Assembly (NCBI RefSeq): GCF_038002225.1
Contig: NZ_JBBOCA010000001.1
Coordinates: 6,696,001 to 6,760,000 of the forward strand
Reading direction: 5' to 3'
Length of the DNA stretch: 64,000 nucleotides
From: Paenibacillus sp. FSL R7-0204
GTDB lineage: Bacteria; Bacillota; Bacilli; Paenibacillales; Paenibacillaceae
The notes under the pieces were generated by a model. That model saw only the letters and a program-made list of their open reading frames with translations. It was not told where the DNA came from and made no database searches. The translations under genes were made by a program, and so were the position numbers. Numbering within the stretch: position 1 is the first letter of the stretch; the number at the start of each line of letters is the position of its first letter. Below, piece by piece: positions 1 to 64,000 of the stretch.

Positions 1-978
1 GTCATGCTCCTTGCCGTTCTGCTGCTGGTACTGGCCGCTTGCAGCAATACAGCGGGACAACCGGCCTCCGGAGAGCAGAGTCCCGCCGCTTCCCAAACCA
101 GGGATCAGGCGGCTGCAGAACCGGGCACACGCACGATTACCCACCTTAAGGGAGAAGCTGTGATTCCGGCCAAAATCGAAAAAATCGTTGTTCTCTCGGC
201 AGAGTACATAGATCACCTGTTGACTATCGGAGAGAAGCCCTCCGGTGTGAACACCGAGGTCCGGTACGGAGGAGAGTATCTTCCCTATATGGCTGACAAG
301 CTGCAGGGGGTACAAACTGTAGGTTCGGCGGATAATCCCAACCTTGAGGCCATTACCTTGCTTGATCCGGATGTGATTCTTATTGAGAGCCGGACGGCCG
401 AGAATAAGTATGAGCAACTGAACAAAATCGCCCCTACCCTTGTTCTTGGAAATGAATGGCTTGATTATGGCGACGATACTTCCTTTTGGACCAAGGATCT
501 GCTAACCATTGCGGAGATGTATGACAAGACGGACCTGGCGAAGGAAAAAATTGCTGAACTGGAACAGAAAACGGTCCAGGCCAGTGAGAAAATCAAAGCG
601 CTGGACAACAAAAAACTTGCCTACCTCCGTGTACGTGAGAAGACGCTCCAGGTGTACGCACAACAAGGTCATCCAACCAATGCACTCCTTTACCAGGATC
701 TCGGATTTGAACCCGCCGCACTTACACCGTCAGAGCAGAGAGCAGATCTATCTTTGGAGAAAATACCAGGGCTGGGAGCAGACTTTATCGTCCTTGAGGT
801 GGATTCCAATGCCCGCGATTTCCTGGACAACATGCAGGCCAGCGCACTCTGGAAGAACATCCCTGCCGTACAGGGAGGAAAGGTTCATGAGACCGATTCC
901 TTCTGGCTCTTTAAGGGCTGGGGAGTGATCGGCCGGGGTGAAATTATTGATGAAATCATGGCATGGCTAGAGCAATGA
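1..978 (+). CDS. Iron-siderophore ABC transporter substrate-binding lipoprotein (5' end outside window)
   Basis: Binds ferric siderophore outside the membrane and delivers it to an FecCD-type permease that is not in this window. The visible frame opens at position 4 with a hydrophobic stretch ending in a lipobox (LAAC, Cys at visible residue 13). The usual positively charged signal-peptide start is missing, so the true start is probably upstream of the window. The remainder has the features of the FecB/FepB (Peripla_BP_2) family: the opening KIVVLSAEYIDHLLTIG, a DPDVILIES strand, a long central alpha helix and the closing FWLFKGWGVIGRGEIIDEI. Its last codons overlap the FhuF-type gene, as expected for one iron-uptake operon. 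The specific siderophore cannot be told from sequence. Confidence 0.88.
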   Translation, partial: VMLLAVLLLVLAACSNTAGQPASGEQSPAASQTRDQAAAEPGTRTITHLKGEAVIPAKIEKIVVLSAEYIDHLLTIGEKPSGVNTEVRYGGEYLPYMADKLQGVQTVGSADNPNLEAITLLDPDVILIESRTAENKYEQLNKIAPTLVLGNEWLDYGDDTSFWTKDLLTIAEMYDKTDLAKEKIAELEQKTVQASEKIKALDNKKLAYLRVREKTLQVYAQQGHPTNALLYQDLGFEPAALTPSEQRADLSLEKIPGLGADFIVLEVDSNARDFLDNMQASALWKNIPAVQGGKVHETDSFWLFKGWGVIGRGEIIDEIMAWLEQ

Positions 979-1766
979 GTGAGGTTATACCTTTTAGCAG
1001 CCAGTGGATACAAGATTTCATGCAGCAGCATTTTGCCGTGACTGTCGCAGAGGACAGGAATAATTCTTTTCCATACAGTACAGAAGATCTATTGGACGAA
1101 GCAAAGCTTCCGTTAATTATCAGGCAGCAATCACTCCAGCTTGGGGAGCCTGGAGGAATTGTGGTCGGAACTTTGTTTGCCAAAAGGTACTCGGTGTTGA
1201 TCATGGGACTGGCCGCCTCCATCACTCTCTTCGATACCCCGCTCTCTCTGCTGCCCGGCGCTTTACGGTTCAAGCTAACGGATGCAGGAATGATGCATTA
1301 TGAAGCGGAGACGACAGCCACGGACAAATTGCCTGTTAATCCTTCGGAAGTACGCCAAGCCTGCCTTTCCGATTATATGGAGCACCTGCTGGCACATTTA
1401 CGGCAGGTGCTCCAGGCTGTATCAGAGTATACGGGAGCCAAGGAGAAAGTCATGTGGTCGCTGATTGCGCATAATTTGCATAACCTGTATGGACAGCTGC
1501 ATACGGATAGGGGAATCTGGGACTCTGAGGATCGGGGCCGGATCATCAGCCAGGATTATAATACCCTGCTTCAGCCGGAGAAGCCGGATGAAGTATCCAT
1601 GCGGTTCCGGCGGTATGAGCATCCGAAGCTGCGTGGCCGTTCATTCTATCTGCGCAGGCATTGCTGCCTGGCCCACCGGATCAGAATCGGGCCTGATGCC
1701 GGAGAGTATTGCAGCACTTGCCCCAAGCTATCACCGGAAGAGCGATGGCGTATATTGGATACCTGA
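975..1766 (+). CDS. FhuF-type siderophore-iron reductase, C-terminal [2Fe-2S] motif
   Basis: Probably reduces Fe(III) in imported ferric siderophore to release the iron in the cytoplasm. About 263 residues. The C-terminus carries the FhuF signature: two adjacent cysteines (about residues 230-231) followed by a CSTC pair (about 246 and 249). The gap between the cysteine pairs is 14 residues, while about 10 is usual in the family, so the cluster loop is slightly expanded. An ATG at 963 is possible, but the ATG at 975 overlaps the upstream TGA as ATGA, which favours translational coupling. Its position directly after a siderophore-binding lipoprotein supports the role. A strong hairpin follows the stop. 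Confidence 0.85.
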   Translation: MSEVIPFSSQWIQDFMQQHFAVTVAEDRNNSFPYSTEDLLDEAKLPLIIRQQSLQLGEPGGIVVGTLFAKRYSVLIMGLAASITLFDTPLSLLPGALRFKLTDAGMMHYEAETTATDKLPVNPSEVRQACLSDYMEHLLAHLRQVLQAVSEYTGAKEKVMWSLIAHNLHNLYGQLHTDRGIWDSEDRGRIISQDYNTLLQPEKPDEVSMRFRRYEHPKLRGRSFYLRRHCCLAHRIRIGPDAGEYCSTCPKLSPEERWRILDT

Positions 1767-1812
1767 GCAACGCCCATCCCCGGTTCAGGATGGGCGTTGC
1801 TCATTTCTGCTC
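1764..1812 (+). terminator. Rho-independent terminator of the iron-uptake operon
   Basis: Perfect 16-bp stem (1764-1779 with 1788-1803) around an 8-nt loop, followed by a T-rich tail. It starts at the fhuF stop codon and separates this operon from the convergent lyase gene. Confidence 0.85.
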
Positions 1813-1814
1813 TG

Positions 1815-4037
1815 CTATTCTTTGGGACTACGATTGACAATAACATCCCGGTTATAGCTGCCTCCGGCAAACGCAATGCCTTCCGGCTCCGTCTTGCGGG
1901 GCAGCAGCGCCTCGGAGATAATATTGCCGGTATGATCGAGATAGCATCTGACATCGATACTCTTATGGTAGAGGCAAATGTCATCCATCCGGTCCTCCAT
2001 CACGATACGCAGTGCGGTAGCCTCCTGCACGGAGAGTAGTTCCCCATGCTGCCTTACCGGGAGCCGTTCTGCATGCATCTGCGGCTTCGCTGCCCCGAAC
2101 GGAACCGCCAGGTTGACGATGGCTGCACTGCCGGTTAGGGTAAGGGAACGCTTCATGACCGGACTCTCGTGATAGTGGCCCTGCTTGAAGATCAGGCCCT
2201 GCTCCAGCGTCAGCCGGTCCTCCGCCAGCCCGGAGGGCAGCGGCTTCAGCAGCAGATTAGTCCCCTTAAGTTGGGAGACAACATCCCCGCTGAGAGAATC
2301 GTAGGCCGCTGCACCCGGCGGCAGGTGGAAGTACTGCTCATAGCGGTGCTGCCCTTTGGCTTGGAACAGATCCACGATCAGCCAATAGCTGTTCTTGATG
2401 AACAGCACCTTGCGGGAGTGAACCACCGGATCTTCGTACCGGGTATATCCGTACTGGCTTGCAAAGGTGTAGTCATATGCTTCATTGAACTGGGTGTCCC
2501 AGATTCTGCAGCTCGCCGTAGGCGGTGTATTCCAGTGGAAGCTGCGGACATGCTGGTCCTGCCCGTCGACAACCACAGTGTTATGGGCACGGGTTGAGAC
2601 TGTATATTTACGTTCCTTGTTCCACTCAAACAAGCCCATACCCGAATCCGCCAGCAGCTCGCGTCCTCCGGCGTAGAGCACCAGACTGAGCGCATCGGAA
2701 TGCGCATGCCCGCCGATCCCAACACCTGCCCGCATCGCCATATACATATCGTTAGGGCTCCAGCCCTGGCGCGAGGTCACATAACCGCCTGCCGGGAAGC
2801 AGGCTGCCGTCTCCGCAGGCTCTACGGCCTTCAGCTGATCATACTCCACCGCCGCCTCCGGCCCCACTCTCCACAGCAGGGAGAACGGCAGCCGCTCATG
2901 GCCCAATGCCTTGAAGTCCCCCCGCTGGTACAGGTAAGCACCCAGGCTCATGACATTTCGCAGCTCGCTGAGCACCTGAACATCGGTATCGCCGAACTTG
3001 ACCAGTTGCCCGTCCGGTGCCAGCAGATGCATCGTGACGACATACATTTTCTCCAGCGTCTCCCGGTATTCTCCGTCATCGATGCCGAGCTTCTGATACA
3101 GAACCACCAGTTCATACAGCTCACGCATGACGATCAGGTGGTAATTCGGGCTGCCCTCGAACTGTACCCCGTCGGGGTAGACGTTCTCAAGGATGTATCC
3201 CGGCAGCTTACGCCCGGCGTATTCCAGCCATCCGGCGGAATCCTTCAGCTCCGGCAGAAGCAGCGCCGTCTGAGTCAGCCCCCGGAGCTGCATGCAGACA
3301 TGATTCCCGCCGCTGGCATGGTATTTACGGACGTACTCCCCGTGCTGCTGGAAGGACTGAATCAGCTTCAGCTTCACCTCAGGCTCGAAGGCCGGGGAGC
3401 CGAAGAAGGTAATGAAGGCTTCCGGCAGCATGAACATCCGTACACCGGCCGAGAGGGGGTCCCAGGTCGAATGCTCCGCCCGGAACGTACCATCCACCGG
3501 CATAGGGTTATCGTCAATGAAATGGCTGATCATATCATTGAAGCATCTGGCGTATCTGTCATCCCCGGTCAGCGCATAGGCTCTGGACAGTCGCTTCACG
3601 TAGACGAACCGGGTCAGATGCAGCTGATACTGCGAGCTGTCGAACAGCCAGCTGTTCCAGTCATAGCTTCCGTGCCGGAAGAGCACTCTTTTCCCTTTGA
3701 ACAGGGGAATATCCCCCTCCACAATCCGGTCCGCCTCGGCAATATCCTGCTGTGCCTCTTCCTCCCCGCTGTAATGGCTGGCGGCGTACGCCCGAAGCTT
3801 GGGAACATCCTTCACCTCAAAGTAATATCTCCCGTTGTTACCCGCTGCAATGACCTCTAAGTAAGCATCCCTTGCACGGGGGACATCCCCTATGTCCAGC
3901 TTAGCAGCTACACCGGCAAGCTCCGGTCTGGTCAAGTCCAGCCTCGTGCTTAAGAATTCCCCGGCAGTCAGCTGCGGCTTCGTGTATGCGGGATTGTCCC
4001 GTAGATCTTTATATCCCATAGTCAATTCTATCATCAC
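1815..4037 (-). CDS. Heparinase II/III-like polysaccharide lyase
   Basis: Probably cleaves a uronic-acid-containing polysaccharide or its oligosaccharides by beta-elimination. About 740 residues with no signal peptide, so it may act on imported oligosaccharides. The N-terminal half looks like the alpha/alpha toroid of the family (YDWNSW, GGNHVCMQLRG). The C-terminal half has the beta-sandwich signature with GGHAHSDALSL near residues 443-453 and RAHNTVVVDG near 486. The frame opens at a GTG, with an ATG next to it and a TTG at about 4025; the AAAGGTGAT Shine-Dalgarno fits the TTG best, so the true start is uncertain by a few codons. It is the last gene after two Lpl-type permeases and a binding protein. 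The substrate (glycosaminoglycan, alginate-like or other) cannot be fixed. Confidence 0.85.
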   Translation of the reverse strand: MMIELTMGYKDLRDNPAYTKPQLTAGEFLSTRLDLTRPELAGVAAKLDIGDVPRARDAYLEVIAAGNNGRYYFEVKDVPKLRAYAASHYSGEEEAQQDIAEADRIVEGDIPLFKGKRVLFRHGSYDWNSWLFDSSQYQLHLTRFVYVKRLSRAYALTGDDRYARCFNDMISHFIDDNPMPVDGTFRAEHSTWDPLSAGVRMFMLPEAFITFFGSPAFEPEVKLKLIQSFQQHGEYVRKYHASGGNHVCMQLRGLTQTALLLPELKDSAGWLEYAGRKLPGYILENVYPDGVQFEGSPNYHLIVMRELYELVVLYQKLGIDDGEYRETLEKMYVVTMHLLAPDGQLVKFGDTDVQVLSELRNVMSLGAYLYQRGDFKALGHERLPFSLLWRVGPEAAVEYDQLKAVEPAETAACFPAGGYVTSRQGWSPNDMYMAMRAGVGIGGHAHSDALSLVLYAGGRELLADSGMGLFEWNKERKYTVSTRAHNTVVVDGQDQHVRSFHWNTPPTASCRIWDTQFNEAYDYTFASQYGYTRYEDPVVHSRKVLFIKNSYWLIVDLFQAKGQHRYEQYFHLPPGAAAYDSLSGDVVSQLKGTNLLLKPLPSGLAEDRLTLEQGLIFKQGHYHESPVMKRSLTLTGSAAIVNLAVPFGAAKPQMHAERLPVRQHGELLSVQEATALRIVMEDRMDDICLYHKSIDVRCYLDHTGNIISEALLPRKTEPEGIAFAGGSYNRDVIVNRSPKE

Positions 4038-4068
4038 CTTTATATTCGCGGATCTCTCCGCCTAAAGT

Positions 4069-4938
4069 CTATTCCTTAATTGAACCAAGCATGGCACCCT
4101 TGGCAAAATACTTTTGCAGGAACGGGTACACCATGACTATAGGCAGCATCGCCAGCAGAATGGCCGCATTCTGGACATTGGGTCCAAGGTTGGCCGCAAG
4201 CGAAGCATCTACCGCTGCCTCTGCCGAGATATTGGAGGCGCTGATTGCCACCATCTGCCGCAGGAGCGGTTGAATCGGCCAGCGCGAGGTATCATTCAGA
4301 TAGATGACCGCCGAGAAGAACTCATTCCAGAACTGCACCATGAAGAACAGGGTGAAGGTGGCGATAATCGGTTTGGACAGCGGCAGCACGATCGAGTAGA
4401 GAATTCTGAATTCCCCGGCCCCGTCAATTCTGGCTGCTTCGTCCAGACTCTCGGGCAGGCTCTGGAAGAAGGAGCGGATGACCATAATATTGAAGGCACT
4501 GGAGGCTGCCGGAAGCACTACCGCCCAGTAAGAATCGATCAGACCCAGATTTTTGACGACCAGATAGTTCGGAATCATGCCCCCGTGAAAGATCATCGTG
4601 AAGAAAATAACCAGCAGCATGATCCGGCGGCCGGGCAGAAATTTCTTCGACAGGGCATAGGCCAGTGTAATGGAGACAAACAGGCTGAGCACCGTGCCCA
4701 TCGCCGTGATAATTACAGAGTTCTTGACGGAGGTCAGGAACGTATTCGCATTCAGCAGATAGCTGTAGGCGTCCAGTGTCCAGTGCTTGGGCCAGATGAA
4801 GAAATTCCCGGCCATCGAATCTCCCGGCGGACTGAACGAGACCGCAATAATATACAGAAAAGGCAGAATAACCAGCAAGCTGATTAAGCAAATGATGACT
4901 ACAATAATGGTATCAAACCAGGTTGCCTTAAGCTTCAT
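4069..4938 (-). CDS. Carbohydrate ABC transporter permease, LplC/MalG type
   Basis: Integral membrane subunit of a sugar importer. 289 residues with about six hydrophobic segments and the ATPase-contacting EAA loop (EAARIDGAGEF, near residue 170). The C-terminus ends in FAKGAMLGSIKE, typical of the LplC/YtcP group. It follows the other permease gene by about 25 bp and precedes the lyase gene, giving the order binding protein, permease, permease, lyase. No ATPase gene is present; in Paenibacillus and Bacillus such CUT1-type systems usually share a general MsmX-like ATPase encoded elsewhere (family knowledge). Confidence 0.92.
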   Translation of the reverse strand: MKLKATWFDTIIVVIICLISLLVILPFLYIIAVSFSPPGDSMAGNFFIWPKHWTLDAYSYLLNANTFLTSVKNSVIITAMGTVLSLFVSITLAYALSKKFLPGRRIMLLVIFFTMIFHGGMIPNYLVVKNLGLIDSYWAVVLPAASSAFNIMVIRSFFQSLPESLDEAARIDGAGEFRILYSIVLPLSKPIIATFTLFFMVQFWNEFFSAVIYLNDTSRWPIQPLLRQMVAISASNISAEAAVDASLAANLGPNVQNAAILLAMLPIVMVYPFLQKYFAKGAMLGSIKE

Positions 4939-4962
4939 AACCTCTCCACTCCTGTTCTAGTT

Positions 4963-5871
4963 CTAGAATATGCCTTCCTCACCCAGCAGCTTCGCCGCAT
5001 AATTGGCCCCGAGGACCAGGATCAGACTGGCAACGGATTTGAACATGCCTACGGTAATCGCGAAGCTGTAATTGAATTGCTCCAGACCGACATGGTAGAC
5101 GAACAGATCGAAGACATTGGAGACATCCAGGTTAAGGCTATTGGTCATCAGGAAGATCTGCATGAAGTTGGAGTCCATAGAGGAGCCCAGACGGAGCAGC
5201 AGCAGAATCACAATCGTACCCTTGATGCCGGGGAGCGTGATATGCCAGATGCTCTGCAGGCGGCTTGCTCCATCCACCTTGGCTGCTTCATACTGCTCAG
5301 GGTTAATCCCCGCCAGTGCCGCCAGGAAGATAATCGTACCCCAGCCCGCATCCTTCCAGATGGACTGGAAGATAACTAGCGGCCGGAACCATTCGTTGCT
5401 TACCAGGAAATTTGCACTGCCGTCGAACCACTGGCCGAGGTAATGGTTAATGACCCCCGAAGGCCCGAAGAAGGAAATCGTAATCCCGTAAATCACGACC
5501 CAGGAGAGAAAATGGGGCAGATACACGATGGTCTGCGAGACACGCTTGAACACCTTGAGCCGCACTTCATTCAGAAGCAGCGAGAGAAAGATAGTGAAAG
5601 GAAAATAAATGATCAGATTCAGCAGACTGATCAGCAGCGTATTTTTCAGCAACATATAGAAATCGGAGGTTCCGAAAAACTGTCTGAAATTATCCAGCCC
5701 CACCCAGGGACTGTCCATCATGCCCTTGAACGGGCTGTATTCCTTGAAGGCCAGAATGAGTCCTGTCATCGGGATATAATGAAAGGTGAGAAAGTAGAGA
5801 ATACCCGGTGCTGCCAGTAAATAAAAGGGCCATAGCTGATGAAACCGTTTGGGGCGTAAAGCTCTCTGCAC
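4963..5871 (-). CDS. Carbohydrate ABC transporter permease, LplB type
   Basis: Second membrane subunit of the sugar importer. 302 residues: a basic N-terminus, then about six membrane segments, with an EAA loop (EAAKVDGASRLQS) near residue 200. The phrases PMTGLILAFKEYSPFKG and DAGWGTIIFLAALAGI are characteristic of LplB/YtcP-partner permeases. It lies between the binding-protein gene and the second permease gene with short gaps, so all are likely one transcript started upstream of the binding protein. Confidence 0.92.
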   Translation of the reverse strand: MQRALRPKRFHQLWPFYLLAAPGILYFLTFHYIPMTGLILAFKEYSPFKGMMDSPWVGLDNFRQFFGTSDFYMLLKNTLLISLLNLIIYFPFTIFLSLLLNEVRLKVFKRVSQTIVYLPHFLSWVVIYGITISFFGPSGVINHYLGQWFDGSANFLVSNEWFRPLVIFQSIWKDAGWGTIIFLAALAGINPEQYEAAKVDGASRLQSIWHITLPGIKGTIVILLLLRLGSSMDSNFMQIFLMTNSLNLDVSNVFDLFVYHVGLEQFNYSFAITVGMFKSVASLILVLGANYAAKLLGEEGIF

Positions 5872-5948
5872 GGGCTAAACCTCCTTATCCGATTGGGCAA
5901 GTGGAGAGGGAAAAGCCCCCCTCCTTTGCCTCTGTGTATTGTGTTGTA

Positions 5949-7520
5949 TTACTTCGTGGAATGCTCTGCTTTATACTGGTCCAGCAGTTCCTTGGTGATC
6001 TGCACCCCCGGACCCTCAGTCCAGGCATCAATTTCCTTCTGCACATCCTCCCAGGCTCCCTCGCCCAGCACATACTTCGTCATGACCGCACTCATTTTCT
6101 TATAGCTGTCCGGATTCTTGCTGGCGTACTGTGAGTTGTAGCTGAGGAACGGATTCTCCACGCCGATCTTGCTGATCGTATCTAGAGTCGCCTTTTGCAG
6201 CGCCAGGATGTCCGGCTCCTTGGAGTTGGCGTATACATATGGATCTGCGCGGTTCTCCAGGATGAAATTATTCGGCTTATCCAGCTCATACTGCTTCTTC
6301 TGCTCCTCGGTCTGCACCGCAACCCCATTCTTGAAATCGCTGGAATGGATGCCGGTGACTCCCGCTTTGGAGAATGCTACATTCTCTTCGGAGGCCGTGA
6401 AATCCAGGAAGTCTACAATCTGCTGCACCTTATCCTCCGGCACGGAGCTTGGAACCGCCCACAGTCCATAGTACCCGGAGAGTACAGAAGCGCCCTTCTG
6501 TCCGTTCGCGCCTTCAAGCACATCGACAATCGCGATTTCGGCCTTCGGGTCCGTCTGCTTCAGCTTCTCTACGTTGGTCTCCACAATATCACTGACATTC
6601 CCGACAAAAGCACCTGCTGTACCGGCCAGGAACTTACTCCGCGCCTGCCCCTGGTTCTTCAGTACCGGCGCATCCTTGTCGATCAGTCCCTTGCTCCACG
6701 AATCTCTCAGCCACTCCAGGAATGCCTTGTATTCAGGCGTCTGGAAATCACGGACCACGTTGTCGCCGTCCAGCTTCCACACATTAGGAATGCCAAAGGC
6801 ATACTGGAGCGGGAGGACACCCGAGAACGGCCCGGGGCTGTTCACACCGTCTGAACCGTAGATCGTGAACGGAATGGTTTTGCCGCCGCCCGCCGGGTCC
6901 TTCTCCTTGAACACCGCAAGCGCATTCGTCAGCTCATCCATGCTCTTCGGAACCGGCAGATTATATTTATCCAGCCAGTCCTTGCGGATCAGGATATTGG
7001 CTTCGCCTCCGCCGTACAGACCGCGCGGCCGGGGAATCCCGTAGGATTTGCCGTCGATCTTGGCACCGTTCCAGACCACCTCATCAATCTGGCTGATATT
7101 CTTGGTCTTCGTAAGGTAAGGTGTCAGGTCATGAAAAGCGCCCATCTTCACCAGGTTGTTGAATTTATCGTCCTTCCCGCCGTCCATCAGCAGCAGGTCA
7201 TAGGAATCTCCGGCGGATACTGCTACTGAGAGCTTATCCGTATAGGCTTCGGATGGTACGAAGGTTACGTTCAGGTCTACATTGCCGCGCTTCTCCAGAT
7301 CCTCCAGTGCCTTGTTGTTCGTCATCTCCGGCGGATTGCCGAACAGAATCGTCATGGCCTTGATGCTGGCTGGCTTGCTAGCCGCGCCGCTTGGTGCGCC
7401 GCCTTCCGGTGCCGCTGTGCTGCCTGCCGCTGAATTTTTATCTCCGCCGCAGCCCGCCAGTGTAGTTAAGGCTAACGCCGCTGTAGCCATAAGCGGTACA
7501 AGCTTTCTCTTGTAACTCAT
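5949..7520 (-). CDS. Extracellular sugar-binding lipoprotein, LplA type
   Basis: Captures the oligosaccharide for the two adjacent permeases. Start chosen at the ATG of MSYKRKLVPLM because GGGGGATG lies just upstream; the open frame continues 51 codons further without another suitable site. This gives about 523 residues with a lipoprotein signal and lipobox LAGC (Cys24), then an Ala/Gly/Ser linker and a family 1 type solute-binding fold (DLLLMDGGKDDKFNNL, GSDGVNSPGPFSG, ILENRADPYVY). It is transcribed divergently from the YesM/YesN pair, which probably controls it. Confidence 0.93.
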   Translation of the reverse strand: MSYKRKLVPLMATAALALTTLAGCGGDKNSAAGSTAAPEGGAPSGAASKPASIKAMTILFGNPPEMTNNKALEDLEKRGNVDLNVTFVPSEAYTDKLSVAVSAGDSYDLLLMDGGKDDKFNNLVKMGAFHDLTPYLTKTKNISQIDEVVWNGAKIDGKSYGIPRPRGLYGGGEANILIRKDWLDKYNLPVPKSMDELTNALAVFKEKDPAGGGKTIPFTIYGSDGVNSPGPFSGVLPLQYAFGIPNVWKLDGDNVVRDFQTPEYKAFLEWLRDSWSKGLIDKDAPVLKNQGQARSKFLAGTAGAFVGNVSDIVETNVEKLKQTDPKAEIAIVDVLEGANGQKGASVLSGYYGLWAVPSSVPEDKVQQIVDFLDFTASEENVAFSKAGVTGIHSSDFKNGVAVQTEEQKKQYELDKPNNFILENRADPYVYANSKEPDILALQKATLDTISKIGVENPFLSYNSQYASKNPDSYKKMSAVMTKYVLGEGAWEDVQKEIDAWTEGPGVQITKELLDQYKAEHSTK

Positions 7521-7574
7521 TGTCATCCCCCATTTGCTTGTATTGGTTGCGTTTACATCGTCCTTACACTTTGG

Positions 7575-7580
7575 ATTATA
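7575..7580 (-). promoter_or_regulatory. Possible -10 box for the sugar-binding lipoprotein operon
   Basis: TATAAT on the minus strand, 55 bp upstream of the chosen start codon. No good -35 hexamer is seen at 17 bp (only TGTTCT), which would fit a promoter dependent on an AraC-type activator such as the divergently encoded YesN-like regulator. Confidence 0.35.
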
Positions 7581-7742
7581 GAAGACGCCGGAGCTTAAGA
7601 ACATGCCGGATTCCAGCCAAAGTGTCACCATTTTTAAGATTTGCCGGGCCGCAGGTATCTCCATGTCCGCCAATGTACTATAATCTGTTTAGGATAGCCT
7701 GCCCGGTATCCGAAGTCCAAAACCCTTAACGGATGTGACTCT

Positions 7743-9548
7743 ATGAATTCACCCTTTTTCAGCTTTTTGCGGCGGAGCTTCTATATTAAGATGATTGTGG
7801 TCATGTTCGCCATCTCGGTGGTTCCGCTGATTGTGCTGTCCTTCATCTCTGTAAGCGTATCCAGCACGACGGTGGAGCAGCAGGTGAACCGCCTTAATGC
7901 CCAGCTCGTTAATCAGGTCGTGGACCGGATTGAATTAACCATGACCCGGCTGCGGGAGCTCAGCGAGCAATACTCGCGGATCTCGTCCATTCAGAGCGCG
8001 TTGGTCTCGCCTTCGGCCCAATATTTTGAAGAGGTGGTCCGCAAAAAGGATCTCATCTCCGTGCTCAGCGGCGCCTCCGCCATCATCGGGAATGTGGAGG
8101 GTCTGCAGGTCTATTCCGCCGTCACCGGAGAAGTCCTCTCCTCTACGGAAGCCCCAGCCATGCTGGAGGAGTCCCCATACGGGCCGCTGATTGAAGCGTA
8201 TCTGGCTTCGGGACGGCCGAATCTTTTTCTGGACAAGCACTCGATGCCTGAACTGGCTATCCTTAATTCGTCTACCTATTATATCTCACGCGTTCCCTTC
8301 GACTTATATAAGGACCTGAAGGGCGTGCTGCTGATCTCCATGAACAACAGCCAATACCAGCAGCAGATCGAGAATATTCAGCTTGGGAGCGAGGGCTCCA
8401 TCTCCCTGCTGACAGAAGACGGCCTATCCATTGCCACGACCAGCAAGCTGGAGAAGCAGGCGGATACGCAGCGGGTACAGGAGATTCTGAAGCTCTGGAA
8501 GGAGCTGAAGCGCCCCGATCAGTTCGCGGCAGGCTCCTCAATTGTCTCTGTCAAGCAGACCTCCACCTACGACAAGTGGATCGTACTCTCGGAGATTCCG
8601 TCCAAGGAGCTTACAGCCAGTGCCGAGATTATCCGCCGGACGGTCACTTATTTTCTGCTGATACTGGCCTGTCTGGGGGCGCTCTGTGTGGTCGGCTTCG
8701 GGTATCAGCTCTACCGGCCTCTACAGGCTGTGAAGCGGCAGGTCGATGCTCTGAAAAAAGGCAATTTCGAGGCCAGGGTCACCCATTTCGAGAGTAATGA
8801 GATCGGGGATCTGGGCCGGATGCTCAATACCATGGCTGTCCGCATTCAGGATCTGCTGGCAGACCTGCATGATTCGGAGGATCTGAAGCGCAAGCTGGAG
8901 ATCCGGGCGCTGCAATCGCAGATCAATCCCCATTTCATGTACAATACCCTTAATACGATCCGTATGTTCGCCATGATGAAGGATTATGAGAAGATCAACT
9001 CCCTGATGGGACGGCTGGTGGCCTTGCTGCGGTATTCGATGGAGAATTTCGAGCAGACGGTGCAGCTCCAGCAGGAGCTGGATTATCTGGCGGATTATGT
9101 CGGGCTGCTGAATATGCGCTACAAATGCCAGATTCATCTGGAGACTGAGATTGAGGAGCCGCTGCGGGGCATGATGATTCCGAAGCTGGGTCTGCAGCCG
9201 CTGATTGAGAACTCCGTCTTCCACGGCATTCTCCCGCGCAAGGCACCGGAAGGTCATATCCGTGTGCGCGTATACAGAAGTCCCGGCGGGAGCCATATTA
9301 TTGTACAAGTGGAGGACGACGGAACCGGTCTGGAAGAGGCTGAACTGAGGAAGCTCCAGCTCCATCTCCAGCAGGAGGAGTCTGCCGAGAACATCGGACT
9401 GCAAAATGTATGGATGCGCATGAAGCTGCTGTTCGGGGCGGAGACACAGATCCTGCTCACCAGCGCTCCGGGCGAAGGCTTGACCATCCGCATGCTGCTG
9501 CCGTCCGGGAACGTTCTGATTAAGGAGGAACATCATGAATCACTATAG
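7743..9548 (+). CDS. YesM-type sensor histidine kinase
   Basis: Membrane sensor that phosphorylates the adjacent response regulator. 601 residues: transmembrane helix near 18-40, an extracellular cache-like domain to about 295, a second membrane helix near 297-320, a HAMP linker (RPLQAVKRQVDAL onwards), the His_kinase domain with QINPHFMYNTLN (phospho-accepting His near 397), and an HATPase domain with IENSVFHGI (near 488) and VEDDGTGL. It overlaps the regulator gene by 14 bp. Divergence from the sugar-binding lipoprotein gene suggests that it senses the same saccharide. Confidence 0.93.
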   Translation: MNSPFFSFLRRSFYIKMIVVMFAISVVPLIVLSFISVSVSSTTVEQQVNRLNAQLVNQVVDRIELTMTRLRELSEQYSRISSIQSALVSPSAQYFEEVVRKKDLISVLSGASAIIGNVEGLQVYSAVTGEVLSSTEAPAMLEESPYGPLIEAYLASGRPNLFLDKHSMPELAILNSSTYYISRVPFDLYKDLKGVLLISMNNSQYQQQIENIQLGSEGSISLLTEDGLSIATTSKLEKQADTQRVQEILKLWKELKRPDQFAAGSSIVSVKQTSTYDKWIVLSEIPSKELTASAEIIRRTVTYFLLILACLGALCVVGFGYQLYRPLQAVKRQVDALKKGNFEARVTHFESNEIGDLGRMLNTMAVRIQDLLADLHDSEDLKRKLEIRALQSQINPHFMYNTLNTIRMFAMMKDYEKINSLMGRLVALLRYSMENFEQTVQLQQELDYLADYVGLLNMRYKCQIHLETEIEEPLRGMMIPKLGLQPLIENSVFHGILPRKAPEGHIRVRVYRSPGGSHIIVQVEDDGTGLEEAELRKLQLHLQQEESAENIGLQNVWMRMKLLFGAETQILLTSAPGEGLTIRMLLPSGNVLIKEEHHESL

Positions 9549-11151
9549 AGTTGTCCTTGTGGAGGACGAGATTCCGGCAAGAACGGTCTTCCGGCATTTC
9601 ATTGAAGAGCGCGCTGACCTGTTCACCCTTGTCGGCGAAGCTGAGGATGGCCGGGACGGGCTGGAGCTGTTCCTGAAGCATAAGCCGGAGCTGATTGTTA
9701 CCGATATTACAATGCCGGGCATGAACGGGCTGGAGATGCTGCGCGAGATTGAACGGAGCGGGGTCCGTGCGCCGCAGATCATTATCCTGACCTGCCATCA
9801 GGACTTCCACTATGCCCAGCAGGCCATTCATCTGAAGGCAGCCTCCTATCTGATTAAGGATGACTGTCTCTCTGATCCGGGCCTGTTGACCCGGACGATG
9901 GAGGAGCTGGCGGTTCTGGCGGATTCACGCGTCGAGACCAGGGACAATTATCTGCAATTGGAGCAGCAGGTTCGCCTGAGCGAAGTGGAGATCGAGCAGA
10001 GCCTGTTCCTGGAAATGCTGCGCAGCCCGGCGGCGGAAGCCAAGTGGCTGCGCAGTCTTGCGGACTCGCAGCTTCCGCTTCACGGCCAGGGCTTCATGAC
10101 CCTGCTGGTGGAGCTGGACCGCAACTCCCTGCGCTTCCCGATCGACCAGCTGGAGGAGCTGAAGCTATGGCAGTTCGCCGGGGTGAACGTGCTGAAGGAG
10201 CTGCTCGGCAGCATAGGCCCTCATAAGGTTATTGCCTTAGACAAAGGGCGATTCCTAGCTCTGTATACTGACAGCTTGAAGACGGAGAGACCCCGCTTCC
10301 TGGAGCAGGTGCTGGAGTCCCTGGCCGCGAATCTCCGGATGAGCTGCATCGCCCTGCTGTGCAGCTTCGACCAGGGGCTGGAGGACCGGCCGGAGGCGTT
10401 GAAGCGGCTGGCCTCGGCCCCGTATCCGTTCTTTTACCGCTGCAATGAGCTTATCGGTATCGGGGAGTGGGGGCAGCTCTCCAGCTTCCAGCGGATTCCC
10501 GAGCCGCAGAGCCGCTTCTGGAGCAAGGTGCTGAAGAAAGCGCTGCTGGAGCCGCATCTCAGCACGGCGGCTCTGGAGCAGGAGCGCCAGTCCCTGCACC
10601 GTCAGGCCATGGAGCAAGCCTGGGACCCGGAGCAGATCAAGTCCCTGTACCTGAGAGTCTTCCTGGATATGAGCCATAACGTAATTGGGGCGGAAGGCGG
10701 GGCGGACCTCGAAGCGGAGCTGCGTGTACAAATCGAGCTCTGCCAGACGTTCAACTCCGTACATGAGATCACCTGCGATTATTTCCGCAAGCTTCAGCAG
10801 CTTCAGGAGGGCGGCCGCAAGATCGATGCCTCCATCACACGTATCATTCAACAGATGCGCGAAGATCTCAGCTATCCCTACAAGCTGGAGGAGCTGGCGG
10901 CTTCGATCAATTACAGCGTGCCCTACTTCAGCTCCATGTTCAAGAAGGCCGTCGGTGAGAGCTTTGTCCAATACCTGACCCGCCTGCGGATCGAACAGGC
11001 CAAGCTGCTGCTGCTCACCACCGACCACAAGACCTTCGAAATCTCCGAATCCATCGGGTTCGAGAATTACCGGTCCTTCAACCGGATCTTCAAGAAGGAG
11101 ACCGGCGTCTCCCCCTCCGATTACCGCCGGCAGGGGACACAAAGTATATAG
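9535..11151 (+). CDS. YesN-type response regulator with AraC DNA-binding domain
   Basis: Cytoplasmic activator. 538 residues: an N-terminal receiver domain (LVEDE, acceptor Asp near 56 in VTDITMPGMNG, then ILTCHQDFHYA), a long central region rich in acidic helices, and a C-terminal double helix-turn-helix of the AraC family (about 435-535: LEELAASINYSVPYFSSMFK and IGFENYRSFNRIFKKETGVS). An AAGGAGG ribosome site lies inside the end of the kinase gene, so the two are translationally linked. Likely target: the divergent transporter/lyase operon. Confidence 0.93.
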   Translation: MNHYRVVLVEDEIPARTVFRHFIEERADLFTLVGEAEDGRDGLELFLKHKPELIVTDITMPGMNGLEMLREIERSGVRAPQIIILTCHQDFHYAQQAIHLKAASYLIKDDCLSDPGLLTRTMEELAVLADSRVETRDNYLQLEQQVRLSEVEIEQSLFLEMLRSPAAEAKWLRSLADSQLPLHGQGFMTLLVELDRNSLRFPIDQLEELKLWQFAGVNVLKELLGSIGPHKVIALDKGRFLALYTDSLKTERPRFLEQVLESLAANLRMSCIALLCSFDQGLEDRPEALKRLASAPYPFFYRCNELIGIGEWGQLSSFQRIPEPQSRFWSKVLKKALLEPHLSTAALEQERQSLHRQAMEQAWDPEQIKSLYLRVFLDMSHNVIGAEGGADLEAELRVQIELCQTFNSVHEITCDYFRKLQQLQEGGRKIDASITRIIQQMREDLSYPYKLEELAASINYSVPYFSSMFKKAVGESFVQYLTRLRIEQAKLLLLTTDHKTFEISESIGFENYRSFNRIFKKETGVSPSDYRRQGTQSI

Positions 11152-11193
11152 ATACAGGAACTAAACCGCGAGAACAGCATGGATACTCTTCAG

Positions 11194-11312
11194 CCGATTG
11201 TGGTCGGTTTTTCGATTACATTTGCTCCACGCGCCCGCGCAACGCCGAATGTGGTCGGTTTTTCGATTACATTTTGCCTACGCGCCTGCGCAACGCCGAA
11301 TGTGGTCGGTTT
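11194..11312. repeat. 51-bp-period tandem repeat, locus A (2.3 units)
   Basis: Units begin at 11194, 11245 and 11296, exactly 51 bp apart. The first two are complete; the third stops after the CGGTTT core. Each contains AATGT..TCG-TTTTT-CGA..ACATT, a weak hairpin. It lies in the convergent gap between the yesN-like gene and modB. The 17-residue repeating peptide that can be read through it has no ribosome binding site and is not taken as a gene. Confidence 0.85.
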
Positions 11313-11315
11313 ACC

Positions 11316-11362
11316 GCAAAAAGCCCCCGCCTTCACCGGAAATTCCGGTGAGGACGGGGGCT
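11316..11362 (-). terminator. Rho-independent terminator of modAB
   Basis: Long GC-rich stem (11322-11341 with 11343-11362, two imperfect positions), followed on the minus strand by TTTTT. It lies 20 bp beyond the modB stop. Confidence 0.8.
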
Positions 11363-11382
11363 GCCCTTGTTAACCTAAGCCG

Positions 11383-12045
11383 TCAAGTGCGGCGGTTCAC
11401 AAACATCAACATGAGTGCGGAGATGATAATGATCGAGCCGACCCACATCCAAGCCAGCGTCATATTGCCTCCGTCCACTGCTACATAGATCGCAGTAGGC
11501 ACGGTCTGGGTGCGGCCCGGAATATTGCCCGCCACCATAATCGTTGCTCCGAACTCGCCCAGTCCGCGGGCGAAGCCGAGGACATATCCGGCGGCCAGCG
11601 AACGGCCGGCCAGCGGGAGGGTGACATAACGCAGCACCTGAAGCTCGCTGGCTCCCTGCGCACGCGCAGCATCCTCAAGGTCCTTCTCTACCCCCTCGAA
11701 GCCTGCCTTGACCGTGCGGTATACCAGCGGAAAAGCTACTACCACTGCGGCAATTACCGCTGCCCCCCAGGTGAACAGAATCGTCTGCTCTGTGAACTGT
11801 TCATACAGCCTGCCGATCCAGCTCCGCCGTCCGAGGACCACCAGCAGGACGAAGCCGACCACAGTCGGCGGCAGCACCAGCGGCAGCAGCAGGACCGTTT
11901 CGACCAGGCTGTGTCCGAAGAACCGGCGTCCCGCCATCTTCCGGGCAGCCAGTGTGGCCAGTAGGAACACGATCACACTGGTTAATACCGCAATCTTGAT
12001 GGACAGCCAGACTGGGGCGAAAAAGTCGGTCCAATTGATCTCCAT
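11383..12045 (-). CDS. modB: Molybdate ABC transporter permease ModB
   Basis: Membrane subunit for molybdate import. 220 residues with five to six hydrophobic segments, the LVLPPTVVGFVLL segment and the ATPase-contact loop EDAARAQGAS near residue 127, plus GEFGATIMVAGNIPG, all typical of ModB. It directly follows modA in the same direction. No modC ATPase gene follows; a hairpin terminator comes straight after, so the ATPase must come from elsewhere in the genome. Confidence 0.93.
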   Translation of the reverse strand: MEINWTDFFAPVWLSIKIAVLTSVIVFLLATLAARKMAGRRFFGHSLVETVLLLPLVLPPTVVGFVLLVVLGRRSWIGRLYEQFTEQTILFTWGAAVIAAVVVAFPLVYRTVKAGFEGVEKDLEDAARAQGASELQVLRYVTLPLAGRSLAAGYVLGFARGLGEFGATIMVAGNIPGRTQTVPTAIYVAVDGGNMTLAWMWVGSIIIISALMLMFVNRRT

Positions 12046-12076
12046 CTCTCTTTCACCCCATCGATTTGATCGTTAT

Positions 12077-12859
12077 TTATTGAGCCAATTGAAAGCCGTA
12101 GCCGGTGAAGACGGAGCTGGCAGCAGTTGTCTGTACATAGCTGTAGAACGCTTCGGCCTCGGCCTGATGCTTCGAATCCTTAACAATGCCCACCGGATAG
12201 TTAATCGCCTTGTGTACATGGCCGCCCACCGTCAGGGCGATCTTCACCTTCTTCGAGGTTAACGCATCCGTCTTGTAGACGAACCCGGCATCTGCATTGC
12301 CTGTCTCCACATAAGACAGCACCTGGCGGACATCCTTAGCGAAGACCAGCTTGCTTTGCAGCGTATCCCATACCTTCTTCGCGGTCAAGGACTGCTGAGC
12401 GTATTGTCCGGCTGGTACCGATTCCGGCTGGCCTACGGCTACCTTTTTGAAGGCTGGAGCGGTAAGGTCAGTAATGGTTGTAAGCTTCGTATTCGAATCG
12501 GAAGGCACAACGACGACCAACTGATTCTTCAGCAGCGCCTTGTGGTCTGCAATCAGCCCTTGATCCACCAGCGCGTTCATCTGCTTATCGCCTGCCGAGA
12601 AGAACAAGTCGGCCGGTGCCCCCTGCTCAATCTGCTTCTGTAGCGTACCTGAGGCGCCATAATTGAACACCAGCTTAATCTCAGGATGCTGCTTCTCATA
12701 CTGCACCGCGATCTTGTCCAGACTATCCTGCAGACTCGCTGCTGCGGAGACAATAAGCTCCGTCTTCTTCACTGCCGCCTCAACATCTCCTGCTGAACCC
12801 GCCGACACGCCCGCCACCATAAGCAGCACCAATAATCCCGCTAACCACTTTCTCAGCAC
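12077..12859 (-). CDS. modA: Molybdate-binding protein ModA
   Basis: Extracytoplasmic molybdate/tungstate receptor of the ModAB system. Start set at the GTG at 12859 because GGGAGG stands 8 nt upstream; an earlier ATG at 12898 has no such site. About 260 residues with a hydrophobic signal peptide and no clear lipobox cysteine. Family motifs: VSAAASLQDSLDKIA (ligand serine), NYGASGTLQKQIEQGAPADL and ETGNADAGFVYKTDA. The role follows from these motifs and the modB neighbour. Confidence 0.93.
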   Translation of the reverse strand: MLRKWLAGLLVLLMVAGVSAGSAGDVEAAVKKTELIVSAAASLQDSLDKIAVQYEKQHPEIKLVFNYGASGTLQKQIEQGAPADLFFSAGDKQMNALVDQGLIADHKALLKNQLVVVVPSDSNTKLTTITDLTAPAFKKVAVGQPESVPAGQYAQQSLTAKKVWDTLQSKLVFAKDVRQVLSYVETGNADAGFVYKTDALTSKKVKIALTVGGHVHKAINYPVGIVKDSKHQAEAEAFYSYVQTTAASSVFTGYGFQLAQ

Positions 12860-13000
12860 ACTCCATACCTCCCAATTACTATTCTTTATTTTGATCATAT
12901 TCTAGCAACTTAAATCGAATTATACAATGCATTTGATTATGTTTGTATATGTTTAGTTATATTTAGTATTGAAATCAGGGATAACCCTAGTGCGCACGCT

Positions 13001-13032
13001 AAAAAACCCCGCCCTATGTATAGGGAAGAGGC
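13001..13032 (-). terminator. Probable terminator of the ECF sigma factor operon
   Basis: Short CCCTA/TAGGG stem with a 4-nt loop, followed on the minus strand by CGGGG and TTTTTT. It lies about 45 bp beyond the lipoprotein stop. The stem is short, hence moderate confidence. Confidence 0.5.
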
Positions 13033-13074
13033 CTGTTCTAGAGCTATTCGCAATAATCTTCTCACAAGTTCCTG

Positions 13075-13455
13075 TTATTCGACCTTGAAGGCAACCTTGA
13101 AGCTTCCCTTGGTATCTTCACCCTTGATTTCAATCCGGTATTTCCCGTCCTTATCGGCTTTCACCTTTTCAGTACCGGTTTCATTGGTTCCCAGTTCAGT
13201 AAGCACCTGATTATCCGGTCCGTATAACTTCATGGACAGCCGGCCCTCTTCCACCTTGGATTTATAATCGATGCTGATCGTTTCGCCGCTTTTCATACTC
13301 AGCTTCTTCTCCTCTTTACCCGTAAAAAACTTGTAGGAGCCGCTTATTTTACTCTTCGTGCTGGACCCGACATACATTATTTTCTTATCGCAGGAAGTTA
13401 GCAGCACCGACGCCATGATGATTAAGATCCCCAGTGTCTTCCATTTTTTGTTCAT
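13075..13455 (-). CDS. Small lipoprotein of unknown function
   Basis: Not assigned to a family. 126 residues with a lipoprotein signal (lipobox LLTSC, Cys22), so it is likely anchored on the outer face of the membrane. The mature part is Lys/Glu-rich, mainly beta-strand in character (KISGSYKFFTGKEEKKLS, DGKYRIEIKGEDTKGSFKV), reminiscent of small beta-sandwich domains. It is the last gene of the ECF sigma operon and may be a product or modulator of that envelope-stress type system; this is inference from position. Confidence 0.75.
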   Translation of the reverse strand: MNKKWKTLGILIIMASVLLTSCDKKIMYVGSSTKSKISGSYKFFTGKEEKKLSMKSGETISIDYKSKVEEGRLSMKLYGPDNQVLTELGTNETGTEKVKADKDGKYRIEIKGEDTKGSFKVAFKVE

Positions 13456-13474
13456 GTTCTTAACACTCCCCTGT

Positions 13475-13852
13475 TTAGATTAGATGGCCGCAGTGCGGAC
13501 AACGGATATCCTGATTGCCTGCATCAGATGCAGCGTGAATGTGATGCTGTTTTCTCGCCAGAAGATACAGGATCAGACCGATGAAGTTCGGAATATAGAT
13601 GACCGCAGTCATCCACAGCCAGGCATTCATCCGGCGCCGCGAGGCATCCTTGTAAATGAATACCGCAATTAGCACATTGAGGCTCAGGAACAGCAGGGCC
13701 AGCAGACTTATCACAATAAGCCAGGTCAGATTCTCCTCTACAAATTCGCCCATATACGGACCTATGCTGTATCCTAGCGCAATACAGCTGGCCAGAACGA
13801 TTGCGGTCATCCCCCCAAAAACGAACTTCTCAACGGTGAAGTGAACTTTCAT
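13475..13852 (-). CDS. Small membrane protein with a C-terminal CPHCGH motif
   Basis: Unknown function. Start set at the ATG at 13852 (MKVHFTVEKF), preceded by GGGGGAGG; this start lies inside the last codons of the upstream gene. About 125 residues: three hydrophobic segments (about 10-30, 40-62 and 75-95), then a short polar tail ending in CPHCGHLI. The middle (FIYKDASRRRMNAWLW, IPNFIGLILYLLARK) resembles the PLD-nuclease N-terminal/zinc-ribbon membrane proteins often found near ECF sigma factors. Only one Cys pair remains, so a complete zinc ribbon would need a partner. Confidence 0.75.
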   Translation of the reverse strand: MKVHFTVEKFVFGGMTAIVLASCIALGYSIGPYMGEFVEENLTWLIVISLLALLFLSLNVLIAVFIYKDASRRRMNAWLWMTAVIYIPNFIGLILYLLARKQHHIHAASDAGNQDIRCPHCGHLI

Positions 13853-14150
13853 GAGATCCTCCCCCGCTTCCCATAGTACGGTACAATAGTAACGTTCCGG
13901 CAATCATTGGGGACAGGATGAACAGCAGCCCCATGCTGATCTTCCACTGCAAAACAGCCGGACCGGCCAGGAAATACAAGCCCAGCACCATGAATACCAG
14001 CCATTGCAGGGCCATTAAAATGAAAAGTACACCCATGGTCCTGCGCCCTTGTATCCGCTGAATCGTATTAGAGACAAGCTCTGGAGATGGCGTAAAAGGC
14101 AGCTTGAAATATTCCGTCAGCAGCCGGTCTTCGTCTCTGGGCTCCTTCAT
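13830..14150 (-). CDS. Putative anti-sigma factor, two-helix membrane protein
   Basis: 106 residues: a soluble N-terminus of about 35 residues (RLLTEYFKLPFTPSPELVSNTIQRIQGRR) followed by two transmembrane helices. It starts immediately after the TAA of the ECF sigma gene (AGGAGATGAACTAA then ATG), so the two are translationally coupled. That arrangement, together with a short cytoplasmic domain tethered to the membrane, fits an anti-sigma factor, but no zinc-binding HxxxCxxC motif is present, so the assignment rests on position. Confidence 0.65.
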   Translation of the reverse strand: MKEPRDEDRLLTEYFKLPFTPSPELVSNTIQRIQGRRTMGVLFILMALQWLVFMVLGLYFLAGPAVLQWKISMGLLFILSPMIAGTLLLYRTMGSGGGSHESSLHR

Positions 14151-14705
14151 TTAGTTCATCTCCTTCATTAGCTTGTGCAGCAGCTTCTTACCATGATTCA
14201 ATCGGGATTTGACAGTTCCGAGGGGAACTCCCAGCACCTCCGCTATGCCCTCATAGCTGAACTCCTCATAGTAATACAGCACGAGAGGGGCAAGGTAACG
14301 TTTGGGCAGACTCCGCAGGCATTCCTCCAGGAACCGGTGCTCCTCATGCCGCAGCAGATCCTCTTCTGCCAGTGGAGCCGGGTCTCTAATATGAATAAAC
14401 TCCGAATCCGAGGACAACCAGGTCCAAAGGGCATACATGCTTTTCCACTTCCGGTAGTGGTCACGGTACATGTTGAATGCCACCTGGAACAGCCAAGGCT
14501 TAAAGGGACGCTCCGCATCATACTTCTCCAGCTTGCGGAGCACACGTACCCATACCTCCTGGAACAAATCCTCCGCATCCTGCCGGTTCAAGGTAAGATG
14601 GCGGCAGAACCGGTATAAATCATCCCTATACCTGACAATGAGAAGCTCAAGATGCTCTTGTTGACCGGACTTGCATCCTTCAACGAGCTGTTTGTCGGTC
14701 ATCAT
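14151..14705 (-). CDS. ECF-family RNA polymerase sigma factor
   Basis: Redirects RNA polymerase to a small regulon, often envelope related. 184 residues: region 2 at the N-terminus (YRDDLYRFCRHLTLNRQDAEDLFQEVW, conserved DAEDLFQEVW part near residue 42-52) and region 4 at the C-terminus (LPKRYLAPLVLYYYEEFSYE, then LGVPLGTVKSRLNHGKK). It is first in a four-gene unit with a putative anti-sigma factor, a small membrane protein and a lipoprotein. Autoregulation is usual for such operons but I could not confirm a matching promoter. Confidence 0.93.
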   Translation of the reverse strand: MMTDKQLVEGCKSGQQEHLELLIVRYRDDLYRFCRHLTLNRQDAEDLFQEVWVRVLRKLEKYDAERPFKPWLFQVAFNMYRDHYRKWKSMYALWTWLSSDSEFIHIRDPAPLAEEDLLRHEEHRFLEECLRSLPKRYLAPLVLYYYEEFSYEGIAEVLGVPLGTVKSRLNHGKKLLHKLMKEMN

Positions 14706-14828
14706 CTGTTCCCCGCCGCCCTTTCAACCTACATTACGAAGTGTTTTGGATATTGTTCGGAAATTCACAAAGTTATTTTGGGAAAAGTAGGGCTTCTGTT
14801 CACAGAACAGTAACCTTCCATCAAAATA

Positions 14829-14871
14829 AGGACTGTCCCAAGCAGCCATTTCATGGCTTGGGGACAGCCCT
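14829..14871 (-). terminator. Rho-independent terminator of the peptide transporter operon
   Basis: Imperfect 15-bp stem (GGGCTGTCCCCAAGC with GCTTGGGACAGTCC, minus strand), followed by TTATTTTG. It lies about 25 bp beyond the oppC-like stop codon. Confidence 0.8.
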
Positions 14872-14893
14872 TGCTAATACCTTATACTCAGAT

Positions 14894-15787
14894 TCAGTTC
14901 TTCATCCGCGGGTCCAGCACATCCCGCAGGCCGTCGCCCATCAGGTTGAAGCCGAGGACGGTCAGCATGATGGACAGGCCCGGGAAGACTACGGTCCAGG
15001 GGGCCTTCTGGATAAACTGCCGGGAATCGGAGAGCATCTTGCCCCACTCCGGGTCCGGCGGCTGGGCGCCCAGTCCAAGGAAGCCCAGGGCAGCGGCTTC
15101 AATGATGGCTGTAGCGATGCCAAGGGTGCCTTGGACAATGATCGGCGTCAGGCTGTTCGGCAGAATATGGCTGAACAGAATCCGCCCGTTTTTCATCCCG
15201 ATCGCCCTGGCCGCCGTAATGTACTCCTCGGACTTCAGGCTCAGCACCTTGGCCCGGACTAGCCGCCCATAAGTCGGAATGTTGACGATGGCAATCGCGT
15301 AGAGCGCATTCTGCAAGGAAGGCCCCAGAATAGCTACAATAGCGATGGCCAGCAGAATACTCGGAAAAGCCAGCAAAATGTCAAACAGACGGGAGATCAT
15401 CATGTCCATCCATTTGCCGTAGTATCCGGCGAGTATGCCCAGTGCGGTGCCGACAATGATCGAGCCGATTACGGAGAAAAATCCTACCCAGAGTGAAATC
15501 CGTGCCCCGTAGATCACCCGGGTGAACAGATCCCGTCCCAGATCATCCGTACCGAACCAGTGCTCCGCCGACGGCGGCTTCAGGCGGTTCACCAATTGTT
15601 GAGCCTTGAAATCATACGGGGCAATCCACGGAGCGAGCAGCGCAATCAGTACAAAGAACAGGATAATGCCAAGCCCGGCCATAGCCGTCTTGTTCTTGCG
15701 GAAGGCCTTCCACGCATCACGCCAGGGGCCGGAGGCTTGATCCGCCGGAGCCTTAAGAGGCGAAGCCTTCAGTGCTGCTTGTCCCAT
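14894..15787 (-). CDS. Peptide/nickel-type ABC transporter permease, DppC/OppC
   Basis: Second membrane subunit of a peptide importer. 297 residues with an N-terminal OppC_N segment (WRDAWKAFRKNKTAMAGL), the periplasmic-loop phrase HWFGTDDLGRDLFTRVIYGAR, and the ATPase-contact loop AARAIGMKNGRILFSHILPN near residue 190-210. It follows the DppB-like gene by 12 bp and ends the D-F-A-B-C operon just before a terminator. Confidence 0.92.
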   Translation of the reverse strand: MGQAALKASPLKAPADQASGPWRDAWKAFRKNKTAMAGLGIILFFVLIALLAPWIAPYDFKAQQLVNRLKPPSAEHWFGTDDLGRDLFTRVIYGARISLWVGFFSVIGSIIVGTALGILAGYYGKWMDMMISRLFDILLAFPSILLAIAIVAILGPSLQNALYAIAIVNIPTYGRLVRAKVLSLKSEEYITAARAIGMKNGRILFSHILPNSLTPIIVQGTLGIATAIIEAAALGFLGLGAQPPDPEWGKMLSDSRQFIQKAPWTVVFPGLSIMLTVLGFNLMGDGLRDVLDPRMKN

Positions 15788-15799
15788 AGCTGCTCCCCC

Positions 15800-16804
15800 T
15801 CACTTGTAATTGATGCGCGGATCGATAGCGGCATACAGCAGATCCACCAGCAGATTGATGACCACAAAGATAAAAGCAATAATCAGAATCCCCGTCTGAA
15901 TCACCGGATAATCCCGCGAACTGATCGCTTCAAAGATATAACGCCCTACCCCGGGCCAGGCGAAAATCGTCTCGGTCAGCACCGCCCCTCCGAGCAGCGC
16001 CCCCGTCTGCAGGCCGATTACCGTCAACACCGGAATGAGTGCATTCTTCAGCGCATGCTTATAGACCACGAAGAACTGCGACATACCCTTAGCCTTGGCT
16101 GTACGGATATAATCGGAATTCATCACCTCCAGCATACTGGAGCGGGTCATCCGGGCAATGATCGCCATCGGAATCGTACCAAGTGCAATACTAGGCAGAA
16201 TGAGATGCTTAATGACCGTCCACAGCTGGTCCCACCGCCCGGCCAGAATCGTATCCAGCAAGTACAGGTTGGTTATCGTCTCCACCGGATTGCGCTGGTC
16301 CATCCTGCCGATGGACGGCAGCCAATGGAGCTTCAGGGCGAAGAGCAGCTGCTCCATCAGCCCCAGCCAGAAGATCGGCATCGATACCCCAATGAGCGCG
16401 ATGATCATAGCCGTATAGTCGAACCAGGAATTCTGCCTCCAGGCGCTGAGGATACCGGCGTTCACTCCGACGAAGGTTGCGAACAGCATACTGGCAGCTG
16501 TCAGCTCCAGCGTAGCGGCCAGATACGGTACGATTTCCTTGGCAATCGGCGTTTTGGTGCGGATTGAAGTCCCCAGGTCCCCCTGCACCAAATCACCCAT
16601 GTAGTTAAAATATTGCTGCAGCCAGGGCTTGTCGAGGCCAAGCTGGTTACGCAGCGCCTGCTTGGATTGCTCTGTCGCCTTCTGGCCGAGAATGGTCTCG
16701 GCCGGATCCCCCGGAATCGCATGGATAATCGAGAAGACGATCAGGGTCATGCCGATCAGCACCGGGAACAGCACCATCACACGTTTTATGAGGTAAGAGT
16801 TCAA
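15800..16804 (-). CDS. Peptide/nickel-type ABC transporter permease, DppB/OppB
   Basis: First membrane subunit of the peptide importer. 334 residues, six membrane segments. Typical motifs: N-terminal YLIKRVMVLFPVLIGMTLIVF, GDPAETILG, LGTSIRTKTPI and the EAA-like loop RTAKAKGMSQFFVVYKHALK. It lies between the binding-protein gene and the DppC-like gene with short gaps. Confidence 0.92.
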   Translation of the reverse strand: MNSYLIKRVMVLFPVLIGMTLIVFSIIHAIPGDPAETILGQKATEQSKQALRNQLGLDKPWLQQYFNYMGDLVQGDLGTSIRTKTPIAKEIVPYLAATLELTAASMLFATFVGVNAGILSAWRQNSWFDYTAMIIALIGVSMPIFWLGLMEQLLFALKLHWLPSIGRMDQRNPVETITNLYLLDTILAGRWDQLWTVIKHLILPSIALGTIPMAIIARMTRSSMLEVMNSDYIRTAKAKGMSQFFVVYKHALKNALIPVLTVIGLQTGALLGGAVLTETIFAWPGVGRYIFEAISSRDYPVIQTGILIIAFIFVVINLLVDLLYAAIDPRINYK

Positions 16805-16829
16805 TTCCGTTCACCTTCCAAAGGTGTAT

Positions 16830-18506
16830 TTATTCAAAATAAATCTCACTGTAATACTCTGTACCTGTCGGTCCGGGAACGAAGCCCTTCAGATTGGCCT
16901 TGCCGGCCAGCAGCGGTGTGGTATGAACCAGCGGAATCCATGGCGCATCGGCTTTGATAATCTCCTGAGCCTGCTTGTACAGCTCGGTGCGTTTGCCCTG
17001 GTCTGTCTCCTTCTGGGCGCCGGTCAGGAGCGTATGCAATTCTTCATTCACATAAAAGGCACGGTTATTGCCGGGAATAGCATCCTTGTCCAGCAGGGTG
17101 TACAGGAAGTTATCCGGGTCGCCGTTGTCGCCGGTCCAGCCGAGCATGAAGATATCATCCTTCTCCCCAGCCTTGGTATCATCGAGATAAGTGGCCCATT
17201 CCGGGGACTCGATGACGGTCTTGACCCCGATCTTCTCCCACTCCGCTTGAATCGCTTCGGCTACCTTCTTGCCGTCAGGCATATAAGGACGGGATACAGG
17301 CATCGCGTACAGGGTTACCGGATCAGGCAGTCCGTCAGGATAACCCGCTTCGGCCAGCAATGCTTTGGCTTTGTCCAGATCATACTCATAATCCTTCACA
17401 CTGTCGTTATAACCCCACAGGGAAGGGGGCATAGGATTGACCGCAGCCTGGGCCTGGCCGGCGAAGAATGCATCGATAATCTCCTGCTTGTTGACCGCAT
17501 GGCTGAGCGCCTGCCTTACCTTCACATTGTCGAACGGCTTCTTCTTGAAGTTGAAGCCGAGGTACGCCACATTGAACGGCGGACGCTCAATCTTGGTCAG
17601 AGCACTGCTATTCTCCAGCGCGGACAAGTCATCCGGGCTCAGGTCTTCCATCAGGTCGATCTCCCCGTTTTGCAGCGCCGTGAAGCGAGCTGAGTTGTCC
17701 GGGATCGAGCGCACGATGACTTTGTTCAGCTTGGGAAGCCCTTCCTTCCAGTAGGCGATATTCTTATCCAGCGTGATGGAATCATTGCGCTTCCACTCCT
17801 TGAACACGAACGGGCCTGTCCCTACCGGCTCATTCTTGAAATTCTCCTTCTTCTCCTTGACCGCAGCAGGACTGGCAATCCCGAAGGTGGTCATGGCGAT
17901 ATTCTGCAGGAACGGCGCCTGCGGCTGGTTCAGTACAAATTGAACGGTCGACTCGTCCACCGCTTTCACTTCCTTGATCACCCGCGACCCGTCCGGGCCG
18001 AACATGGAGTCATAGTAGTCGAAGGAATCACCTTCGAATTTGTATTCACTGGCCGGATCACTCCAGCGCTGGAAATTGAACACAACTGCCTCGGCGTTGA
18101 AATCGGTTCCGTCATGAAACTTCACGCCGGGATGCAGCTTGAAGGTGTAGCTCAGCCCGTCCGGCGTTACTTCCCAGCTATCGGCAAGTGAGGCCTGGAC
18201 TTCAGAGGTGCCCGGCTTATATTCGAGCAGCGAATCAAAGACCTGATGGGCAATCTTCAACGACTCCCCGTCCGTCACAATCGCCGGGTCCAGGGAAGCC
18301 GAGTCGCCCCCGCGCCCCAGAATCAAGGTGTCCTGCGCTGTCCCGGAGGTCTCAGGTGAGCTTGCCGGAGCATTCGTTGCCGCCGTATTCCCTCCGGTAT
18401 TTCCTGTGTTGCCCGTGTTGCCTGTGTTGTTCCCTCCACCGCAGCCGCTGAGCGCGAGCCCCGCGCCAAGCATCAGTACCAATGCGAGATTACCCCATTT
18501 CTTCAT
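16830..18506 (-). CDS. Peptide-binding lipoprotein, family 5 (DppA/OppA-like)
   Basis: Extracellular receptor for the peptide importer. The start at 18506 (MKKWGNLALVLML) has GGGAG 10 nt upstream; the longer frame from 18530 has no ribosome site. About 558 residues: lipoprotein signal with lipobox LSGC (Cys22), then an Asn/Thr/Gly linker (NTGNTGNTGNTGG), then the SBP_bac_5 fold (GESLKIAHQVFDSL, WEVTPDGLSYTFKLHPGVKF, VNKQEIIDAFFAGQA). Ligand may be dipeptides or another small oligomer; the family alone cannot decide. Confidence 0.92.
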   Translation of the reverse strand: MKKWGNLALVLMLGAGLALSGCGGGNNTGNTGNTGNTGGNTAATNAPASSPETSGTAQDTLILGRGGDSASLDPAIVTDGESLKIAHQVFDSLLEYKPGTSEVQASLADSWEVTPDGLSYTFKLHPGVKFHDGTDFNAEAVVFNFQRWSDPASEYKFEGDSFDYYDSMFGPDGSRVIKEVKAVDESTVQFVLNQPQAPFLQNIAMTTFGIASPAAVKEKKENFKNEPVGTGPFVFKEWKRNDSITLDKNIAYWKEGLPKLNKVIVRSIPDNSARFTALQNGEIDLMEDLSPDDLSALENSSALTKIERPPFNVAYLGFNFKKKPFDNVKVRQALSHAVNKQEIIDAFFAGQAQAAVNPMPPSLWGYNDSVKDYEYDLDKAKALLAEAGYPDGLPDPVTLYAMPVSRPYMPDGKKVAEAIQAEWEKIGVKTVIESPEWATYLDDTKAGEKDDIFMLGWTGDNGDPDNFLYTLLDKDAIPGNNRAFYVNEELHTLLTGAQKETDQGKRTELYKQAQEIIKADAPWIPLVHTTPLLAGKANLKGFVPGPTGTEYYSEIYFE

Positions 18507-18618
18507 CTCCAGAAAGCTCCCTTCTTTCATTGAAATATCAAAGTGTTTATATAGAGCGGTGCAGTAGCACAGCTATAAACCAAGGTTCTTCTGTATATGG
18601 CTCTAAGATGCAAGCAGA

Positions 18619-19611
18619 TCAGGCAAGCGGTGTATTGGCTTCTTCATCATAAAGATGGCAGGCAGTGAAGTGGCCGGCTTCTGTCTCCAGCAGCGGAGGT
18701 CTGGTCACCCGGCACCGCTCCATCACGCGCGGACAACGCGTGTTAAATGCACATCCGACTGGTGCATTGGCCGGACTCGGTACCTCCCCCTGCAGAATGA
18801 TCCGCTCCTTGCGGATATCGGGATCAGGTTCAGGAACCGCAGAGAGCAGAGCCTGCGTATAAGGATGCTGTGGCCGGGCATAGAGTGTATGCTTGTCCGT
18901 AATTTCGACAATCCGCCCCAGGTACATTACCGCTACCCGGTCGCAGATATGCTTCACCACACTAAGATCATGGGCGATAAATATGTAGGTTAAGCCGAAT
19001 TCCTGCTGCAAATCCTGCATCAGGTTGATGACCTGGGACTGGATCGATACATCCAGCGCAGAGACGGGCTCATCCGCGATAATCAGCTTCGGATGGAGTG
19101 CCAGCGCTCTGGCAATGCCAATCCGCTGGCGTTGTCCGCCCGAGAACTGGTGAGGGTAACGCTGCAGATGTGCCCTGGACAATCCGACTACATCCGCCAG
19201 CCGCTCCACCTCTGCCTTACGCTGCCTGGCATCGCAGGTAGCGTGTACAATCATCGGCTCTTCGAGAATACGCTGCACAGTATGACGCGGGTCCAGGGAG
19301 GAGAACGGGTCCTGGAAGACAATCTGCATCTCCCGGCGCTGCCGCCGCATCTCTTCCGCAGACAGCTTCGTAAGCTCCTGCCCTCCGAACCAGATCTCAC
19401 CCGCTGTCGGCTCAATCAGCCGGAGCAGCGCGCGGCCGGTGGTCGATTTGCCGCAGCCGCTCTCCCCTACCAGACCGAAGGTCTCGCCCTTGCTCACAGC
19501 GAAGGAGATATCATCCACAGCCTTAACACTGCCGCGGTCCCGGCTGAAGAAGCCCTTGTTCAGCGGATAATACTTCCGGAGTCCCTTGACCTCAAGCAGG
19601 CTCTCACTCAT
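18619..19611 (-). CDS. Peptide ABC transporter ATPase, DppF/OppF
   Basis: Energises the importer. 330 residues with Walker [10 protein letters not shown] near residue 50, signature FSGGQRQRIGIARAL, Walker B LIIADEPVSALDVS, and the C-terminal oligopeptide extension with the Cys-rich phrase GCAFNTRCPRVMERC. It overlaps the preceding ATPase gene by 4 bp (ATGA-type coupling). The following gene (binding protein) begins about 110 bp later, so a weak internal promoter is possible. Confidence 0.94.
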   Translation of the reverse strand: MSESLLEVKGLRKYYPLNKGFFSRDRGSVKAVDDISFAVSKGETFGLVGESGCGKSTTGRALLRLIEPTAGEIWFGGQELTKLSAEEMRRQRREMQIVFQDPFSSLDPRHTVQRILEEPMIVHATCDARQRKAEVERLADVVGLSRAHLQRYPHQFSGGQRQRIGIARALALHPKLIIADEPVSALDVSIQSQVINLMQDLQQEFGLTYIFIAHDLSVVKHICDRVAVMYLGRIVEITDKHTLYARPQHPYTQALLSAVPEPDPDIRKERIILQGEVPSPANAPVGCAFNTRCPRVMERCRVTRPPLLETEAGHFTACHLYDEEANTPLA

Positions 19612-20597
19612 ACCGCATCCTCCTGTGGACTGTCATGCAGCCAGCATCTGCAGCTGTGCTGTTCCTCTTGCCGTGTCAGCGCAGGAAGGCTCTGCATGCA
19701 GAGCTCCATGACCTCCTGGCAGCGCGGTGCGAACCGGCAGCCCTGCATATCTGTGCTGAGAACCGGCACATTACCTGGAATGGAGTAGAGACGTTCCTTA
19801 ACTTCATCCATCCGGGGGACCGAAGCAATCAGTCCTCTCGTATACGGATGCAGCGGATTTTTGAAAATATCATGAACACTGCCTTCCTCCACTACCTTAC
19901 CTGCATACATCACAGCCACACGGTGGCACATCTCAGCCACTACGCCAAGATCATGGGTAATCAGCATGACAGCAGTGCCTTGCTCCTCATTTAACTGACG
20001 GATCAGCTCCAGAATCTGGGCCTGAATCGTTACATCCAGCGCGGTTGTCGGCTCATCGGCAATCAGCAGCTCCGGGCTGCAGGAGATCGACATGGCAATC
20101 ATGACCCGCTGGCGCATGCCTCCCGAGAGCTGATGCGGGTACTCGTCGATGATCGCTTCCGGCCGGGGAATTCCAACCTTGCGCAGCATATCTACCGCAT
20201 GCTCCCGGGCCTCTTTCTTGGAGAGGCCGCGGTGCAGGCGTACTGTCTCCATAATCTGCTGTCCAACTGTGAATAAGGGATTCAGCGAGGTCATCGGCTC
20301 CTGAAAGATCATGGAGACCGAATCTCCCCGGATCTTGCGCATATCCTTCTCCTTCAGCGGGACAATATCACGGCCTTTCAGCAGAATACGTCCGTCTACA
20401 ATTCTTCCTGGGGGGCTTGGGACCAGCTTCAGGATAGACAGGGAGGTGACGCTCTTGCCGCAGCCCGATTCCCCCACTACGCCCAGAATCTCGCCCGGAT
20501 TAATGTAGAGATCAACACCATCCACTGCCGGAACCTCACCGCGGTCCGTTAGAAAGTGGGTATGCAGGTTTTCAATGCTCAGAATCGGCTGGATCAA
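19608..20597 (-). CDS. Peptide ABC transporter ATPase, DppD/OppD
   Basis: Partner ATPase of the importer. 329 residues: Walker [10 protein letters not shown], signature [13 protein letters not shown], Walker [15 protein letters not shown] and C-terminal [15 protein letters not shown]. The frame opens at a TTG with GGGAGAG directly upstream, which I take as the start. It is the first gene of the operon; the AT-rich 260 bp upstream should hold the promoter, but no convincing -35/-10 pair was found there. Confidence 0.93.
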
Positions 20598-20856
20598 GTC
20601 TCTCCCTCTTTTCTGTTAAAAATTGAACAAAGGTCAAATGACTAGTCAGGAAAACTATTTAAAAAGTTAGATATATTAACCAATACCTAACATAATAAGT
20701 AATCTAATTAACTTTAAATACATATTACTGTTATTTAATGTATAACTTTACTATGGATATCCTATCTAGGCAAGGGAAATTTGTGCATATAACTAACCCT
20801 ATGAATTTTATATGAATATATCAGAGCATAAAAATCCGGGGAAAATATACCTATCG

Positions 20857-21822
20857 TTATTTGTACAGCGACAGCCACTTCTCCAACTGATGCTTCAGCA
20901 CATCCCGGTAGTACAGCGGCTCCATAATCTCAGCCTCTTCCTTGTATTTCATAATCCAATGGACGAAGCCGATGTCCTGCTCCACAGCGACCTTGAAATG
21001 CAGGCTGCGGTTCTGGCGGTCCACCTTGCTCGGCTTCACAAACATTTCCTCCTGCTTCAGCCGTTCCATCATCCGCTGCGAGAATTTGACTCTGAATTCA
21101 ACCTGCAGGCTGTCCTGCTCCAGGGACCACTTCTGCTCCATGAAGGACTGCAGATCGAACTGATCTTTGGAGAACCACCTGTCCAGCAGATTCACACTGG
21201 AGAAGCCGTTAATATGAAAGGTCCGGATGATCCCGAAGCGGTGACAGAAGCCTATCAGGTGAAAACGATTCTCTAGCGGGACCAGGCAATAGGGATCAAT
21301 TCGGATACCTTTTTCTTCGTAGGCATTCTCACTATAGTCGGCCTGTATGCTTCTCTGCTTCATCACGGCATCCAGAATGTCGGTCAGAAAGAGGGGCTGG
21401 TCTCCATGAGCTCTGCTATTTTCCGTCCGGTTTGGTCCGGCTTCCTTTTTCGTACGCTCCATTGTTTCTTCCCTTTCTGCCTTTTGCTTATAATCTGCCG
21501 CCATCACTTTCTCGTATGCGTCTTCAAAGCCCGGGGGCAGCAAAGGTTTGATCTCCGCCATAATACTGCGCAACTGTGAAAAAGCCTCTTCTTCCTCTTC
21601 TGACCAATCCAAGGGGTACAGTGCGAAATTCCCGATAAAAGCATACCCCTTGCCGTGTCCCATATGAGTAATGGGGATATGCATGGCACTGAGCGCATCC
21701 ATATCCCGATAAATCGTTCTCTCGCTGTTGCCGCATCGTTCCGCCAGCTCACGGGCCAGAATTCCCGGTTTGGCTTGAACTAGCGTAATGATGCGCATCA
21801 GCCGGATCAATCGGTCTGTCAT
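20857..21822 (-). CDS. HTH/WYL-domain transcriptional regulator (YafY family)
   Basis: 321 residues: an N-terminal winged helix (RLMRIITLVQAKPGILAREL, then CGNSERTIYRDMDALSAM), a central domain and a WYL domain (IRIDPYCLVPLENRFHLIGF, about 185-210), ending in a WCX-type tail. WYL domains often bind nucleotides or other small ligands. It starts with AGGAG 8 nt before the ATG. AT-rich gaps of about 260 bp downstream and 230 bp upstream isolate it; no target could be inferred. Confidence 0.9.
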   Translation of the reverse strand: MTDRLIRLMRIITLVQAKPGILARELAERCGNSERTIYRDMDALSAMHIPITHMGHGKGYAFIGNFALYPLDWSEEEEEAFSQLRSIMAEIKPLLPPGFEDAYEKVMAADYKQKAEREETMERTKKEAGPNRTENSRAHGDQPLFLTDILDAVMKQRSIQADYSENAYEEKGIRIDPYCLVPLENRFHLIGFCHRFGIIRTFHINGFSSVNLLDRWFSKDQFDLQSFMEQKWSLEQDSLQVEFRVKFSQRMMERLKQEEMFVKPSKVDRQNRSLHFKVAVEQDIGFVHWIMKYKEEAEIMEPLYYRDVLKHQLEKWLSLYK

Positions 21823-22055
21823 ATTCAGTTCTCCTTGACTTATGGTAAAATAGACCCATTATTTTTAAATAAACTAGTTATATATATCTATAACCAAGGA
21901 TGTAATAACCGAGATAAGAAAATATAATAGAACTATTTTACTATGTTACCACATTTAGATATTACGCATTTCTTTATCTGCTACGCCGGTTGCGATTCTA
22001 TATTTGAGCCCTATGTATGGGTAATTCCTATTCTATCTACGCAGCTTCCCTGCAA

Positions 22056-22739
22056 TTATCTCATTCCGGTCCTGCTTAGCGGCAGATTCTCCACCTCCAG
22101 TCTTTTATACAGCGCTTCCGCTTCTCTGAGCAGCTGCATATCCCCGGAGCGGGCAGACATCAGGAGTAGTTGATCGGCCTGCCTGCGAAGAATCTCCGAG
22201 GGTACTTCCGGCTTGTTCTTCATCCGGGCCTCCTGGGCTTCCGCGATTAGCGCCTCTGTCTGCAGCAGCGCCAGATGCTTCGCCACATGGAAGCAGGAGC
22301 TGGCCCCCAGCAGGTCGGTACGATGGGAATATTCGATTCCCAGCTTCTTGAGCGGCAGCTCGCGGATACGCTCCACCGTAGGCTGCTTGTATTGCCATTG
22401 CAGCCAGAGGGCTTCATGTATGCCTGCAGGCATACCCGCCATCATGAATTCCAGAGCGATGTACCTGCGCTGCCCGGAATGGATTTTGCCCAGCTTCAGG
22501 AGCAGTGACCTCCCCTCTCCTTCTTCTGCACTACACCCGTAACATCCTGTTACCTTGACATGACTTTCGAGCCAGACACGCAGCTCAATATCCCGGGCTA
22601 CCATCTTGCGGCTCTTCTTGCGGAAATCCTCCCCTTGTACCGCTCCCTTCCACTCCACGAGCAGCACTATTTTCTTGGCACCGCCTGCCAAAATACGCTC
22701 CTGGCTCCATGTAAACAACGTCTGAATACTTGCTTGCAT
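22056..22739 (-). CDS. Uncharacterised protein resembling the post-VWA region of VWA proteins
   Basis: Not confidently assigned. 227 residues, soluble, with an AGAGGTGG ribosome site before the ATG. The middle part reads as a beta-sandwich (IELRVWLESHVKVTGCYG, LLLKLGKIHSGQRRYIALEF, WLQWQYKQP) and the C-terminal part as a helical domain (VAKHLALLQTEALIAEAQEA, then EILRRQADQLLLMS). This order resembles the segment that follows the von Willebrand A domain in YfbK-type proteins, but no VWA domain or MIDAS motif is present. It could be a truncated or specialised relative. Function unknown. Confidence 0.6.
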   Translation of the reverse strand: MQASIQTLFTWSQERILAGGAKKIVLLVEWKGAVQGEDFRKKSRKMVARDIELRVWLESHVKVTGCYGCSAEEGEGRSLLLKLGKIHSGQRRYIALEFMMAGMPAGIHEALWLQWQYKQPTVERIRELPLKKLGIEYSHRTDLLGASSCFHVAKHLALLQTEALIAEAQEARMKNKPEVPSEILRRQADQLLLMSARSGDMQLLREAEALYKRLEVENLPLSRTGMR

Positions 22740-22837
22740 ATTTCCACCTCTTTCTTAATTTGGGTCTTCTATTAATGTACCAATATTGGCGGACAACTCC
22801 TTGTCATGGAATGTATGTTCGGTCCTATAATATCGAC

Positions 22838-22880
22838 AAAAAAAGAGCCAACCTCCCCCTAAAGGGGATTGCCTCTTTGC
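22838..22880 (-). terminator. Terminator of the HEFGH membrane protein gene
   Basis: Stem AGAGGCAATCCCC pairing imperfectly with GGGGGAGGTTGGCTCT (minus strand), followed by a run of seven T. It lies about 50 bp beyond the stop codon. Confidence 0.75.
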
Positions 22881-22926
22881 GAAAGACTATCCTTTTGTCA
22901 AAATATGACGAACAAAGTTTTACGCA

Positions 22927-23613
22927 TTACATCAATCTGACCCGTCTGCCCGCCTTCTCATGCCGGAAGAACAGCCCAAGGGCCCAGGTTGCACACAGCA
23001 ATGCGAAGAGGAAGAACAGGAGTGACCACACCGGGGCCGGTAAAATGGTTAATCTGGACAGATTCGCTGCATCCCCTGCACGGGAAGGTGTAACGATGGA
23101 AGCATAGACCAGGAATAAGGTCCCCATTACGGACTCCTCCAGGGTCAGGAACGCAAGAAACAGGTAGTATACCTTGCTGACCTTCGGCCAGAGGAACAGC
23201 ATCGCAGCATTCAGCAGAATGAAGCCGCTCAGCCAGATCATCCCGAAGCCGCCCCGCACATATAGTACAAGCATAATTAGTGCGACCAGGCTGGCCAGAA
23301 CAAGCCCCCATTCCCGCTTATCTCTACTATAGAAATAGAAGAGCAGCAACGCGAACAGTGAAGCCAGAGGATACCCCGCCAGCGACACCAGGATCGCCTT
23401 GCCTCCGGCAGCAATCGCCGAATAGGTCACACCGCTGTGATCAGAATACAGCTCAATGCGCAGCACATTGCCGGAGAGCAGCAGAGTCATCAGCGCGTGG
23501 CCGAATTCATGGAACATGGTATCCAGATTACGGAATAAGGAGGAGAACGGAATAAACCGGGTCAACAGGGCGGAGCCCGCCAGGAACAACAGTGTTTTGA
23601 GCCATCTATTCAT
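22927..23613 (-). CDS. M50B-like membrane metallopeptidase (HEFGH)
   Basis: Integral membrane protein, about 228 residues with six or so hydrophobic segments. The zinc-binding HEFGH motif is near residue 35, in MFHEFGHALMTLLLSG, as in the M50 site-2-protease-like family (M50B). The start at 23613 (MNRWLKTLLF) has AAGGGG 9 nt upstream; an earlier ATG at 23637 is less well supported. A distal LDG/NPxxD-type third ligand was not found, so proteolytic activity is not proven. Confidence 0.8.
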   Translation of the reverse strand: MNRWLKTLLFLAGSALLTRFIPFSSLFRNLDTMFHEFGHALMTLLLSGNVLRIELYSDHSGVTYSAIAAGGKAILVSLAGYPLASLFALLLFYFYSRDKREWGLVLASLVALIMLVLYVRGGFGMIWLSGFILLNAAMLFLWPKVSKVYYLFLAFLTLEESVMGTLFLVYASIVTPSRAGDAANLSRLTILPAPVWSLLFFLFALLCATWALGLFFRHEKAGRRVRLM

Positions 23614-23824
23614 TGAATACAGCCCCTTTCCGTTCACAGTATACGTTAATTTGCAGCGACACTCAATATTATGGAAACCATCCCTGCCTTAACACTGTAT
23701 TACCTCTTGGTTCTCTCCATAGACACAAAGGGTAATTATGCCTACAGCCGCCCGGGTTGTTCAAACAGCAAGCAGCTATGATAAAATAGGAGGACAATTA
23801 GCTCTAACAGGTGGTGATCAGTTG

Positions 23825-24313
23825 ATGACAAGACGGGTAACAGGAGTGATGCTGAGGCTGCTGGGTTCTTCCCTGCTTATGCTTGGCCTTACTCTCACTT
23901 GGCCTGCCCCCGAGGCCAAGGCCAATTATCTGAATGATATATACAATGGAATACAGAGCTTCTCGGAGCTTCCCGGAGAAGTCACCAAGCTGCAGGAGAG
24001 TTACCAGAAGACTGCAGAAGAGCTTCAGCAGACGAAGGAGGATCTCGGTGAAGCCAAGGAGCAGCTGACGGACAGCCTGCAGCAAATGCAGACGTATCAG
24101 TCCCAGAATGCTGCCCTGCAGGAGCAGAACCGCCAGCTCAGCCAGGTCGTGGACGAACTGAAGAATGACCGCACGGCGAGAGAGAACTACTTCAACCGGA
24201 TCAAGGTGACGGTCATCTCCGGGATTGCTCTTCTGCTGGGCTACTTCCTGCTGATCCGGGTGCTGCGCTTCACGATGCGGTACCGCTCCAGAAGAAGCGA
24301 CCGGCTGCGTTAA
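23825..24313 (+). CDS. Membrane-anchored coiled-coil protein
   Basis: Unknown function. Start at ATG 23825 after AGGTGGTGAT. About 162 residues: an N-terminal signal or membrane helix (about 5-25), a long heptad-like coiled coil (about 45-125, rich in Gln/Glu, for example LQESYQKTAEELQQTKEDLG), a C-terminal transmembrane helix (VTVISGIALLLGYFLLIRVL) and a basic tail. It sits 12 bp before an AIM24-family gene, so the two are probably co-transcribed and may work together. Confidence 0.8.
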   Translation: MTRRVTGVMLRLLGSSLLMLGLTLTWPAPEAKANYLNDIYNGIQSFSELPGEVTKLQESYQKTAEELQQTKEDLGEAKEQLTDSLQQMQTYQSQNAALQEQNRQLSQVVDELKNDRTARENYFNRIKVTVISGIALLLGYFLLIRVLRFTMRYRSRRSDRLR

Positions 24314-24325
24314 GGAGGATGAAGA

Positions 24326-25030
24326 ATGAACATTGACATTCAGGATGAAGGCGACAGCGGCAGCGGACAGGCGGTTGCTTTTACCGTTCAGGAGAACGAG
24401 GAGGTCCATGTGCTGCATCCGCAGCAGATCATTGCTTACCAGGGCCCTTCGGCGGGACGGGCCGACCGGTTCATGGATGTGAAGGGCATGTACCGCAAGC
24501 GCAAGCTGATCCGGGCGGATCTGACCGGCCCTTGCCGGTTCACAGCCGCGCTGCCGCCCGGCTACCGGGTCAAGACCATCCAGCTCGACAGCAAAAGCGA
24601 TCTGCTCTACGACTTCAGGCATCTCTTCTTCTACAGCAAGGGAGTCACGATGCAGACGAGAGTGCTAAGCATGAAGAATATGCTGATTACCCGGGATATC
24701 GTCAAGGTCAAATTCTCCGGCCGCGGCAGCATCGGCATTCTCACGGAGGGCACGGTCTGCGAAGCCGAGCTGCATCCCTTCGATCCGCTGTATGTCGATG
24801 CCGGGAGCATTATCGCTTATCCCGAGAATGCCAAGCTTGAGCTGACGGTCTACGGCAACCATCTCGCCAGCCAGCATATGAGCTATCACTGGAAAATGAC
24901 CGGCCACGGGCCTGTGCTGTTCCAGGCCGGACGCCAGAGCAGACGCTTCGAGCGCGACAATAATGAAGACGGCATTATCAAGCGATTCCTGCGGGAGGCC
25001 CTGCCCTTCGGCGGTGTATTTATTAAGTAA
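24326..25030 (+). CDS. AIM24-family protein
   Basis: 234 residues with the beta-helix-like AIM24/TRAP fold: FTVQENEEVHVLHPQQIIAY, FSGRGSIGILTEGTV and the family phrase PLYVDAGSIIAYPENAKLEL. No signal or membrane segment. An AAGGAGG site precedes the ATG. Bacterial members have no firmly established biochemical role. It is the second gene after a coiled-coil membrane protein, which may tether it. Confidence 0.85.
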   Translation: MNIDIQDEGDSGSGQAVAFTVQENEEVHVLHPQQIIAYQGPSAGRADRFMDVKGMYRKRKLIRADLTGPCRFTAALPPGYRVKTIQLDSKSDLLYDFRHLFFYSKGVTMQTRVLSMKNMLITRDIVKVKFSGRGSIGILTEGTVCEAELHPFDPLYVDAGSIIAYPENAKLELTVYGNHLASQHMSYHWKMTGHGPVLFQAGRQSRRFERDNNEDGIIKRFLREALPFGGVFIK

Positions 25031-25126
25031 GTGGAAACGGCATTGCCGTCCTTTGAAAGGAAGGTACCGTTTCAGCGAGAAATAGAAGGATAAGTTATTG
25101 TGTGCAACATATAAATTCTTATATTT
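25031..25126. repeat. 96-bp direct repeat, copy 1
   Basis: Starts at the AIM24 stop codon. Matches copy 2 (25194-25289) without gaps at an offset of 163 bp; the first 63 bp differ at one position. Contains a two-part hairpin: GAAACGG with CCGTTTC enclosing CCGTCCTTT with AAAGGAAGG. Confidence 0.9.
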
Positions 25127-25132
25127 TAAGCA

Positions 25133-25165
25133 AAGAGCGCCCGCATGTGTAACGCGGGCGCTCTT
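25133..25165. terminator. Bidirectional-type hairpin between AIM24 and dps genes
   Basis: Perfect 12-bp stem (AAGAGCGCCCGC with GCGGGCGCTCTT) and 9-nt loop, located between the two 96-bp repeats where two convergent genes end. T-runs are short on both sides. Confidence 0.65.
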
Positions 25166-25193
25166 CTATATGTCCTATGCCGGAATTACGAAA

Positions 25194-25289
25194 GTGGAAA
25201 CGGCATTGCCGTCCTTTGAAAGGACGGTACCGTTTCAGCGAGAAATAGAAGGATAACGTATAGCGTGAAACCAATACGTTCTTATATTT
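25194..25289. repeat. 96-bp direct repeat, copy 2, overlapping the dps stop codon
   Basis: Second copy at exactly 163 bp from the first. Its inner hairpin is perfect (CCGTCCTTT with AAAGGACGG). The last 8 bp run into the end of the dps reading frame, so the stop and final two codons of dps lie inside the repeat. Confidence 0.9.
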
Positions 25290-25740
25290 CCAGGTAAGCG
25301 TTCAGCATCCAGGAAGTCTTCTCTACACTTGTCCGGATTCCGATCAGCAGATCAGCGGTAGGCTGGTCGCTGACCTCCTCTGCGCTAGTAATGCCCTGCT
25401 TCAGCTCTTCAGCTACGGCAGCGAAGTCTTGAACCAGCTGTGCCACCATTTCCTTGGCGCTCTCACCGCTGGCAGCTTCCTTCAGGCTGGAGAGCTTCAG
25501 GTACTCTGCCATAGTAGATGCAGGGCGTCCGCCGATGGCGAGCAGCCGCTCAGCCAGCTCATCCACATAACCCGCAGCTTCGTTGTACAGCTCTTCGAAT
25601 TTCTCATGCAGCGTGAAGAATTGGGTTCCGCTGACATACCAGTGATAATGATGCAGCTTCACTCCCAGCAACGTCCAGTTTGCGGTCTGACGGTTCAGGA
25701 CAGCATGCAGTGCAGTGTGGCTATTAACTTGTGTACTCAT
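25282..25740 (-). CDS. dps: Dps-family ferritin-like DNA-protection protein
   Basis: Stores iron and detoxifies peroxide as a dodecamer, often binding DNA. 152 residues, usual Dps length. Ferroxidase-site region: LHHYHWYVSG (His pair near 29-33), then LHEKFEELYNEAAGYVDELAERLLAIGG (shown by its conserved His, Glu and Asp at about 44-61). It has its own promoter with a PerR/Fur-like inverted repeat, consistent with oxidative-stress control. Confidence 0.93.
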   Translation of the reverse strand: MSTQVNSHTALHAVLNRQTANWTLLGVKLHHYHWYVSGTQFFTLHEKFEELYNEAAGYVDELAERLLAIGGRPASTMAEYLKLSSLKEAASGESAKEMVAQLVQDFAAVAEELKQGITSAEEVSDQPTADLLIGIRTSVEKTSWMLNAYLEI

Positions 25741-25775
25741 TCAAAAAACCTCCCGGAGTGTGTATTTTACAACCT

Positions 25776-25799
25776 ATTGTATTTAGACTCGTTCTAAAT
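25776..25799 (-). promoter_or_regulatory. dps promoter region with PerR/Fur-like box
   Basis: The inverted repeat ATTTAGA-N5-TCTAAAT (25781-25799), containing TTAGACTCGTTCTAA, overlaps a candidate -10 (TACAAT on the minus strand, 25776-25781). The placement between the promoter elements fits repression by a Fur-family regulator, most likely PerR given the Dps product. PerR assignment is inference. Confidence 0.6.
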
Positions 25800-25988
25800 C
25801 TATATACAATTTAACATACTTTTTACCGTATTGCAATCTAATGTCCTGCTTCCTTGATGTATTGCACATTCTAGCATTCCTCCGGGAGCCTATCCTATAA
25901 TTTGAATCACAATTGACGCAAATGCACATGGATTGACATAAATCACTCGAACCGGAAGAAAAGCTTACACCCTTCTGTAGGATGTCCC

Positions 25989-27467
25989 TTACACCAAATG
26001 GATATCCGTCTCTGCCGCCCGTCCCAGGCCGCTGCGGAAGATGGCGCGCATTTCCTCCCGCTTGCTCTTGGGACTAAGCACATATACCGTATCTCCAGGT
26101 TCAATTACCGTGCTGCCATGCGGCGTCACGATGGTCTTGTTCCGGATAATAGCCGTGAACAGAATATCGTCCGGCAGGCCGATCTCTGCAATCTGCATGC
26201 CGGATATCGCCATCTGCCGGTCGATTCCGATATGATTGAATTCGGAATCGGTCTTCCCGAGCGCGACCAGCTCCATTAATGAAGGCTGGGATGCATGCTC
26301 CCGGCCCACCAGCCTCAGCCGCGAGGCCAGAGGTGAAATCGTTGTCCCCTGAATCACTGCCGAGGTCAGGACAACGAAGAATACGACATTGAAGAACAGC
26401 CTGCCATGCGGCAGCCCCGCGAGCAGCGGGTAGGTCGCCAGGACAATCGGGACGGCTCCCCTGAGCCCGGCCCAGGAGATCAGTGTCTTTTCACGGAAGG
26501 AGAACCGGGACACGAGCAGGCTGAGGAATACGCCAAGCGGTCTTGCTAGGGCCATCAGGATGACAGACAGCAGCAGCCCTTGCCAGGCCACAGCCGCCAG
26601 CTCCTGCGGGAAGACCAGCATCCCGAGCAGAATGAACATGGCAATCTGCATCATCCAGGCAAAGCCATGATTGAAGTTCATAATGGTGCGGTGGTACATC
26701 AGCTCGGAATTCCCCAGCATCAGCCCCATGACATAGACGGCAAGCAGTCCGCTGCTGTGTATCATGGCCGAGACCCCGTAAGTCAGAACTGCGAAGCCAA
26801 CTGCCATGACCGGATACAGCCCGGTGGAGTCCAGATTAATCCGGTTAATCAGGTACACTGCCAGCTTGCCGATGATGATCCCGACCAGCAGCCCTACTCC
26901 CATCTCCCAGAAGAACGACAGCACCAGGCTCCAGACTGCGGTATCCGGGTGCTGCACCCATTCAATCAGCGACACGGTAAGGAATACAGCCATCGGATCA
27001 TTGCTGCCGGATTCGGCTTCAAGCGTAGAGGTTAGCCGTTTATCGATATTTTTGCCGCCCAGTACGGAGAATACCACCGCCGCATCTGTGGAGCCGACAA
27101 TGGCTCCGAACAGGAAGCTCTCCGCCCAGGGTACACCAAGTAAGAATTTGGCAAAAATACCAACGATCACCGTAGTCAGCAGCACTCCGAGTGTAGCCAG
27201 CGATAACGCCGGCTTCAGGATCGGGCGAATATCCTTCATGCTCGTCTGCATACCGCCCTCAAACAGAATCACCACCAGGGCAAAAATGCCGGCAATCTGC
27301 GTGAGCGAAGCATTGTTGAAATAGATAAAATGGCTGAGCACCATGCCGGCTGCAATAAACAGAACCAGAGCAGGCATGCCAAAACGGGTGGAGAATTTGG
27401 TGGAGAGCACGGCGATCAGCAGCAAAGCCGCCAGCAGCAAGATGATTTGATCTGCAAGATGAGTCAT
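25989..27467 (-). CDS. K+/H+ or Na+/H+ antiporter with TrkA-C domain (NhaP2/CPA1 type)
   Basis: Membrane antiporter. About 492 residues from MTHLADQIILLLA (start at 27467; the frame is open 16 codons further). About 12 transmembrane segments with the CPA1 core phrases FEGGMQTSMKDIRPI, GAIVGSTDAAVVFSVLGGKN and ESGSNDPMAVFL, then a C-terminal TrkA_C/RCK_C domain (about 405-475: PDDILFTAIIRNKTIVTPHG, GDTVYVLSPKSK). This layout matches NhaP2/CvrA potassium/proton antiporters. The TrkA_C part could bind a nucleotide such as c-di-AMP, known for related proteins. Transcribed alone. Confidence 0.88.
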   Translation of the reverse strand: MTHLADQIILLLAALLLIAVLSTKFSTRFGMPALVLFIAAGMVLSHFIYFNNASLTQIAGIFALVVILFEGGMQTSMKDIRPILKPALSLATLGVLLTTVIVGIFAKFLLGVPWAESFLFGAIVGSTDAAVVFSVLGGKNIDKRLTSTLEAESGSNDPMAVFLTVSLIEWVQHPDTAVWSLVLSFFWEMGVGLLVGIIIGKLAVYLINRINLDSTGLYPVMAVGFAVLTYGVSAMIHSSGLLAVYVMGLMLGNSELMYHRTIMNFNHGFAWMMQIAMFILLGMLVFPQELAAVAWQGLLLSVILMALARPLGVFLSLLVSRFSFREKTLISWAGLRGAVPIVLATYPLLAGLPHGRLFFNVVFFVVLTSAVIQGTTISPLASRLRLVGREHASQPSLMELVALGKTDSEFNHIGIDRQMAISGMQIAEIGLPDDILFTAIIRNKTIVTPHGSTVIEPGDTVYVLSPKSKREEMRAIFRSGLGRAAETDIHLV

Positions 27468-27551
27468 GAACCGGTTCACACCTTCCCCGGAGCCGGGTAT
27501 CCGCCTTAGCCCCATGTATTTTATAGTAATGTTTATGATTCCTTGGATCAG

Positions 27552-27588
27552 AAAAAAACCCCGGTGGGCTGAATTCCACGGAGGTTAT
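27552..27588 (-). terminator. Terminator at the end of the hydrolase block of the EPS cluster
   Basis: Stem AACCTCCGTGG pairing with CCACCGGGGTT with one mismatch (minus strand), followed by TTTTTTT. Directly after the stop of the gene at 27600. Confidence 0.75.
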
Positions 27589-27599
27589 TATGCCGTCCT

Positions 27600-30284
27600 T
27601 TATTCTCTTGAATACACCTGCAGCTCCTGAATGGACCAATAGTTGCCGCCGGAGCCTGTCTGGGTAATCTTGATATGCCGGGCCTTGACCGGGGCAAACG
27701 TAATCTTGGTATTCCCCAGCTGGCCTTTGCCCGCTGCGACCTGTCTCCAGCTCTTGGCATCATCCGATACCTGCACAATGTAGCCTCGCGGATAATCATA
27801 TGGTGATAAAGGATAATCCATATCTATAGCTTCTACCGTATGTTCTGCGCCCAGATCAATCTGGAAGTACTCCCCCGAAGCCTGATGCTTGACCGTATCC
27901 CAGCGGGTCCGCCGGTCTCCGTCAATGGCACCTGCCGGATTGGAAGCCTCCTTACTCACACTGGACGTCACCTTCCAGCCTGCCCGGTCCAGCGGGACAA
28001 GTCCGGTTGCTGTAATCTGTGTCTTCTCTGACATCATGCCAGAGCCAGACACTCTTACAGCATAAGTATAAAGTGTGCCTTCCTTCAGCTTGCTGTCGTT
28101 GTACTCCGTTCCCTTCACTGCTGTAGCGATGACCTTCAGCTTCTCGTCCGGGCCGTCCGCCCGGAGCACTTCGTAGCTTGCTCCGGGGGCTTCCAGCCAG
28201 TTCAGATGCATCGATAATCCCTTGACAGCAGTCGCCTTCAGGCCCTGCGGCGCCGTATCCGCTACCTCGGAGGAAGGCTCCAGAATGTACTGCACGCCTT
28301 CTCCCGGAGCCAGCGTCTCCGTGAATTCCAGCTCCGGCGAAGCGGCTCTGCCTGTTACATAACTGCGGGCCTCCTCGTAAGTATCGCCCTTGCCGAACCG
28401 TTCTCCTTCATACTCCGTTTTCTTCGGCATAGTGACCTTGACCTTAACGGTCTGCTCGGTCTTCTCGAAATTGACGAAGTTCACCAGCACCTTGTTGGAT
28501 GTTGCCTTACTGCCCGCCAGCGGCTCAATCGTGGAGGTGTCCACTGCTCTTACGTAGACCAGCTTATCCTTCAGTTCCTCCTTATTGCTGATCTGATAGG
28601 TCAGCGGAGCGCCGTGTGTGGCATAAGCCAGATCCAGCCTGCGCATGATACTGACGCGGGATTCTTCGCCTTCCTTCGTGTAGTAGATCTCTGTAGTGGC
28701 AGGATCGTGATCCTCCAGATTGAAGCCGTATTTAAACAGGCTGAAATTTTTGAAGAAGGCAGCATGCTGCACGAACATTTCGGCATAGCCGATATGTGCC
28801 CGCATAATCCGGTCAAACACCGCCGAGGTCCGCTCCTTGGCCCCGTATTGATAGGCGTCCACATGAGAGTCCGAGGTGCCGAACTCGGTAGCGAGCATTT
28901 TTTTGCTAAGGCCGTCTACCGATCCCCCGAAGGTCTTCAGGTTCTCCGTGAAGCTCCCGCCCTGCCCGAAAATATAGGAATCGCCATAAGAATGGCCATT
29001 CGTCAGATCCGTTACCGCCTCAAGCTCATCGCGCTGCTTAGGGTCGCGTTCCCAGCCGTCCGGGTCTCCGCACTGCTTCACCGGCCCCTTCTGGTTGCCG
29101 CACGATTCTTCACTGTAGCCCGGCCAATAGGCCCATCCGGGTGCAACCGTCTGCAGATGGGGCGCGATCGTCTTCCCCTTGCTGTTCAGCCACTCGGCTA
29201 TAGCCAGATTGACCGCTTTGGAACGGTTGAACAGGCCCGGTTCGTTATCCACCTCGTAATACTGGAAGTACGGGCTGTACTTCTGGAAATAATCCGTCAG
29301 CTTCTTCTCCGCATCCCCCGGCAGCGTTCCGTCCGCCTTCAGCTTGATATCGCCTGTATACAGATAGAGCGCTACGGCCTGCATATTGTAATCCTTCAGG
29401 ACCTTGTAGTACTCCTCCATCTTCTCACAGGAACGTCCCACATCACTGGCACAGCTGGTCCGCATGATATTGCCGCTGTAGGCTACGCCCAGCCACTTCA
29501 TAATATAAGGCAGATGGGTAACCGCCCCTTCGTCAAAATAAAACTGCTTGTTGTTCACCACCGTCCCGGTCAGCGTATAGCTGCCGTGAATCGGCTCCTT
29601 TATCGGAGACTTCAGCGCCTCCAGACTGAGATTATCCCATGTCCACCAGTTGTACTTATCCTCAGCCTCTGAGGAATAGATTCCCCTGGCTGTCCGCAGC
29701 GTCAGCTCGTTGGTGCCGCTGATTAGCTGCTCTTTGGGAATGTACAGCTCATAGCTTTTGCGGAAGTCGTATTTGCTGCCGGTTCCGGCAATCCCGGCGA
29801 TCTGAATAATCCCTGAGAGCTGACGGTTGGAGAACACGCTCATCTGGGGAACGGATTTGTAAGCATCGATAATGCTTACGCGAAATAAGACCCCGTGCTC
29901 TGGGATCTTATCCAGCTCATACTGAATCCGCAGCTCCGGGTTGGTCTCCCCGTGCAGGCCGGAGGGCAATGACTTCAGCTCTGCCGACCTGGCAGTGGTT
30001 GAGGCTATGCTTAGCGTCTTCTTCACCCCGCTTGACCCTGCCGCCTTGAACTCACCGGCAGAGCCGTCATGCTTGCCAAGCTTCCATAGAACAGTTCCTT
30101 CCGGCATCTCAGGACCGGCATCCTTGGCCGCCGACAAGGAAGACAGATCCACATCCGCTTCACCGTCTTTCGTCCCGTAGTCTCCGAAGACAGAGACGGA
30201 CAACAGAATCAAGATGATCAGTGCTGCAAATTTTAGTAGTCTGTGGAGATATTTACCGGGTTTCTTTTGAACTCTAGTCCTCAT
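27600..30284 (-). CDS. Secreted glycoside hydrolase-like protein, clan GH-A type, with FN3 and F5/8C domains
   Basis: Probably a polysaccharide-acting enzyme on the cell exterior. 894 residues: basic N-terminus and one membrane helix (13-35, signal or anchor); a beta-rich domain (about 100-230, YELYIPKEQLISGTNELTLR, similar to lyase CBM-like domains); a TIM-barrel-like domain with YYEVDNEPGL (Asn-Glu-Pro, Glu near 348, likely acid/base) and MLATEFGTSD (Glu near 468, likely nucleophile); a beta domain; a fibronectin III domain (about 670-760); and a discoidin F5/8C domain (about 765-894, AIDGDRRTRWDT, ending in SIQELQVYS). I cannot assign a GH family. It is the last gene of the EPS cluster, after two GH26 genes. 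Confidence 0.78.
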   Translation of the reverse strand: MRTRVQKKPGKYLHRLLKFAALIILILLSVSVFGDYGTKDGEADVDLSSLSAAKDAGPEMPEGTVLWKLGKHDGSAGEFKAAGSSGVKKTLSIASTTARSAELKSLPSGLHGETNPELRIQYELDKIPEHGVLFRVSIIDAYKSVPQMSVFSNRQLSGIIQIAGIAGTGSKYDFRKSYELYIPKEQLISGTNELTLRTARGIYSSEAEDKYNWWTWDNLSLEALKSPIKEPIHGSYTLTGTVVNNKQFYFDEGAVTHLPYIMKWLGVAYSGNIMRTSCASDVGRSCEKMEEYYKVLKDYNMQAVALYLYTGDIKLKADGTLPGDAEKKLTDYFQKYSPYFQYYEVDNEPGLFNRSKAVNLAIAEWLNSKGKTIAPHLQTVAPGWAYWPGYSEESCGNQKGPVKQCGDPDGWERDPKQRDELEAVTDLTNGHSYGDSYIFGQGGSFTENLKTFGGSVDGLSKKMLATEFGTSDSHVDAYQYGAKERTSAVFDRIMRAHIGYAEMFVQHAAFFKNFSLFKYGFNLEDHDPATTEIYYTKEGEESRVSIMRRLDLAYATHGAPLTYQISNKEELKDKLVYVRAVDTSTIEPLAGSKATSNKVLVNFVNFEKTEQTVKVKVTMPKKTEYEGERFGKGDTYEEARSYVTGRAASPELEFTETLAPGEGVQYILEPSSEVADTAPQGLKATAVKGLSMHLNWLEAPGASYEVLRADGPDEKLKVIATAVKGTEYNDSKLKEGTLYTYAVRVSGSGMMSEKTQITATGLVPLDRAGWKVTSSVSKEASNPAGAIDGDRRTRWDTVKHQASGEYFQIDLGAEHTVEAIDMDYPLSPYDYPRGYIVQVSDDAKSWRQVAAGKGQLGNTKITFAPVKARHIKITQTGSGGNYWSIQELQVYSRE

Positions 30285-30360
30285 TCCCTTGTCCTCGCTT
30301 TCTTCCGGAATTCTATGCTGTACCGGGATAACGTCACGCTTCTTCTGCTGCGAGGCTTCC

Positions 30361-31881
30361 TTAAGGAAGCGTCAGCGCACTCTGGGGAATAATCATCTGC
30401 TTCTGGCTCTGGCTTCTCCACATCAGACTGACGCTGGCATCCCCGCGGTTCTCGTAATATTCTACCTTGATGGCGTAAGGGGTATTTGCGGAAAGTGTGA
30501 TGCTGCCCTCCTTGCCCGCGCTGCTCTGATTCTTCCAGCTGTCGATCAGGAGCTTGCCGCCGATCCATACGCGGATGCCGTCATCCGAAGAAGCGGTGAA
30601 CGTATACTTTTCACTGTAGAGCGGCTTAAGGGACCCGGTCCAGCGTACCGAGAATTCATCCTTGGGCAGGCCGGAGGCCGGTGAATTGCCATGCCAGTTG
30701 AATTGAATGGTGCTGTCATTACGGGTAAGCAGCGGTGTGCCGGACAGGTCCATATTGCCATAATACTGGCCTCTCAGGCCGTTCCTTGAGCTTGCAGCCG
30801 CCGCATGGGTTTTGGCACCCGCCGCGAGCTTATAATCCTCCCGTGATACCGTGTATTTATGATTCATGAAGCTTTGGATTTTCACAGGCGGGTTATTCTC
30901 AACCAGCATCTTGCCCCATGTCATCGTATATACCCATTTGCTTTGTTTTTGAGACATGATGACAGGGTCTGGAAGCTCTCCGCTCTCCCCGATTCCGATC
31001 GGTTTGCCGCCCGCAAGCTTCAGGAGGCTGTCATAATAAGACTGCTTGAAATCATTGTCATAAATATCGGCGGCCAGAATATCCACCTTGGCGGTGCCGG
31101 GAAAATAGGCGGCATACGGCTCAGACGACTTGTTGGGAGCATTTGGATTCCATACCCACAGCAGATTATTCAGCTTATGCGTATTCACCATGCGGCTATA
31201 GACCAGGTCCCAGAGCTTCGCGAAGTCATCCTTCTGCCCCCACCAGAACCAGCCGCCGTTCATCTCATGATAGGGCCGCCATAGCACCGGAACTCCGGCA
31301 TCGCGCAGCTCGCCCAGATACTTGGCCACTTCATCCAGCTCGGCAACCAGGGCTTTGTATTGCGGCGTTCCGGGAGTGACATACTGCTTGAATTGACTCT
31401 GGCTAAGCGGCTTCTGCACATTGGTCCATACAGGCGCGGTTCCCGGCAGATTCTGATGGAAGGTCATGGCGACAATGCCGCCGCCCTCATGCCACCGGAT
31501 GGCGCTGTCCACGACAGCCTGACGCTGTCTGGCAATGGTGTCCTTAGACTGGTTGCCTATAGCTCCCAGCTCATAGCCATGCAGAACGGCATAGCGGCCG
31601 CTTGTTGTGCGGAGCTTATTATTGAATTCATCTGGGCTCTCCAGGTAATCATGCTGGCCGGATATCATCCCCTTGCCGCTAAGATCACTGAGATAGCTTA
31701 ACAGTGCGGAAGCCTCCTTAGAGGCCGAAGGATTAATGGGTTTTATGGGAGCGGGGGCGGCAGGTGCCGTAACCTTGGCGGCCGCGGGCAGACTGCGCCC
31801 TTCCCCCCATGGAAGTAATGAAAGGATAAGGATTAGAGGAAAAATAGTTGTATATAGCCTGTACTTACGGTAAGTGTTCAA
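30361..31881 (-). CDS. GH26 beta-mannanase-like enzyme with one PA14 domain
   Basis: Secreted endo-acting hydrolase of mannose-containing chains. 506 residues with a TTG start (AGGAG 6 nt upstream). Signal peptide (about 1-30); GH26 catalytic domain (about 45-340) with WRPYHEMNGGWFWWG (acid/base Glu near 205) and IGIGESGELP (nucleophile Glu near 297); C-terminal PA14 domain (about 370-506, DGIRVWIGGKLLIDSWKNQS). Close paralogue of the next upstream gene, down to the first codons (TTG-AA-AACTTACCGTAAG pattern). Likely trims or releases the polymer made by the cluster; substrate inferred from GH26 and the ManC neighbour. Confidence 0.92.
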   Translation of the reverse strand: MNTYRKYRLYTTIFPLILILSLLPWGEGRSLPAAAKVTAPAAPAPIKPINPSASKEASALLSYLSDLSGKGMISGQHDYLESPDEFNNKLRTTSGRYAVLHGYELGAIGNQSKDTIARQRQAVVDSAIRWHEGGGIVAMTFHQNLPGTAPVWTNVQKPLSQSQFKQYVTPGTPQYKALVAELDEVAKYLGELRDAGVPVLWRPYHEMNGGWFWWGQKDDFAKLWDLVYSRMVNTHKLNNLLWVWNPNAPNKSSEPYAAYFPGTAKVDILAADIYDNDFKQSYYDSLLKLAGGKPIGIGESGELPDPVIMSQKQSKWVYTMTWGKMLVENNPPVKIQSFMNHKYTVSREDYKLAAGAKTHAAAASSRNGLRGQYYGNMDLSGTPLLTRNDSTIQFNWHGNSPASGLPKDEFSVRWTGSLKPLYSEKYTFTASSDDGIRVWIGGKLLIDSWKNQSSAGKEGSITLSANTPYAIKVEYYENRGDASVSLMWRSQSQKQMIIPQSALTLP

Positions 31882-31889
31882 TGTAATCT

Positions 31890-31995
31890 CCTTTCTCCAG
31901 CCACGCTTCTTCAGCAGAACCCGGAGGTTACGCCTCCCGGATTGTCTGCCTTTCTATAGCTTAGTAGCCCTGCTGGTAAGCAGGGCCATTAAGAG
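31890..31995 (-). promoter_or_regulatory. Structured leader of the second GH26 gene, diverged GEMM-like
   Basis: The minus strand holds AATGGC, a hairpin (GCCCTGCT-TACC-AGCAGGGC), AAGCTATAG, a stronger two-part hairpin (GCAGA/TCTGC enclosing CCGGGAGG/CCTCCGGG) and then TGGCTGGAGAAAGGAG at the ribosome site. Order and flanks match the c-di-GMP-I riboswitch leader of the paralogous gene upstream, but the ligand-core motifs GGCAAACC and GACGCAAAGC are absent. Confidence 0.5.
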
Positions 31996-32073
31996 TGGCT
32001 TACAGGATTTATAATTGTAACGTCTTAACCAGTAACAGCGCCAATGATGAACACAGCTGCGGACCTTATGAGC

Positions 32074-34428
32074 TTAGGAAGCGGACGGGAGGAGCAGCGC
32101 GCTTGCCGGTATGGTACCTTTGGCCTGGCTCGGACTCTGCCACATCAGCCGCGCTTTTGCATCGCCTTGATTCTCATAATACTCTACCTGAATATCATAC
32201 AGCTCGCCTGCAGTCAGGCTGATGCTGCCCATGCGTTCGGTGCCGCTCTGCTTCACCCAGCTGTCAATCACAAGCTCACCGTTCACCCGTACGCGGATAC
32301 CGTCATCGGAAGTGGTATAGATCTGATAAGTCTCCGTGTACAGCGGCTTCATCTTCCCGCTCCAGCGGACAGAGAAGAAGTCTATGCCGATAGCGGCATC
32401 CGGCGAGCCTTGGCGCCAGTTGAAATCAAGCACAGCATCGGTACGCACTACAGCGGGTTCGCCCGATAGCGTCATATTATTGAAGTATTCCGCGTACAAT
32501 CCATTGGCAGCAGGGGCTTCTACCGGCAGATCCACCGGTGTTGCTGCAGGAGAAGGAACGGGAACAGGAGCCGCTGTTGGTGTTGGCACCGGTGTTGGCG
32601 TTGGTGTCGGTGCTGGCGTCAGTATTGGTGCTGGTGTTGGTGTTGGCATTGGTGTCGTTACTGGTGCCGGCGTTGCTGCCTGTGCTGGTGCTACTGTCGC
32701 TGCTGGTACCGTGGTCGGTACTGCTGTTGCAGCCGGAGCAGGTAGGGATGTGTTGCCTGCTCTGGAGAAGAGCGCACTTGCAGGTACGGTTCCCTTCACC
32801 TGGCTGGGGCTCTGCCACATCAGATGGACATTCGCATCGCCTGCATTCTCGTAATACTCTACCTTGATATCGTACAGTTGCCCGGCAGTCAAGGCTATGC
32901 TTCCTGTGCGGGCCGTTCCGCTCTGCTTGACCCAGCTGTCAATGACGGCTGTGCCGTTCACCCACAAGCGGATACCGTCATCCGATGTAGTATAGAACTG
33001 ATAGGTCTCGCTGTAAGCCGGCTTAATCTGGCCGGTCCAGCGGATCGAGAAGTAATCTACGCCGAGTGCGGCATTAGGAGTACCCTGACGCCAATTGAAG
33101 CTGATGACATCATCATTACGTACCATAACCGGTGTCCCCGAGAGCGTCATGTTCTTGAAGTATTCTCCAAGCAATCCATTATGGGCAGGTTTACCCTCCG
33201 TATCACCGGAGGTTGGGACCGGCTTCGGCGCAACGGTTGGCGTTACGGTTGGTGTCGGCGTTGGTGTTGCCGTCGGTGTTGCTGTAGGCGTCGGCGTTGG
33301 TGTTGCCGTCGGTGTTGCTGTAGGCGTCGGTGTTGGTGTAGGCGTTGGTGTTACGGTTGGCTTAGGGGCCGCCACTGGAGCAGTCCAGGCCTTATATTGG
33401 TCACGGGTCAGTGTGTAGCTGTCATTCATGAAATTCTTGATCGTAGCCGTGCTGTTATTCTCATAGAGCATTTTGCCCCAGTTCATCATGAACACGTAAT
33501 TCTGCTGGTTCAGCTTCAGCTTCGAGATATTAGGCATTTCACCGTTCTCGCCGATGCCGATCGGTTTGCCGCCAGCCAGGCTGGTCAGATCATCATGATA
33601 TTTATTCGAGTAGTCGTTATTATATATATCCGCTGCCAGCACATCCACTCTGTCCGCACCCGGATAAGTCCGTGCATAGGGATCAGAGTTGGCATTCGGC
33701 GCATTCGGGTTCCATACCCAAATCAAATTATTTAATTGATGAACGTTTACGAAACGGTCATACATAATATTCCATAGGGCTGAGAAATTATCTTTTTTCC
33801 CCCACCAGAACCAGCCGCCGTTCATTTCGTGGTAAGGTCTCCAGAGGATCGGAACCTTAGCATCCCGCAGGCTTTTCAGAGAGACAGCTACTTTATCCAG
33901 ATCGGTGATCAGCGCATTATACTCTGGCGTTCCGGGGGTAACGTATTTGTTAAATTGCGCCTGGGTGATTGACTTCTGCACATTAGACCATTCGTACTTG
34001 GTACCCGGCAGATTCTGGTGGAAGGTCATGGCGACAATGCCGCCCGCTCTGGACCAGTTCGTCGCACTCCAGACGATATTTTTGCGTTGTGCAGCTACTC
34101 CGCTCTCACTCTGCCCACCGATTGCTCCAAGCTCATAACCATGTAGTGCTGCGTATTGTCCGCTTGTTCCCTTCAGCTTGTTGCTCAGCTCATCCGGACT
34201 CTCGAAATAGTCATGCTGCCCTGTAATGATTCCATTTCCCGAGATATCATACAGATTGTTCAGGAGCTTGACCGCCTCGGCTGAGGCATTAGGGTTCACA
34301 GGCGCTCCTGCAGAGGAGGCAGCCTTGACGGTAGAAGGGGCGATTCCCAGTCCCACAGGTACAGCAGATAATACCACGGCCAGCGACAGCACAGCGCAGA
34401 GCAAACGAGACTTACGGTAAGTTTTCAA
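32074..34428 (-). CDS. GH26 beta-mannanase-like enzyme with two PA14 domains and Thr-Pro linkers
   Basis: Secreted hydrolase, about 784 residues. The start is the TTG at 34428 (AAAGGAAGAG upstream), matching the start of the paralogous GH26 gene; the frame open to 34515 is riboswitch RNA. Signal peptide about 1-32; GH26 domain about 45-345 with WRPYHEMNGGWFWWG (Glu near 203) and IGIGENGEM (Glu near 291); linker 1 of Thr-Pro repeats (about 353-403); PA14 (about 416-546); linker 2 rich in Thr/Pro/Ala (about 556-636); second PA14 (about 640-783). PA14 domains commonly bind glycans. The linker DNA is a minisatellite and may vary in length between strains. Confidence 0.92.
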   Translation of the reverse strand: MKTYRKSRLLCAVLSLAVVLSAVPVGLGIAPSTVKAASSAGAPVNPNASAEAVKLLNNLYDISGNGIITGQHDYFESPDELSNKLKGTSGQYAALHGYELGAIGGQSESGVAAQRKNIVWSATNWSRAGGIVAMTFHQNLPGTKYEWSNVQKSITQAQFNKYVTPGTPEYNALITDLDKVAVSLKSLRDAKVPILWRPYHEMNGGWFWWGKKDNFSALWNIMYDRFVNVHQLNNLIWVWNPNAPNANSDPYARTYPGADRVDVLAADIYNNDYSNKYHDDLTSLAGGKPIGIGENGEMPNISKLKLNQQNYVFMMNWGKMLYENNSTATIKNFMNDSYTLTRDQYKAWTAPVAAPKPTVTPTPTPTPTPTATPTATPTPTPTATPTATPTPTPTVTPTVAPKPVPTSGDTEGKPAHNGLLGEYFKNMTLSGTPVMVRNDDVISFNWRQGTPNAALGVDYFSIRWTGQIKPAYSETYQFYTTSDDGIRLWVNGTAVIDSWVKQSGTARTGSIALTAGQLYDIKVEYYENAGDANVHLMWQSPSQVKGTVPASALFSRAGNTSLPAPAATAVPTTVPAATVAPAQAATPAPVTTPMPTPTPAPILTPAPTPTPTPVPTPTAAPVPVPSPAATPVDLPVEAPAANGLYAEYFNNMTLSGEPAVVRTDAVLDFNWRQGSPDAAIGIDFFSVRWSGKMKPLYTETYQIYTTSDDGIRVRVNGELVIDSWVKQSGTERMGSISLTAGELYDIQVEYYENQGDAKARLMWQSPSQAKGTIPASALLLPSAS

Positions 34429-34434
34429 AATATT

Positions 34435-34530
34435 CTCTTCCTTTCGGTAGCCAGGCTGCCACTCTTGCGAAGGCCCTATAGCTTTGCGTCCCTGTCTTTC
34501 GATCAGGTTTGCCATTGTCGTTTTGGAAGG
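34435..34530 (-). promoter_or_regulatory. c-di-GMP-I (GEMM-I) riboswitch
   Basis: On the minus strand: AATGGCAAACC (34506-34516), CTGATCGAAAGACAGG forming a hairpin with a GAAA loop, GACGCAAAGC (34481-34490), TATAGGGCC, and 3' CCTGGCTACC. These are the conserved GEMM-I elements in the right order and spacing. A 5' CTTCC (about 34526-34530) can pair with GGAAG of the ribosome binding site (about 34436-34440), suggesting control of translation by closing stem P1. The regulated gene encodes a GH26 enzyme. Confidence 0.9.
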
Positions 34531-34551
34531 ATCAATCCCTCTTACCGTAAA

Positions 34552-34578
34552 TTATCGTCTTTATGCAATTTTTTTGTA
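34552..34578 (-). promoter_or_regulatory. Possible SigD-type promoter for the riboswitch-GH26 transcript
   Basis: TACA-N15-GACGATAA on the minus strand, against the motility sigma consensus TAAA-N15-GCCGATAA (one mismatch in each element). It would start transcription just ahead of the riboswitch. Weak evidence alone. Confidence 0.35.
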
Positions 34579-34661
34579 GAGCAAACGCGAATTTTTCCGA
34601 ATAAATAGTTCCGAGTACCCGTTTTGATTCTGTAACAATTGGTTAAATAGATAAGTTAGAC

Positions 34662-36035
34662 CTACGAAATGAACTGATGGAGCGCTATATCCTCCCAGTC
34701 CAGGGTAATACGGATATTGTCTTCCTCTACCAGCTCCGACCCCGTCTGCACCTCAATAAACTCCACATCGGTAAGAGCAAGAATGGCATGCTTGGTCCCT
34801 TCCGGTATCCGCACCACATCTCCCGCCTTCACCGTATGCATCTTCTCATTGATGACAATGCTGGCTTCACCGCTGACGAAGGTCCAGATTTCACTGCGTT
34901 TGTGATGCAGCTGATAGCTTATATTTTTGCCCTCATTGATGAAGATCCGCTTGGTCAGCACCTCGTTGCCTTCTTCATATTTCACATAATCGATTACCTT
35001 GTAGTGGCCCCAGCGGCGTTCCTCGTACATCGGTCTTTGTTCAAAAGTCTTCAGCACTTCCTTGATCCGCGGACTCTCGGTCTTGTGCGTCACCAGAATG
35101 CCGTCCGGGCTGGCAGCGATAATCAGATCCTTCGCCCCGATCACAGTAATCGGAATATCCAGCTCGTTAATGAGGCAGGTGCCCTCGGAGTCAGCGGTGA
35201 TAAAACCCTTGCCGACATGGTTGCTGGTCATTTCCTCGGTCAGGGTGTTCCAGGTGCCCAGGTCCTTCCAGAATCCGGCGTACGGCTGCACGACGATGTT
35301 CTCTTCTTTCTCCACTACTTCGTAATCGAAGCTGATGGAAGACAGCAGCTTATACTGCTTCTGCAGCTCCTCATAATTAAGCGGAAGCCCTTTGCGCTGC
35401 AGGATATCCAGCAGGTAACCCAGACGGAAGGCGAACACCCCGCAGTTCCAGAGAGCGCCCTGGCTGATCAGTTCCTCGGCCTGCACACGGTCCGGCTTCT
35501 CCTGGAAGTGGCTGACCTGCAGATAACCATTCGCTCCCGCATCTGCGCCCGTTGGAATAATGTAGCCGTATTTCTCCGACGCATGCTCGGGAACTACGCC
35601 AATCAGCGCCAGGTTCGCTCCGCTCACCAGCATGGTGTTCTCCAGCTGCAGCACCGTTTCGAAAAAGGAGGATTCCACGTATGGGTCCACCGGCAGAATC
35701 GCTACGGTTTCGCTTGGGGACACCCCCGCGATAGAATACAGATAGGCCGCCGTCAGCGCAATGGCCGGGAAGGTATCCCGCCGCTCCGGCTCCACGATGA
35801 TCGGCACCTCGCTGCCGAGCTGGCTCTGAATCATCTCCACCTGGCTGCGTCCGGTCGCCAGATAAGAGGACCCTGCCATGCCGTTCTCTTCCAGTTGTCT
35901 CCATACCCGTTGTACCATTGATTCCGGTTCACCTGCCGGACTTGCCAGTACCTTCAGAAATTGCTTGGAGCGTGAATCATTGGACAACGGCCAGAGCCGC
36001 TTGCCGGAGCCGCCTGATAGAAGTACTAGTTTCAT
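34662..36035 (-). CDS. manC: Mannose-1-phosphate guanylyltransferase / type II mannose-6-phosphate isomerase
   Basis: Makes GDP-mannose from mannose-1-phosphate and GTP; the C-terminal domain resembles type II phosphomannose isomerase. Start at 36035 (MKLVLLSGGSGKRLWPLS) after GGAGGG. 457 residues: nucleotidyltransferase domain (GGSGKRLWPLS at 7-17, ILPVDPYVE, FQEKPD, WNCGVFAFR), then a C-terminal cupin (SYQLHHKRSEIWTFVSGEA, AGDVVRIPEGTKHAI). Supplies mannose to the exopolysaccharide. Separated from the ugd gene by an unusual 1-kb repeat-filled gap. Confidence 0.93.
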   Translation of the reverse strand: MKLVLLSGGSGKRLWPLSNDSRSKQFLKVLASPAGEPESMVQRVWRQLEENGMAGSSYLATGRSQVEMIQSQLGSEVPIIVEPERRDTFPAIALTAAYLYSIAGVSPSETVAILPVDPYVESSFFETVLQLENTMLVSGANLALIGVVPEHASEKYGYIIPTGADAGANGYLQVSHFQEKPDRVQAEELISQGALWNCGVFAFRLGYLLDILQRKGLPLNYEELQKQYKLLSSISFDYEVVEKEENIVVQPYAGFWKDLGTWNTLTEEMTSNHVGKGFITADSEGTCLINELDIPITVIGAKDLIIAASPDGILVTHKTESPRIKEVLKTFEQRPMYEERRWGHYKVIDYVKYEEGNEVLTKRIFINEGKNISYQLHHKRSEIWTFVSGEASIVINEKMHTVKAGDVVRIPEGTKHAILALTDVEFIEVQTGSELVEEDNIRITLDWEDIALHQFIS

Positions 36036-36098
36036 AGTGAACCCTCCATATCGTATTGTTATTGGGTATTTCTTGTTGCGTCTGTGTGGTAAAAACCC

Positions 36099-36260
36099 GC
36101 CTGTTATGAGGGTCGCTGCAAGGAATTTTGGGCTTACGGCCGCTGTTGTCTCCAGATGTTGTTGATTATATTGCTTGCAGCAGATAACATCCGGAGACAA
36201 AGGCGGACACTAACGCTCCTACAGCTCCAAAATTCCTCTCCGCTCCATTTCATAACAGGC
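36099..36260. repeat. Dispersed long palindrome, copy 1
   Basis: Nested inverted arms: GCCTGTTATGA/TCATAACAGGC (outermost), GGAATTTTGG/CCAAAATTCC, then GTCTCC-A-GATGTT/AACATC-C-GGAGAC around a 25-nt centre. The segment GGCGGACACTAACGCTCC plus TACAGCTCC recurs in copy 2 at 42.9 kb. Lies upstream of manC. Confidence 0.85.
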
Positions 36261-36600
36261 TTGTGCTTTTATATCCGCTTCGCCCACAGGCGAAGCTCCC
36301 GGCTAAAGATCCGATATTGCCGCTTGTTGTAGCGGCAAGGGGGGGCCAGGTGCCGCGCTATGCTTGCGGCAGCAGCAGTTGAAACCCTGGTTGCCGCCAG
36401 CCTGCCTTCACGACAGTTGAATCCCTGGTTGCCGCCTACTGTTGCGGCGGAGAAAGATTCAAAAGCTCAAAGACTCTTAAGTGCCGCTTGTTCCAAGGCG
36501 TCGCCGCTGACCTAGCGGCTGGAGAAAGCAAGAATTCCAAGACAATGGAATTCAAAACTCTTGTGCCAAGGGCTTGCCGCACAAGTTCGCGGCGGCAGAA
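36261..36600. other. Hairpin-rich non-coding stretch
   Basis: No supported gene. It holds several short perfect hairpins (CTTCGCC/GGCGAAG, TTGCCGCT/AGCGGCAA, GCCGCT/AGCGGC, GAATTCC/GGAATTC) and a 38-bp-spaced direct repeat of CAGTTGAA.CCCTGGTTGC (about 36376 and 36414). Together with the flanking palindrome and 51-bp array it fills the 1037-bp gap between manC and ugd. Confidence 0.6.
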
Positions 36601-37014
36601 GCTGGTTAGTTTAAATACAGGGCACTTGTGCTCTTCATTTACTCCATTCGGCCCGCATCCGATAAATCAAGGGTACTTATACTCTTCATTTCACCACGCA
36701 GCCCACTTTCGGCGTGTTCAAGGGGATTTATCCCCTTCATTTCTGCTTCCAGCCAACTTCCGGCGCATTTAATGGGATTTATCCCTCTCATTTCGCCGTC
36801 CAGCCCACCTTAGGCGCATTCAATGGGATTTATCCCTCTCTTTCCGCCGTCCAGCCCACTTTCGGCGCATTCAAGGGGATTTATCCCTTTCATTTCACCG
36901 CGTAGCCCACTTTAGGCGTATTCAATGGGATTTACCCCTCTCTTTCCGCCGTCCAGCCCACTTTCGGCGCGTTCAAGGGGATTTATCCCCTTCATTTCAC
37001 CGCGCAGCTGATCC
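36600..37014. repeat. 51-bp-period tandem repeat, locus B (8 units)
   Basis: The core (GGGATTTA or variant) occurs at 36620, 36671, 36723, 36774, 36825, 36876, 36927 and 36978: spacing 51 throughout with one 52. Each unit has one small hairpin at the core whose arms change together (GGCAC/GTGCT, GGTAC/ATACT, GGGGAT/ATCCCC) and a second one (CACGC/GCGTG or CGCCG/CGGCG) around AGCCCACTTT. Confidence 0.9.
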
Positions 37015-37072
37015 GGCGCGGCGCCTCCAGAAAAGGCTGACTCGCCGTGGATCGCTGCCCTTGACCGCCGGC

Positions 37073-38413
37073 CTAGACCGCGCCAGCCACGCTGGCGGAG
37101 AATCCGCTAAGCCCGCCCATCTGCGGGCGGCCGACAGAGATGTACTCGAGGCCGGTGCCTTCGATCTGCTCTTTGCTATAGACATTGCGGCCGTCGATCA
37201 GCACCTGGCGGCGCATGGTTCCCGCAAGCGCGTGCAGATTGATCTCCTTGAACTGGCTCCAGTCGGTCAGCAGGCAGACGGCATCGCTGCCCTCTGCTGC
37301 CTCTTCGGCCAGTCCGCACCAGCGGAGCTGCGGATGATCGTATTCCTTGCGGAAGTTCTCGGCGGCGATGGGATCGTACAGCTTCACGATGGCGCCCTCG
37401 GCGACCAGCGCCTCGACGATCTCACGGGCCGGGGCCTCGCGGACATCATCGGTATTGGGCTTGAAGGCAAGCCCCCAGATGCCGATAACCGCACCGCGCA
37501 GACTGCCGAGCGATTCATGGAGCTTGGAGATAATCATGAAGCGCTGGCCTTTATTGACTTCAACGACAGATTTGAGCAGCTTGAACTCATAATCCACGTT
37601 ACCGGCAATCTGGATCAGCGCATTGGTGTCCTTCGGGAAGCAGGAGCCGCCATAACCGATACCGGCCTGCAGGAAGGTCGAACCGATTCTCTGGTCCATC
37701 CCCATGCCGCCTGCGACTTCGGTGACATCCGCTCCTACCTTTTCGCAAATGTTGGCAATCTCATTAATGAAGGAGATCTTCGTCGCCAGAAAAGCATTCG
37801 AGGCATATTTGATCATCTCGGCGCTGCGGATATCCGTGACGAATACATTCTCTGTGAAGCCCTTATGCAGCTCGCGCATGGTCGGCTCAAGTGCCTGATT
37901 ATCAAGTCCGATCACGATCCGGTCGGGATGAAGCGTGTCGCGGATGGCAGAGCCTTCACGGAGGAATTCAGGCGCAGAGACGATATCGAAGGGATGATTC
38001 GTGAGGGAGGAGATCAGCTGGCGGATACGCTCATTGGTGCCAACAGGGACGGTCGACTTGGTCATAATAATCTTATAGCCTTCCATCGCCTGCGCAATCT
38101 CGGCAGCCGCTCCTTCGATATATCTCAGGTCGGCTTCGCCGCCCGGCAGAGAGGGTGTACCCACGGCAAGAATGACGATATCGGAGCGGCGGACCGACTC
38201 CTGAAGATCGGATGAGAAGCTCAGCCGGCCCTCACGCAGATTCATTTCGATCAGGGCCTCAATGCCCGGCTCATAGATGGGAGATTCCATCCGGTTCAGC
38301 TTACTGATTTTCTCCTCATCCTTATCCACACAGATGACATGATTTCCATTTAGGGTAAAGCATACGCCTGATACAAGTCCTACATAGCCGGTACCAATCA
38401 CTGCGAGTTTCAT
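37073..38413 (-). CDS. ugd: UDP-glucose 6-dehydrogenase
   Basis: Oxidises UDP-glucose to UDP-glucuronate with NAD+. 446 residues, usual length. N-terminal Rossmann motif GTGYVGLVSG (7-16), the central helix, catalytic Cys in GYGGSCFPKDT (near 258-262), and C-terminal UDP-binding domain (GLAFKPNTDDVREAPA, DGRNVY). GGAGG precedes the ATG. With GalU in the same cluster it provides a glucuronate donor, making an acidic exopolysaccharide likely. Four bases separate it from the upstream glycosyltransferase gene. Confidence 0.95.
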   Translation of the reverse strand: MKLAVIGTGYVGLVSGVCFTLNGNHVICVDKDEEKISKLNRMESPIYEPGIEALIEMNLREGRLSFSSDLQESVRRSDIVILAVGTPSLPGGEADLRYIEGAAAEIAQAMEGYKIIMTKSTVPVGTNERIRQLISSLTNHPFDIVSAPEFLREGSAIRDTLHPDRIVIGLDNQALEPTMRELHKGFTENVFVTDIRSAEMIKYASNAFLATKISFINEIANICEKVGADVTEVAGGMGMDQRIGSTFLQAGIGYGGSCFPKDTNALIQIAGNVDYEFKLLKSVVEVNKGQRFMIISKLHESLGSLRGAVIGIWGLAFKPNTDDVREAPAREIVEALVAEGAIVKLYDPIAAENFRKEYDHPQLRWCGLAEEAAEGSDAVCLLTDWSQFKEINLHALAGTMRRQVLIDGRNVYSKEQIEGTGLEYISVGRPQMGGLSGFSASVAGAV

Positions 38414-38417
38414 ACTT

Positions 38418-39518
38418 TCATCCTCCTTTTAGGAAATTGACGTAGGCCTGTTCCACATACTGCTTGAACTGAACCATAAACGCCTGCTCATCGAATTTGC
38501 GTGCATGGCCCATAATCTGGTCGATATCCCACGCATAGGACTCCACCTCATCAATGGCCTTAAGCAAATCATCAACTTCCTGGTGCTGGAAAAACACGCC
38601 GTTAACGTATGGAATAATCGTGTCCAGCGCTCCCCCGGCCTGATAAGCGATGACCGGTCTTCCAGCAGCATTCGCCTCCAGCGGCGTGATGCCGAAATCC
38701 TCTTCCCCCGGGAAAACAAACGCCCGGCACTGGGACATCAGCCCTGTAACTTCCTCATCCTCCAGCCGGCCCAGAAACGATACATTCCCCTTGGCCATGC
38801 CTTCCAGACGCTTACGGTCCGGTCCGTCCCCGACAATATACAGCTTAAGCCCGTTACGGTTGAATGCCTCCACCGCCAGATCGATCCGCTTGTAGGAGAC
38901 CAGCCGCGAGACAATCAGATAATAATCGCCAATGCTCGGAGAGCTGGTGAAGCGGGCCGTATTGATCGGCGGGAAAATCACATCGGAATCCCGGTGGTAA
39001 TAATTCTGAATCCGCGTCTTCACGACTGAGGAGTTGGCGACGAACTGGTTTACATTTTTGGAGGTGCGCTGATCCCAGTTCTTGAGCCGCTGCATATACA
39101 CCTTGAGCAGTCTTTTGAACAGCCCGGAATTCGATTGCCGCTCCATGTACGTGTCATAGTCCCAGGCGAAGCGCATCGGCGTATGACAGTAGCACAGATG
39201 GAAGGTGGACTCGGGCACCTGAATGCTTTTCATAAAAGCACTGCTGGAGCTAAGAACGATATCATACCCGCTGAAGTCCAAATCGCGGACAGCCATGGGG
39301 TAGAGCGGGAGCACCCCTTTGAAGTTACGCTTCACTCCCGGAATCTTCTGCAGCCAGGAGGCCCGGATATCGGCATCTTTGAGGTTATCGGTCAGGCGGC
39401 TTCCGTTAAAAACCGTTGTGAAGATCGGAGCCTCCGGGTACATGTGATGAAAAACCTCCACCACCCGTTCCGCCCCGCCCATCTGGATTAAATAATCGTG
39501 CGCTATCGCAATTTTCAT
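38418..39518 (-). CDS. GT4-family glycosyltransferase
   Basis: Cytoplasmic or membrane-associated sugar transferase for repeat-unit assembly. Start at 39518 (MKIAIAHDYLIQMGGAERVV) after GAGGAT. 366 residues, GT-B fold: N-terminal acceptor-side motif GGAERVVEVFHHMYPEA, C-terminal donor domain with GDGPDRKRLEGMA and the EX7E-like FGITPLEANAAGRPVIAYQ. The donor sugar cannot be told; the related WbaZ-type enzymes use GDP-mannose, which ManC would supply. Confidence 0.88.
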   Translation of the reverse strand: MKIAIAHDYLIQMGGAERVVEVFHHMYPEAPIFTTVFNGSRLTDNLKDADIRASWLQKIPGVKRNFKGVLPLYPMAVRDLDFSGYDIVLSSSSAFMKSIQVPESTFHLCYCHTPMRFAWDYDTYMERQSNSGLFKRLLKVYMQRLKNWDQRTSKNVNQFVANSSVVKTRIQNYYHRDSDVIFPPINTARFTSSPSIGDYYLIVSRLVSYKRIDLAVEAFNRNGLKLYIVGDGPDRKRLEGMAKGNVSFLGRLEDEEVTGLMSQCRAFVFPGEEDFGITPLEANAAGRPVIAYQAGGALDTIIPYVNGVFFQHQEVDDLLKAIDEVESYAWDIDQIMGHARKFDEQAFMVQFKQYVEQAYVNFLKGG

Positions 39519-39619
39519 GTGAATCATCCTCAAAGTTTTATGGAGCAGCATCATTAAGCAGTACACGCATGGCTAGAGACAGATATGATGCAAGCCTTAA
39601 GCATTATGGAGCGGGAAGG

Positions 39620-40759
39620 TCAGGTAACTGCCAGCAGACCTTTGTAGTAAGCGACAATATCCTTGACCGTGTTCTCGATGACAAAATGCTCTTTCACCCG
39701 TCTCATTCCATTGTCCGCCATCCGTCTACGCTCTTCGGGATGGTTCAGCATCCAGGTGATGGAGTCTGCAAGTACAGTAGCATCTCCCGGCTGGATCAGC
39801 AGTCCTGTCTCACCAGGAACCACGATCTCCACCGGTCCGCCTTCATTGGAGGCAATCACCGGCAGTCCGGCTGCCATGCCTTCGACGATGACCTGGCCGA
39901 ACGGCTCAGGGGTAATCGACGTATGGATCAACAGATCCGCTTGGTTCATGAGTCCTTGTATATCATCTACATGACCCAGCAGGCTGACATTGGTGATATC
40001 CCCCTGCTGCATCTGCGCAATTAATTCCTGCTTGTATTCTTCCTCTCCGAACAGAGCGTCACCGGCCAGCCAGAACTTCACGCGGCTGTCGTGCTTGAAG
40101 GCCTTGGCCGCTTCCAGCACAATATGCTGGCCTTTCCAGTGGGCAAGCCGTCCGACCAGCAGGACGTTGAAGTCCTTCTGATCCCGCTTGCCGATCCCTT
40201 CTCCGATCGCCTTGGCGAAGGCCGAGTAGACGACCAGCGTCTTCTTCGAGCGCGGCAGCTCCAGCGCATTCAGCGTGGAGTGGGAATTGGCAATGACCCC
40301 GTTCGGCAGCAGGCGTGACAGCAGCCGGATCGCCTTGGCGACAACCGGCTTCAGATAAGGCGCCCCGATGTGGTCCCGGATGTGCCAGATCAGCGGCACG
40401 CCCGCTTTTTTGGCAGCGACGGCTCCGTAAAAGGCTGATTTCAGGGAATTGGTATGCACACAATCCACCTTCTCTTCCTTCAGCAGCGGAGCCAGCCCCC
40501 GGCCATAAGCCAGCAGCTTCATCGCAGCCGCCGGAGCCCCGAGGTTCACCGCATTGCGGCCGCGGCTGCGGATGCTCTCATCCAGCGGGATAATGCGGAC
40601 GTCGATGCCTTTCTCCCGAAGGCGTTCAGCCAGCGTCCCTTCCTCCGCCAGAATCACCAGCGGTTCAATCTGCTCACCGATGTTGGTGAGGATGTTGAAC
40701 AGGGCGACCTCGCCTCCGCTCCATTTGGCGGTGTGGTCGATATAAGCGACTTTGATCAT
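39620..40759 (-). CDS. GT4-family glycosyltransferase
   Basis: 379 residues, GT-B fold: AKWSGGEVALFNILTNI at the N-terminus, IVHTNSLKSAFYGAVAA-like central part, donor domain with LVGRLAHWKGQHIVLEAAKA and EPFGQVIVEGMAAGLPVIAS (catalytic Glu pair). The ATG overlaps the stop of the upstream glycosyltransferase gene (ATGA), so the two are translationally coupled. Role in the EPS repeat unit is inferred from the cluster. Confidence 0.88.
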   Translation of the reverse strand: MIKVAYIDHTAKWSGGEVALFNILTNIGEQIEPLVILAEEGTLAERLREKGIDVRIIPLDESIRSRGRNAVNLGAPAAAMKLLAYGRGLAPLLKEEKVDCVHTNSLKSAFYGAVAAKKAGVPLIWHIRDHIGAPYLKPVVAKAIRLLSRLLPNGVIANSHSTLNALELPRSKKTLVVYSAFAKAIGEGIGKRDQKDFNVLLVGRLAHWKGQHIVLEAAKAFKHDSRVKFWLAGDALFGEEEYKQELIAQMQQGDITNVSLLGHVDDIQGLMNQADLLIHTSITPEPFGQVIVEGMAAGLPVIASNEGGPVEIVVPGETGLLIQPGDATVLADSITWMLNHPEERRRMADNGMRRVKEHFVIENTVKDIVAYYKGLLAVT

Positions 40760-41946
40760 CCTACGCTCACACCCTTTCCCAAGGTTTCGAGGAATACAGA
40801 CTCAATCTTGTCGCCCACATGCTGCCAGGTGTACTTCTCCAGCACGTGATTCCGGCATTCGTCCCGGCCCGGCAGCAGCTTGCGGTTGCTCAGCATATGA
40901 ATCATGCCTTCCGCCATATCTTCGCTAGCCGCACTCTTGAACAGCAGCTCCGGGCGGAAGCCCTGGAGGATCTCCTTGTTGCCGCCGACCGGCGTAGCCA
41001 TCACCGGCAGCCCTGAAGCCAAAGCCTCAACGGTGATCAGGCCGAAGCCTTCCAGCGCCTGGGAAGGAACAACGAACATATCTGCTGCCTGATAATAGGA
41101 GGCCAACTCATGATCGGGAATGTAGCCGAGCAAGCGGACTTTGTTGCCCAGCCCGTAATCGGCTATTTTCTCTTCCAGCTCTCCGCGCAGCGGGCCCTTG
41201 CCCCCGATCAGCAGAATCGCGTTCGGGAACCGCTCCGCCACCTGCTTCCAGGCTTCCAGCAGCTGCAGCAGCCCCATCCGGTTCATCAATCTGCGGACTG
41301 TCAGGACCGTTGTTGCGCCTTCCGGCAGATTCAGCGTCCGGCGGACCGCCAGCCGGTTCGGGGCGGGTGTGAACCGCTCGACATTCGCCGCTCCCGGAAT
41401 GACGGTAATCTTGTGCAGCGGTACGCCGTGCAGTTCGTGCAGCATATTGCGGAAATAATCACTGAGGACGATGAATTTGTCCGCCAGCTTGTAAGCCTTA
41501 TGTTCTATTGATTTGGCAATCGTTGTTTTGACCTTATGCTTGATGCCTTGACCTTCGATCTTCATCTCTTCGTTCCACGGACCGTGGAAGGTCATAATGA
41601 CGGGAATTCCCCGCTTCTTCGCTTCAATCGCCGGCCCGATGCCGTAAGGCGCGAAGTGGGTGTAGAGGATATCAATCCGCCCGCTGCCGTCCCCCATCAG
41701 GGAGGCCGCCTTGCGCTGGAAGGCATCCTTACGCTTCCAGATCGTCTCCTTCGGATCACCGGCATTGTGGATGATCAGTTCCTTAGGCGTCTCCGGCGTT
41801 TCTTGGCTGCAAATCAGGGCATGCACCCGGTTCCGTGAAGAGAGCTGTTCACACACGGATTTGAAATAGGTGTTCAGTCCTCCAGGCTGTAACGAGGGCC
41901 AGCTGAGGCCGGTCGTCATAATGTTGAGTCCGTCATTGTACGACAT
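40756..41946 (-). CDS. GT4-family glycosyltransferase
   Basis: Start at 41946 (MSYNDGLNIMTTGLSWPSLQ) with GGGGGAGAG upstream. About 396 residues, GT-B fold: PGGLNTYFKSVCEQL at the N-terminus and donor domain with TVRRLMNRMGLLQLLEAWKQ and ALEGFGLITVEALASGLPVM. Its start overlaps the preceding GT2 gene by 14 bp and its end overlaps the next GT4 gene by 4 bp, so it is part of a tightly packed glycosyltransferase run. Confidence 0.88.
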   Translation of the reverse strand: MSYNDGLNIMTTGLSWPSLQPGGLNTYFKSVCEQLSSRNRVHALICSQETPETPKELIIHNAGDPKETIWKRKDAFQRKAASLMGDGSGRIDILYTHFAPYGIGPAIEAKKRGIPVIMTFHGPWNEEMKIEGQGIKHKVKTTIAKSIEHKAYKLADKFIVLSDYFRNMLHELHGVPLHKITVIPGAANVERFTPAPNRLAVRRTLNLPEGATTVLTVRRLMNRMGLLQLLEAWKQVAERFPNAILLIGGKGPLRGELEEKIADYGLGNKVRLLGYIPDHELASYYQAADMFVVPSQALEGFGLITVEALASGLPVMATPVGGNKEILQGFRPELLFKSAASEDMAEGMIHMLSNRKLLPGRDECRNHVLEKYTWQHVGDKIESVFLETLGKGVSVG

Positions 41947-42787
41947 AGCTTCTCTCCCCCTTGTTCTCCTTCTCGGCCTGACCCGCTTCGTTATGCCGGG
42001 CCAGCCTGCCTGCGCTGTGCAATTCGTAATGCTTGAAGCCGACCATGAATTCATACATCACCCAGAAGACGGATACTGCGAAGCCCGAGATGCCTTTCTT
42101 GAACAGACCATGCAGGAAATACTTCTGCAGGAACCTTGCCGGCGGACGCAGCAGCAGGTGGCTCAGCTTGAACGGCTTGCCACTGGCGAATGCACTCTCT
42201 GCTTCCAGATCGGTGTATTTGTTGAACCGGGCGACATGATCGTTGATGCTGCGGAAGCCTTGATGCCACAGCGTTCCGTTCAGCTTCACCGTCCGTTCCT
42301 CGGACACCTCGGGCATTTCATGCACCAGAGAGTTGCGGATTCCGTATTCCTTGCGGTTATACAGCCGCACCAGATATTCGCCTTTATCCAGCCATTTGCC
42401 GAGGAAGTCGCCAATCCGGTACAGCGAGAACGCCACCGTAACATCGGTCAGTCCCGGCTTGCGCTCCAGGATATCCCGGGCCAGCTCCTCGCTGACCACT
42501 TCGTCGGTATCAATCAGGAAGACCCAATCATGGATGGCACGTTCCACTCCGAATTCCCTTTGCTTCGCATAACCGGGCCATGGGTTGACATACACGCGGC
42601 ATCCCAGGCTCTCGGATAGCCCTACGGTCCCGTCTTTGCTTCCCCCGTCGATTACGACCACCTCGTCGGCGAATAACCGGCAGGACTGAATCGCTTTGGA
42701 TATCCGAACTTCGTCGTCCTGGGCAATGATGACCGCCGAGATCGGGTAGCTGCCCCGGCCGCCAAGCACGCTTGTTACTGAATCCAT
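41933..42787 (-). CDS. GT2-family glycosyltransferase (WaaE/KdtX-like)
   Basis: 284 residues, GT-A fold: SAVIIAQDDEVRISKAIQSC, DEVVVIDGGSKDGTV and the DxD-like FLIDTDEVVS (near residue 93). The C-terminal hydrophobic stretch (GLFKKGISGFAVSVFWVMYE) may associate it with the membrane. Family relatives add glucose or heptose to lipid-linked acceptors. AAAGGAGG precedes the ATG. It is preceded by a 260-bp gap containing the second long palindrome. Confidence 0.87.
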   Translation of the reverse strand: MDSVTSVLGGRGSYPISAVIIAQDDEVRISKAIQSCRLFADEVVVIDGGSKDGTVGLSESLGCRVYVNPWPGYAKQREFGVERAIHDWVFLIDTDEVVSEELARDILERKPGLTDVTVAFSLYRIGDFLGKWLDKGEYLVRLYNRKEYGIRNSLVHEMPEVSEERTVKLNGTLWHQGFRSINDHVARFNKYTDLEAESAFASGKPFKLSHLLLRPPARFLQKYFLHGLFKKGISGFAVSVFWVMYEFMVGFKHYELHSAGRLARHNEAGQAEKENKGERSYVVQ

Positions 42788-42829
42788 GATAGGTATCCTC
42801 CTTTGCCTGGTAGGGTCCGGCGTGTGTCG

Positions 42830-42965
42830 TCGCTGCGAGAAAAGTTTGGGCTTCCGGCCGCTGTTGTTCTCTGATTTCCTTGATTGGACCGCTGATAGCG
42901 GGTGAAATCAGAGAACAAAGGCGGACGCTAACGCTCCTACAGCTCCAAATTTTCTCTCCGCTTCT
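42830..42965. repeat. Dispersed long palindrome, copy 2
   Basis: Shares GGGCTT.CGGCCGCTGTTGT on the left and GGCGGACGCTAACGCTCC plus TACAGCTCC on the right with copy 1 (36.1 kb). The inner stem differs in sequence but pairs perfectly over 13 bp (GTTCTCTGATTTC, 42867-42879, with GAAATCAGAGAAC, 42905-42917). Lies between the flippase gene and the GT2 gene. Confidence 0.88.
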
Positions 42966-43048
42966 CCAAACACCGTCCCTTGGTTTTTTAAGCAGATAAG
43001 GGCTCGCCTCGTGTACTCGGCTCGCCAAAACAACTAGTTACTTAACTG

Positions 43049-44428
43049 CTACACATCCATAGGTTTCTTGCGAATATACGAATTCATCGTCGTCTTCATC
43101 CACTGAAGGTCCTGGGCGTTAATGAGCAGCCGCGGAAGCTTAACCTTCAGGTTGTACCTGATATTGAGAATAATGAACAGGAACCGCAGCACAGCTGATG
43201 AGAGCATAGCCACCCCGGCTCCGAACAATCCGAACTTCGGCACCAGCAGGAAGAGCAGCGGAATCACCAGGATCAGGCCGACCCCCTGCAGGATGGATAC
43301 GAACTTCGGCTTGCCCAGCGCCATGAACACCTGAGCCAGAATCAGCGTCCCGCCGCTGATGGTCACTTCCAGCAGCAGCAGGCGGAACACGGTAAGCGCG
43401 GTATTGAAATCCTTGCCGTAGAGCAGCGGGATGACAAAAGGCGCTACCAGCATCAGGAACACTGCGCCAAGCAGAGTACAGGTAGTACTGATCCGGAAAG
43501 CCTTGAAGGTAAGGGCGACCGCTTCGTCCTTCGACATCTCGGAGGCCTTCGGGAAGAGCACCACCGTGATCGAATTCGCGAAGAAGTTCACCATACGCGA
43601 CAGGCTGACCGCTACCGCATAGAGCCCCAGATCTGCCGGTCTCAGTAATCCGGCAATGATGATCTGGTCTATGTATACCGAGAATTGTCCGAGCAGGTCG
43701 TTTCCGTAGGAGCCCAGACCATAGGTGAACAATCTTTTGAAATTAAGATAGGAATCCCGGAGCTTGACCTTGTAGGTCCGCAGCAGCAGGATGGTCATCC
43801 AGATGAATAGCGGAACCGACGGAACCAGATAGGCCAGTGCAGTTGTATAAGGATTCATGTAGCCGGTCAGGATCAGAATCCCGATGGCTCCCAGTGTCAG
43901 CAGCGGCACCAGGTACCGCATCCAGTTGAAGGTCTTGTAATCGCCTCTGAACTGGAAGGCCGCGTTGTTGATCTGCGACACCACAATCAGCGGGCAGAGA
44001 ATCATCGACCACTGGGCGAAGACCACTACCTCATGACTGAAGGACCCCAGCCAATAAGGCAGCACCAGTATTCCAACTGTCATGGCGATGGTTCCAAACG
44101 TCAGTCCGATCAGCAGGGCGATCCGGTACAGTACCCCGGCTTCCTGCGGATTCTTCTTGGCGTTGTAGATCAGCGCCGAGGGAATGCCGAAGCTCATGCT
44201 GAAGGCGAGGAACTGCGACCAGTTCACCATCGCTGTCTGCTCCCCCCGGCCTGACGGGCCGAGATAACGGGCGGTCAGTACGCCGGTCAGCATATTGACC
44301 AGCAGGATCAGCACGCTGACGAACATCGTTTTGACAGCAGCCGAGCTATTGTCCTTACTCTTCGTGAATCTCCGAAAGGTGGACCATACCCGGTTAGCGG
44401 GTAGTGATTTGGCGCTTGACTGCTGCAT
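43049..44428 (-). CDS. Polysaccharide flippase (Wzx/MATE-like)
   Basis: Moves lipid-linked repeat units across the membrane. Start at 44428 (MQQSSAKSLPANRV) after AAGGG; the first 35 bp overlap the end of the upstream ligase/polymerase gene. About 459 residues with 12-14 hydrophobic segments and the Polysacc_synt opening LVNMLTGVLTARYLGPSGRG. A Wzx role fits the presence of an initiating phosphotransferase and Wzy-like polymerases in the cluster. Confidence 0.9.
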   Translation of the reverse strand: MQQSSAKSLPANRVWSTFRRFTKSKDNSSAAVKTMFVSVLILLVNMLTGVLTARYLGPSGRGEQTAMVNWSQFLAFSMSFGIPSALIYNAKKNPQEAGVLYRIALLIGLTFGTIAMTVGILVLPYWLGSFSHEVVVFAQWSMILCPLIVVSQINNAAFQFRGDYKTFNWMRYLVPLLTLGAIGILILTGYMNPYTTALAYLVPSVPLFIWMTILLLRTYKVKLRDSYLNFKRLFTYGLGSYGNDLLGQFSVYIDQIIIAGLLRPADLGLYAVAVSLSRMVNFFANSITVVLFPKASEMSKDEAVALTFKAFRISTTCTLLGAVFLMLVAPFVIPLLYGKDFNTALTVFRLLLLEVTISGGTLILAQVFMALGKPKFVSILQGVGLILVIPLLFLLVPKFGLFGAGVAMLSSAVLRFLFIILNIRYNLKVKLPRLLINAQDLQWMKTTMNSYIRKKPMDV

Positions 44429-45893
44429 GCGGTAGTCCCTTCTTTCTGCTTTGAGTGAGCTCCTTGGCGCTGAGGCCAAGTCCGATCAGCATCCAGATCA
44501 GATACCCCTTAAGACCGGGAAAGCCGTTATCCGATATCAGGCTGGCTACAGCTCCCATCCACGCCGCCAGCGCCAGTCTGGCGTAAGGCTGAAGTTCATT
44601 CCTGCGGGTGACTCTGGCGCCGATCTCCTTGATGACCGCGCCGAGTGCCCCGAAGAAGAACAATGCGCCGAGTACGCCGAAGGTCAGCAGCAGCGCGATG
44701 AAGCCGTTATCCATATTGCCGTATTCCCCCAGCTCTCCGCCGTTGCCAAGCTTGGTGCCCTGGCCTACACTGCCGATCCCCTGCCCCACCGGATTGCCTG
44801 CCACCATCGGCAGCATGTTGGTCCAGAGGCTGAGGCGTTCATTGTAGGAATGATCCTCCTGCACGGAGGTCAGGGTCTCCATCCGGGCCACCAGCCCCTC
44901 TGCTCCAGGGAGCTTCGGAACGATCCAGAACAGCGCGGCTGCCACGAAGGCGAGCTGGAGCAGCGTCTTCCATTTACCCTTGGAGGGAGAGGAAGCGATG
45001 TAGACCAGCAGCATCACCAGCAGGACCAGCCATGCGGAGCGGACGAGCGTAGTCAGCAGGCAGACCACTACGAGCAGAACACCGAGCCACCGCAGGGTAC
45101 CCTGCCATCTTTTCTCCAGAATCATCGGTACCAGAGCGAAGACCAGGAAGGTTGCTGCCGGACCCGGAGAGTTCAGGGTCGAGAAGACCCGGATCTCCAG
45201 CGGATAGGGAGTCCCGATAGAGATCATATCGGCATTCCGCATCCAGAAGGCGTCCCAGGGAGGAACGGTCAGATACTGCACGATCCCGTAGATCGCAACC
45301 AGCACGGCAATGTTGGCAAAAGCGTACAGCAGCCGGTCGATATCCTTCGGCTTAAACGGCGTGACCGCAAAGAAAGGAATCAGCAGCAGCGGTACGATGT
45401 AATTCGCCAGATCGTATACCGAGCCGATGCCATTCTTCGCCAGACCGATCAATGCGCCGTAGGCCAGTGCGACGGAGAACAACAGCATGATCCGGGTAGA
45501 GGACTTGCGAATCCGGTGAATTTCCCGCAGCACCGGAATAGCTAAGGTCGCTCCGGTCAGCAGCGGGGCCAGACTGAGCAGGGAGACGGAGTGATACACG
45601 CCTTCGTACCAGTCTGCAATCCGCCGCAGCTCCGGGGCAACCGCCCAGATCAGCAGCGTGTACGGGATGAGCATCCGTGTATTCAGCAGGGCCAGCAGCA
45701 AGGCCGGAAAGAGGATGCCTGCCAGAATGATGCCCTGCAGGCTATTCGACGCGCTCAGGTTCGCACTGGCGAAGCCGATCGCCAGCGGCAGGGCCAGTGC
45801 CGCAGCGCAGATCAAGGTCATCATTACAACCGACTTCACGGCTTGTGCCGATGGAAGATTCAGACTATTCTCATCTCTGCTTAGCATCTTCAT
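44394..45893 (-). CDS. O-antigen polymerase/ligase-like membrane protein (Wzy/WaaL superfamily)
   Basis: Start at 45893 (MKMLSRDENSLNL) after GGGAGG. About 499 residues, 10-12 membrane segments; a large external loop with RNADMISIGTPYPLEIRVF and, near the end, HSYNERLSLWTNMLPMVAGN, GQGIGSVGQGTKLG, a region matching the Wzy_C/O-antigen ligase pattern. Polymerises lipid-linked repeats or attaches the chain. The cluster has a second protein of this superfamily (46693-48039), so the two probably have different tasks. Confidence 0.85.
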   Translation of the reverse strand: MKMLSRDENSLNLPSAQAVKSVVMMTLICAAALALPLAIGFASANLSASNSLQGIILAGILFPALLLALLNTRMLIPYTLLIWAVAPELRRIADWYEGVYHSVSLLSLAPLLTGATLAIPVLREIHRIRKSSTRIMLLFSVALAYGALIGLAKNGIGSVYDLANYIVPLLLIPFFAVTPFKPKDIDRLLYAFANIAVLVAIYGIVQYLTVPPWDAFWMRNADMISIGTPYPLEIRVFSTLNSPGPAATFLVFALVPMILEKRWQGTLRWLGVLLVVVCLLTTLVRSAWLVLLVMLLVYIASSPSKGKWKTLLQLAFVAAALFWIVPKLPGAEGLVARMETLTSVQEDHSYNERLSLWTNMLPMVAGNPVGQGIGSVGQGTKLGNGGELGEYGNMDNGFIALLLTFGVLGALFFFGALGAVIKEIGARVTRRNELQPYARLALAAWMGAVASLISDNGFPGLKGYLIWMLIGLGLSAKELTQSRKKGLPHAAVKRQITTR

Positions 45894-45922
45894 TCCCTGC
45901 CTCCCGTCTTTCGCCGCTTTCT

Positions 45923-46699
45923 TCAATCCGTACTGCTGTTCTTCACCTTGCCCCGTTTACGCATCTCCTTGAGCAGCAGCACCAGGAACTGGGCATCGTC
46001 GACAAGGTATCTTTTCCATAACCGGCCCGGCTCCTGGCTAAGTCTCCATAGCCACTCCATGCCGGTTCGCTGCATGAAATCCGGTGCCCGCTTCACAGAG
46101 CCGGACAGGAAGTCGAAGGTTGCACCTACGCCGATGGAGACCGGCGCCTGATAGGAGGTATAGTGACGGTAGATCCACTTCTCCTGCTTCGGTGCGCCTA
46201 CCCCTACGAACACGATATCGGGCTGGCTCTCGGTCAGCAGCCGGATAATATGCCGGTTCTCTTCTTCGTTGTGCTCGAAGCCGTAGGAGGGAGAGTAACA
46301 GCCCACTACGTTAATGCCCGGGAAGGCGGCCTTCAGATTCTTCGTAGCCTGCTCCGCCACACCCTCGGCAGCACCGAGGAAGAACAACCGGTATTGTCTT
46401 TGCTCGAACGCATTGCCCAGGCGGCTGAACAGGTCAGCGCCGGACACCTTTTGCTTCAGCGGCTTACCTAGCATCTTGGACGCCCAGATCAGCGGCATCC
46501 CGTCCGCAACTACGGCACCTGCTTCGGAGTACACTTCCCGGAACTCTTTGTCCTTGCGCAGCTTGATCACATGATCGACATTGCAGGTCAGGATGTAAGA
46601 CTGGTTCCTCTCCTGGATGGTTCTGTCGATATAATCCAGCAGGTCCATGAAATCATAGTTATCGAAATTGACATCGAACATGTTCACTTGGTTCATCGT
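45923..46699 (-). CDS. WecG/TagA/CpsF-family glycosyltransferase (GT26)
   Basis: Start at 46699 (MNQVNMFDVNFDNYDFMDLL) after AAGAAGTGAT. About 258 residues with the family signatures LTCNVDHVIKLRKD, VVADGMPLIWASKMLG and GVGAPKQEKWIYRHY. Members transfer ManNAc, ManNAcA or glucose to lipid-linked acceptors, commonly as the second step of chain assembly. The first codons overlap the preceding Wzy-like gene by 7 bp. The tagA/wecG donor (ManNAc) is not implied by other genes here. Confidence 0.9.
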   Translation of the reverse strand, partial: TMNQVNMFDVNFDNYDFMDLLDYIDRTIQERNQSYILTCNVDHVIKLRKDKEFREVYSEAGAVVADGMPLIWASKMLGKPLKQKVSGADLFSRLGNAFEQRQYRLFFLGAAEGVAEQATKNLKAAFPGINVVGCYSPSYGFEHNEEENRHIIRLLTESQPDIVFVGVGAPKQEKWIYRHYTSYQAPVSIGVGATFDFLSGSVKRAPDFMQRTGMEWLWRLSQEPGRLWKRYLVDDAQFLVLLLKEMRKRGKVKNSSTD

Positions 46700-48039
46700 A
46701 TCACTTCTTTTTGTGGGGAATCGGCCAGCTGTGAAGATCGGTACAGGCAGTTCAGGTACCAACAGAACGGAATGATGAATTGGACCGTCGACAGCGTGTT
46801 ATCCGTGAATGAATAGATCAGAAATGCTGCAATAAAGAGCAGATAGTAAGGTTTGACCGCCGGTAAAAGAACTCTGTATACCATAAGAAACACAGCGAGC
46901 AAGGACAGCAGCAGCAGGATGGCACCGAAGTATCCCCCATCGTAATAAAAGCGGATATATTCGTTATGCGGAACCACGAACCCTCCGTAGAGCGTTCCGT
47001 CATTGGCCACCGTTACGGCTCCGAGCCCCCGTCCAGCCAATGGGGAATCCGCCGCCTTGTTCAGGAAGTACTCCCAGGCCTCCGCCCGTCCGGACAAGTC
47101 GATTCCCGTTTCGGTTGTCCGTTCAAAGGAGCGCTTCTTGATGTTGTCCAGCTGCATGTATACTGCCGCGGTAATGACCAGCATCGAGCACAGCAGCGGG
47201 ATCAGGAATTTCTTCTTGCCCTTCAGAAAAGCGCGGGAGATGTCATAGAAGTAATAGAGCACCATCAGCACCAGGGCGAGAATCGGCCCGCGCGTGCCTG
47301 TAATGACCAGAATGAAGAAATTCAGTCCCAGCATGATGTAATTGAACCGGATATACTGCGGACTGCGCTTAATCTCGATGAACGCGATCGCTACTCCCAT
47401 GAAGGCCAGCATCGCCAGGTGAGGCGGAATGTTCGCCCCCTGCACCCGAACCGCGCCTGTGAACTCAACGGCTACCAGTGAATGTATATTCGCAGCTTGC
47501 AGCACCACGCCTATCAGCATGCTGACCAGCGGCAGCAGGGTAATGATCCGGATCTGCTTCTCGGCAACCTCCTTCTTCCAGTTGATCAGCAGAAGCACGA
47601 AGGGCAGAGACAATCCGATGAAGGCTTTGACCGCAATCGATGTGCTCATCTCCGGCAGCCAGATGGAGAAGCTGAAGGTGAGCAGAATCAGGGCCAGCAT
47701 CGCCCATAAGGGAGGGCTGAGCTTGAACCTGAGGCCATTGACCAGGATACACGGCACCAGCAGCATCAGAATAACCAGCTTGTAAAGCGACAGGATCTCA
47801 ATACCAAACATACTCCCGCTGTACAAGAAGTTAATCGAGACCGCCGTGGTCAGCAGAACGAAATAGCTGATCAGCTCAGGGCGTGATAGGGAGGCAACCA
47901 GCAGCAGAATGAAGAATACGGCCGCTACTGCGATGACCGGCTGGAAGATGACGGCTGTTCCGAGGAACAGTGCAGTTACGAGATAGAGCATTCCGTATGG
48001 CAGACTATTGATTTTGGTGCCCCACTCAAAATGGGTCAT
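46693..48039 (-). CDS. Wzy-like polysaccharide polymerase/O-antigen ligase superfamily protein
   Basis: Start at 48039 (MTHFEWGTKINSLPYGML) after GGAGG. About 448 residues, 10-12 hydrophobic segments; the O-antigen ligase signature region SGRAEAWEYFLNKAADSPLA, then GRGLGAVTVAND and FVVPHNEYIRFYYDGGYFG is well formed. Its position between a GT2 gene and the WecG-type gene suggests it is the true Wzy polymerase of the cluster; which of the two superfamily members polymerises is unresolved. Confidence 0.87.
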   Translation of the reverse strand: MTHFEWGTKINSLPYGMLYLVTALFLGTAVIFQPVIAVAAVFFILLLVASLSRPELISYFVLLTTAVSINFLYSGSMFGIEILSLYKLVILMLLVPCILVNGLRFKLSPPLWAMLALILLTFSFSIWLPEMSTSIAVKAFIGLSLPFVLLLINWKKEVAEKQIRIITLLPLVSMLIGVVLQAANIHSLVAVEFTGAVRVQGANIPPHLAMLAFMGVAIAFIEIKRSPQYIRFNYIMLGLNFFILVITGTRGPILALVLMVLYYFYDISRAFLKGKKKFLIPLLCSMLVITAAVYMQLDNIKKRSFERTTETGIDLSGRAEAWEYFLNKAADSPLAGRGLGAVTVANDGTLYGGFVVPHNEYIRFYYDGGYFGAILLLLSLLAVFLMVYRVLLPAVKPYYLLFIAAFLIYSFTDNTLSTVQFIIPFCWYLNCLYRSSQLADSPQKEVIR

Positions 48040-48053
48040 CGCGCGTCCTCCCC

Positions 48054-48989
48054 TCACCCCGCTGCGGATTCCCTCTTCCGGTTAAGAATCATATGGAGAG
48101 TTCCGCGAATACTCTCCAGCCGGCATTTATTCAGCAGCTTCCTTCCCTTACTGCGGGATAGAATCGAATCTGCCAGGATGTAGATCACTTTGGCGCCCGT
48201 CTTGCCCAGGAGCAGCAGATGCCCTTTCATTCCTTCACTCTTCATAGCGTTCGATATGCCTTGGCTGTAATACCGCTTCATGATCCAGTCCTCCGTCAGC
48301 CGGTTCGCCGGAACGAAATGATCCACGGCCATCTCGGGATGATATAGAATCGAATGCCCTTCCTGCTGCAGCTGGCCGAACAGCCAGGTCTCTTCACCCG
48401 ATAGCAGCGAATCGCCCTTGCGGCCCAGCTCCAGCGGGAACAGGCTGATATCGAACACCGGCTTGCGCATCGCCATGTTGGCACCGCAAGGGTGAAGCCG
48501 CTTCGGGTACTCTTTGATCCGGCTCCCCAGATCGACAATTGTATAGGGAAGCTCGAACGGCTTGATCAGCCAATCCGGACGCTTGCTCTCGAAGATCGGA
48601 GCAATCTTACCGCCCATCGCCATCACCTCCGGCTTATCCGCAAAGGTGTTCACAATGGTTGTAATCCAGGTCCGGCAAGGGATCGCATCATCATCCAGGA
48701 AAGCGATGAGCTGCGATTTGGAAGCCAGAATTCCTGTATTCCGGGCTGCAGACAGCCCTTGAACCGGCTCCAGCAGATAACGGATATCCATATCGGCACC
48801 ATAGGTCTCGATGAACCCCTTAATGGCGGCCGCCGTATCATCCGTGGACTGGTTATCCACGACGATGATTTCGGCCTGGTGCAAATTCTCCAGCGGCAGC
48901 AGCGAATGAAGAGTCTTCACCAGCAGCGCCGACCGGTTATAGGTGCATATGATAATGGAAATCTCAGGTACAGTTCCGTGTACGAACAT
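48054..48989 (-). CDS. GT2-family glycosyltransferase
   Basis: Start at 48989 (MFVHGTVPEISIIICTYNRS) after AGGTGAT; the reading frame is open three codons further to a GTG. About 311 residues, GT-A fold: ISIIICTYNRSALLVKTLHS, IIVVDNQSTDDT, ARNTGILASKSQLIAFLDDD (DDD metal site near residue 97) and the acceptor-side LGRKGDSLLSGEETWLFGQL (ED-like motif). Builds the repeat unit. Confidence 0.9.
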   Translation of the reverse strand: MFVHGTVPEISIIICTYNRSALLVKTLHSLLPLENLHQAEIIVVDNQSTDDTAAAIKGFIETYGADMDIRYLLEPVQGLSAARNTGILASKSQLIAFLDDDAIPCRTWITTIVNTFADKPEVMAMGGKIAPIFESKRPDWLIKPFELPYTIVDLGSRIKEYPKRLHPCGANMAMRKPVFDISLFPLELGRKGDSLLSGEETWLFGQLQQEGHSILYHPEMAVDHFVPANRLTEDWIMKRYYSQGISNAMKSEGMKGHLLLLGKTGAKVIYILADSILSRSKGRKLLNKCRLESIRGTLHMILNRKRESAAG

Positions 48990-49013
48990 CGGCATCACCT
49001 AATTTCCATATTT

Positions 49014-49700
49014 TTAATAAGCATTTTTGGAACCGAGCAGCATCAGGCCGGTCTTGACGATAATCTTCAGATCGAGCATCGTGCTGCGCATGTGGATATA
49101 CGTGAGATCCAGCTGAACCATCTCGTCGAAGCCGACGCTGTTTCTGGCGTTCACCTGCCAGTAGCCAGTGCAGCCGGGAGTTACCATCAGCCGCTGCTTA
49201 TCGTATTCCGTATACTGCTCCACCTCTTCAACGAGCGGAGGACGGGGACCCACCAGACTCATATGCCCCATCAGCACGTTCCAGAGCTGCGGCAGTTCAT
49301 CAATACTGGTCTTGCGCATGAATCTTCCAATCCGCGTAATGCGGGGATCATTCTTGATCTTGAACATCGCGCCGCTTACTTCGTTATAGGCCATGAGACT
49401 CTCCTTCAGCTCCTCGGCATTAGAGACCATGGATCTGAACTTGTACATGGGGAACAGCTTCTCGTCCTTGCCAACCCGCATTTGGCGGAAGAACACCTTG
49501 CCCTTCGGATCTTCCAGCTTAATCAGGACAGCCACCACTGCGAAGAGCGGGAGCAGGAACAGCAGCCCCAGGGCAGAGAACAAGATGTCGATGATCCGCT
49601 TCATGACCAGATAGGATTCCATTCCCTTGCTTTCTTCACCCGAATGCAGCATGTAAAGTTTCGGCAGGACGGCCTCATAGTCTTCCGGCAGTTTTTGCAT
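49014..49700 (-). CDS. Undecaprenyl-phosphate sugar phosphotransferase (EpsL/WcaJ-type)
   Basis: Initiates chain assembly by transferring a sugar-1-phosphate to undecaprenyl phosphate. ATG at 49700 has GAGGAG 8 nt upstream; an ATG two codons earlier is possible. About 228 residues: one hydrophobic segment (about 35-60, [18 protein letters not shown]), then the bacterial sugar transferase domain ([76 protein letters not shown]). The usual N-terminal CoA-binding-like domain is lacking, as in EpsL/RfbP-short forms. Sugar probably glucose or galactose. Confidence 0.93.
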
Positions 49701-49785
49701 GCTCATCTCTCCTCATTTTTCGTAAAGGTTTATGCAGCCTTACTTTTTGACTCCGGCTTGTGTCGCTCGCTTTCAGTGAACCGTC

Positions 49786-50676
49786 TCAGCTGCTGAGCGT
49801 GGTCTGTCCCGCTTTATTCAGCCATTCCGCCATAGCATCCATGACCTGATAACGCAGGTCCTCGCTCTCCAGTGCAAATTCCAGTGTGGTCAAAATATAA
49901 CCCAGCCGTTCGCCGACATCATATCTGGTACCGTCGAAGTTATAAGCGTAGACACGTTCGCTCTGGTTCAGCTTCTGAATGGCATCCGTCAGCTGAATCT
50001 CACCGCCCGCGCCCTTCTCCTGAAGATCAAGATACTTGAAGATCTTAGGGGTAAAGACATAGCGGCCCATGATTGCCAGATTGGAAGGCGCTGTTCCAAG
50101 CGGAGGCTTCTCTACGAAATTGTTCACCCGGTAGAGCTTCCCGTCCTGCATATCCGGCTCGATAATCCCGTAGCGGTTCGTGAATTCATCCGGGATGACC
50201 TGTACCCCGATCACCGAGTTCTGGGTCTCCTCATACTGGTCGATCAGCTGCTTCAGGCAAGGGACCTGTCCGGTTACAATATCATCGCCGAGCATAACGC
50301 CGAACGGCTCATCGCCGATGAACCGTCTGGCACACCATACGGCATGGCCGAGACCCTTGGGTTCCTTTTGCCGGATGTAGTGAATTTCCACCTTGGAGGA
50401 CCGCTGCACCTCTTTGAGCAGTTCCAGCTTACCGTCCTCCAGCAGCCGCGATTCAAGCTCAAAGGCGTTGTCGAAATGATCCTCGATCGCCCGCTTTCCC
50501 TTACCGGTTACAATGATGATGTCTTCAATCCCGGAGGCAATGGCCTCCTCCACGATATACTGGATCGTCGGTTTGTTGATAATAGGCAGCATTTCCTTGG
50601 GCATTGCCTTGGTCGCCGGAAGGAAACGTGTGCCTAACCCGGCCGCCGGGATAATTACCTTTTTTACCTTTTTCAT
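49786..50676 (-). CDS. galU: UTP-glucose-1-phosphate uridylyltransferase
   Basis: Makes UDP-glucose from glucose-1-phosphate and UTP. Start at ATG 50676 after GGGAGG; 296 residues. Motifs: [20 protein letters not shown] (6-25), [46 protein letters not shown] and [21 protein letters not shown]-glucose feeds both glucosyltransferases and Ugd of this cluster. Confidence 0.95.
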
Positions 50677-50722
50677 CACACATACCTCCCAATAGTTTCG
50701 TTCACATTGCTGCTGTCGTGTT

Positions 50723-51364
50723 CTACTTGGTCTGGTTCATTGCTATTCCGAGAATCCTTACACCTGTCTGTTCCATGAGACCCTTCAGCTTGCGGAGCGC
50801 TTCGCGCTTCGTCCGGCCGTGTCTGGCGACAATGACCACTCCGTCCGAGAGCGGAGCCAGAATCCGTGCATCGCTGTAATCGACCGCCTGCGGCGAATCC
50901 AGCAGAATCAGATCGAAGCTTGCCTTCAGCTCTGTAAGCAGCCCGGACATCTTCTCGCTGCCGAGCAGATCCGGCGGACTGACCGTACTCACTCCGGCAG
51001 GGATGACCGCAAGATTCGCCAAGCTGCCGTATACCAGAACGTCCTTGGCTTCCTCGTAGCCGCTTAAGTAAGCTGCCAGCCCTTGGCTGCCTTCCACATC
51101 GAAGACGCTATGCAGGCCGGGCTTCCGCAGGTTACAATCCACCACCGCCACCTTCTTGCCGTCCTGTACGAAGGATACAGCCAGATTGGAGAGAATGGTG
51201 GTCTTGCCTTCGCCGCTCTCTGCTGAAGTGAAGAGCAGCACCTGACCGCCTGGCCCCTTCAGTAAGCCGAGCTGGCGGATATACGTGCGCAGTGAGCGGA
51301 AGGATTCGGAGACATGCGATGACGGGTTTATGTCCGCGATTAGACTTCTATTCAGCCGTAACAT
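50723..51364 (-). CDS. CpsD/CapB-family tyrosine kinase, short form
   Basis: Cytoplasmic bacterial-tyrosine-kinase partner of the chain-length protein encoded just upstream, regulating polymer assembly. 213 residues: [13 protein letters not shown] (RSLRTN-like opening), Walker [17 protein letters not shown] (near 46-61), Walker A-prime [12 protein letters not shown], in which DxD is replaced by DCN, and Walker [10 protein letters not shown]. The protein ends in IAMNQTK and lacks the usual C-terminal tyrosine cluster, so classical autophosphorylation there is not possible. The start overlaps the capA-like gene by 17 bp. Confidence 0.9.
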
Positions 51365-52088
51365 ATTTGCCCTCCCCTACTCTTGCCTTATCTTTATTCG
51401 TGGTGCCGAAATCGCGTTTGCGGATGGCCGGAATACTGGCAATAACCGGAAGGCCAAGCTCGAATTCCGCTTCCTTCTCGTTTCTCAGCGTACCGTTCAG
51501 CGTCTCCATCAGCAGGATAATCCCGACCGCCGCCATCAGTGACACCACGAAGCTAATCAGAAGATTCATGGTCACCCCGCCGTTGACCGGCAGAGGCTGG
51601 GCTGCAGGATCAGCCGGAGTCAGGAATGTTACATTATCCAGGTTCATCAGTGCCGGCAGGCTGCGGATGAAGGTCTGCGAAACCGCGTTTACAATCGTAG
51701 CTGCGGTGCCGTAATCCTTATCCTCCACGGTCAGATTAATCACCTGGCTTTTCTCCGAGGATTTGATCTGCAGCTTGGCAGCCAGTTGGCCCGCCGTCAG
51801 ACCGAACTCGGGGTGCTCCGCGATCACACTCTTCATAATGGTCGGCGACTTCATGATTTCCTTATAGCTCTCGATGAGGTTAAGACTGAAGTTCAGTGCG
51901 TTGAGATTATTGCTCTCGGGGACATTCACAACGTTGTTGACCAGTAGCTGTCCAGAGGCGGAGTAGACGGGTGCAACGAAGTTTTTACTGACGTAGAAGG
52001 TGGTGGCGCAGGAGATCAGTACAAATACCATGATTAACCATAATTTTTTCTTTATCAGGTTAATGTAATCCAGAATCGTCTTTTCCAC
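51348..52088 (-). CDS. Wzz/CapA-type chain-length regulator
   Basis: Membrane activator of the tyrosine kinase; sets polymer length. Start at GTG 52088 (VEKTILDYINLIKK) after GGAGGG. 246 residues: two transmembrane helices (about 17-37 and 190-210) with an external Wzz domain between (APVYSASGQLLVN, SPTIMKSVIAEHPE, QVINLTVEDKDYGTAATIVN). The second helix is followed by a short cytoplasmic tail. It is the first gene of the exopolysaccharide cluster. Confidence 0.92.
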   Translation of the reverse strand: MEKTILDYINLIKKKLWLIMVFVLISCATTFYVSKNFVAPVYSASGQLLVNNVVNVPESNNLNALNFSLNLIESYKEIMKSPTIMKSVIAEHPEFGLTAGQLAAKLQIKSSEKSQVINLTVEDKDYGTAATIVNAVSQTFIRSLPALMNLDNVTFLTPADPAAQPLPVNGGVTMNLLISFVVSLMAAVGIILLMETLNGTLRNEKEAEFELGLPVIASIPAIRKRDFGTTNKDKARVGEGKYVTAE

Positions 52089-52247
52089 AGTAACCCTCCT
52101 TCCGCTTGTGTTCGTTTTGAAAGCAATCATGAAAGTTTCAGATGTCTTGCTTTTATTCTAACAATGCGCAGGATTTATCACATGCCCCCTAGCATCACTT
52201 TACACTTCACTTTCGAGTAACTGTGTTTGGTCCGCCAGAGGGGGTGG

Positions 52248-52267
52248 ATGGTATACTATAGTACCAT
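52248..52267. promoter_or_regulatory. Inverted repeat upstream of the EPS cluster
   Basis: ATGGTA-N8-TACCAT (arms 52248-52253 and 52262-52267), 160 bp upstream of the first EPS gene. Looks like an operator; the responsible regulator is unknown. Confidence 0.5.
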
Positions 52268-52359
52268 ATCTATGGAAAATGCTAACACCCCCGGTGACAC
52301 AACATCACCTAACCGGGGGAAGGATGCTGGTGCACCTTCGTGTCAGCACTCCGCGCCAG

Positions 52360-52427
52360 CCCATTGTGTACTGTTTTTCACATACATTCGGCCCGTGTAC
52401 CTCACAGCCGCCCATTGTGTTCGGTTT
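52360..52427. repeat. 51-bp-period repeat, locus C (1.3 units)
   Basis: CCCATTGTGT begins at 52360 and again at 52411, exactly 51 bp apart; the second copy ends at CGGTTT, the same point where locus A ends. Shares CC.ATTGTG, GTTTTTC and TACATT with locus A (about 60% identity by eye). Confidence 0.75.
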
Positions 52428-52442
52428 GATTTCCCGGAACGC

Positions 52443-52469
52443 AAAAAAACACGGACAGTATTGTCCGTG
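52443..52469 (-). terminator. Terminator of the two-component operon
   Basis: Perfect 8-bp stem CACGGACA/TGTCCGTG with a 4-nt loop, followed on the minus strand by TTTTTTT. Directly downstream of the response regulator gene. Confidence 0.88.
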
Positions 52470-52501
52470 CTCCGTTCCCCCCAACGTTTGGGCGGAAATC
52501 T

Positions 52502-53137
52502 TTAATCGTATGACATCTCATATTTGGTAAGTCCGACAGCATTAGCGTATAAGGCCGCCTGTGTCCGGTCCGCCACCTGAAGCTTCGCCAGAATCTGGCT
52601 GACATGCTTCTTGACAGTGAATTCGCTGATGAACAGGCGTGAGGCAATCTCACGGTTGCAGGCCCCCTGTCCCAGCTCGATCAGAACTTCCTTCTCTTTG
52701 GGTGTAAGCTCATCGGTCGGACTGTTTCCGCTCATCCGCATCTTGTCTTCCATCAGCCCGGGATCGTAATACTTCCTGCCCTTATGAACCAGTTGAATTG
52801 CGAACAGCAATTCCTCAGGCAGAGCCTCCTTCAATACATAACCGTCTACCAGCACTTCCTCCGCCTTCAGGAAATCTTCCCGGCTGGCTGAGGACGTTAG
52901 CAGGATGAACTTGCATGAGAATCCGCGCACGCGTGCTTCCTTGATAATATCCAGGCCCGATTCATCGGCAAGCTTCAGATCAATCAGCACAAGATCAGGC
53001 TGTATCTCCTCAATCACGAGAAGAGCTTCTTGGCCATTCGTTGCTTCGCCGGCAAACTGCAGATTGGACTGCATCGATATCACAGATGCCAATCCTCTTC
53101 TCACCAAAGGGTGATCATCAACAATGACGATTTTCAC
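52502..53137 (-). CDS. NarL/DegU-type response regulator
   Basis: DNA-binding output of the adjacent kinase. 211 residues with a GTG start after GGAGG. Receiver domain 1-120 (IVIVDDHPLVRRGL, acceptor Asp near 54 in VLIDLKLADESG, ILLTSSASREDF) and C-terminal LuxR-type helix-turn-helix (LTPKEKEVLIELGQGACNRE, then LFISEFTVKKHVSQILAKLQ). Lies 24 bp after the kinase gene and 413 bp upstream of the EPS cluster on the same strand, so it may control that cluster, but this is inference. Confidence 0.93.
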   Translation of the reverse strand: MKIVIVDDHPLVRRGLASVISMQSNLQFAGEATNGQEALLVIEEIQPDLVLIDLKLADESGLDIIKEARVRGFSCKFILLTSSASREDFLKAEEVLVDGYVLKEALPEELLFAIQLVHKGRKYYDPGLMEDKMRMSGNSPTDELTPKEKEVLIELGQGACNREIASRLFISEFTVKKHVSQILAKLQVADRTQAALYANAVGLTKYEMSYD

Positions 53138-53160
53138 TTGAACGACCTCCTGCCTAAAGT

Positions 53161-54807
53161 TTATGCATTTTTCAGTTCAGCCACACCGACAGGTATAGAG
53201 ATTAAAATTCTGGTTCCAGCGTTCTCACTGCTGCTTAACTGGAAATCGCCTCCAAGGGACTGTGCCAGATATTGCATATTCTTCATTCCCAGTCCGCCTG
53301 AGTGATCCTCGGATTCAGCCCAGATCAGATCGGCATCGAAACCGACGCCATCGTCGACAATTGATAGTCTAATCCATTTCGGCTTAAGCGACAGTTCTAC
53401 ATCCACCCGGCTGGCAGCGCCATGTCTTATAGCGTTGCCGGTCGCTTCGGAGATAATCCGGAAGAGCGCCTTGTGGTAAGGATAAGGGAGACTGAAATCA
53501 TCCCCCGTTATTTTCAGTTCAATCTCAACATCGTTAAGCCGGGAGAGGCTCTTCAGATGCGAGCGCACCATCCCAAGCCAGCTCGGGCCGCCGCTCTTCT
53601 TGGAGCTGAGGCTGTAGATAGTAATCCGCAGCTCCTTGGCCACCTTGGTGGCTGAATCATGGATAAGCTCAATCTGCTCCTCCAGCTCCCGCTCAGACAT
53701 TTTACGCCAAGTCTGCTTCAGGGAATGGGTCGCATAGACGATGCCGAAAAGACTCTGGGATACACTATCGTGCATCTCATCGGCTATCCGGTTCTGCTCG
53801 TTCGTGATGATCAGCCGATTCTCGATCACGCCCAGCTCGTGGCGCTCAAGAATAATCGCACTCAGCTCCGACAAGAACATCAGCTGCTGGATGTACCATC
53901 TGCGGCCCTCCAGCCCTTCCGACGCTTCCAGCTTCACTCCGATCATCCCCACGAACCGGGTGCTCATTCTTACCGGCATCAGCAGGAAGTCGCCGATTCC
54001 CGGCATACTCTTGAATACCGGTTCACGCTGCAGCTTCCATTCATGCTCATGCTTCTCCAGCTCCATGAACAGAAAGCGCTCCTCCTCATGCTGCCATCCT
54101 GTCTGGCGGCTCTGCGGAGCAGGCTCCCCGCTTTTTTTGGCGAACCAGAACAGAGCCTTCTCCAGCTTGGTAAGCTTGACCACATAGTCGGTAATGACTT
54201 GGCCAATATTCATGAAGTCATGCTGGCTTGATGTTTCCACGATGTGATAAAGCGATTTGATATGCTCCATGGTATCGTTGGTCCGCGCGTTCGCTTCCTC
54301 CCGCTGCCGCTTTATCCCCTTAAGCATCTGCATAACTATAACCGCGAGAGCCAGGGCTAGAAACAGGTTATCATTGGCAAGCATTATTTCAGCAACCGCA
54401 GGATCGGGAGAACCGGAATCCATATAGCCCGATGCTGCCACCATGGCAATATAGCCCACGATCAGACTCCAGGCAAAATAAAAAGAGAGCGCGCCCGCCG
54501 CAAACAGCACCGGATTAAGTACATATAGCTTAAAAGGACTATCGTATCCTCCAGTAAATAACATCAACACCGCAATGAGTGCCGTCTCCATACTGATCAT
54601 TAGCATGAGAGGACGGGCTCTTGCATGGAACCTCCGGTAATAGTACGGGAATAGTTGGGCAAATAAGAATAGCACGATGATTAGTAGGGATTTGTATATT
54701 ACGGAAGGTCCCGCAGGAACCATGAGGTACATAAACGATGTGAGGGACAAAGAAAAGATTCTAAAAAAGGCGATAGTACGATCTTCTGCTGTTAATTTAA
54801 TGTTCAT
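53161..54807 (-). CDS. DegS/NarX-type sensor histidine kinase, HisKA_3 family
   Basis: Membrane kinase partner of the NarL-type regulator. 548 residues: five to six N-terminal hydrophobic segments (about 10-165), a GAF-like central domain (about 185-330, with MNIGQVITDYVVKLTKLEKA), the HisKA_3 motif MHDSVSQSLFGIVYATHSLK (phospho-accepting His near 347), and HATPase_c (LFRIISEATGNAIRHGAAS, VDDGVGFD, GGLGMKNMQYLAQSLGGDF). Transcribed from its own promoter (54870-54898) with cre-like sites upstream. Confidence 0.92.
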   Translation of the reverse strand: MNIKLTAEDRTIAFFRIFSLSLTSFMYLMVPAGPSVIYKSLLIIVLFLFAQLFPYYYRRFHARARPLMLMISMETALIAVLMLFTGGYDSPFKLYVLNPVLFAAGALSFYFAWSLIVGYIAMVAASGYMDSGSPDPAVAEIMLANDNLFLALALAVIVMQMLKGIKRQREEANARTNDTMEHIKSLYHIVETSSQHDFMNIGQVITDYVVKLTKLEKALFWFAKKSGEPAPQSRQTGWQHEEERFLFMELEKHEHEWKLQREPVFKSMPGIGDFLLMPVRMSTRFVGMIGVKLEASEGLEGRRWYIQQLMFLSELSAIILERHELGVIENRLIITNEQNRIADEMHDSVSQSLFGIVYATHSLKQTWRKMSERELEEQIELIHDSATKVAKELRITIYSLSSKKSGGPSWLGMVRSHLKSLSRLNDVEIELKITGDDFSLPYPYHKALFRIISEATGNAIRHGAASRVDVELSLKPKWIRLSIVDDGVGFDADLIWAESEDHSGGLGMKNMQYLAQSLGGDFQLSSSENAGTRILISIPVGVAELKNA

Positions 54808-54869
54808 CCCACCACCCTATTCTCCAGTTTGTGGAAAATTCGAGTTTATTCTAAGCTATGTTTAAAAGC

Positions 54870-54898
54870 ATCATACATGAGAAAAATCACAATAACAA
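54870..54898 (-). promoter_or_regulatory. Sigma-A promoter of the two-component operon
   Basis: On the minus strand: TTGTTA (54893-54898), 17-bp spacer, TATGAT (54870-54875), about 60 bp ahead of the kinase start codon. Good spacing, moderate hexamers. Confidence 0.6.
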
Positions 54899-54912
54899 GT
54901 TTCGATTTCTAA

Positions 54913-55009
54913 TGATAGCGTTTACTTTGAAAATAAAATGGGTATAATTATTCTTTTTTCATGAAAAATTAACCAACCCTATCCATCTTCTCAAATGATA
55001 GCGTATACA
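54913..55009. promoter_or_regulatory. Two cre-like sites upstream of the kinase promoter
   Basis: TGATAGCGTTTACT (54913-54926) and TGATAGCGTATACA (54996-55009) match the catabolite-response consensus TGWAANCGNTNWCA with two mismatches each; they are also direct repeats of each other (AATGATAGCGT.TAC). The nearer site is just upstream of the -35, where CcpA acts as an activator in known cases. Confidence 0.5.
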
Positions 55010-55039
55010 ATATTATCCAATTCCGCTCCGGGCATGACA

Positions 55040-55069
55040 AAGAGCCTCTCCCTCCAGGGACAGGCTCTT
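55040..55069 (-). terminator. Terminator of the small Cys-rich protein gene
   Basis: Stem AAGAGCCT/AGGCTCTT extended by GTCCCT/AGGGAG (minus strand), with a short T-rich tail. It lies about 50 bp beyond the stop of the small reading frame at 55118 and supports it as a gene. Confidence 0.7.
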
Positions 55070-55117
55070 CAAAAGACGGGATCTCTTCAGTTATCCGGTG
55101 AGTTCACCCGGCACAGT

Positions 55118-55306
55118 CTATTCAGTCGATGCTGGAACTGCCTGCTCCAGCTTGGCCTCATTACATATACAAATTTGATAGCGCTGTTCGCCAACGATAT
55201 GATACCCGGTGGACAGAATACGCAAGGTATGATTAGGTCCTACCACCTTATGGAGACTGCGGCAACTGATGCAGTAATACTCTCTCAATAGTCTCATCTC
55301 CGGCAT
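55118..55306 (-). CDS. Small Cys-containing protein of unknown function
   Basis: 59-62 residues (first methionine ATG at 55306 or the ATG at 55297 of MRLLREYYCISC). Features: YYCISCRSLHKVVG (CxxC) near the N-terminus and ICICN near residue 50, which together could form a small metal site. GGAG sits directly against the second ATG, so the start is uncertain. Reasons to believe it: a terminator hairpin follows, an inverted repeat (TCTAGAA-N6-TTCTAGA, 55308-55327) overlaps its start region, and its codons look natural. No family recognised. Confidence 0.5.
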   Translation of the reverse strand: MPEMRLLREYYCISCRSLHKVVGPNHTLRILSTGYHIVGEQRYQICICNEAKLEQAVPASTE

Positions 55307-55307
55307 A

Positions 55308-55327
55308 GTCTAGAAGAACTATTCTAG
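55308..55327. promoter_or_regulatory. Inverted repeat at the start of the small Cys-rich gene
   Basis: TCTAGAA-GAACTA-TTCTAGA with perfect 7-bp arms, one base upstream of the first possible start codon. It may be an operator for the small gene; no regulator identified. Confidence 0.45.
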
Positions 55328-55450
55328 AACTGCTAATATTATCTAGAGCATAGCACTGTTTTTTTCTGTATGTCAACAAAAATCTGCAAAATACGACATT
55401 ATCCCAAGCTCACTTTGAGGAAATAAGTAGAAATATGTCGTTTTTTTTAG

Positions 55451-56314
55451 TCATATATGATTGCGGCAGGTCTGCGGAGAGAGGCCCATATATTTTTTGA
55501 ATAGCCTTGAAAAATAAAAACTATCCTTATAATGAAGCATTCCCGCTATCTCCTGCACCTGCAGCGAGGTACTCAGCAGCAAATGCTTGGCCTCAGCCAT
55601 CTTCAGCCGGTGGATATATTCATGCAGGGGGTACCCGCTGCTCCGCCGCACGGTACGACGGAGTGTAGACATGGAGAGGTGCAGGTCTTCGGCTATGCGC
55701 GGCAGATCCGGCTTCTCATAGATACAGGCATTTAGCGCCTCCCGGATCAGCGGCATAGCTTCCTGCTGCCACGGGCGGCGGCTGCCCTGGAGCTGCAGCG
55801 AGCATTCCAGCAGCATCTCCTCCAGCAGCAGCGCAGCGCGGTCCGCATCACCGGGAACATCCCCAGTCATATACGCCAGAACCTCTTCAAAAGACGCTTC
55901 CAGCCCTTCCGCCTTATCCCCCCGGGTTACCTCTCCACCCGCAATCATTCCGGCTTCCAGCCATTCTGTAACACGGCTTCCGCTGAAATTAATATAGTAT
56001 TCATCCCAATACCCGCCAGGCGGCGGTCCGAAGCTATAGCTGCAGCCGGGTCTGAAAAAAAACAGGCTTCCCTCGCGGACCTGCTGCTCTGCTCCTCCGT
56101 TCTCCGTATAAGTTCCGCCTCCTGCGACTATATATACAAGGGCCCAGTGTTCAAAGGTGACCCCCGAACGAAACAGCGTTCTTCCCGGCAGATGGCCGGC
56201 TTGCCCGACACGTATCGATTTCAGACGCAGCCTGGCGGCCTCCACCTTCGGATCAATAATTCTTACTGGATACGGGCTGATCATATAATCCATGAGCTTG
56301 GGCATACACTGCAT
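55451..56314 (-). CDS. AraC-family transcriptional regulator
   Basis: 287 residues: N-terminal cupin-type sugar-binding domain (VTFEHWALVYIVAGGGTYTE, GSLFFFRPGCSYSFGP) and C-terminal AraC helix-turn-helix pair (about 190-285: IAEDLHLSMSTLRRTVRRSS and AGMLHYKDSFYFSRLFKKYM). Starts at 56314 or, with better spacing from GGAGGA, at 56305. Divergent from the GH20 gene with only about 75 bp between, so it probably regulates that gene in response to a sugar. Confidence 0.9.
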   Translation of the reverse strand: MQCMPKLMDYMISPYPVRIIDPKVEAARLRLKSIRVGQAGHLPGRTLFRSGVTFEHWALVYIVAGGGTYTENGGAEQQVREGSLFFFRPGCSYSFGPPPGGYWDEYYINFSGSRVTEWLEAGMIAGGEVTRGDKAEGLEASFEEVLAYMTGDVPGDADRAALLLEEMLLECSLQLQGSRRPWQQEAMPLIREALNACIYEKPDLPRIAEDLHLSMSTLRRTVRRSSGYPLHEYIHRLKMAEAKHLLLSTSLQVQEIAGMLHYKDSFYFSRLFKKYMGLSPQTCRNHI

Positions 56315-56389
56315 TCCTCCATGTGTTCAGGAGTGATATGTTGATAATGAAGATGATCATATTCTACATGAATAAGAGGTGTCCACGCT

Positions 56390-58321
56390 ATGTCTGATGT
56401 TGTTCACTTACAGCTTTTTCCCCGGCCGCAAAAGATCACGGTATCTGCAGGACAGTTCCACCTATCTTCCCGGGGCAGCATTGTGCTGGCCGGTGAGGGC
56501 CAGTTGTCCGCCCTTCCTGCAGCCCGCAGGCTTCAAAAGACCGCTTCCGAGGTGGTCCGTCTCAATCTGCCTCTGTCCATAGGGCAGCGGTCTGCCACAG
56601 TTCCGGGTTGTACTTTCCGCTATAACGCCCTGCTTGCAGAAGGAGCCTACGAGCTGCACATTAACGAAAAAGGTCTACTTGCCGCTTACGGTTCTCCGCA
56701 AGGCGCTTATTATGCAGCAGCAACGCTGAAGCAGCTCCTGCAGCAATGCGGCCGGACACTGCCTTATCTTCATATCTGCGATCAGCCTGATTTCGCGGCC
56801 AGAGGACTGATGCTTGATATCAGCCGCAACAAAATCCCCACGCTGGATACCCTGTACCGGATCATTGATCTCATGGCTGACCTCAAGCTGAATCAGCTGC
56901 AGCTATATATAGAAGGAGCTCCTTTTGCTTATGAGTCCTTCCCGCAGGTATGGGAGCTGGAAACTCCGCTCACCGGCGATGAAATTCTGCTGCTGGATGT
57001 CTATTGCCGCGAGCGGTACATTGAGCTGGTGCCCAATCAAAATAGCTTCGGCCATATGGAGGGATGGTTGACCCGGCCGGAGTTCAACCACCTGGCAGAG
57101 ATTCCCGCAGGCTTCATGCTCCCGGATCATATGTATGATAGCGATTTATACCCGGAAGGATTGTTCATGCATCCCGGCACCTTCCATACGGAAGACCCAG
57201 AGGTACTGCAGCTTCTGGGCACGATGTACGATGACCTCCTTCCCTACTTCAGCTCGGAGATGTTCAATGTCGGTTGCGATGAGACCTATGAACTGGGACT
57301 TGGCGCAAGTCAGGCGCTGGCGGAGTCTTCCGGCAAAGGCGAGCTATACCTCTCCTTCCTGCAGAAGATTCACGGGCTGGTCAAGCAGCGCGGCAAAACC
57401 ATGCAATTCTGGGGCGATATCATCATCCAGCATCCCGAGCTGATCCCACGGCTGCCGAAGGATATCATCGCCATGGAGTGGGGGTACAGCGCGGCGCATC
57501 CGTTTGAAGCGGATACCCGCAAATTCAAGGAAGCTGGCATCCCGTTCTATGTCTGTCCGGGAACCAGCTCCTGGAACTCGCTCACCGGGCGAACTGACAA
57601 CATGCTCGCCAATCTGCGCAGTGCTGCGGTACATGGCAAGAGAAACGGCGCCATCGGCTACCTGATTACCGACTGGGGCGATTTCGGCCATTGGCAGCAT
57701 CTGCCGGTCAGCTATGCCGGATTCGCCTACGGGGCAGCGTTAGCCTGGAATGTAGAGGGGAATCTGGAGGCGGATGTGGCGCATTATCTGAACACGGCGA
57801 TCTTCCAAGACCGCTCGGGAACCATCGGGCAATTGCTGCTTGATCTGGGCAACTACTATAAGCTGGAGTCGGGCACGGTCCGCCCTAATGATACAGAGAT
57901 GTCCATGCTGCTGCGCAGCCATCTGGAGCATGTGCAGTTGGCTGTGAAACTGCCTCTAGAGCAGCTTGACCAGCTGGAGCAATACATTCTTGACCTCGAA
58001 GCCAGGCTGGAGCAGCCGGTTCTGGAATGCAGCGATGCCGGGCTGGTCATAGAAGAGGTGCGTAGCGGTATCCACTTCGTGAAGCATGCCGTGCAGCTTA
58101 CCCGGCTCAAGCACCAGCTCGCGTCAGCCGATCCGAAGCTTGAGGCAGCGCAGGTTCAGGTGCTGATCCATGAGCTGGATCTGCTGCTGCACCAGTACCG
58201 CCAGCTATGGACCCGGCGCAACCGGCCGGGCGGCCTGGAGCGCAGTGTCTCGAAGCTGGTGCGTCTGCGCGGGGAATACACCGCACTTGCCGCCAAGCTG
58301 GACGCAGCGGCAGTTCGGTAG
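56390..58321 (+). CDS. GH20 beta-N-acetylhexosaminidase, cytoplasmic
   Basis: Removes terminal N-acetylhexosamine from oligosaccharides. 643 residues with no signal peptide, so it acts inside the cell on imported substrate. N-terminal GH20b-like domain (about 1-130, SPQGAYYAAATLKQLLQQ), TIM barrel starting at FAARGLMLDISRNKIPTLDT, catalytic Asp-Glu pair in FNVGCDETYELG (near 294-296), WGDIIIQHP and WGYSAAHPF, then a helical C-terminal domain. AAGAGGTG precedes the ATG. Divergent AraC regulator upstream, strong terminator downstream, so a single-gene unit. Confidence 0.92.
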   Translation: MSDVVHLQLFPRPQKITVSAGQFHLSSRGSIVLAGEGQLSALPAARRLQKTASEVVRLNLPLSIGQRSATVPGCTFRYNALLAEGAYELHINEKGLLAAYGSPQGAYYAAATLKQLLQQCGRTLPYLHICDQPDFAARGLMLDISRNKIPTLDTLYRIIDLMADLKLNQLQLYIEGAPFAYESFPQVWELETPLTGDEILLLDVYCRERYIELVPNQNSFGHMEGWLTRPEFNHLAEIPAGFMLPDHMYDSDLYPEGLFMHPGTFHTEDPEVLQLLGTMYDDLLPYFSSEMFNVGCDETYELGLGASQALAESSGKGELYLSFLQKIHGLVKQRGKTMQFWGDIIIQHPELIPRLPKDIIAMEWGYSAAHPFEADTRKFKEAGIPFYVCPGTSSWNSLTGRTDNMLANLRSAAVHGKRNGAIGYLITDWGDFGHWQHLPVSYAGFAYGAALAWNVEGNLEADVAHYLNTAIFQDRSGTIGQLLLDLGNYYKLESGTVRPNDTEMSMLLRSHLEHVQLAVKLPLEQLDQLEQYILDLEARLEQPVLECSDAGLVIEEVRSGIHFVKHAVQLTRLKHQLASADPKLEAAQVQVLIHELDLLLHQYRQLWTRRNRPGGLERSVSKLVRLRGEYTALAAKLDAAAVR

Positions 58322-58353
58322 ACTACATTACGGAAGAATATAATAGAACATAC

Positions 58354-58418
58354 AAAAGAAACCTCTCCTTTGAAATGGTGTGTGGATACTCCATTTCACC
58401 AAAGGGTGGTTTCTTTTT
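58354..58418 (+). terminator. Terminator of the GH20 gene
   Basis: Long stem: AAAGAAACC and CCTTTG..ATGG pair with CCAT..CAAAGG and GGTTTCTTT, followed by TTTTTG. Confidence 0.88.
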
Positions 58419-58502
58419 GTGATTTAGAAAGATTTTGAAGAATCTTTTTGCGCTTAAACAGCGGAGCGAACGGAACGACCCGCGTAAAAGCGGCAGCGTT
58501 AG

Positions 58503-58545
58503 CCCAATGTATGCTGTTTTCCGCATACATTCAGCCTTGAGGCGG
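58503..58545. repeat. 51-bp repeat family, locus D (single unit)
   Basis: CCCAATGTATGC-TGTTTTCC-GCATACATTCAG: aligned with loci A and C over the first 30 bases. The hairpin arms AATGTATGC/GCATACATT pair perfectly over 9 bp. Confidence 0.65.
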
Positions 58546-58608
58546 TGAAATCAGGTATACTCCTGCTCCACCCGGTGATCCTGCGCCGCATCAGCAATAA
58601 AGTTAGGA

Positions 58609-58637
58609 TTGAAATAGGACCATTGCAGGATTATAAT
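58609..58637 (+). promoter_or_regulatory. Strong sigma-A promoter for the isoprenoid-synthase-like gene
   Basis: TTGAAA (58609-58614), 17-bp spacer, TATAAT (58632-58637), 66 bp before the start codon. Near-consensus hexamers and ideal spacing. Confidence 0.8.
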
Positions 58638-58703
58638 ATGATCAAATAACCACTTTTTACCTAATATTTTAAATAAAATACATAATTGACAGGAGATAAG
58701 TCT

Positions 58704-59645
58704 ATGGATTGGCTTCATGCTTATGAGGACGAGCTCCGTGTGGTCTTTGAGGAGAACCGCAGGGTGATCTCTGCGTTTCCAGAGCCGCTTAACGCCCGCG
58801 GCCTGTCGTATCTCAATCAGTTCAACGTGTTCCACCCGGACAGCCACAAGAATTACATCTGTTACCTGCTGCCCTTCTGGCTCCAGGACCCTTGTGGCCT
58901 GAGTCCTGAACTGGCCCGCAGGATGTCCGCCGGCAACATCTTCCTCATGCTCTACTTCTTCCTCCAGGATGATCTGATGGATAGCCCGGAGGCCTCGGCT
59001 GCACAAGCGCTGCCGCTTGCCAATCTGCTCTATGTGGAGTTTCTGGCTACCTACCTTCCGCTGTTCCCGGCGGACTCTCCCTTCTGGCCCTGCTTCAGCC
59101 GTTACATCAGCGAGTGGGCAGACAGCGTAAGCGGTGAAGCCGGCAGCGATTACTTCCTGAATGACCGCATCCGCATCTCCCATAAGGCCAGCCCGCTTAA
59201 GCTCAGCAGTACGGCCGCGCTGCTACTCTCCGGTCAGTCCTCCTCTATTCCCGAGGCCGAAGAAATGATCCACACTGTGCTGTTGACCCTGCAGATGCTT
59301 GACGACTACGAAGATTGGGAGCAGGATCTGGAGGACAACAGCTATAACTGCCTGTTGTCACTCGTCCGCTCCAGTACCGGAATGGACGCAGGAGAACCGC
59401 TGACCGAAACAGCAGTGAAGGACTTCATATATGTAGCAGGCGGACTTACGGGATATGCAGCAACGGCCCAAGCCAACCATCTGATGCTGGAGGAGACAAG
59501 CTTACAGCTGCCCTTGCTGGTATCCTTCCATCTCGTGCTCGTGCAGAACCTGCAGCAGATCGCCGCGGCCATTGAAGCACAGAAGCAATTGCTGCTGGGC
59601 GGAGGGCTTGATTACTGGCTATCTTCGCACTCGAATCTCTCATAA
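58704..59645 (+). CDS. Class I isoprenoid-synthase-like protein
   Basis: Start at ATG 58704 after AGGAGAT; the longer frame from a TTG at 58686 is less likely. 313 residues, all-helical in appearance. Two aspartate-rich motifs, DDLMD (89-93) and DDYED (200-204), about 111 residues apart, match the paired DDxxD metal-binding motifs of trans-prenyltransferases, and FFLQDDLMDSPE resembles the first motif context. Other active-site features (a basic pyrophosphate-binding pair after the first motif) are not obvious, so a terpene-synthase-like or altered activity is possible. Followed 83 bp later by an NHLP-type peptide gene in the same direction. Confidence 0.72.
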   Translation: MDWLHAYEDELRVVFEENRRVISAFPEPLNARGLSYLNQFNVFHPDSHKNYICYLLPFWLQDPCGLSPELARRMSAGNIFLMLYFFLQDDLMDSPEASAAQALPLANLLYVEFLATYLPLFPADSPFWPCFSRYISEWADSVSGEAGSDYFLNDRIRISHKASPLKLSSTAALLLSGQSSSIPEAEEMIHTVLLTLQMLDDYEDWEQDLEDNSYNCLLSLVRSSTGMDAGEPLTETAVKDFIYVAGGLTGYAATAQANHLMLEETSLQLPLLVSFHLVLVQNLQQIAAAIEAQKQLLLGGGLDYWLSSHSNLS

Positions 59646-59681
59646 TTTATGCAAATAGCAATAGAATTATAGAATGGCCTA

Positions 59682-59690
59682 TGCTATACT
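59682..59690 (+). promoter_or_regulatory. Extended -10 promoter before the NHLP peptide gene
   Basis: TGCTATACT (TGn plus TATACT, -10 at 59685-59690), about 40 bp ahead of the start codon; no clear -35. It would allow separate expression of the peptide gene. Confidence 0.5.
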
Positions 59691-59728
59691 AAAAAGGCAA
59701 TTATAACCATTTTGAAAGGGTGATTGTA

Positions 59729-59968
59729 TTGTCAGTAGGAGTTCTTAAGAATCAGGTGATTCAGAAGGCGTGGGAAGATCCGGCTTTCAAACAAAGACTG
59801 CTTGCAGATCCGAAGGCAGCGCTCCAGGAAGCGCTGGGCATCAACCTTCCTGACAACATTACACTGAAGACCGTAGAGGAAGGCTCGAATGAATTCTACC
59901 TGGTCATTCCCCCAAGCCCTTCTTCTGATGTAATGAAGACACGTATCACCCCAATGGGGACCTGGTAG
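59729..59968 (+). CDS. NHLP-type (nitrile-hydratase-like leader) peptide precursor
   Basis: 79 residues from a TTG start (AAAGGGTGAT 4 nt upstream; the GTG at 59720 is too close to the ribosome site). The body matches the NHLP leader family related to nitrile hydratase alpha subunits: QKAWEDPAFKQRLLADPKAA, LQEALGINLPDNITLKTVEE and a terminal strand FYLVIPP. In other bacteria such leaders direct ribosomal peptides to modifying enzymes. Here the putative core after VIPP is short (SPSSDVMKTRITPMGTW), with Ser, Thr and Trp but no Cys, and there is no Gly-Gly cleavage motif. No cyclodehydratase, LanM or NHLM transporter gene lies within the window. Confidence 0.8.
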   Translation: MSVGVLKNQVIQKAWEDPAFKQRLLADPKAALQEALGINLPDNITLKTVEEGSNEFYLVIPPSPSSDVMKTRITPMGTW

Positions 59969-59986
59969 CATATTCAAGTCAACCTA

Positions 59987-61906
59987 TTATCGGGAGTCGG
60001 AATCGTCCGGCCCTTCTGCACGCGGCAGAAGGGTGATGGACTCGGTTCCGGCTCCTTTTTTGCTCATAAAACGGATTTCGCCCTCCATCGCTTCAATAAT
60101 ACGGAAGGTAACCATCAGCCCGAGCCCCGTGCCCTTCGTCTTATTGGAAGAGAAATACGGCTCGCCCAGACGGCTAAGCACAGCCGGTTCCATGCCTGCC
60201 CCGTTATCCTTAATATGAATATGCACCTTATCCCCCCGGCTGTAGGCCAGCAGATGAATCGTGCCTTCCTCCCCCAGGGATTCAATGCTGTTCTTGATGA
60301 TATTAATCATCGCCTGCTTGAACTTCGAGGAATTCCCTTTGACCCGCAGGCCTTCTTCCACCTCCAGAATCATTTTGCCCCCGTTCAAATGGCATAAAGG
60401 CAGCAGGATGCTCTGGATATGCATGAACTCTTCATTTACATAGAGCAGGGAGACCTGTTCAAATTCCGGCTTGGCAAAGGTCAGAAAATCAGTAATAATA
60501 CTCGCCGCCCGATCCAGCTCGCTTAGCGCCATGGACAGGTATTTCTGCTCATCCCCGCTCGACTTCTCACTGAGCAGCTGGAGGAACCCCCGGGTCACCT
60601 GGAGCGGGTTACGCACCTCATGGGCTACCGATGCTGCCAGCTCGCTGATAATCTCCATTTTCTCCGAACGCTGTAATTCGTTGTTGAACAGCTCCAGCTC
60701 CTGCGAATACTTCACCACTTGGCTGTGGTTCTGCGCCAGCCGCCGCCCCAGAATCACTATCAGCGAGAGAATGAACACAACCAGCGCCCATTTCCAGTAG
60801 AAGAGATCATAATTCCCGCGTCTGAAATAATACCACAGCAGCTCCAAAATCCCGGTAAGGGCAGCCGTACCGAAGCCGCATGCGAAGATGATCGCATCCT
60901 TGTTGCGCTTCAGGGAGAACACAATTACGCAGCCGATCAGCAGAATGAATTGAAGAATCATAATAATGCCGACAATGTTGGTGGAGATGAAGTAGTAGAA
61001 TTTCAGATACCGGCCCCCGGAGAGTGCATTTATAATGAGGAGGACACAGCAGAATAAGGAATAGGCCATCTGGAATTTGCGGAACCTGCGGATGATGCCG
61101 TATTTGCCCGCGCCGAATATTTTCTCAAACAGAAAGGTCAGTGCGGGTAACAGGGACAACAACGCCACATCGAACAAAAATACACTGAGCCCGCCCAAAT
61201 AGCTATAGAAGGTATACGTGAAGGAAGAGTAGGTTACAGATAACACACCGGTAGAGGCAATGACAATGGACAGCGAAGCTGCTACGGGGAAATACTCCTT
61301 GTTCAGGAAAAATGCGCATACAAACAGCACCGCCGCCACGAAGATAAAAGCGCCGCCCAGAATCACATCTATAAGTCCGTTTTTGATATAGTCCTTGATT
61401 AGAAGACTGTGCTCACCGAGCATCACCTGCTCTTTGATTCCGATCCGGTCCTGGAGCGTCTGCGTCCAGATATAGAGCGTCTTTCCGTTATCCCGCATAT
61501 CCAGAGGCACAAGCAAGGAATAATTATCCATAATGAAGCCGCGGTCTCCTTCAAAAACCAGCCGGTCCTCCACATACACCTTCACATGCAGCGCATAAAT
61601 CGTCTGAATATAGACGGAGGGGGACACGTAATGATAGGAGGGCAAAGTAATCTTGGTCCAGGCGGAGGATACCCCGGTAGGCTTGCGCGGCATCTCCGCC
61701 TTCGCCTCCACATCGATCCACCCCTGGTCATCCTTTACAGGAGCCTGGAGTCCGCCATCATCCGGCCCCTCCTGCCACTTCATCTGCCAATGTCTGATCT
61801 CACTGGCGGGGGAGGGGCTTTGCGCGGACACCAGGAGACTTCCGCAGGCTAGGCAAAGCAGAAACAATACTAACGCTGTATGTAAACTTTTGACCATCAA
61901 AGACAT
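59987..61906 (-). CDS. 7TM sensor histidine kinase, paralogue 1
   Basis: 639 residues: signal peptide (about 1-28), an external beta-rich domain (about 30-165, like 7TMR-DISM extracellular parts; WTKITLPSYHYVSPSVYIQ), seven membrane helices (about 175-400), HisKA with SVAHEVRNPLQVTRGFLQLL (His near 427) and HATPase_c (INIIKNSIESLGEEG, IKDNGAGM, KTKGTGLGLMVTFRIIEAM). The kinase core resembles sporulation-kinase-type HPK families. Convergent with the NHLP peptide gene (18 bp between ends), and paralogous to the next kinase. No response regulator is adjacent. Confidence 0.93.
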   Translation of the reverse strand: MSLMVKSLHTALVLFLLCLACGSLLVSAQSPSPASEIRHWQMKWQEGPDDGGLQAPVKDDQGWIDVEAKAEMPRKPTGVSSAWTKITLPSYHYVSPSVYIQTIYALHVKVYVEDRLVFEGDRGFIMDNYSLLVPLDMRDNGKTLYIWTQTLQDRIGIKEQVMLGEHSLLIKDYIKNGLIDVILGGAFIFVAAVLFVCAFFLNKEYFPVAASLSIVIASTGVLSVTYSSFTYTFYSYLGGLSVFLFDVALLSLLPALTFLFEKIFGAGKYGIIRRFRKFQMAYSLFCCVLLIINALSGGRYLKFYYFISTNIVGIIMILQFILLIGCVIVFSLKRNKDAIIFACGFGTAALTGILELLWYYFRRGNYDLFYWKWALVVFILSLIVILGRRLAQNHSQVVKYSQELELFNNELQRSEKMEIISELAASVAHEVRNPLQVTRGFLQLLSEKSSGDEQKYLSMALSELDRAASIITDFLTFAKPEFEQVSLLYVNEEFMHIQSILLPLCHLNGGKMILEVEEGLRVKGNSSKFKQAMINIIKNSIESLGEEGTIHLLAYSRGDKVHIHIKDNGAGMEPAVLSRLGEPYFSSNKTKGTGLGLMVTFRIIEAMEGEIRFMSKKGAGTESITLLPRAEGPDDSDSR

Positions 61907-62012
61907 GCAAGCACCTCAGAGGAAAGTTTTAGAAGCAAAGTTCTGTAGTGTTAATATTTCGCCCCTTGCTCTGCCCATCCCTTCAAAAAAACGGAATAAA
62001 CAAAAAAAATTT

Positions 62013-63908
62013 CTAATTCATACTGGAGGCCGGCAATTTAATAAGCACCTCAGTTCCTTCGCCCTTGCGGCTGTGGAACTCAATCGTGCCGTTCATCGCT
62101 TCAATAATACGGAAGGTGACCATGAGGCCGAGCCCCGTCCCCTTGGTCTTATTCGAGTAATACGGCTCGCCCAGACGGGCCAGTTCGCTAACCTTCATTC
62201 CCACGCCGTTATCCTTCACGCTGATGATTACCCAGTTGCCTGTCCTCCAGGCTGTTACGACAATCTCCCCCTCCTCCTGCAGTGATTCAATGCTGTTCTT
62301 GATCAGATTAATGAAGGCCTGCTTGAATTTGGCCGGGCTGCCCGTCACTTGAAGCTCCTGCTGCAGACGCAGCTCTATCGAACCGCCCTGCAGATTAGCC
62401 AGCGGCAGCAGGATTCCCGACACATGCTTCAGCTCCCCCGAGACTTCGAATACATCCACGATATCCACGCCCGGCTTCGCAAAGGTAAGGAAATCGGTAA
62501 TGATCACCGAGGCCCGGTCCAGCTCTCCCACAGCCATCTTCAGATACTCCTTCTCCTTGTTGCCGGAGCGCTCCCCCAGAATCTGCAGGAACCCGCGTGT
62601 GACCTGGAGCGGATTACGCACCTCATGGGCTACCGAGGCGGCCAGCTCACTGATAATCTCCATTTTCTCCGAACGCTGCAGCTCATTATTGAACTTCTCC
62701 AGCTCCCTGGCGTATTCCAGCGCCTTCTCATGGCTTCCCGCAAACCGTTTCCCCAGAATAGCAATCAGGGAAAGAATGAATACCACCATGCCCCATTTCC
62801 ACCAGTACAGATGATACCTCTCCATTGAAATGAAGTAACGCAGCAGCTCCGCTACGGAGACCAAGGCAAATACTGAGAAGCCGCCAGTGAACAGAATGGC
62901 ATCTGAATTGCCCCTGCGGGCATAAGAAAACGCCAAGAACAGCAGGTAGATAAGCTGGGCCATCATTAGTACACCGGTTGCGTTAATAGTCAGAATAGAA
63001 TACAGCGCATCCAGCCGGAAGGACACCGCGGCATTCAGAATAAGCGCTGCGGTACAGAACAGAGAATAGGCCAGCTGAAATTTACGCACCCGGGTAGTGA
63101 ATCCCCGCTTGCCCGGTCCGAATAGCTGCTCAAAATAAAGCGTGAACGCCGGCATAATGGTGAACAGGGCCAAATCGAAGCTGATCTGCCTCAGACGATC
63201 CCCCCGACTTAGAATCAGGGTCAGAAACGGGGAGTACGTCAGCAGCAGCACTCCAAAGGACAGGATGACAAGGGCCAGAAAGAAACCGCTGTAGAAAAAT
63301 TCGGGCTTAAGGAACAGCAGGCAGATCAATAACGCTCCGGCCATGAAGATCATGGCGGCTCCGAGTACAACGTCCACCAGATCCTGCTTCACATAAAAGG
63401 ACAGCAGCTGATTATAGCTGCCAACCCTTATGTCCCCCTCGATTCCAAACTCCCCGCTGCCTGCATTCCACAGATAGAGCGGCTTTGCACTGTCTTGTGC
63501 CGGGAGCGGAATCAGCACCTTGTTGCCGCTATATTCCACATCCCCGCTGGAATCGTAGATTAGCCGGTTGTCTATATATGCTTTCAGGTTGTCGCCAAAT
63601 ACTCTATCGATCAGAATAGCGGGAGCTGCTCCCGCAGGGGGCAAGGTAATCCGCATCCAGGCGGAAGCGGTACCAGGTGGCGAAAGGGGTCTGGCCTCCC
63701 TGGCCCGTACCCATGTCCATCCGGCGGCTGGCCCTGCCATTACAGCTTCTATGCCGCTATTCCCGGCCGTTTCCCACTTCAGCTCCCAGGCCGGAATTTC
63801 CGCTTCGGTATGTGTATCCCATTCTATGGCGATCCCCGCCGGAATGATGGTTATTACAAGCAGCAGCATAATAAAGACTGCGGCTGTTTTGGTTGATGCT
63901 AACTTCAT
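62013..63908 (-). CDS. 7TM sensor histidine kinase, paralogue 2
   Basis: 631 residues with the same order as its neighbour: signal peptide, external domain, seven membrane helices (about 170-395), SVAHEVRNPLQVTRGFLQIL (His near 426), HATPase_c with INLIKNSIESLQEEG and KTKGTGLGLMVTFRIIEAM. The catalytic halves of the two proteins are nearly identical while the external domains differ, suggesting a tandem duplication with divergent sensing. Both genes begin after GAGGTGC, and 106 bp separate them. Confidence 0.93.
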   Translation of the reverse strand: MKLASTKTAAVFIMLLLVITIIPAGIAIEWDTHTEAEIPAWELKWETAGNSGIEAVMAGPAAGWTWVRAREARPLSPPGTASAWMRITLPPAGAAPAILIDRVFGDNLKAYIDNRLIYDSSGDVEYSGNKVLIPLPAQDSAKPLYLWNAGSGEFGIEGDIRVGSYNQLLSFYVKQDLVDVVLGAAMIFMAGALLICLLFLKPEFFYSGFFLALVILSFGVLLLTYSPFLTLILSRGDRLRQISFDLALFTIMPAFTLYFEQLFGPGKRGFTTRVRKFQLAYSLFCTAALILNAAVSFRLDALYSILTINATGVLMMAQLIYLLFLAFSYARRGNSDAILFTGGFSVFALVSVAELLRYFISMERYHLYWWKWGMVVFILSLIAILGKRFAGSHEKALEYARELEKFNNELQRSEKMEIISELAASVAHEVRNPLQVTRGFLQILGERSGNKEKEYLKMAVGELDRASVIITDFLTFAKPGVDIVDVFEVSGELKHVSGILLPLANLQGGSIELRLQQELQVTGSPAKFKQAFINLIKNSIESLQEEGEIVVTAWRTGNWVIISVKDNGVGMKVSELARLGEPYYSNKTKGTGLGLMVTFRIIEAMNGTIEFHSRKGEGTEVLIKLPASSMN

Positions 63909-64000
63909 TGTGGCACCTCAGTGAATCCTTAGTTGTATTTATATAGTCCATATGATTCTTATTTTCGACAACGTTTGCACAATACCTGCCATCAGACTGC

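Follow-up and report, generated by a model that had tools for sequence, protein, structure and literature searches.

A PalQXP-type locus in Paenibacillus, with a predicted tryptophan prenyltransferase, an NHLP-leader peptide and two KinB-like sensor kinases

Genes of the locus and their known counterparts

The window studied here, i.e., the whole stretch of 64,000 nucleotides, belongs to the 7.7-Mb genome of Paenibacillus sp. FSL R7-0204. The gene palQ (58704..59645, + strand) encodes a protein of 313 aa that, judging from its sequence, is a homologue of peptide tryptophan (Trp) prenyltransferases. PalQ carries two aspartate-rich motifs, DDLMD at residues 89-93 (58968..58982, +) and DDYED at residues 200-204 (59301..59315, +), and its predicted fold is that of an isoprenoid synthase, so that fold and both motifs are as in prenyl diphosphate synthases. 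A PDB sequence search with PalQ returned nothing at E ≤ 1, and the nearest named palQ that we found, from Paenibacillus silagei, is 96% identical. Following palQ after a gap of 83 bases, palX (59729..59968, +) encodes a precursor of 79 aa, most likely started by TTG, which matches the NHLP leader model TIGR03793 at 67.5 bits (cut-off 50.9). Its core ends in TRITPMGTW, with the codon of the C-terminal Trp at 59963-59965 (+). An earlier, sequence-only reading of this DNA had picked out the paired aspartate motifs, the NHLP leader peptide downstream in the same direction and the terminal Trp, all of which are present, and the isoprenoid-synthase fold on which it hinged is confirmed by the predicted structure. 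The near-consensus promoter that it placed ahead of palQ does exist as a site with 11 of 12 consensus matches (58609..58637, +; TTGAAA-17-TATAAT), but sites of this type are no more common than in shuffled sequence.

On the opposite strand lie palP1 (59987..61906, −), coding for a membrane histidine kinase of 639 aa with HisKA and HATPase_c domains, and its paralogue palP2 (62013..63908, −), whose product of 631 aa is 48% identical to PalP1 and combines HisKA and HATPase_c with a sub-threshold match to 7TMR-DISM_7TM. The genes palX and palP1 are convergent, their stops 18 bases apart. A GH20 glycosidase gene and an AraC-type regulator gene are found 5' of palQ, and their products together with PalQ, PalX and the two kinases make up the six proteins that we scanned at 55451-63908. 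Whereas a classical NHLP RiPP cluster has a cyclodehydratase, LanM or NHLM exporter by its precursor, none of these occurred among the six proteins, which bears out the earlier remark that the usual NHLP partners are missing; an immunity or export gene was likewise absent from the six genes. We rejected a phage origin, since PHROGs gave nothing at E ≤ 0.01 for PalQ and PalX, and a defence origin, since PADLOC gave nothing at E ≤ 1e-5 for PalQ, PalX, PalP1 and PalP2.

The palQ-palX pairing and its chemistry have been known since 2023 from P. alvei (Miyata, Ito and Fujinami 2023, PMC10853753). As described there, PalQ attaches a prenyl group in vitro to the C-terminal Trp of PalX, at C3, and accepts donors of C5, C10 or C15; the reaction is aided by the NHLP domain of PalX but can proceed without it, alanines appended after the Trp abolish activity, and Q197 is proposed to bind the indole NH. 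A 2026 review (PMC13290415) classes PalQ among the trans-IDS-like peptide prenyltransferases and states that glycine flanks permit low activity on an internal Trp. The residues D89, D93, Q197, D200 and D204 have the same numbering in P. alvei PalQ and here, and all 70 PalQ rows of our family-wide set share D89, D93, Q197, D200, D201, D204 and D208, while 61 of them have D at position 90. An NHLP precursor, a C-terminal Trp and a histidine kinase are also common to both loci. By this analogy, PalQ in the window is a known kind of enzyme, expected to prenylate the last Trp of a small peptide. The loci differ in that one kinase is described for P. alvei whereas the window has two paralogous kinases, and in the cores, DNVRRFFW versus TRITPMGTW (PMC10853753). 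The nearest named P. alvei-like PalQ sequences that we found come from P. profundus and P. apiarius and show 45% identity, the likeness to P. alvei itself being judged from its description. With these PalQ residues, an NHLP precursor ending in Trp and a histidine kinase, the locus appears to be of the PalQXP type, i.e., one for a Trp-prenylated NHLP RiPP.

The arrangement also resembles ComQXPA of Bacillus subtilis as it is described (PMC4008528), which has an isoprenoid-synthase-type Trp prenyltransferase, a small precursor with a Trp near its C-terminal end and an adjoining membrane histidine kinase. In contrast to ComQXPA, where ComX belongs to PF05952, ComP is a PF07730-type kinase encoded collinearly, the regulator ComA adjoins and the Trp is only near the precursor end, the window has an NHLP precursor with Trp at the very end and HisKA kinases that are convergent on the opposite strand, with no listed regulator gene beside them. 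PalQ had no match to PF00348 (polyprenyl synthetase) at E ≤ 1, and 2 of 22 relatives matched at E ≤ 0.1 (best 0.021); PF05952 was not among the Pfam matches of PalX at E ≤ 1; and the window kinases matched PF00512 and PF02518 while PF07730 was not found in them. Membership in ComQXPA is ruled out by four features: PF00348, PF05952, PF07730, and an adjoining regulator on the same strand.

Distribution of palQ and palX and the position of tryptophan

We found palQ and palX together in 79 of 100 genomes of the genus, while palQ is absent from all other 21. PalX matches of 6.5e-21 or better fall in the same 79 genomes, and one of the 21 others (G090) matches at 6e-5. Within the genus locus set, which comprises the window and 78 fetched loci, palX lies directly 3' of palQ in 78 of 79; in the exception (G009) palQ is cut off by a contig end, and palX is found next to a piece of palQ on a different contig. 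The sequence-only reading had staked its pairing on such joint occurrence and order, and these results uphold it; on their strength we rejected the idea that a terpene synthase gene adjoins an NHLP peptide gene by accident. All 78 genus PalX end in Trp, their last eight residues taking 38 forms, and the core is more variable than the leader (mean pairwise distance 0.47 versus 0.18 across 51 loci). Away from the palQX locus of one genome (G075, contig C1, about 3094338-3095211), three weaker NHLP peptides occur in tandem and probably belong to another RiPP cluster.

At higher ranks, palQ is present in 326 of 394 family genomes (15 of 19 genera) and, by profile search, in 272 of 392 order genomes (23 of 49 genera). 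Outside the genus, the check for palX and the kinases covered 60 selected loci (59 genomes, 14 further genera of the family), leaving out PalX-profile matches weaker than 1e-10 (e.g., a second match at 2e-05 in L136). In 59 of these 60 loci palX is 3' of palQ, in three of them 2-4 kb away, and 58 have at least one full kinase nearby; L139 has palX and lacks a kinase in the fetched 6 kb. Several loci depart from the common layout. In L130, L177 and L178, palQ and palX are 2-4 kb apart with a kinase gene in between; palX is present five times in L155 (genome G296) and twice each in L127 and L131; and palQ of L170 (genome G312) has neither a PalX match nor a family kinase in the 6 kb fetched on each side.

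The last Trp is terminal in 34 of the 65 PalX copies from these 60 loci (five copies coming from one locus); in the others it lies short of the end by one residue (18 copies), two (8), three (1), four (3) or six (1). A distance of two residues is seen in L140, L143, L148, L152, L157 and L158, among others, three in L154, four in L137, L145 and L150, and six in L134. Terminal versus internal Trp needs six changes on the PalQ tree, at least four of which are forced by well-supported branches. Given the strict C-terminal rule of P. alvei PalQ, relatives with an internal Trp should either have another positional selectivity or act on a precursor trimmed before prenylation. Enzymes with other positional selectivity would be useful for peptide lipidation.

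The adjoining kinases

In the PalP1 model (mean pLDDT 77.4, pTM 0.55), an N-terminal helix is followed by a predicted beta domain at about residues 35-165, membrane helices up to about 395 and the kinase. The best PDB sequence match of the kinase core is KinB, a sporulation histidine kinase of Geobacillus (3D36, E = 4.7e-51), the next being ZraS (1.5e-27). A structure search with the PalP1 model placed ZraS first and KinB next among the best 50 of 935 matches, and these 50 align the kinase part and are uninformative for the outer domain. The cores of PalP1 and PalP2 are 43-46% identical to KinB and share with it the phospho-acceptor motif HE(V/I)RNPL; no listed regulator gene lies beside palP1 or palP2, a likeness that is provisional, while the beta domain predicted before the PalP1 membrane helices is a difference. 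We compared 22 kinases of this genome with the KinB core, namely PalP1, PalP2, the nine others among 78 kinases on contig C1 that are orphans, in that the list shows no regulator within 4.5 kb of them, and 11 kinases paired with a listed regulator. PalP2 and PalP1 rank first and second, at 193 and 182 bits, followed by four other orphans at 168, 150, 142 and 122 bits; the remaining five orphans score 46-70 bits and the 11 paired kinases at most 89. The nearest listed regulator is 7.7 kb from palP1, and none is listed within 7.6 kb of the two kinases, whose orphan status is provisional with 150 of 178 regulator candidates scored. The sporulation phosphorelay is reported to be well conserved in Paenibacillus (PMC12826061). 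KinB-like cores and provisional orphan status together point to this phosphorelay as the output of PalP1 and PalP2, which we put forward tentatively from their sequences, as KinB likeness alone does not establish phosphotransfer.

Counting kinases above 440 aa and leaving out shorter ORFs, 73 of the 79 genus loci have two, five have one and one, at a contig end, has none; a family kinase is within reach in 78 of 79. The PalP1 sensor part finds 99 of 100 genus genomes, and among the 21 that lack palQ it matches one copy in 19, two in G052 and none in G036. For 16 of them we examined the region around the kinase gene (L215-L230; G007, G025, G051 and G090 were left out, and G036 has no match). 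No ORF near these kinases matches the palQ or palX profile at E ≤ 1. Several short ORFs near the lone kinases encode a Trp within eight residues of their C-terminal end, and were rejected as none matches either profile at that threshold. The genes flanking the lone kinases resemble those of palQ-bearing loci, so palQX was probably lost in the examined genomes.

A kinase tree built by a quick method from 108 rows, in which P1 and P2 rows outside 22 hand-picked loci were left out, places eight lone kinases in the PalP2 group and groups seven with kinases that other species carry upstream of palQ; G052 retains one of each of two downstream types. In 15 of the 16 examined genomes, the palX-side kinase lineage is gone alongside palQX and a paralogue is retained. 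Four genus genomes have palQX without the palX-side lineage: L108, L109 and L111 have an upstream kinase only, and L124 has a single kinase, of the second downstream type. These four argue against a strict tie between palQX and the kinase, and kinases of the PalP family that persist without palQX must be able to do something else.

Covariation was examined in 51 loci, 28 of the 79 having been dropped for lacking both kinases or for a PalQ less than 55% identical to that of the window, and was expressed as partial r with permutations, with PalQ and the cores of both kinases as controls. The PalX core covaries with the PalP1 membrane part (r = 0.35, 0 of 999 permutations as high), and less with the PalP2 membrane part (0.21), with the outer domains (0.22 for PalP2, 0.13 for PalP1) and with the kinase cores (0.21 for PalP2, 0.05 for PalP1); the leader gives 0.00. 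With 24 near copies dropped, the 27 non-redundant loci give 0.20 for the PalP1 membrane part (96 of 2999 permutations), 0.28 for the PalP2 membrane part (6 of 2999), 0.20 for the PalP2 outer domain (146 of 2999), 0.09 for the PalP1 outer domain, 0.17 and −0.01 for the PalP2 and PalP1 kinase cores, and −0.06 for the leader. The covariation of the core with the membrane parts is weak; it runs the way one would predict if receptors had changed along with their ligand, and PalP1 does not stand out. We also considered whether palX and palP1 had been exchanged together as a cassette. Most of palQ and palP2 in the window is nearer to L055, and 59854-60453 (palX 3' end and palP1 end) and 60754-61653 (palP1 membrane and outer part) are nearer to L058/L059. 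The differences amount to 1-5 points, hence the pattern is suggestive only, and we did not adopt this explanation.

A candidate prenylated-peptide signal

The adjoining paralogous kinases, which the sequence-only reading overlooked, are the best clue to function. That reading proposed a peptide prenylated on Trp that might be a signal, which agrees with both these kinases and the P. alvei homologue, although the pairing is not unprecedented, having been published in 2023 (PMC10853753). With two membrane sensor kinases next to it, the finished peptide is suggested to be a cell-to-cell signal, and we consider it rather likely, by analogy, to be a ComX-like prenylated pheromone; that the locus is a PalQXP-type module working as ComQ-ComX-ComP does is, in our estimate, an even proposition. 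PalQ would very probably recognise PalX, aided by the NHLP leader, and prenylate C3 of its C-terminal Trp, which would then close into a pyrroloindole as shown for the P. alvei homologue. A protease would strip the leader, and a short Trp-prenylated peptide ending in TRITPMGTW would leave the cell. The neighbouring kinase PalP1 would, with somewhat better than even probability, sense this peptide, PalP2 being an old paralogue with its own role or a second input. The KinB resemblance and the apparent lack of an adjacent regulator gene lead us to suggest, with less confidence, that the kinases might finally pass phosphate to Spo0F-Spo0B-Spo0A, so that sporulation would respond to population density or to kin. 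Within the openly licensed literature, most subscription papers being outside its scope, we found no study testing what PalX signals or PalP senses.

Many RiPPs are antibiotics, and PalQ might prenylate PalX into a membrane-active or antimicrobial peptide whose production the kinases regulate or whose effect they sense. Prenylation by PalQ did make engineered antimicrobial peptides, which are not native products, more active (PMC13290415), but this reading seems unlikely given that the six genes scanned at 55451-63908 include no immunity or export gene, that PADLOC gave no match, and that a kinase adjoining palX in nearly all loci would be more typical of a signal. It is equally improbable, in our view, that the prenylated peptide acts without the kinases, e.g., in the producer membrane, and that these sense something else and are tied to palQX by old linkage. 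Such independence would account for the family kinases kept in 20 palQ-less genomes (one copy in 19, two in one), for the 16 such kinase loci without palQ or palX nearby, for the four genomes with palQX and no palX-side lineage, and for kinases convergent with palX and outside its operon; against it stand the co-loss of the palX-side kinase with palQX in 15 of 16 genomes, a neighbourhood conserved across 14 further genera and the weak covariation of kinase membrane parts with the core. An ordinary prenyl diphosphate or terpene synthase placed by chance beside an NHLP peptide would have the same fold and aspartate motifs as PalQ, but the gene order and co-occurrence with palX, the invariant Q197 (70 of 70) and the biochemistry of the P. 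alvei homologue (PMC10853753) make it highly improbable.

Here, we report as new that 1) both kinases lack a listed nearby regulator and have the most KinB-like cores of the 22 sampled, 2) the palX-side kinase is lost together with palQX in 15 of 16 genomes, four genomes running counter, 3) the core covaries weakly with the kinase membrane parts while the leader does not, and 4) the Trp often lies 1-6 residues from the end in other genera. We tentatively propose, at a little less than even confidence, that PalQXP serves quorum or kin sensing widely across the Paenibacillus family, and probably the order, and that in it a Trp-prenylated NHLP pheromone acts through KinB-like kinases on the sporulation phosphorelay. 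Such a system would be a counterpart of ComQXPA, either independent or strongly diverged; its pherotypes would be specific to lineages, and its Trp would have moved several times between the terminal and an internal position. If so, a large group of spore-formers would have a widespread prenylated-peptide signal, and spore formation in these bacteria would listen to a lipidated peptide.
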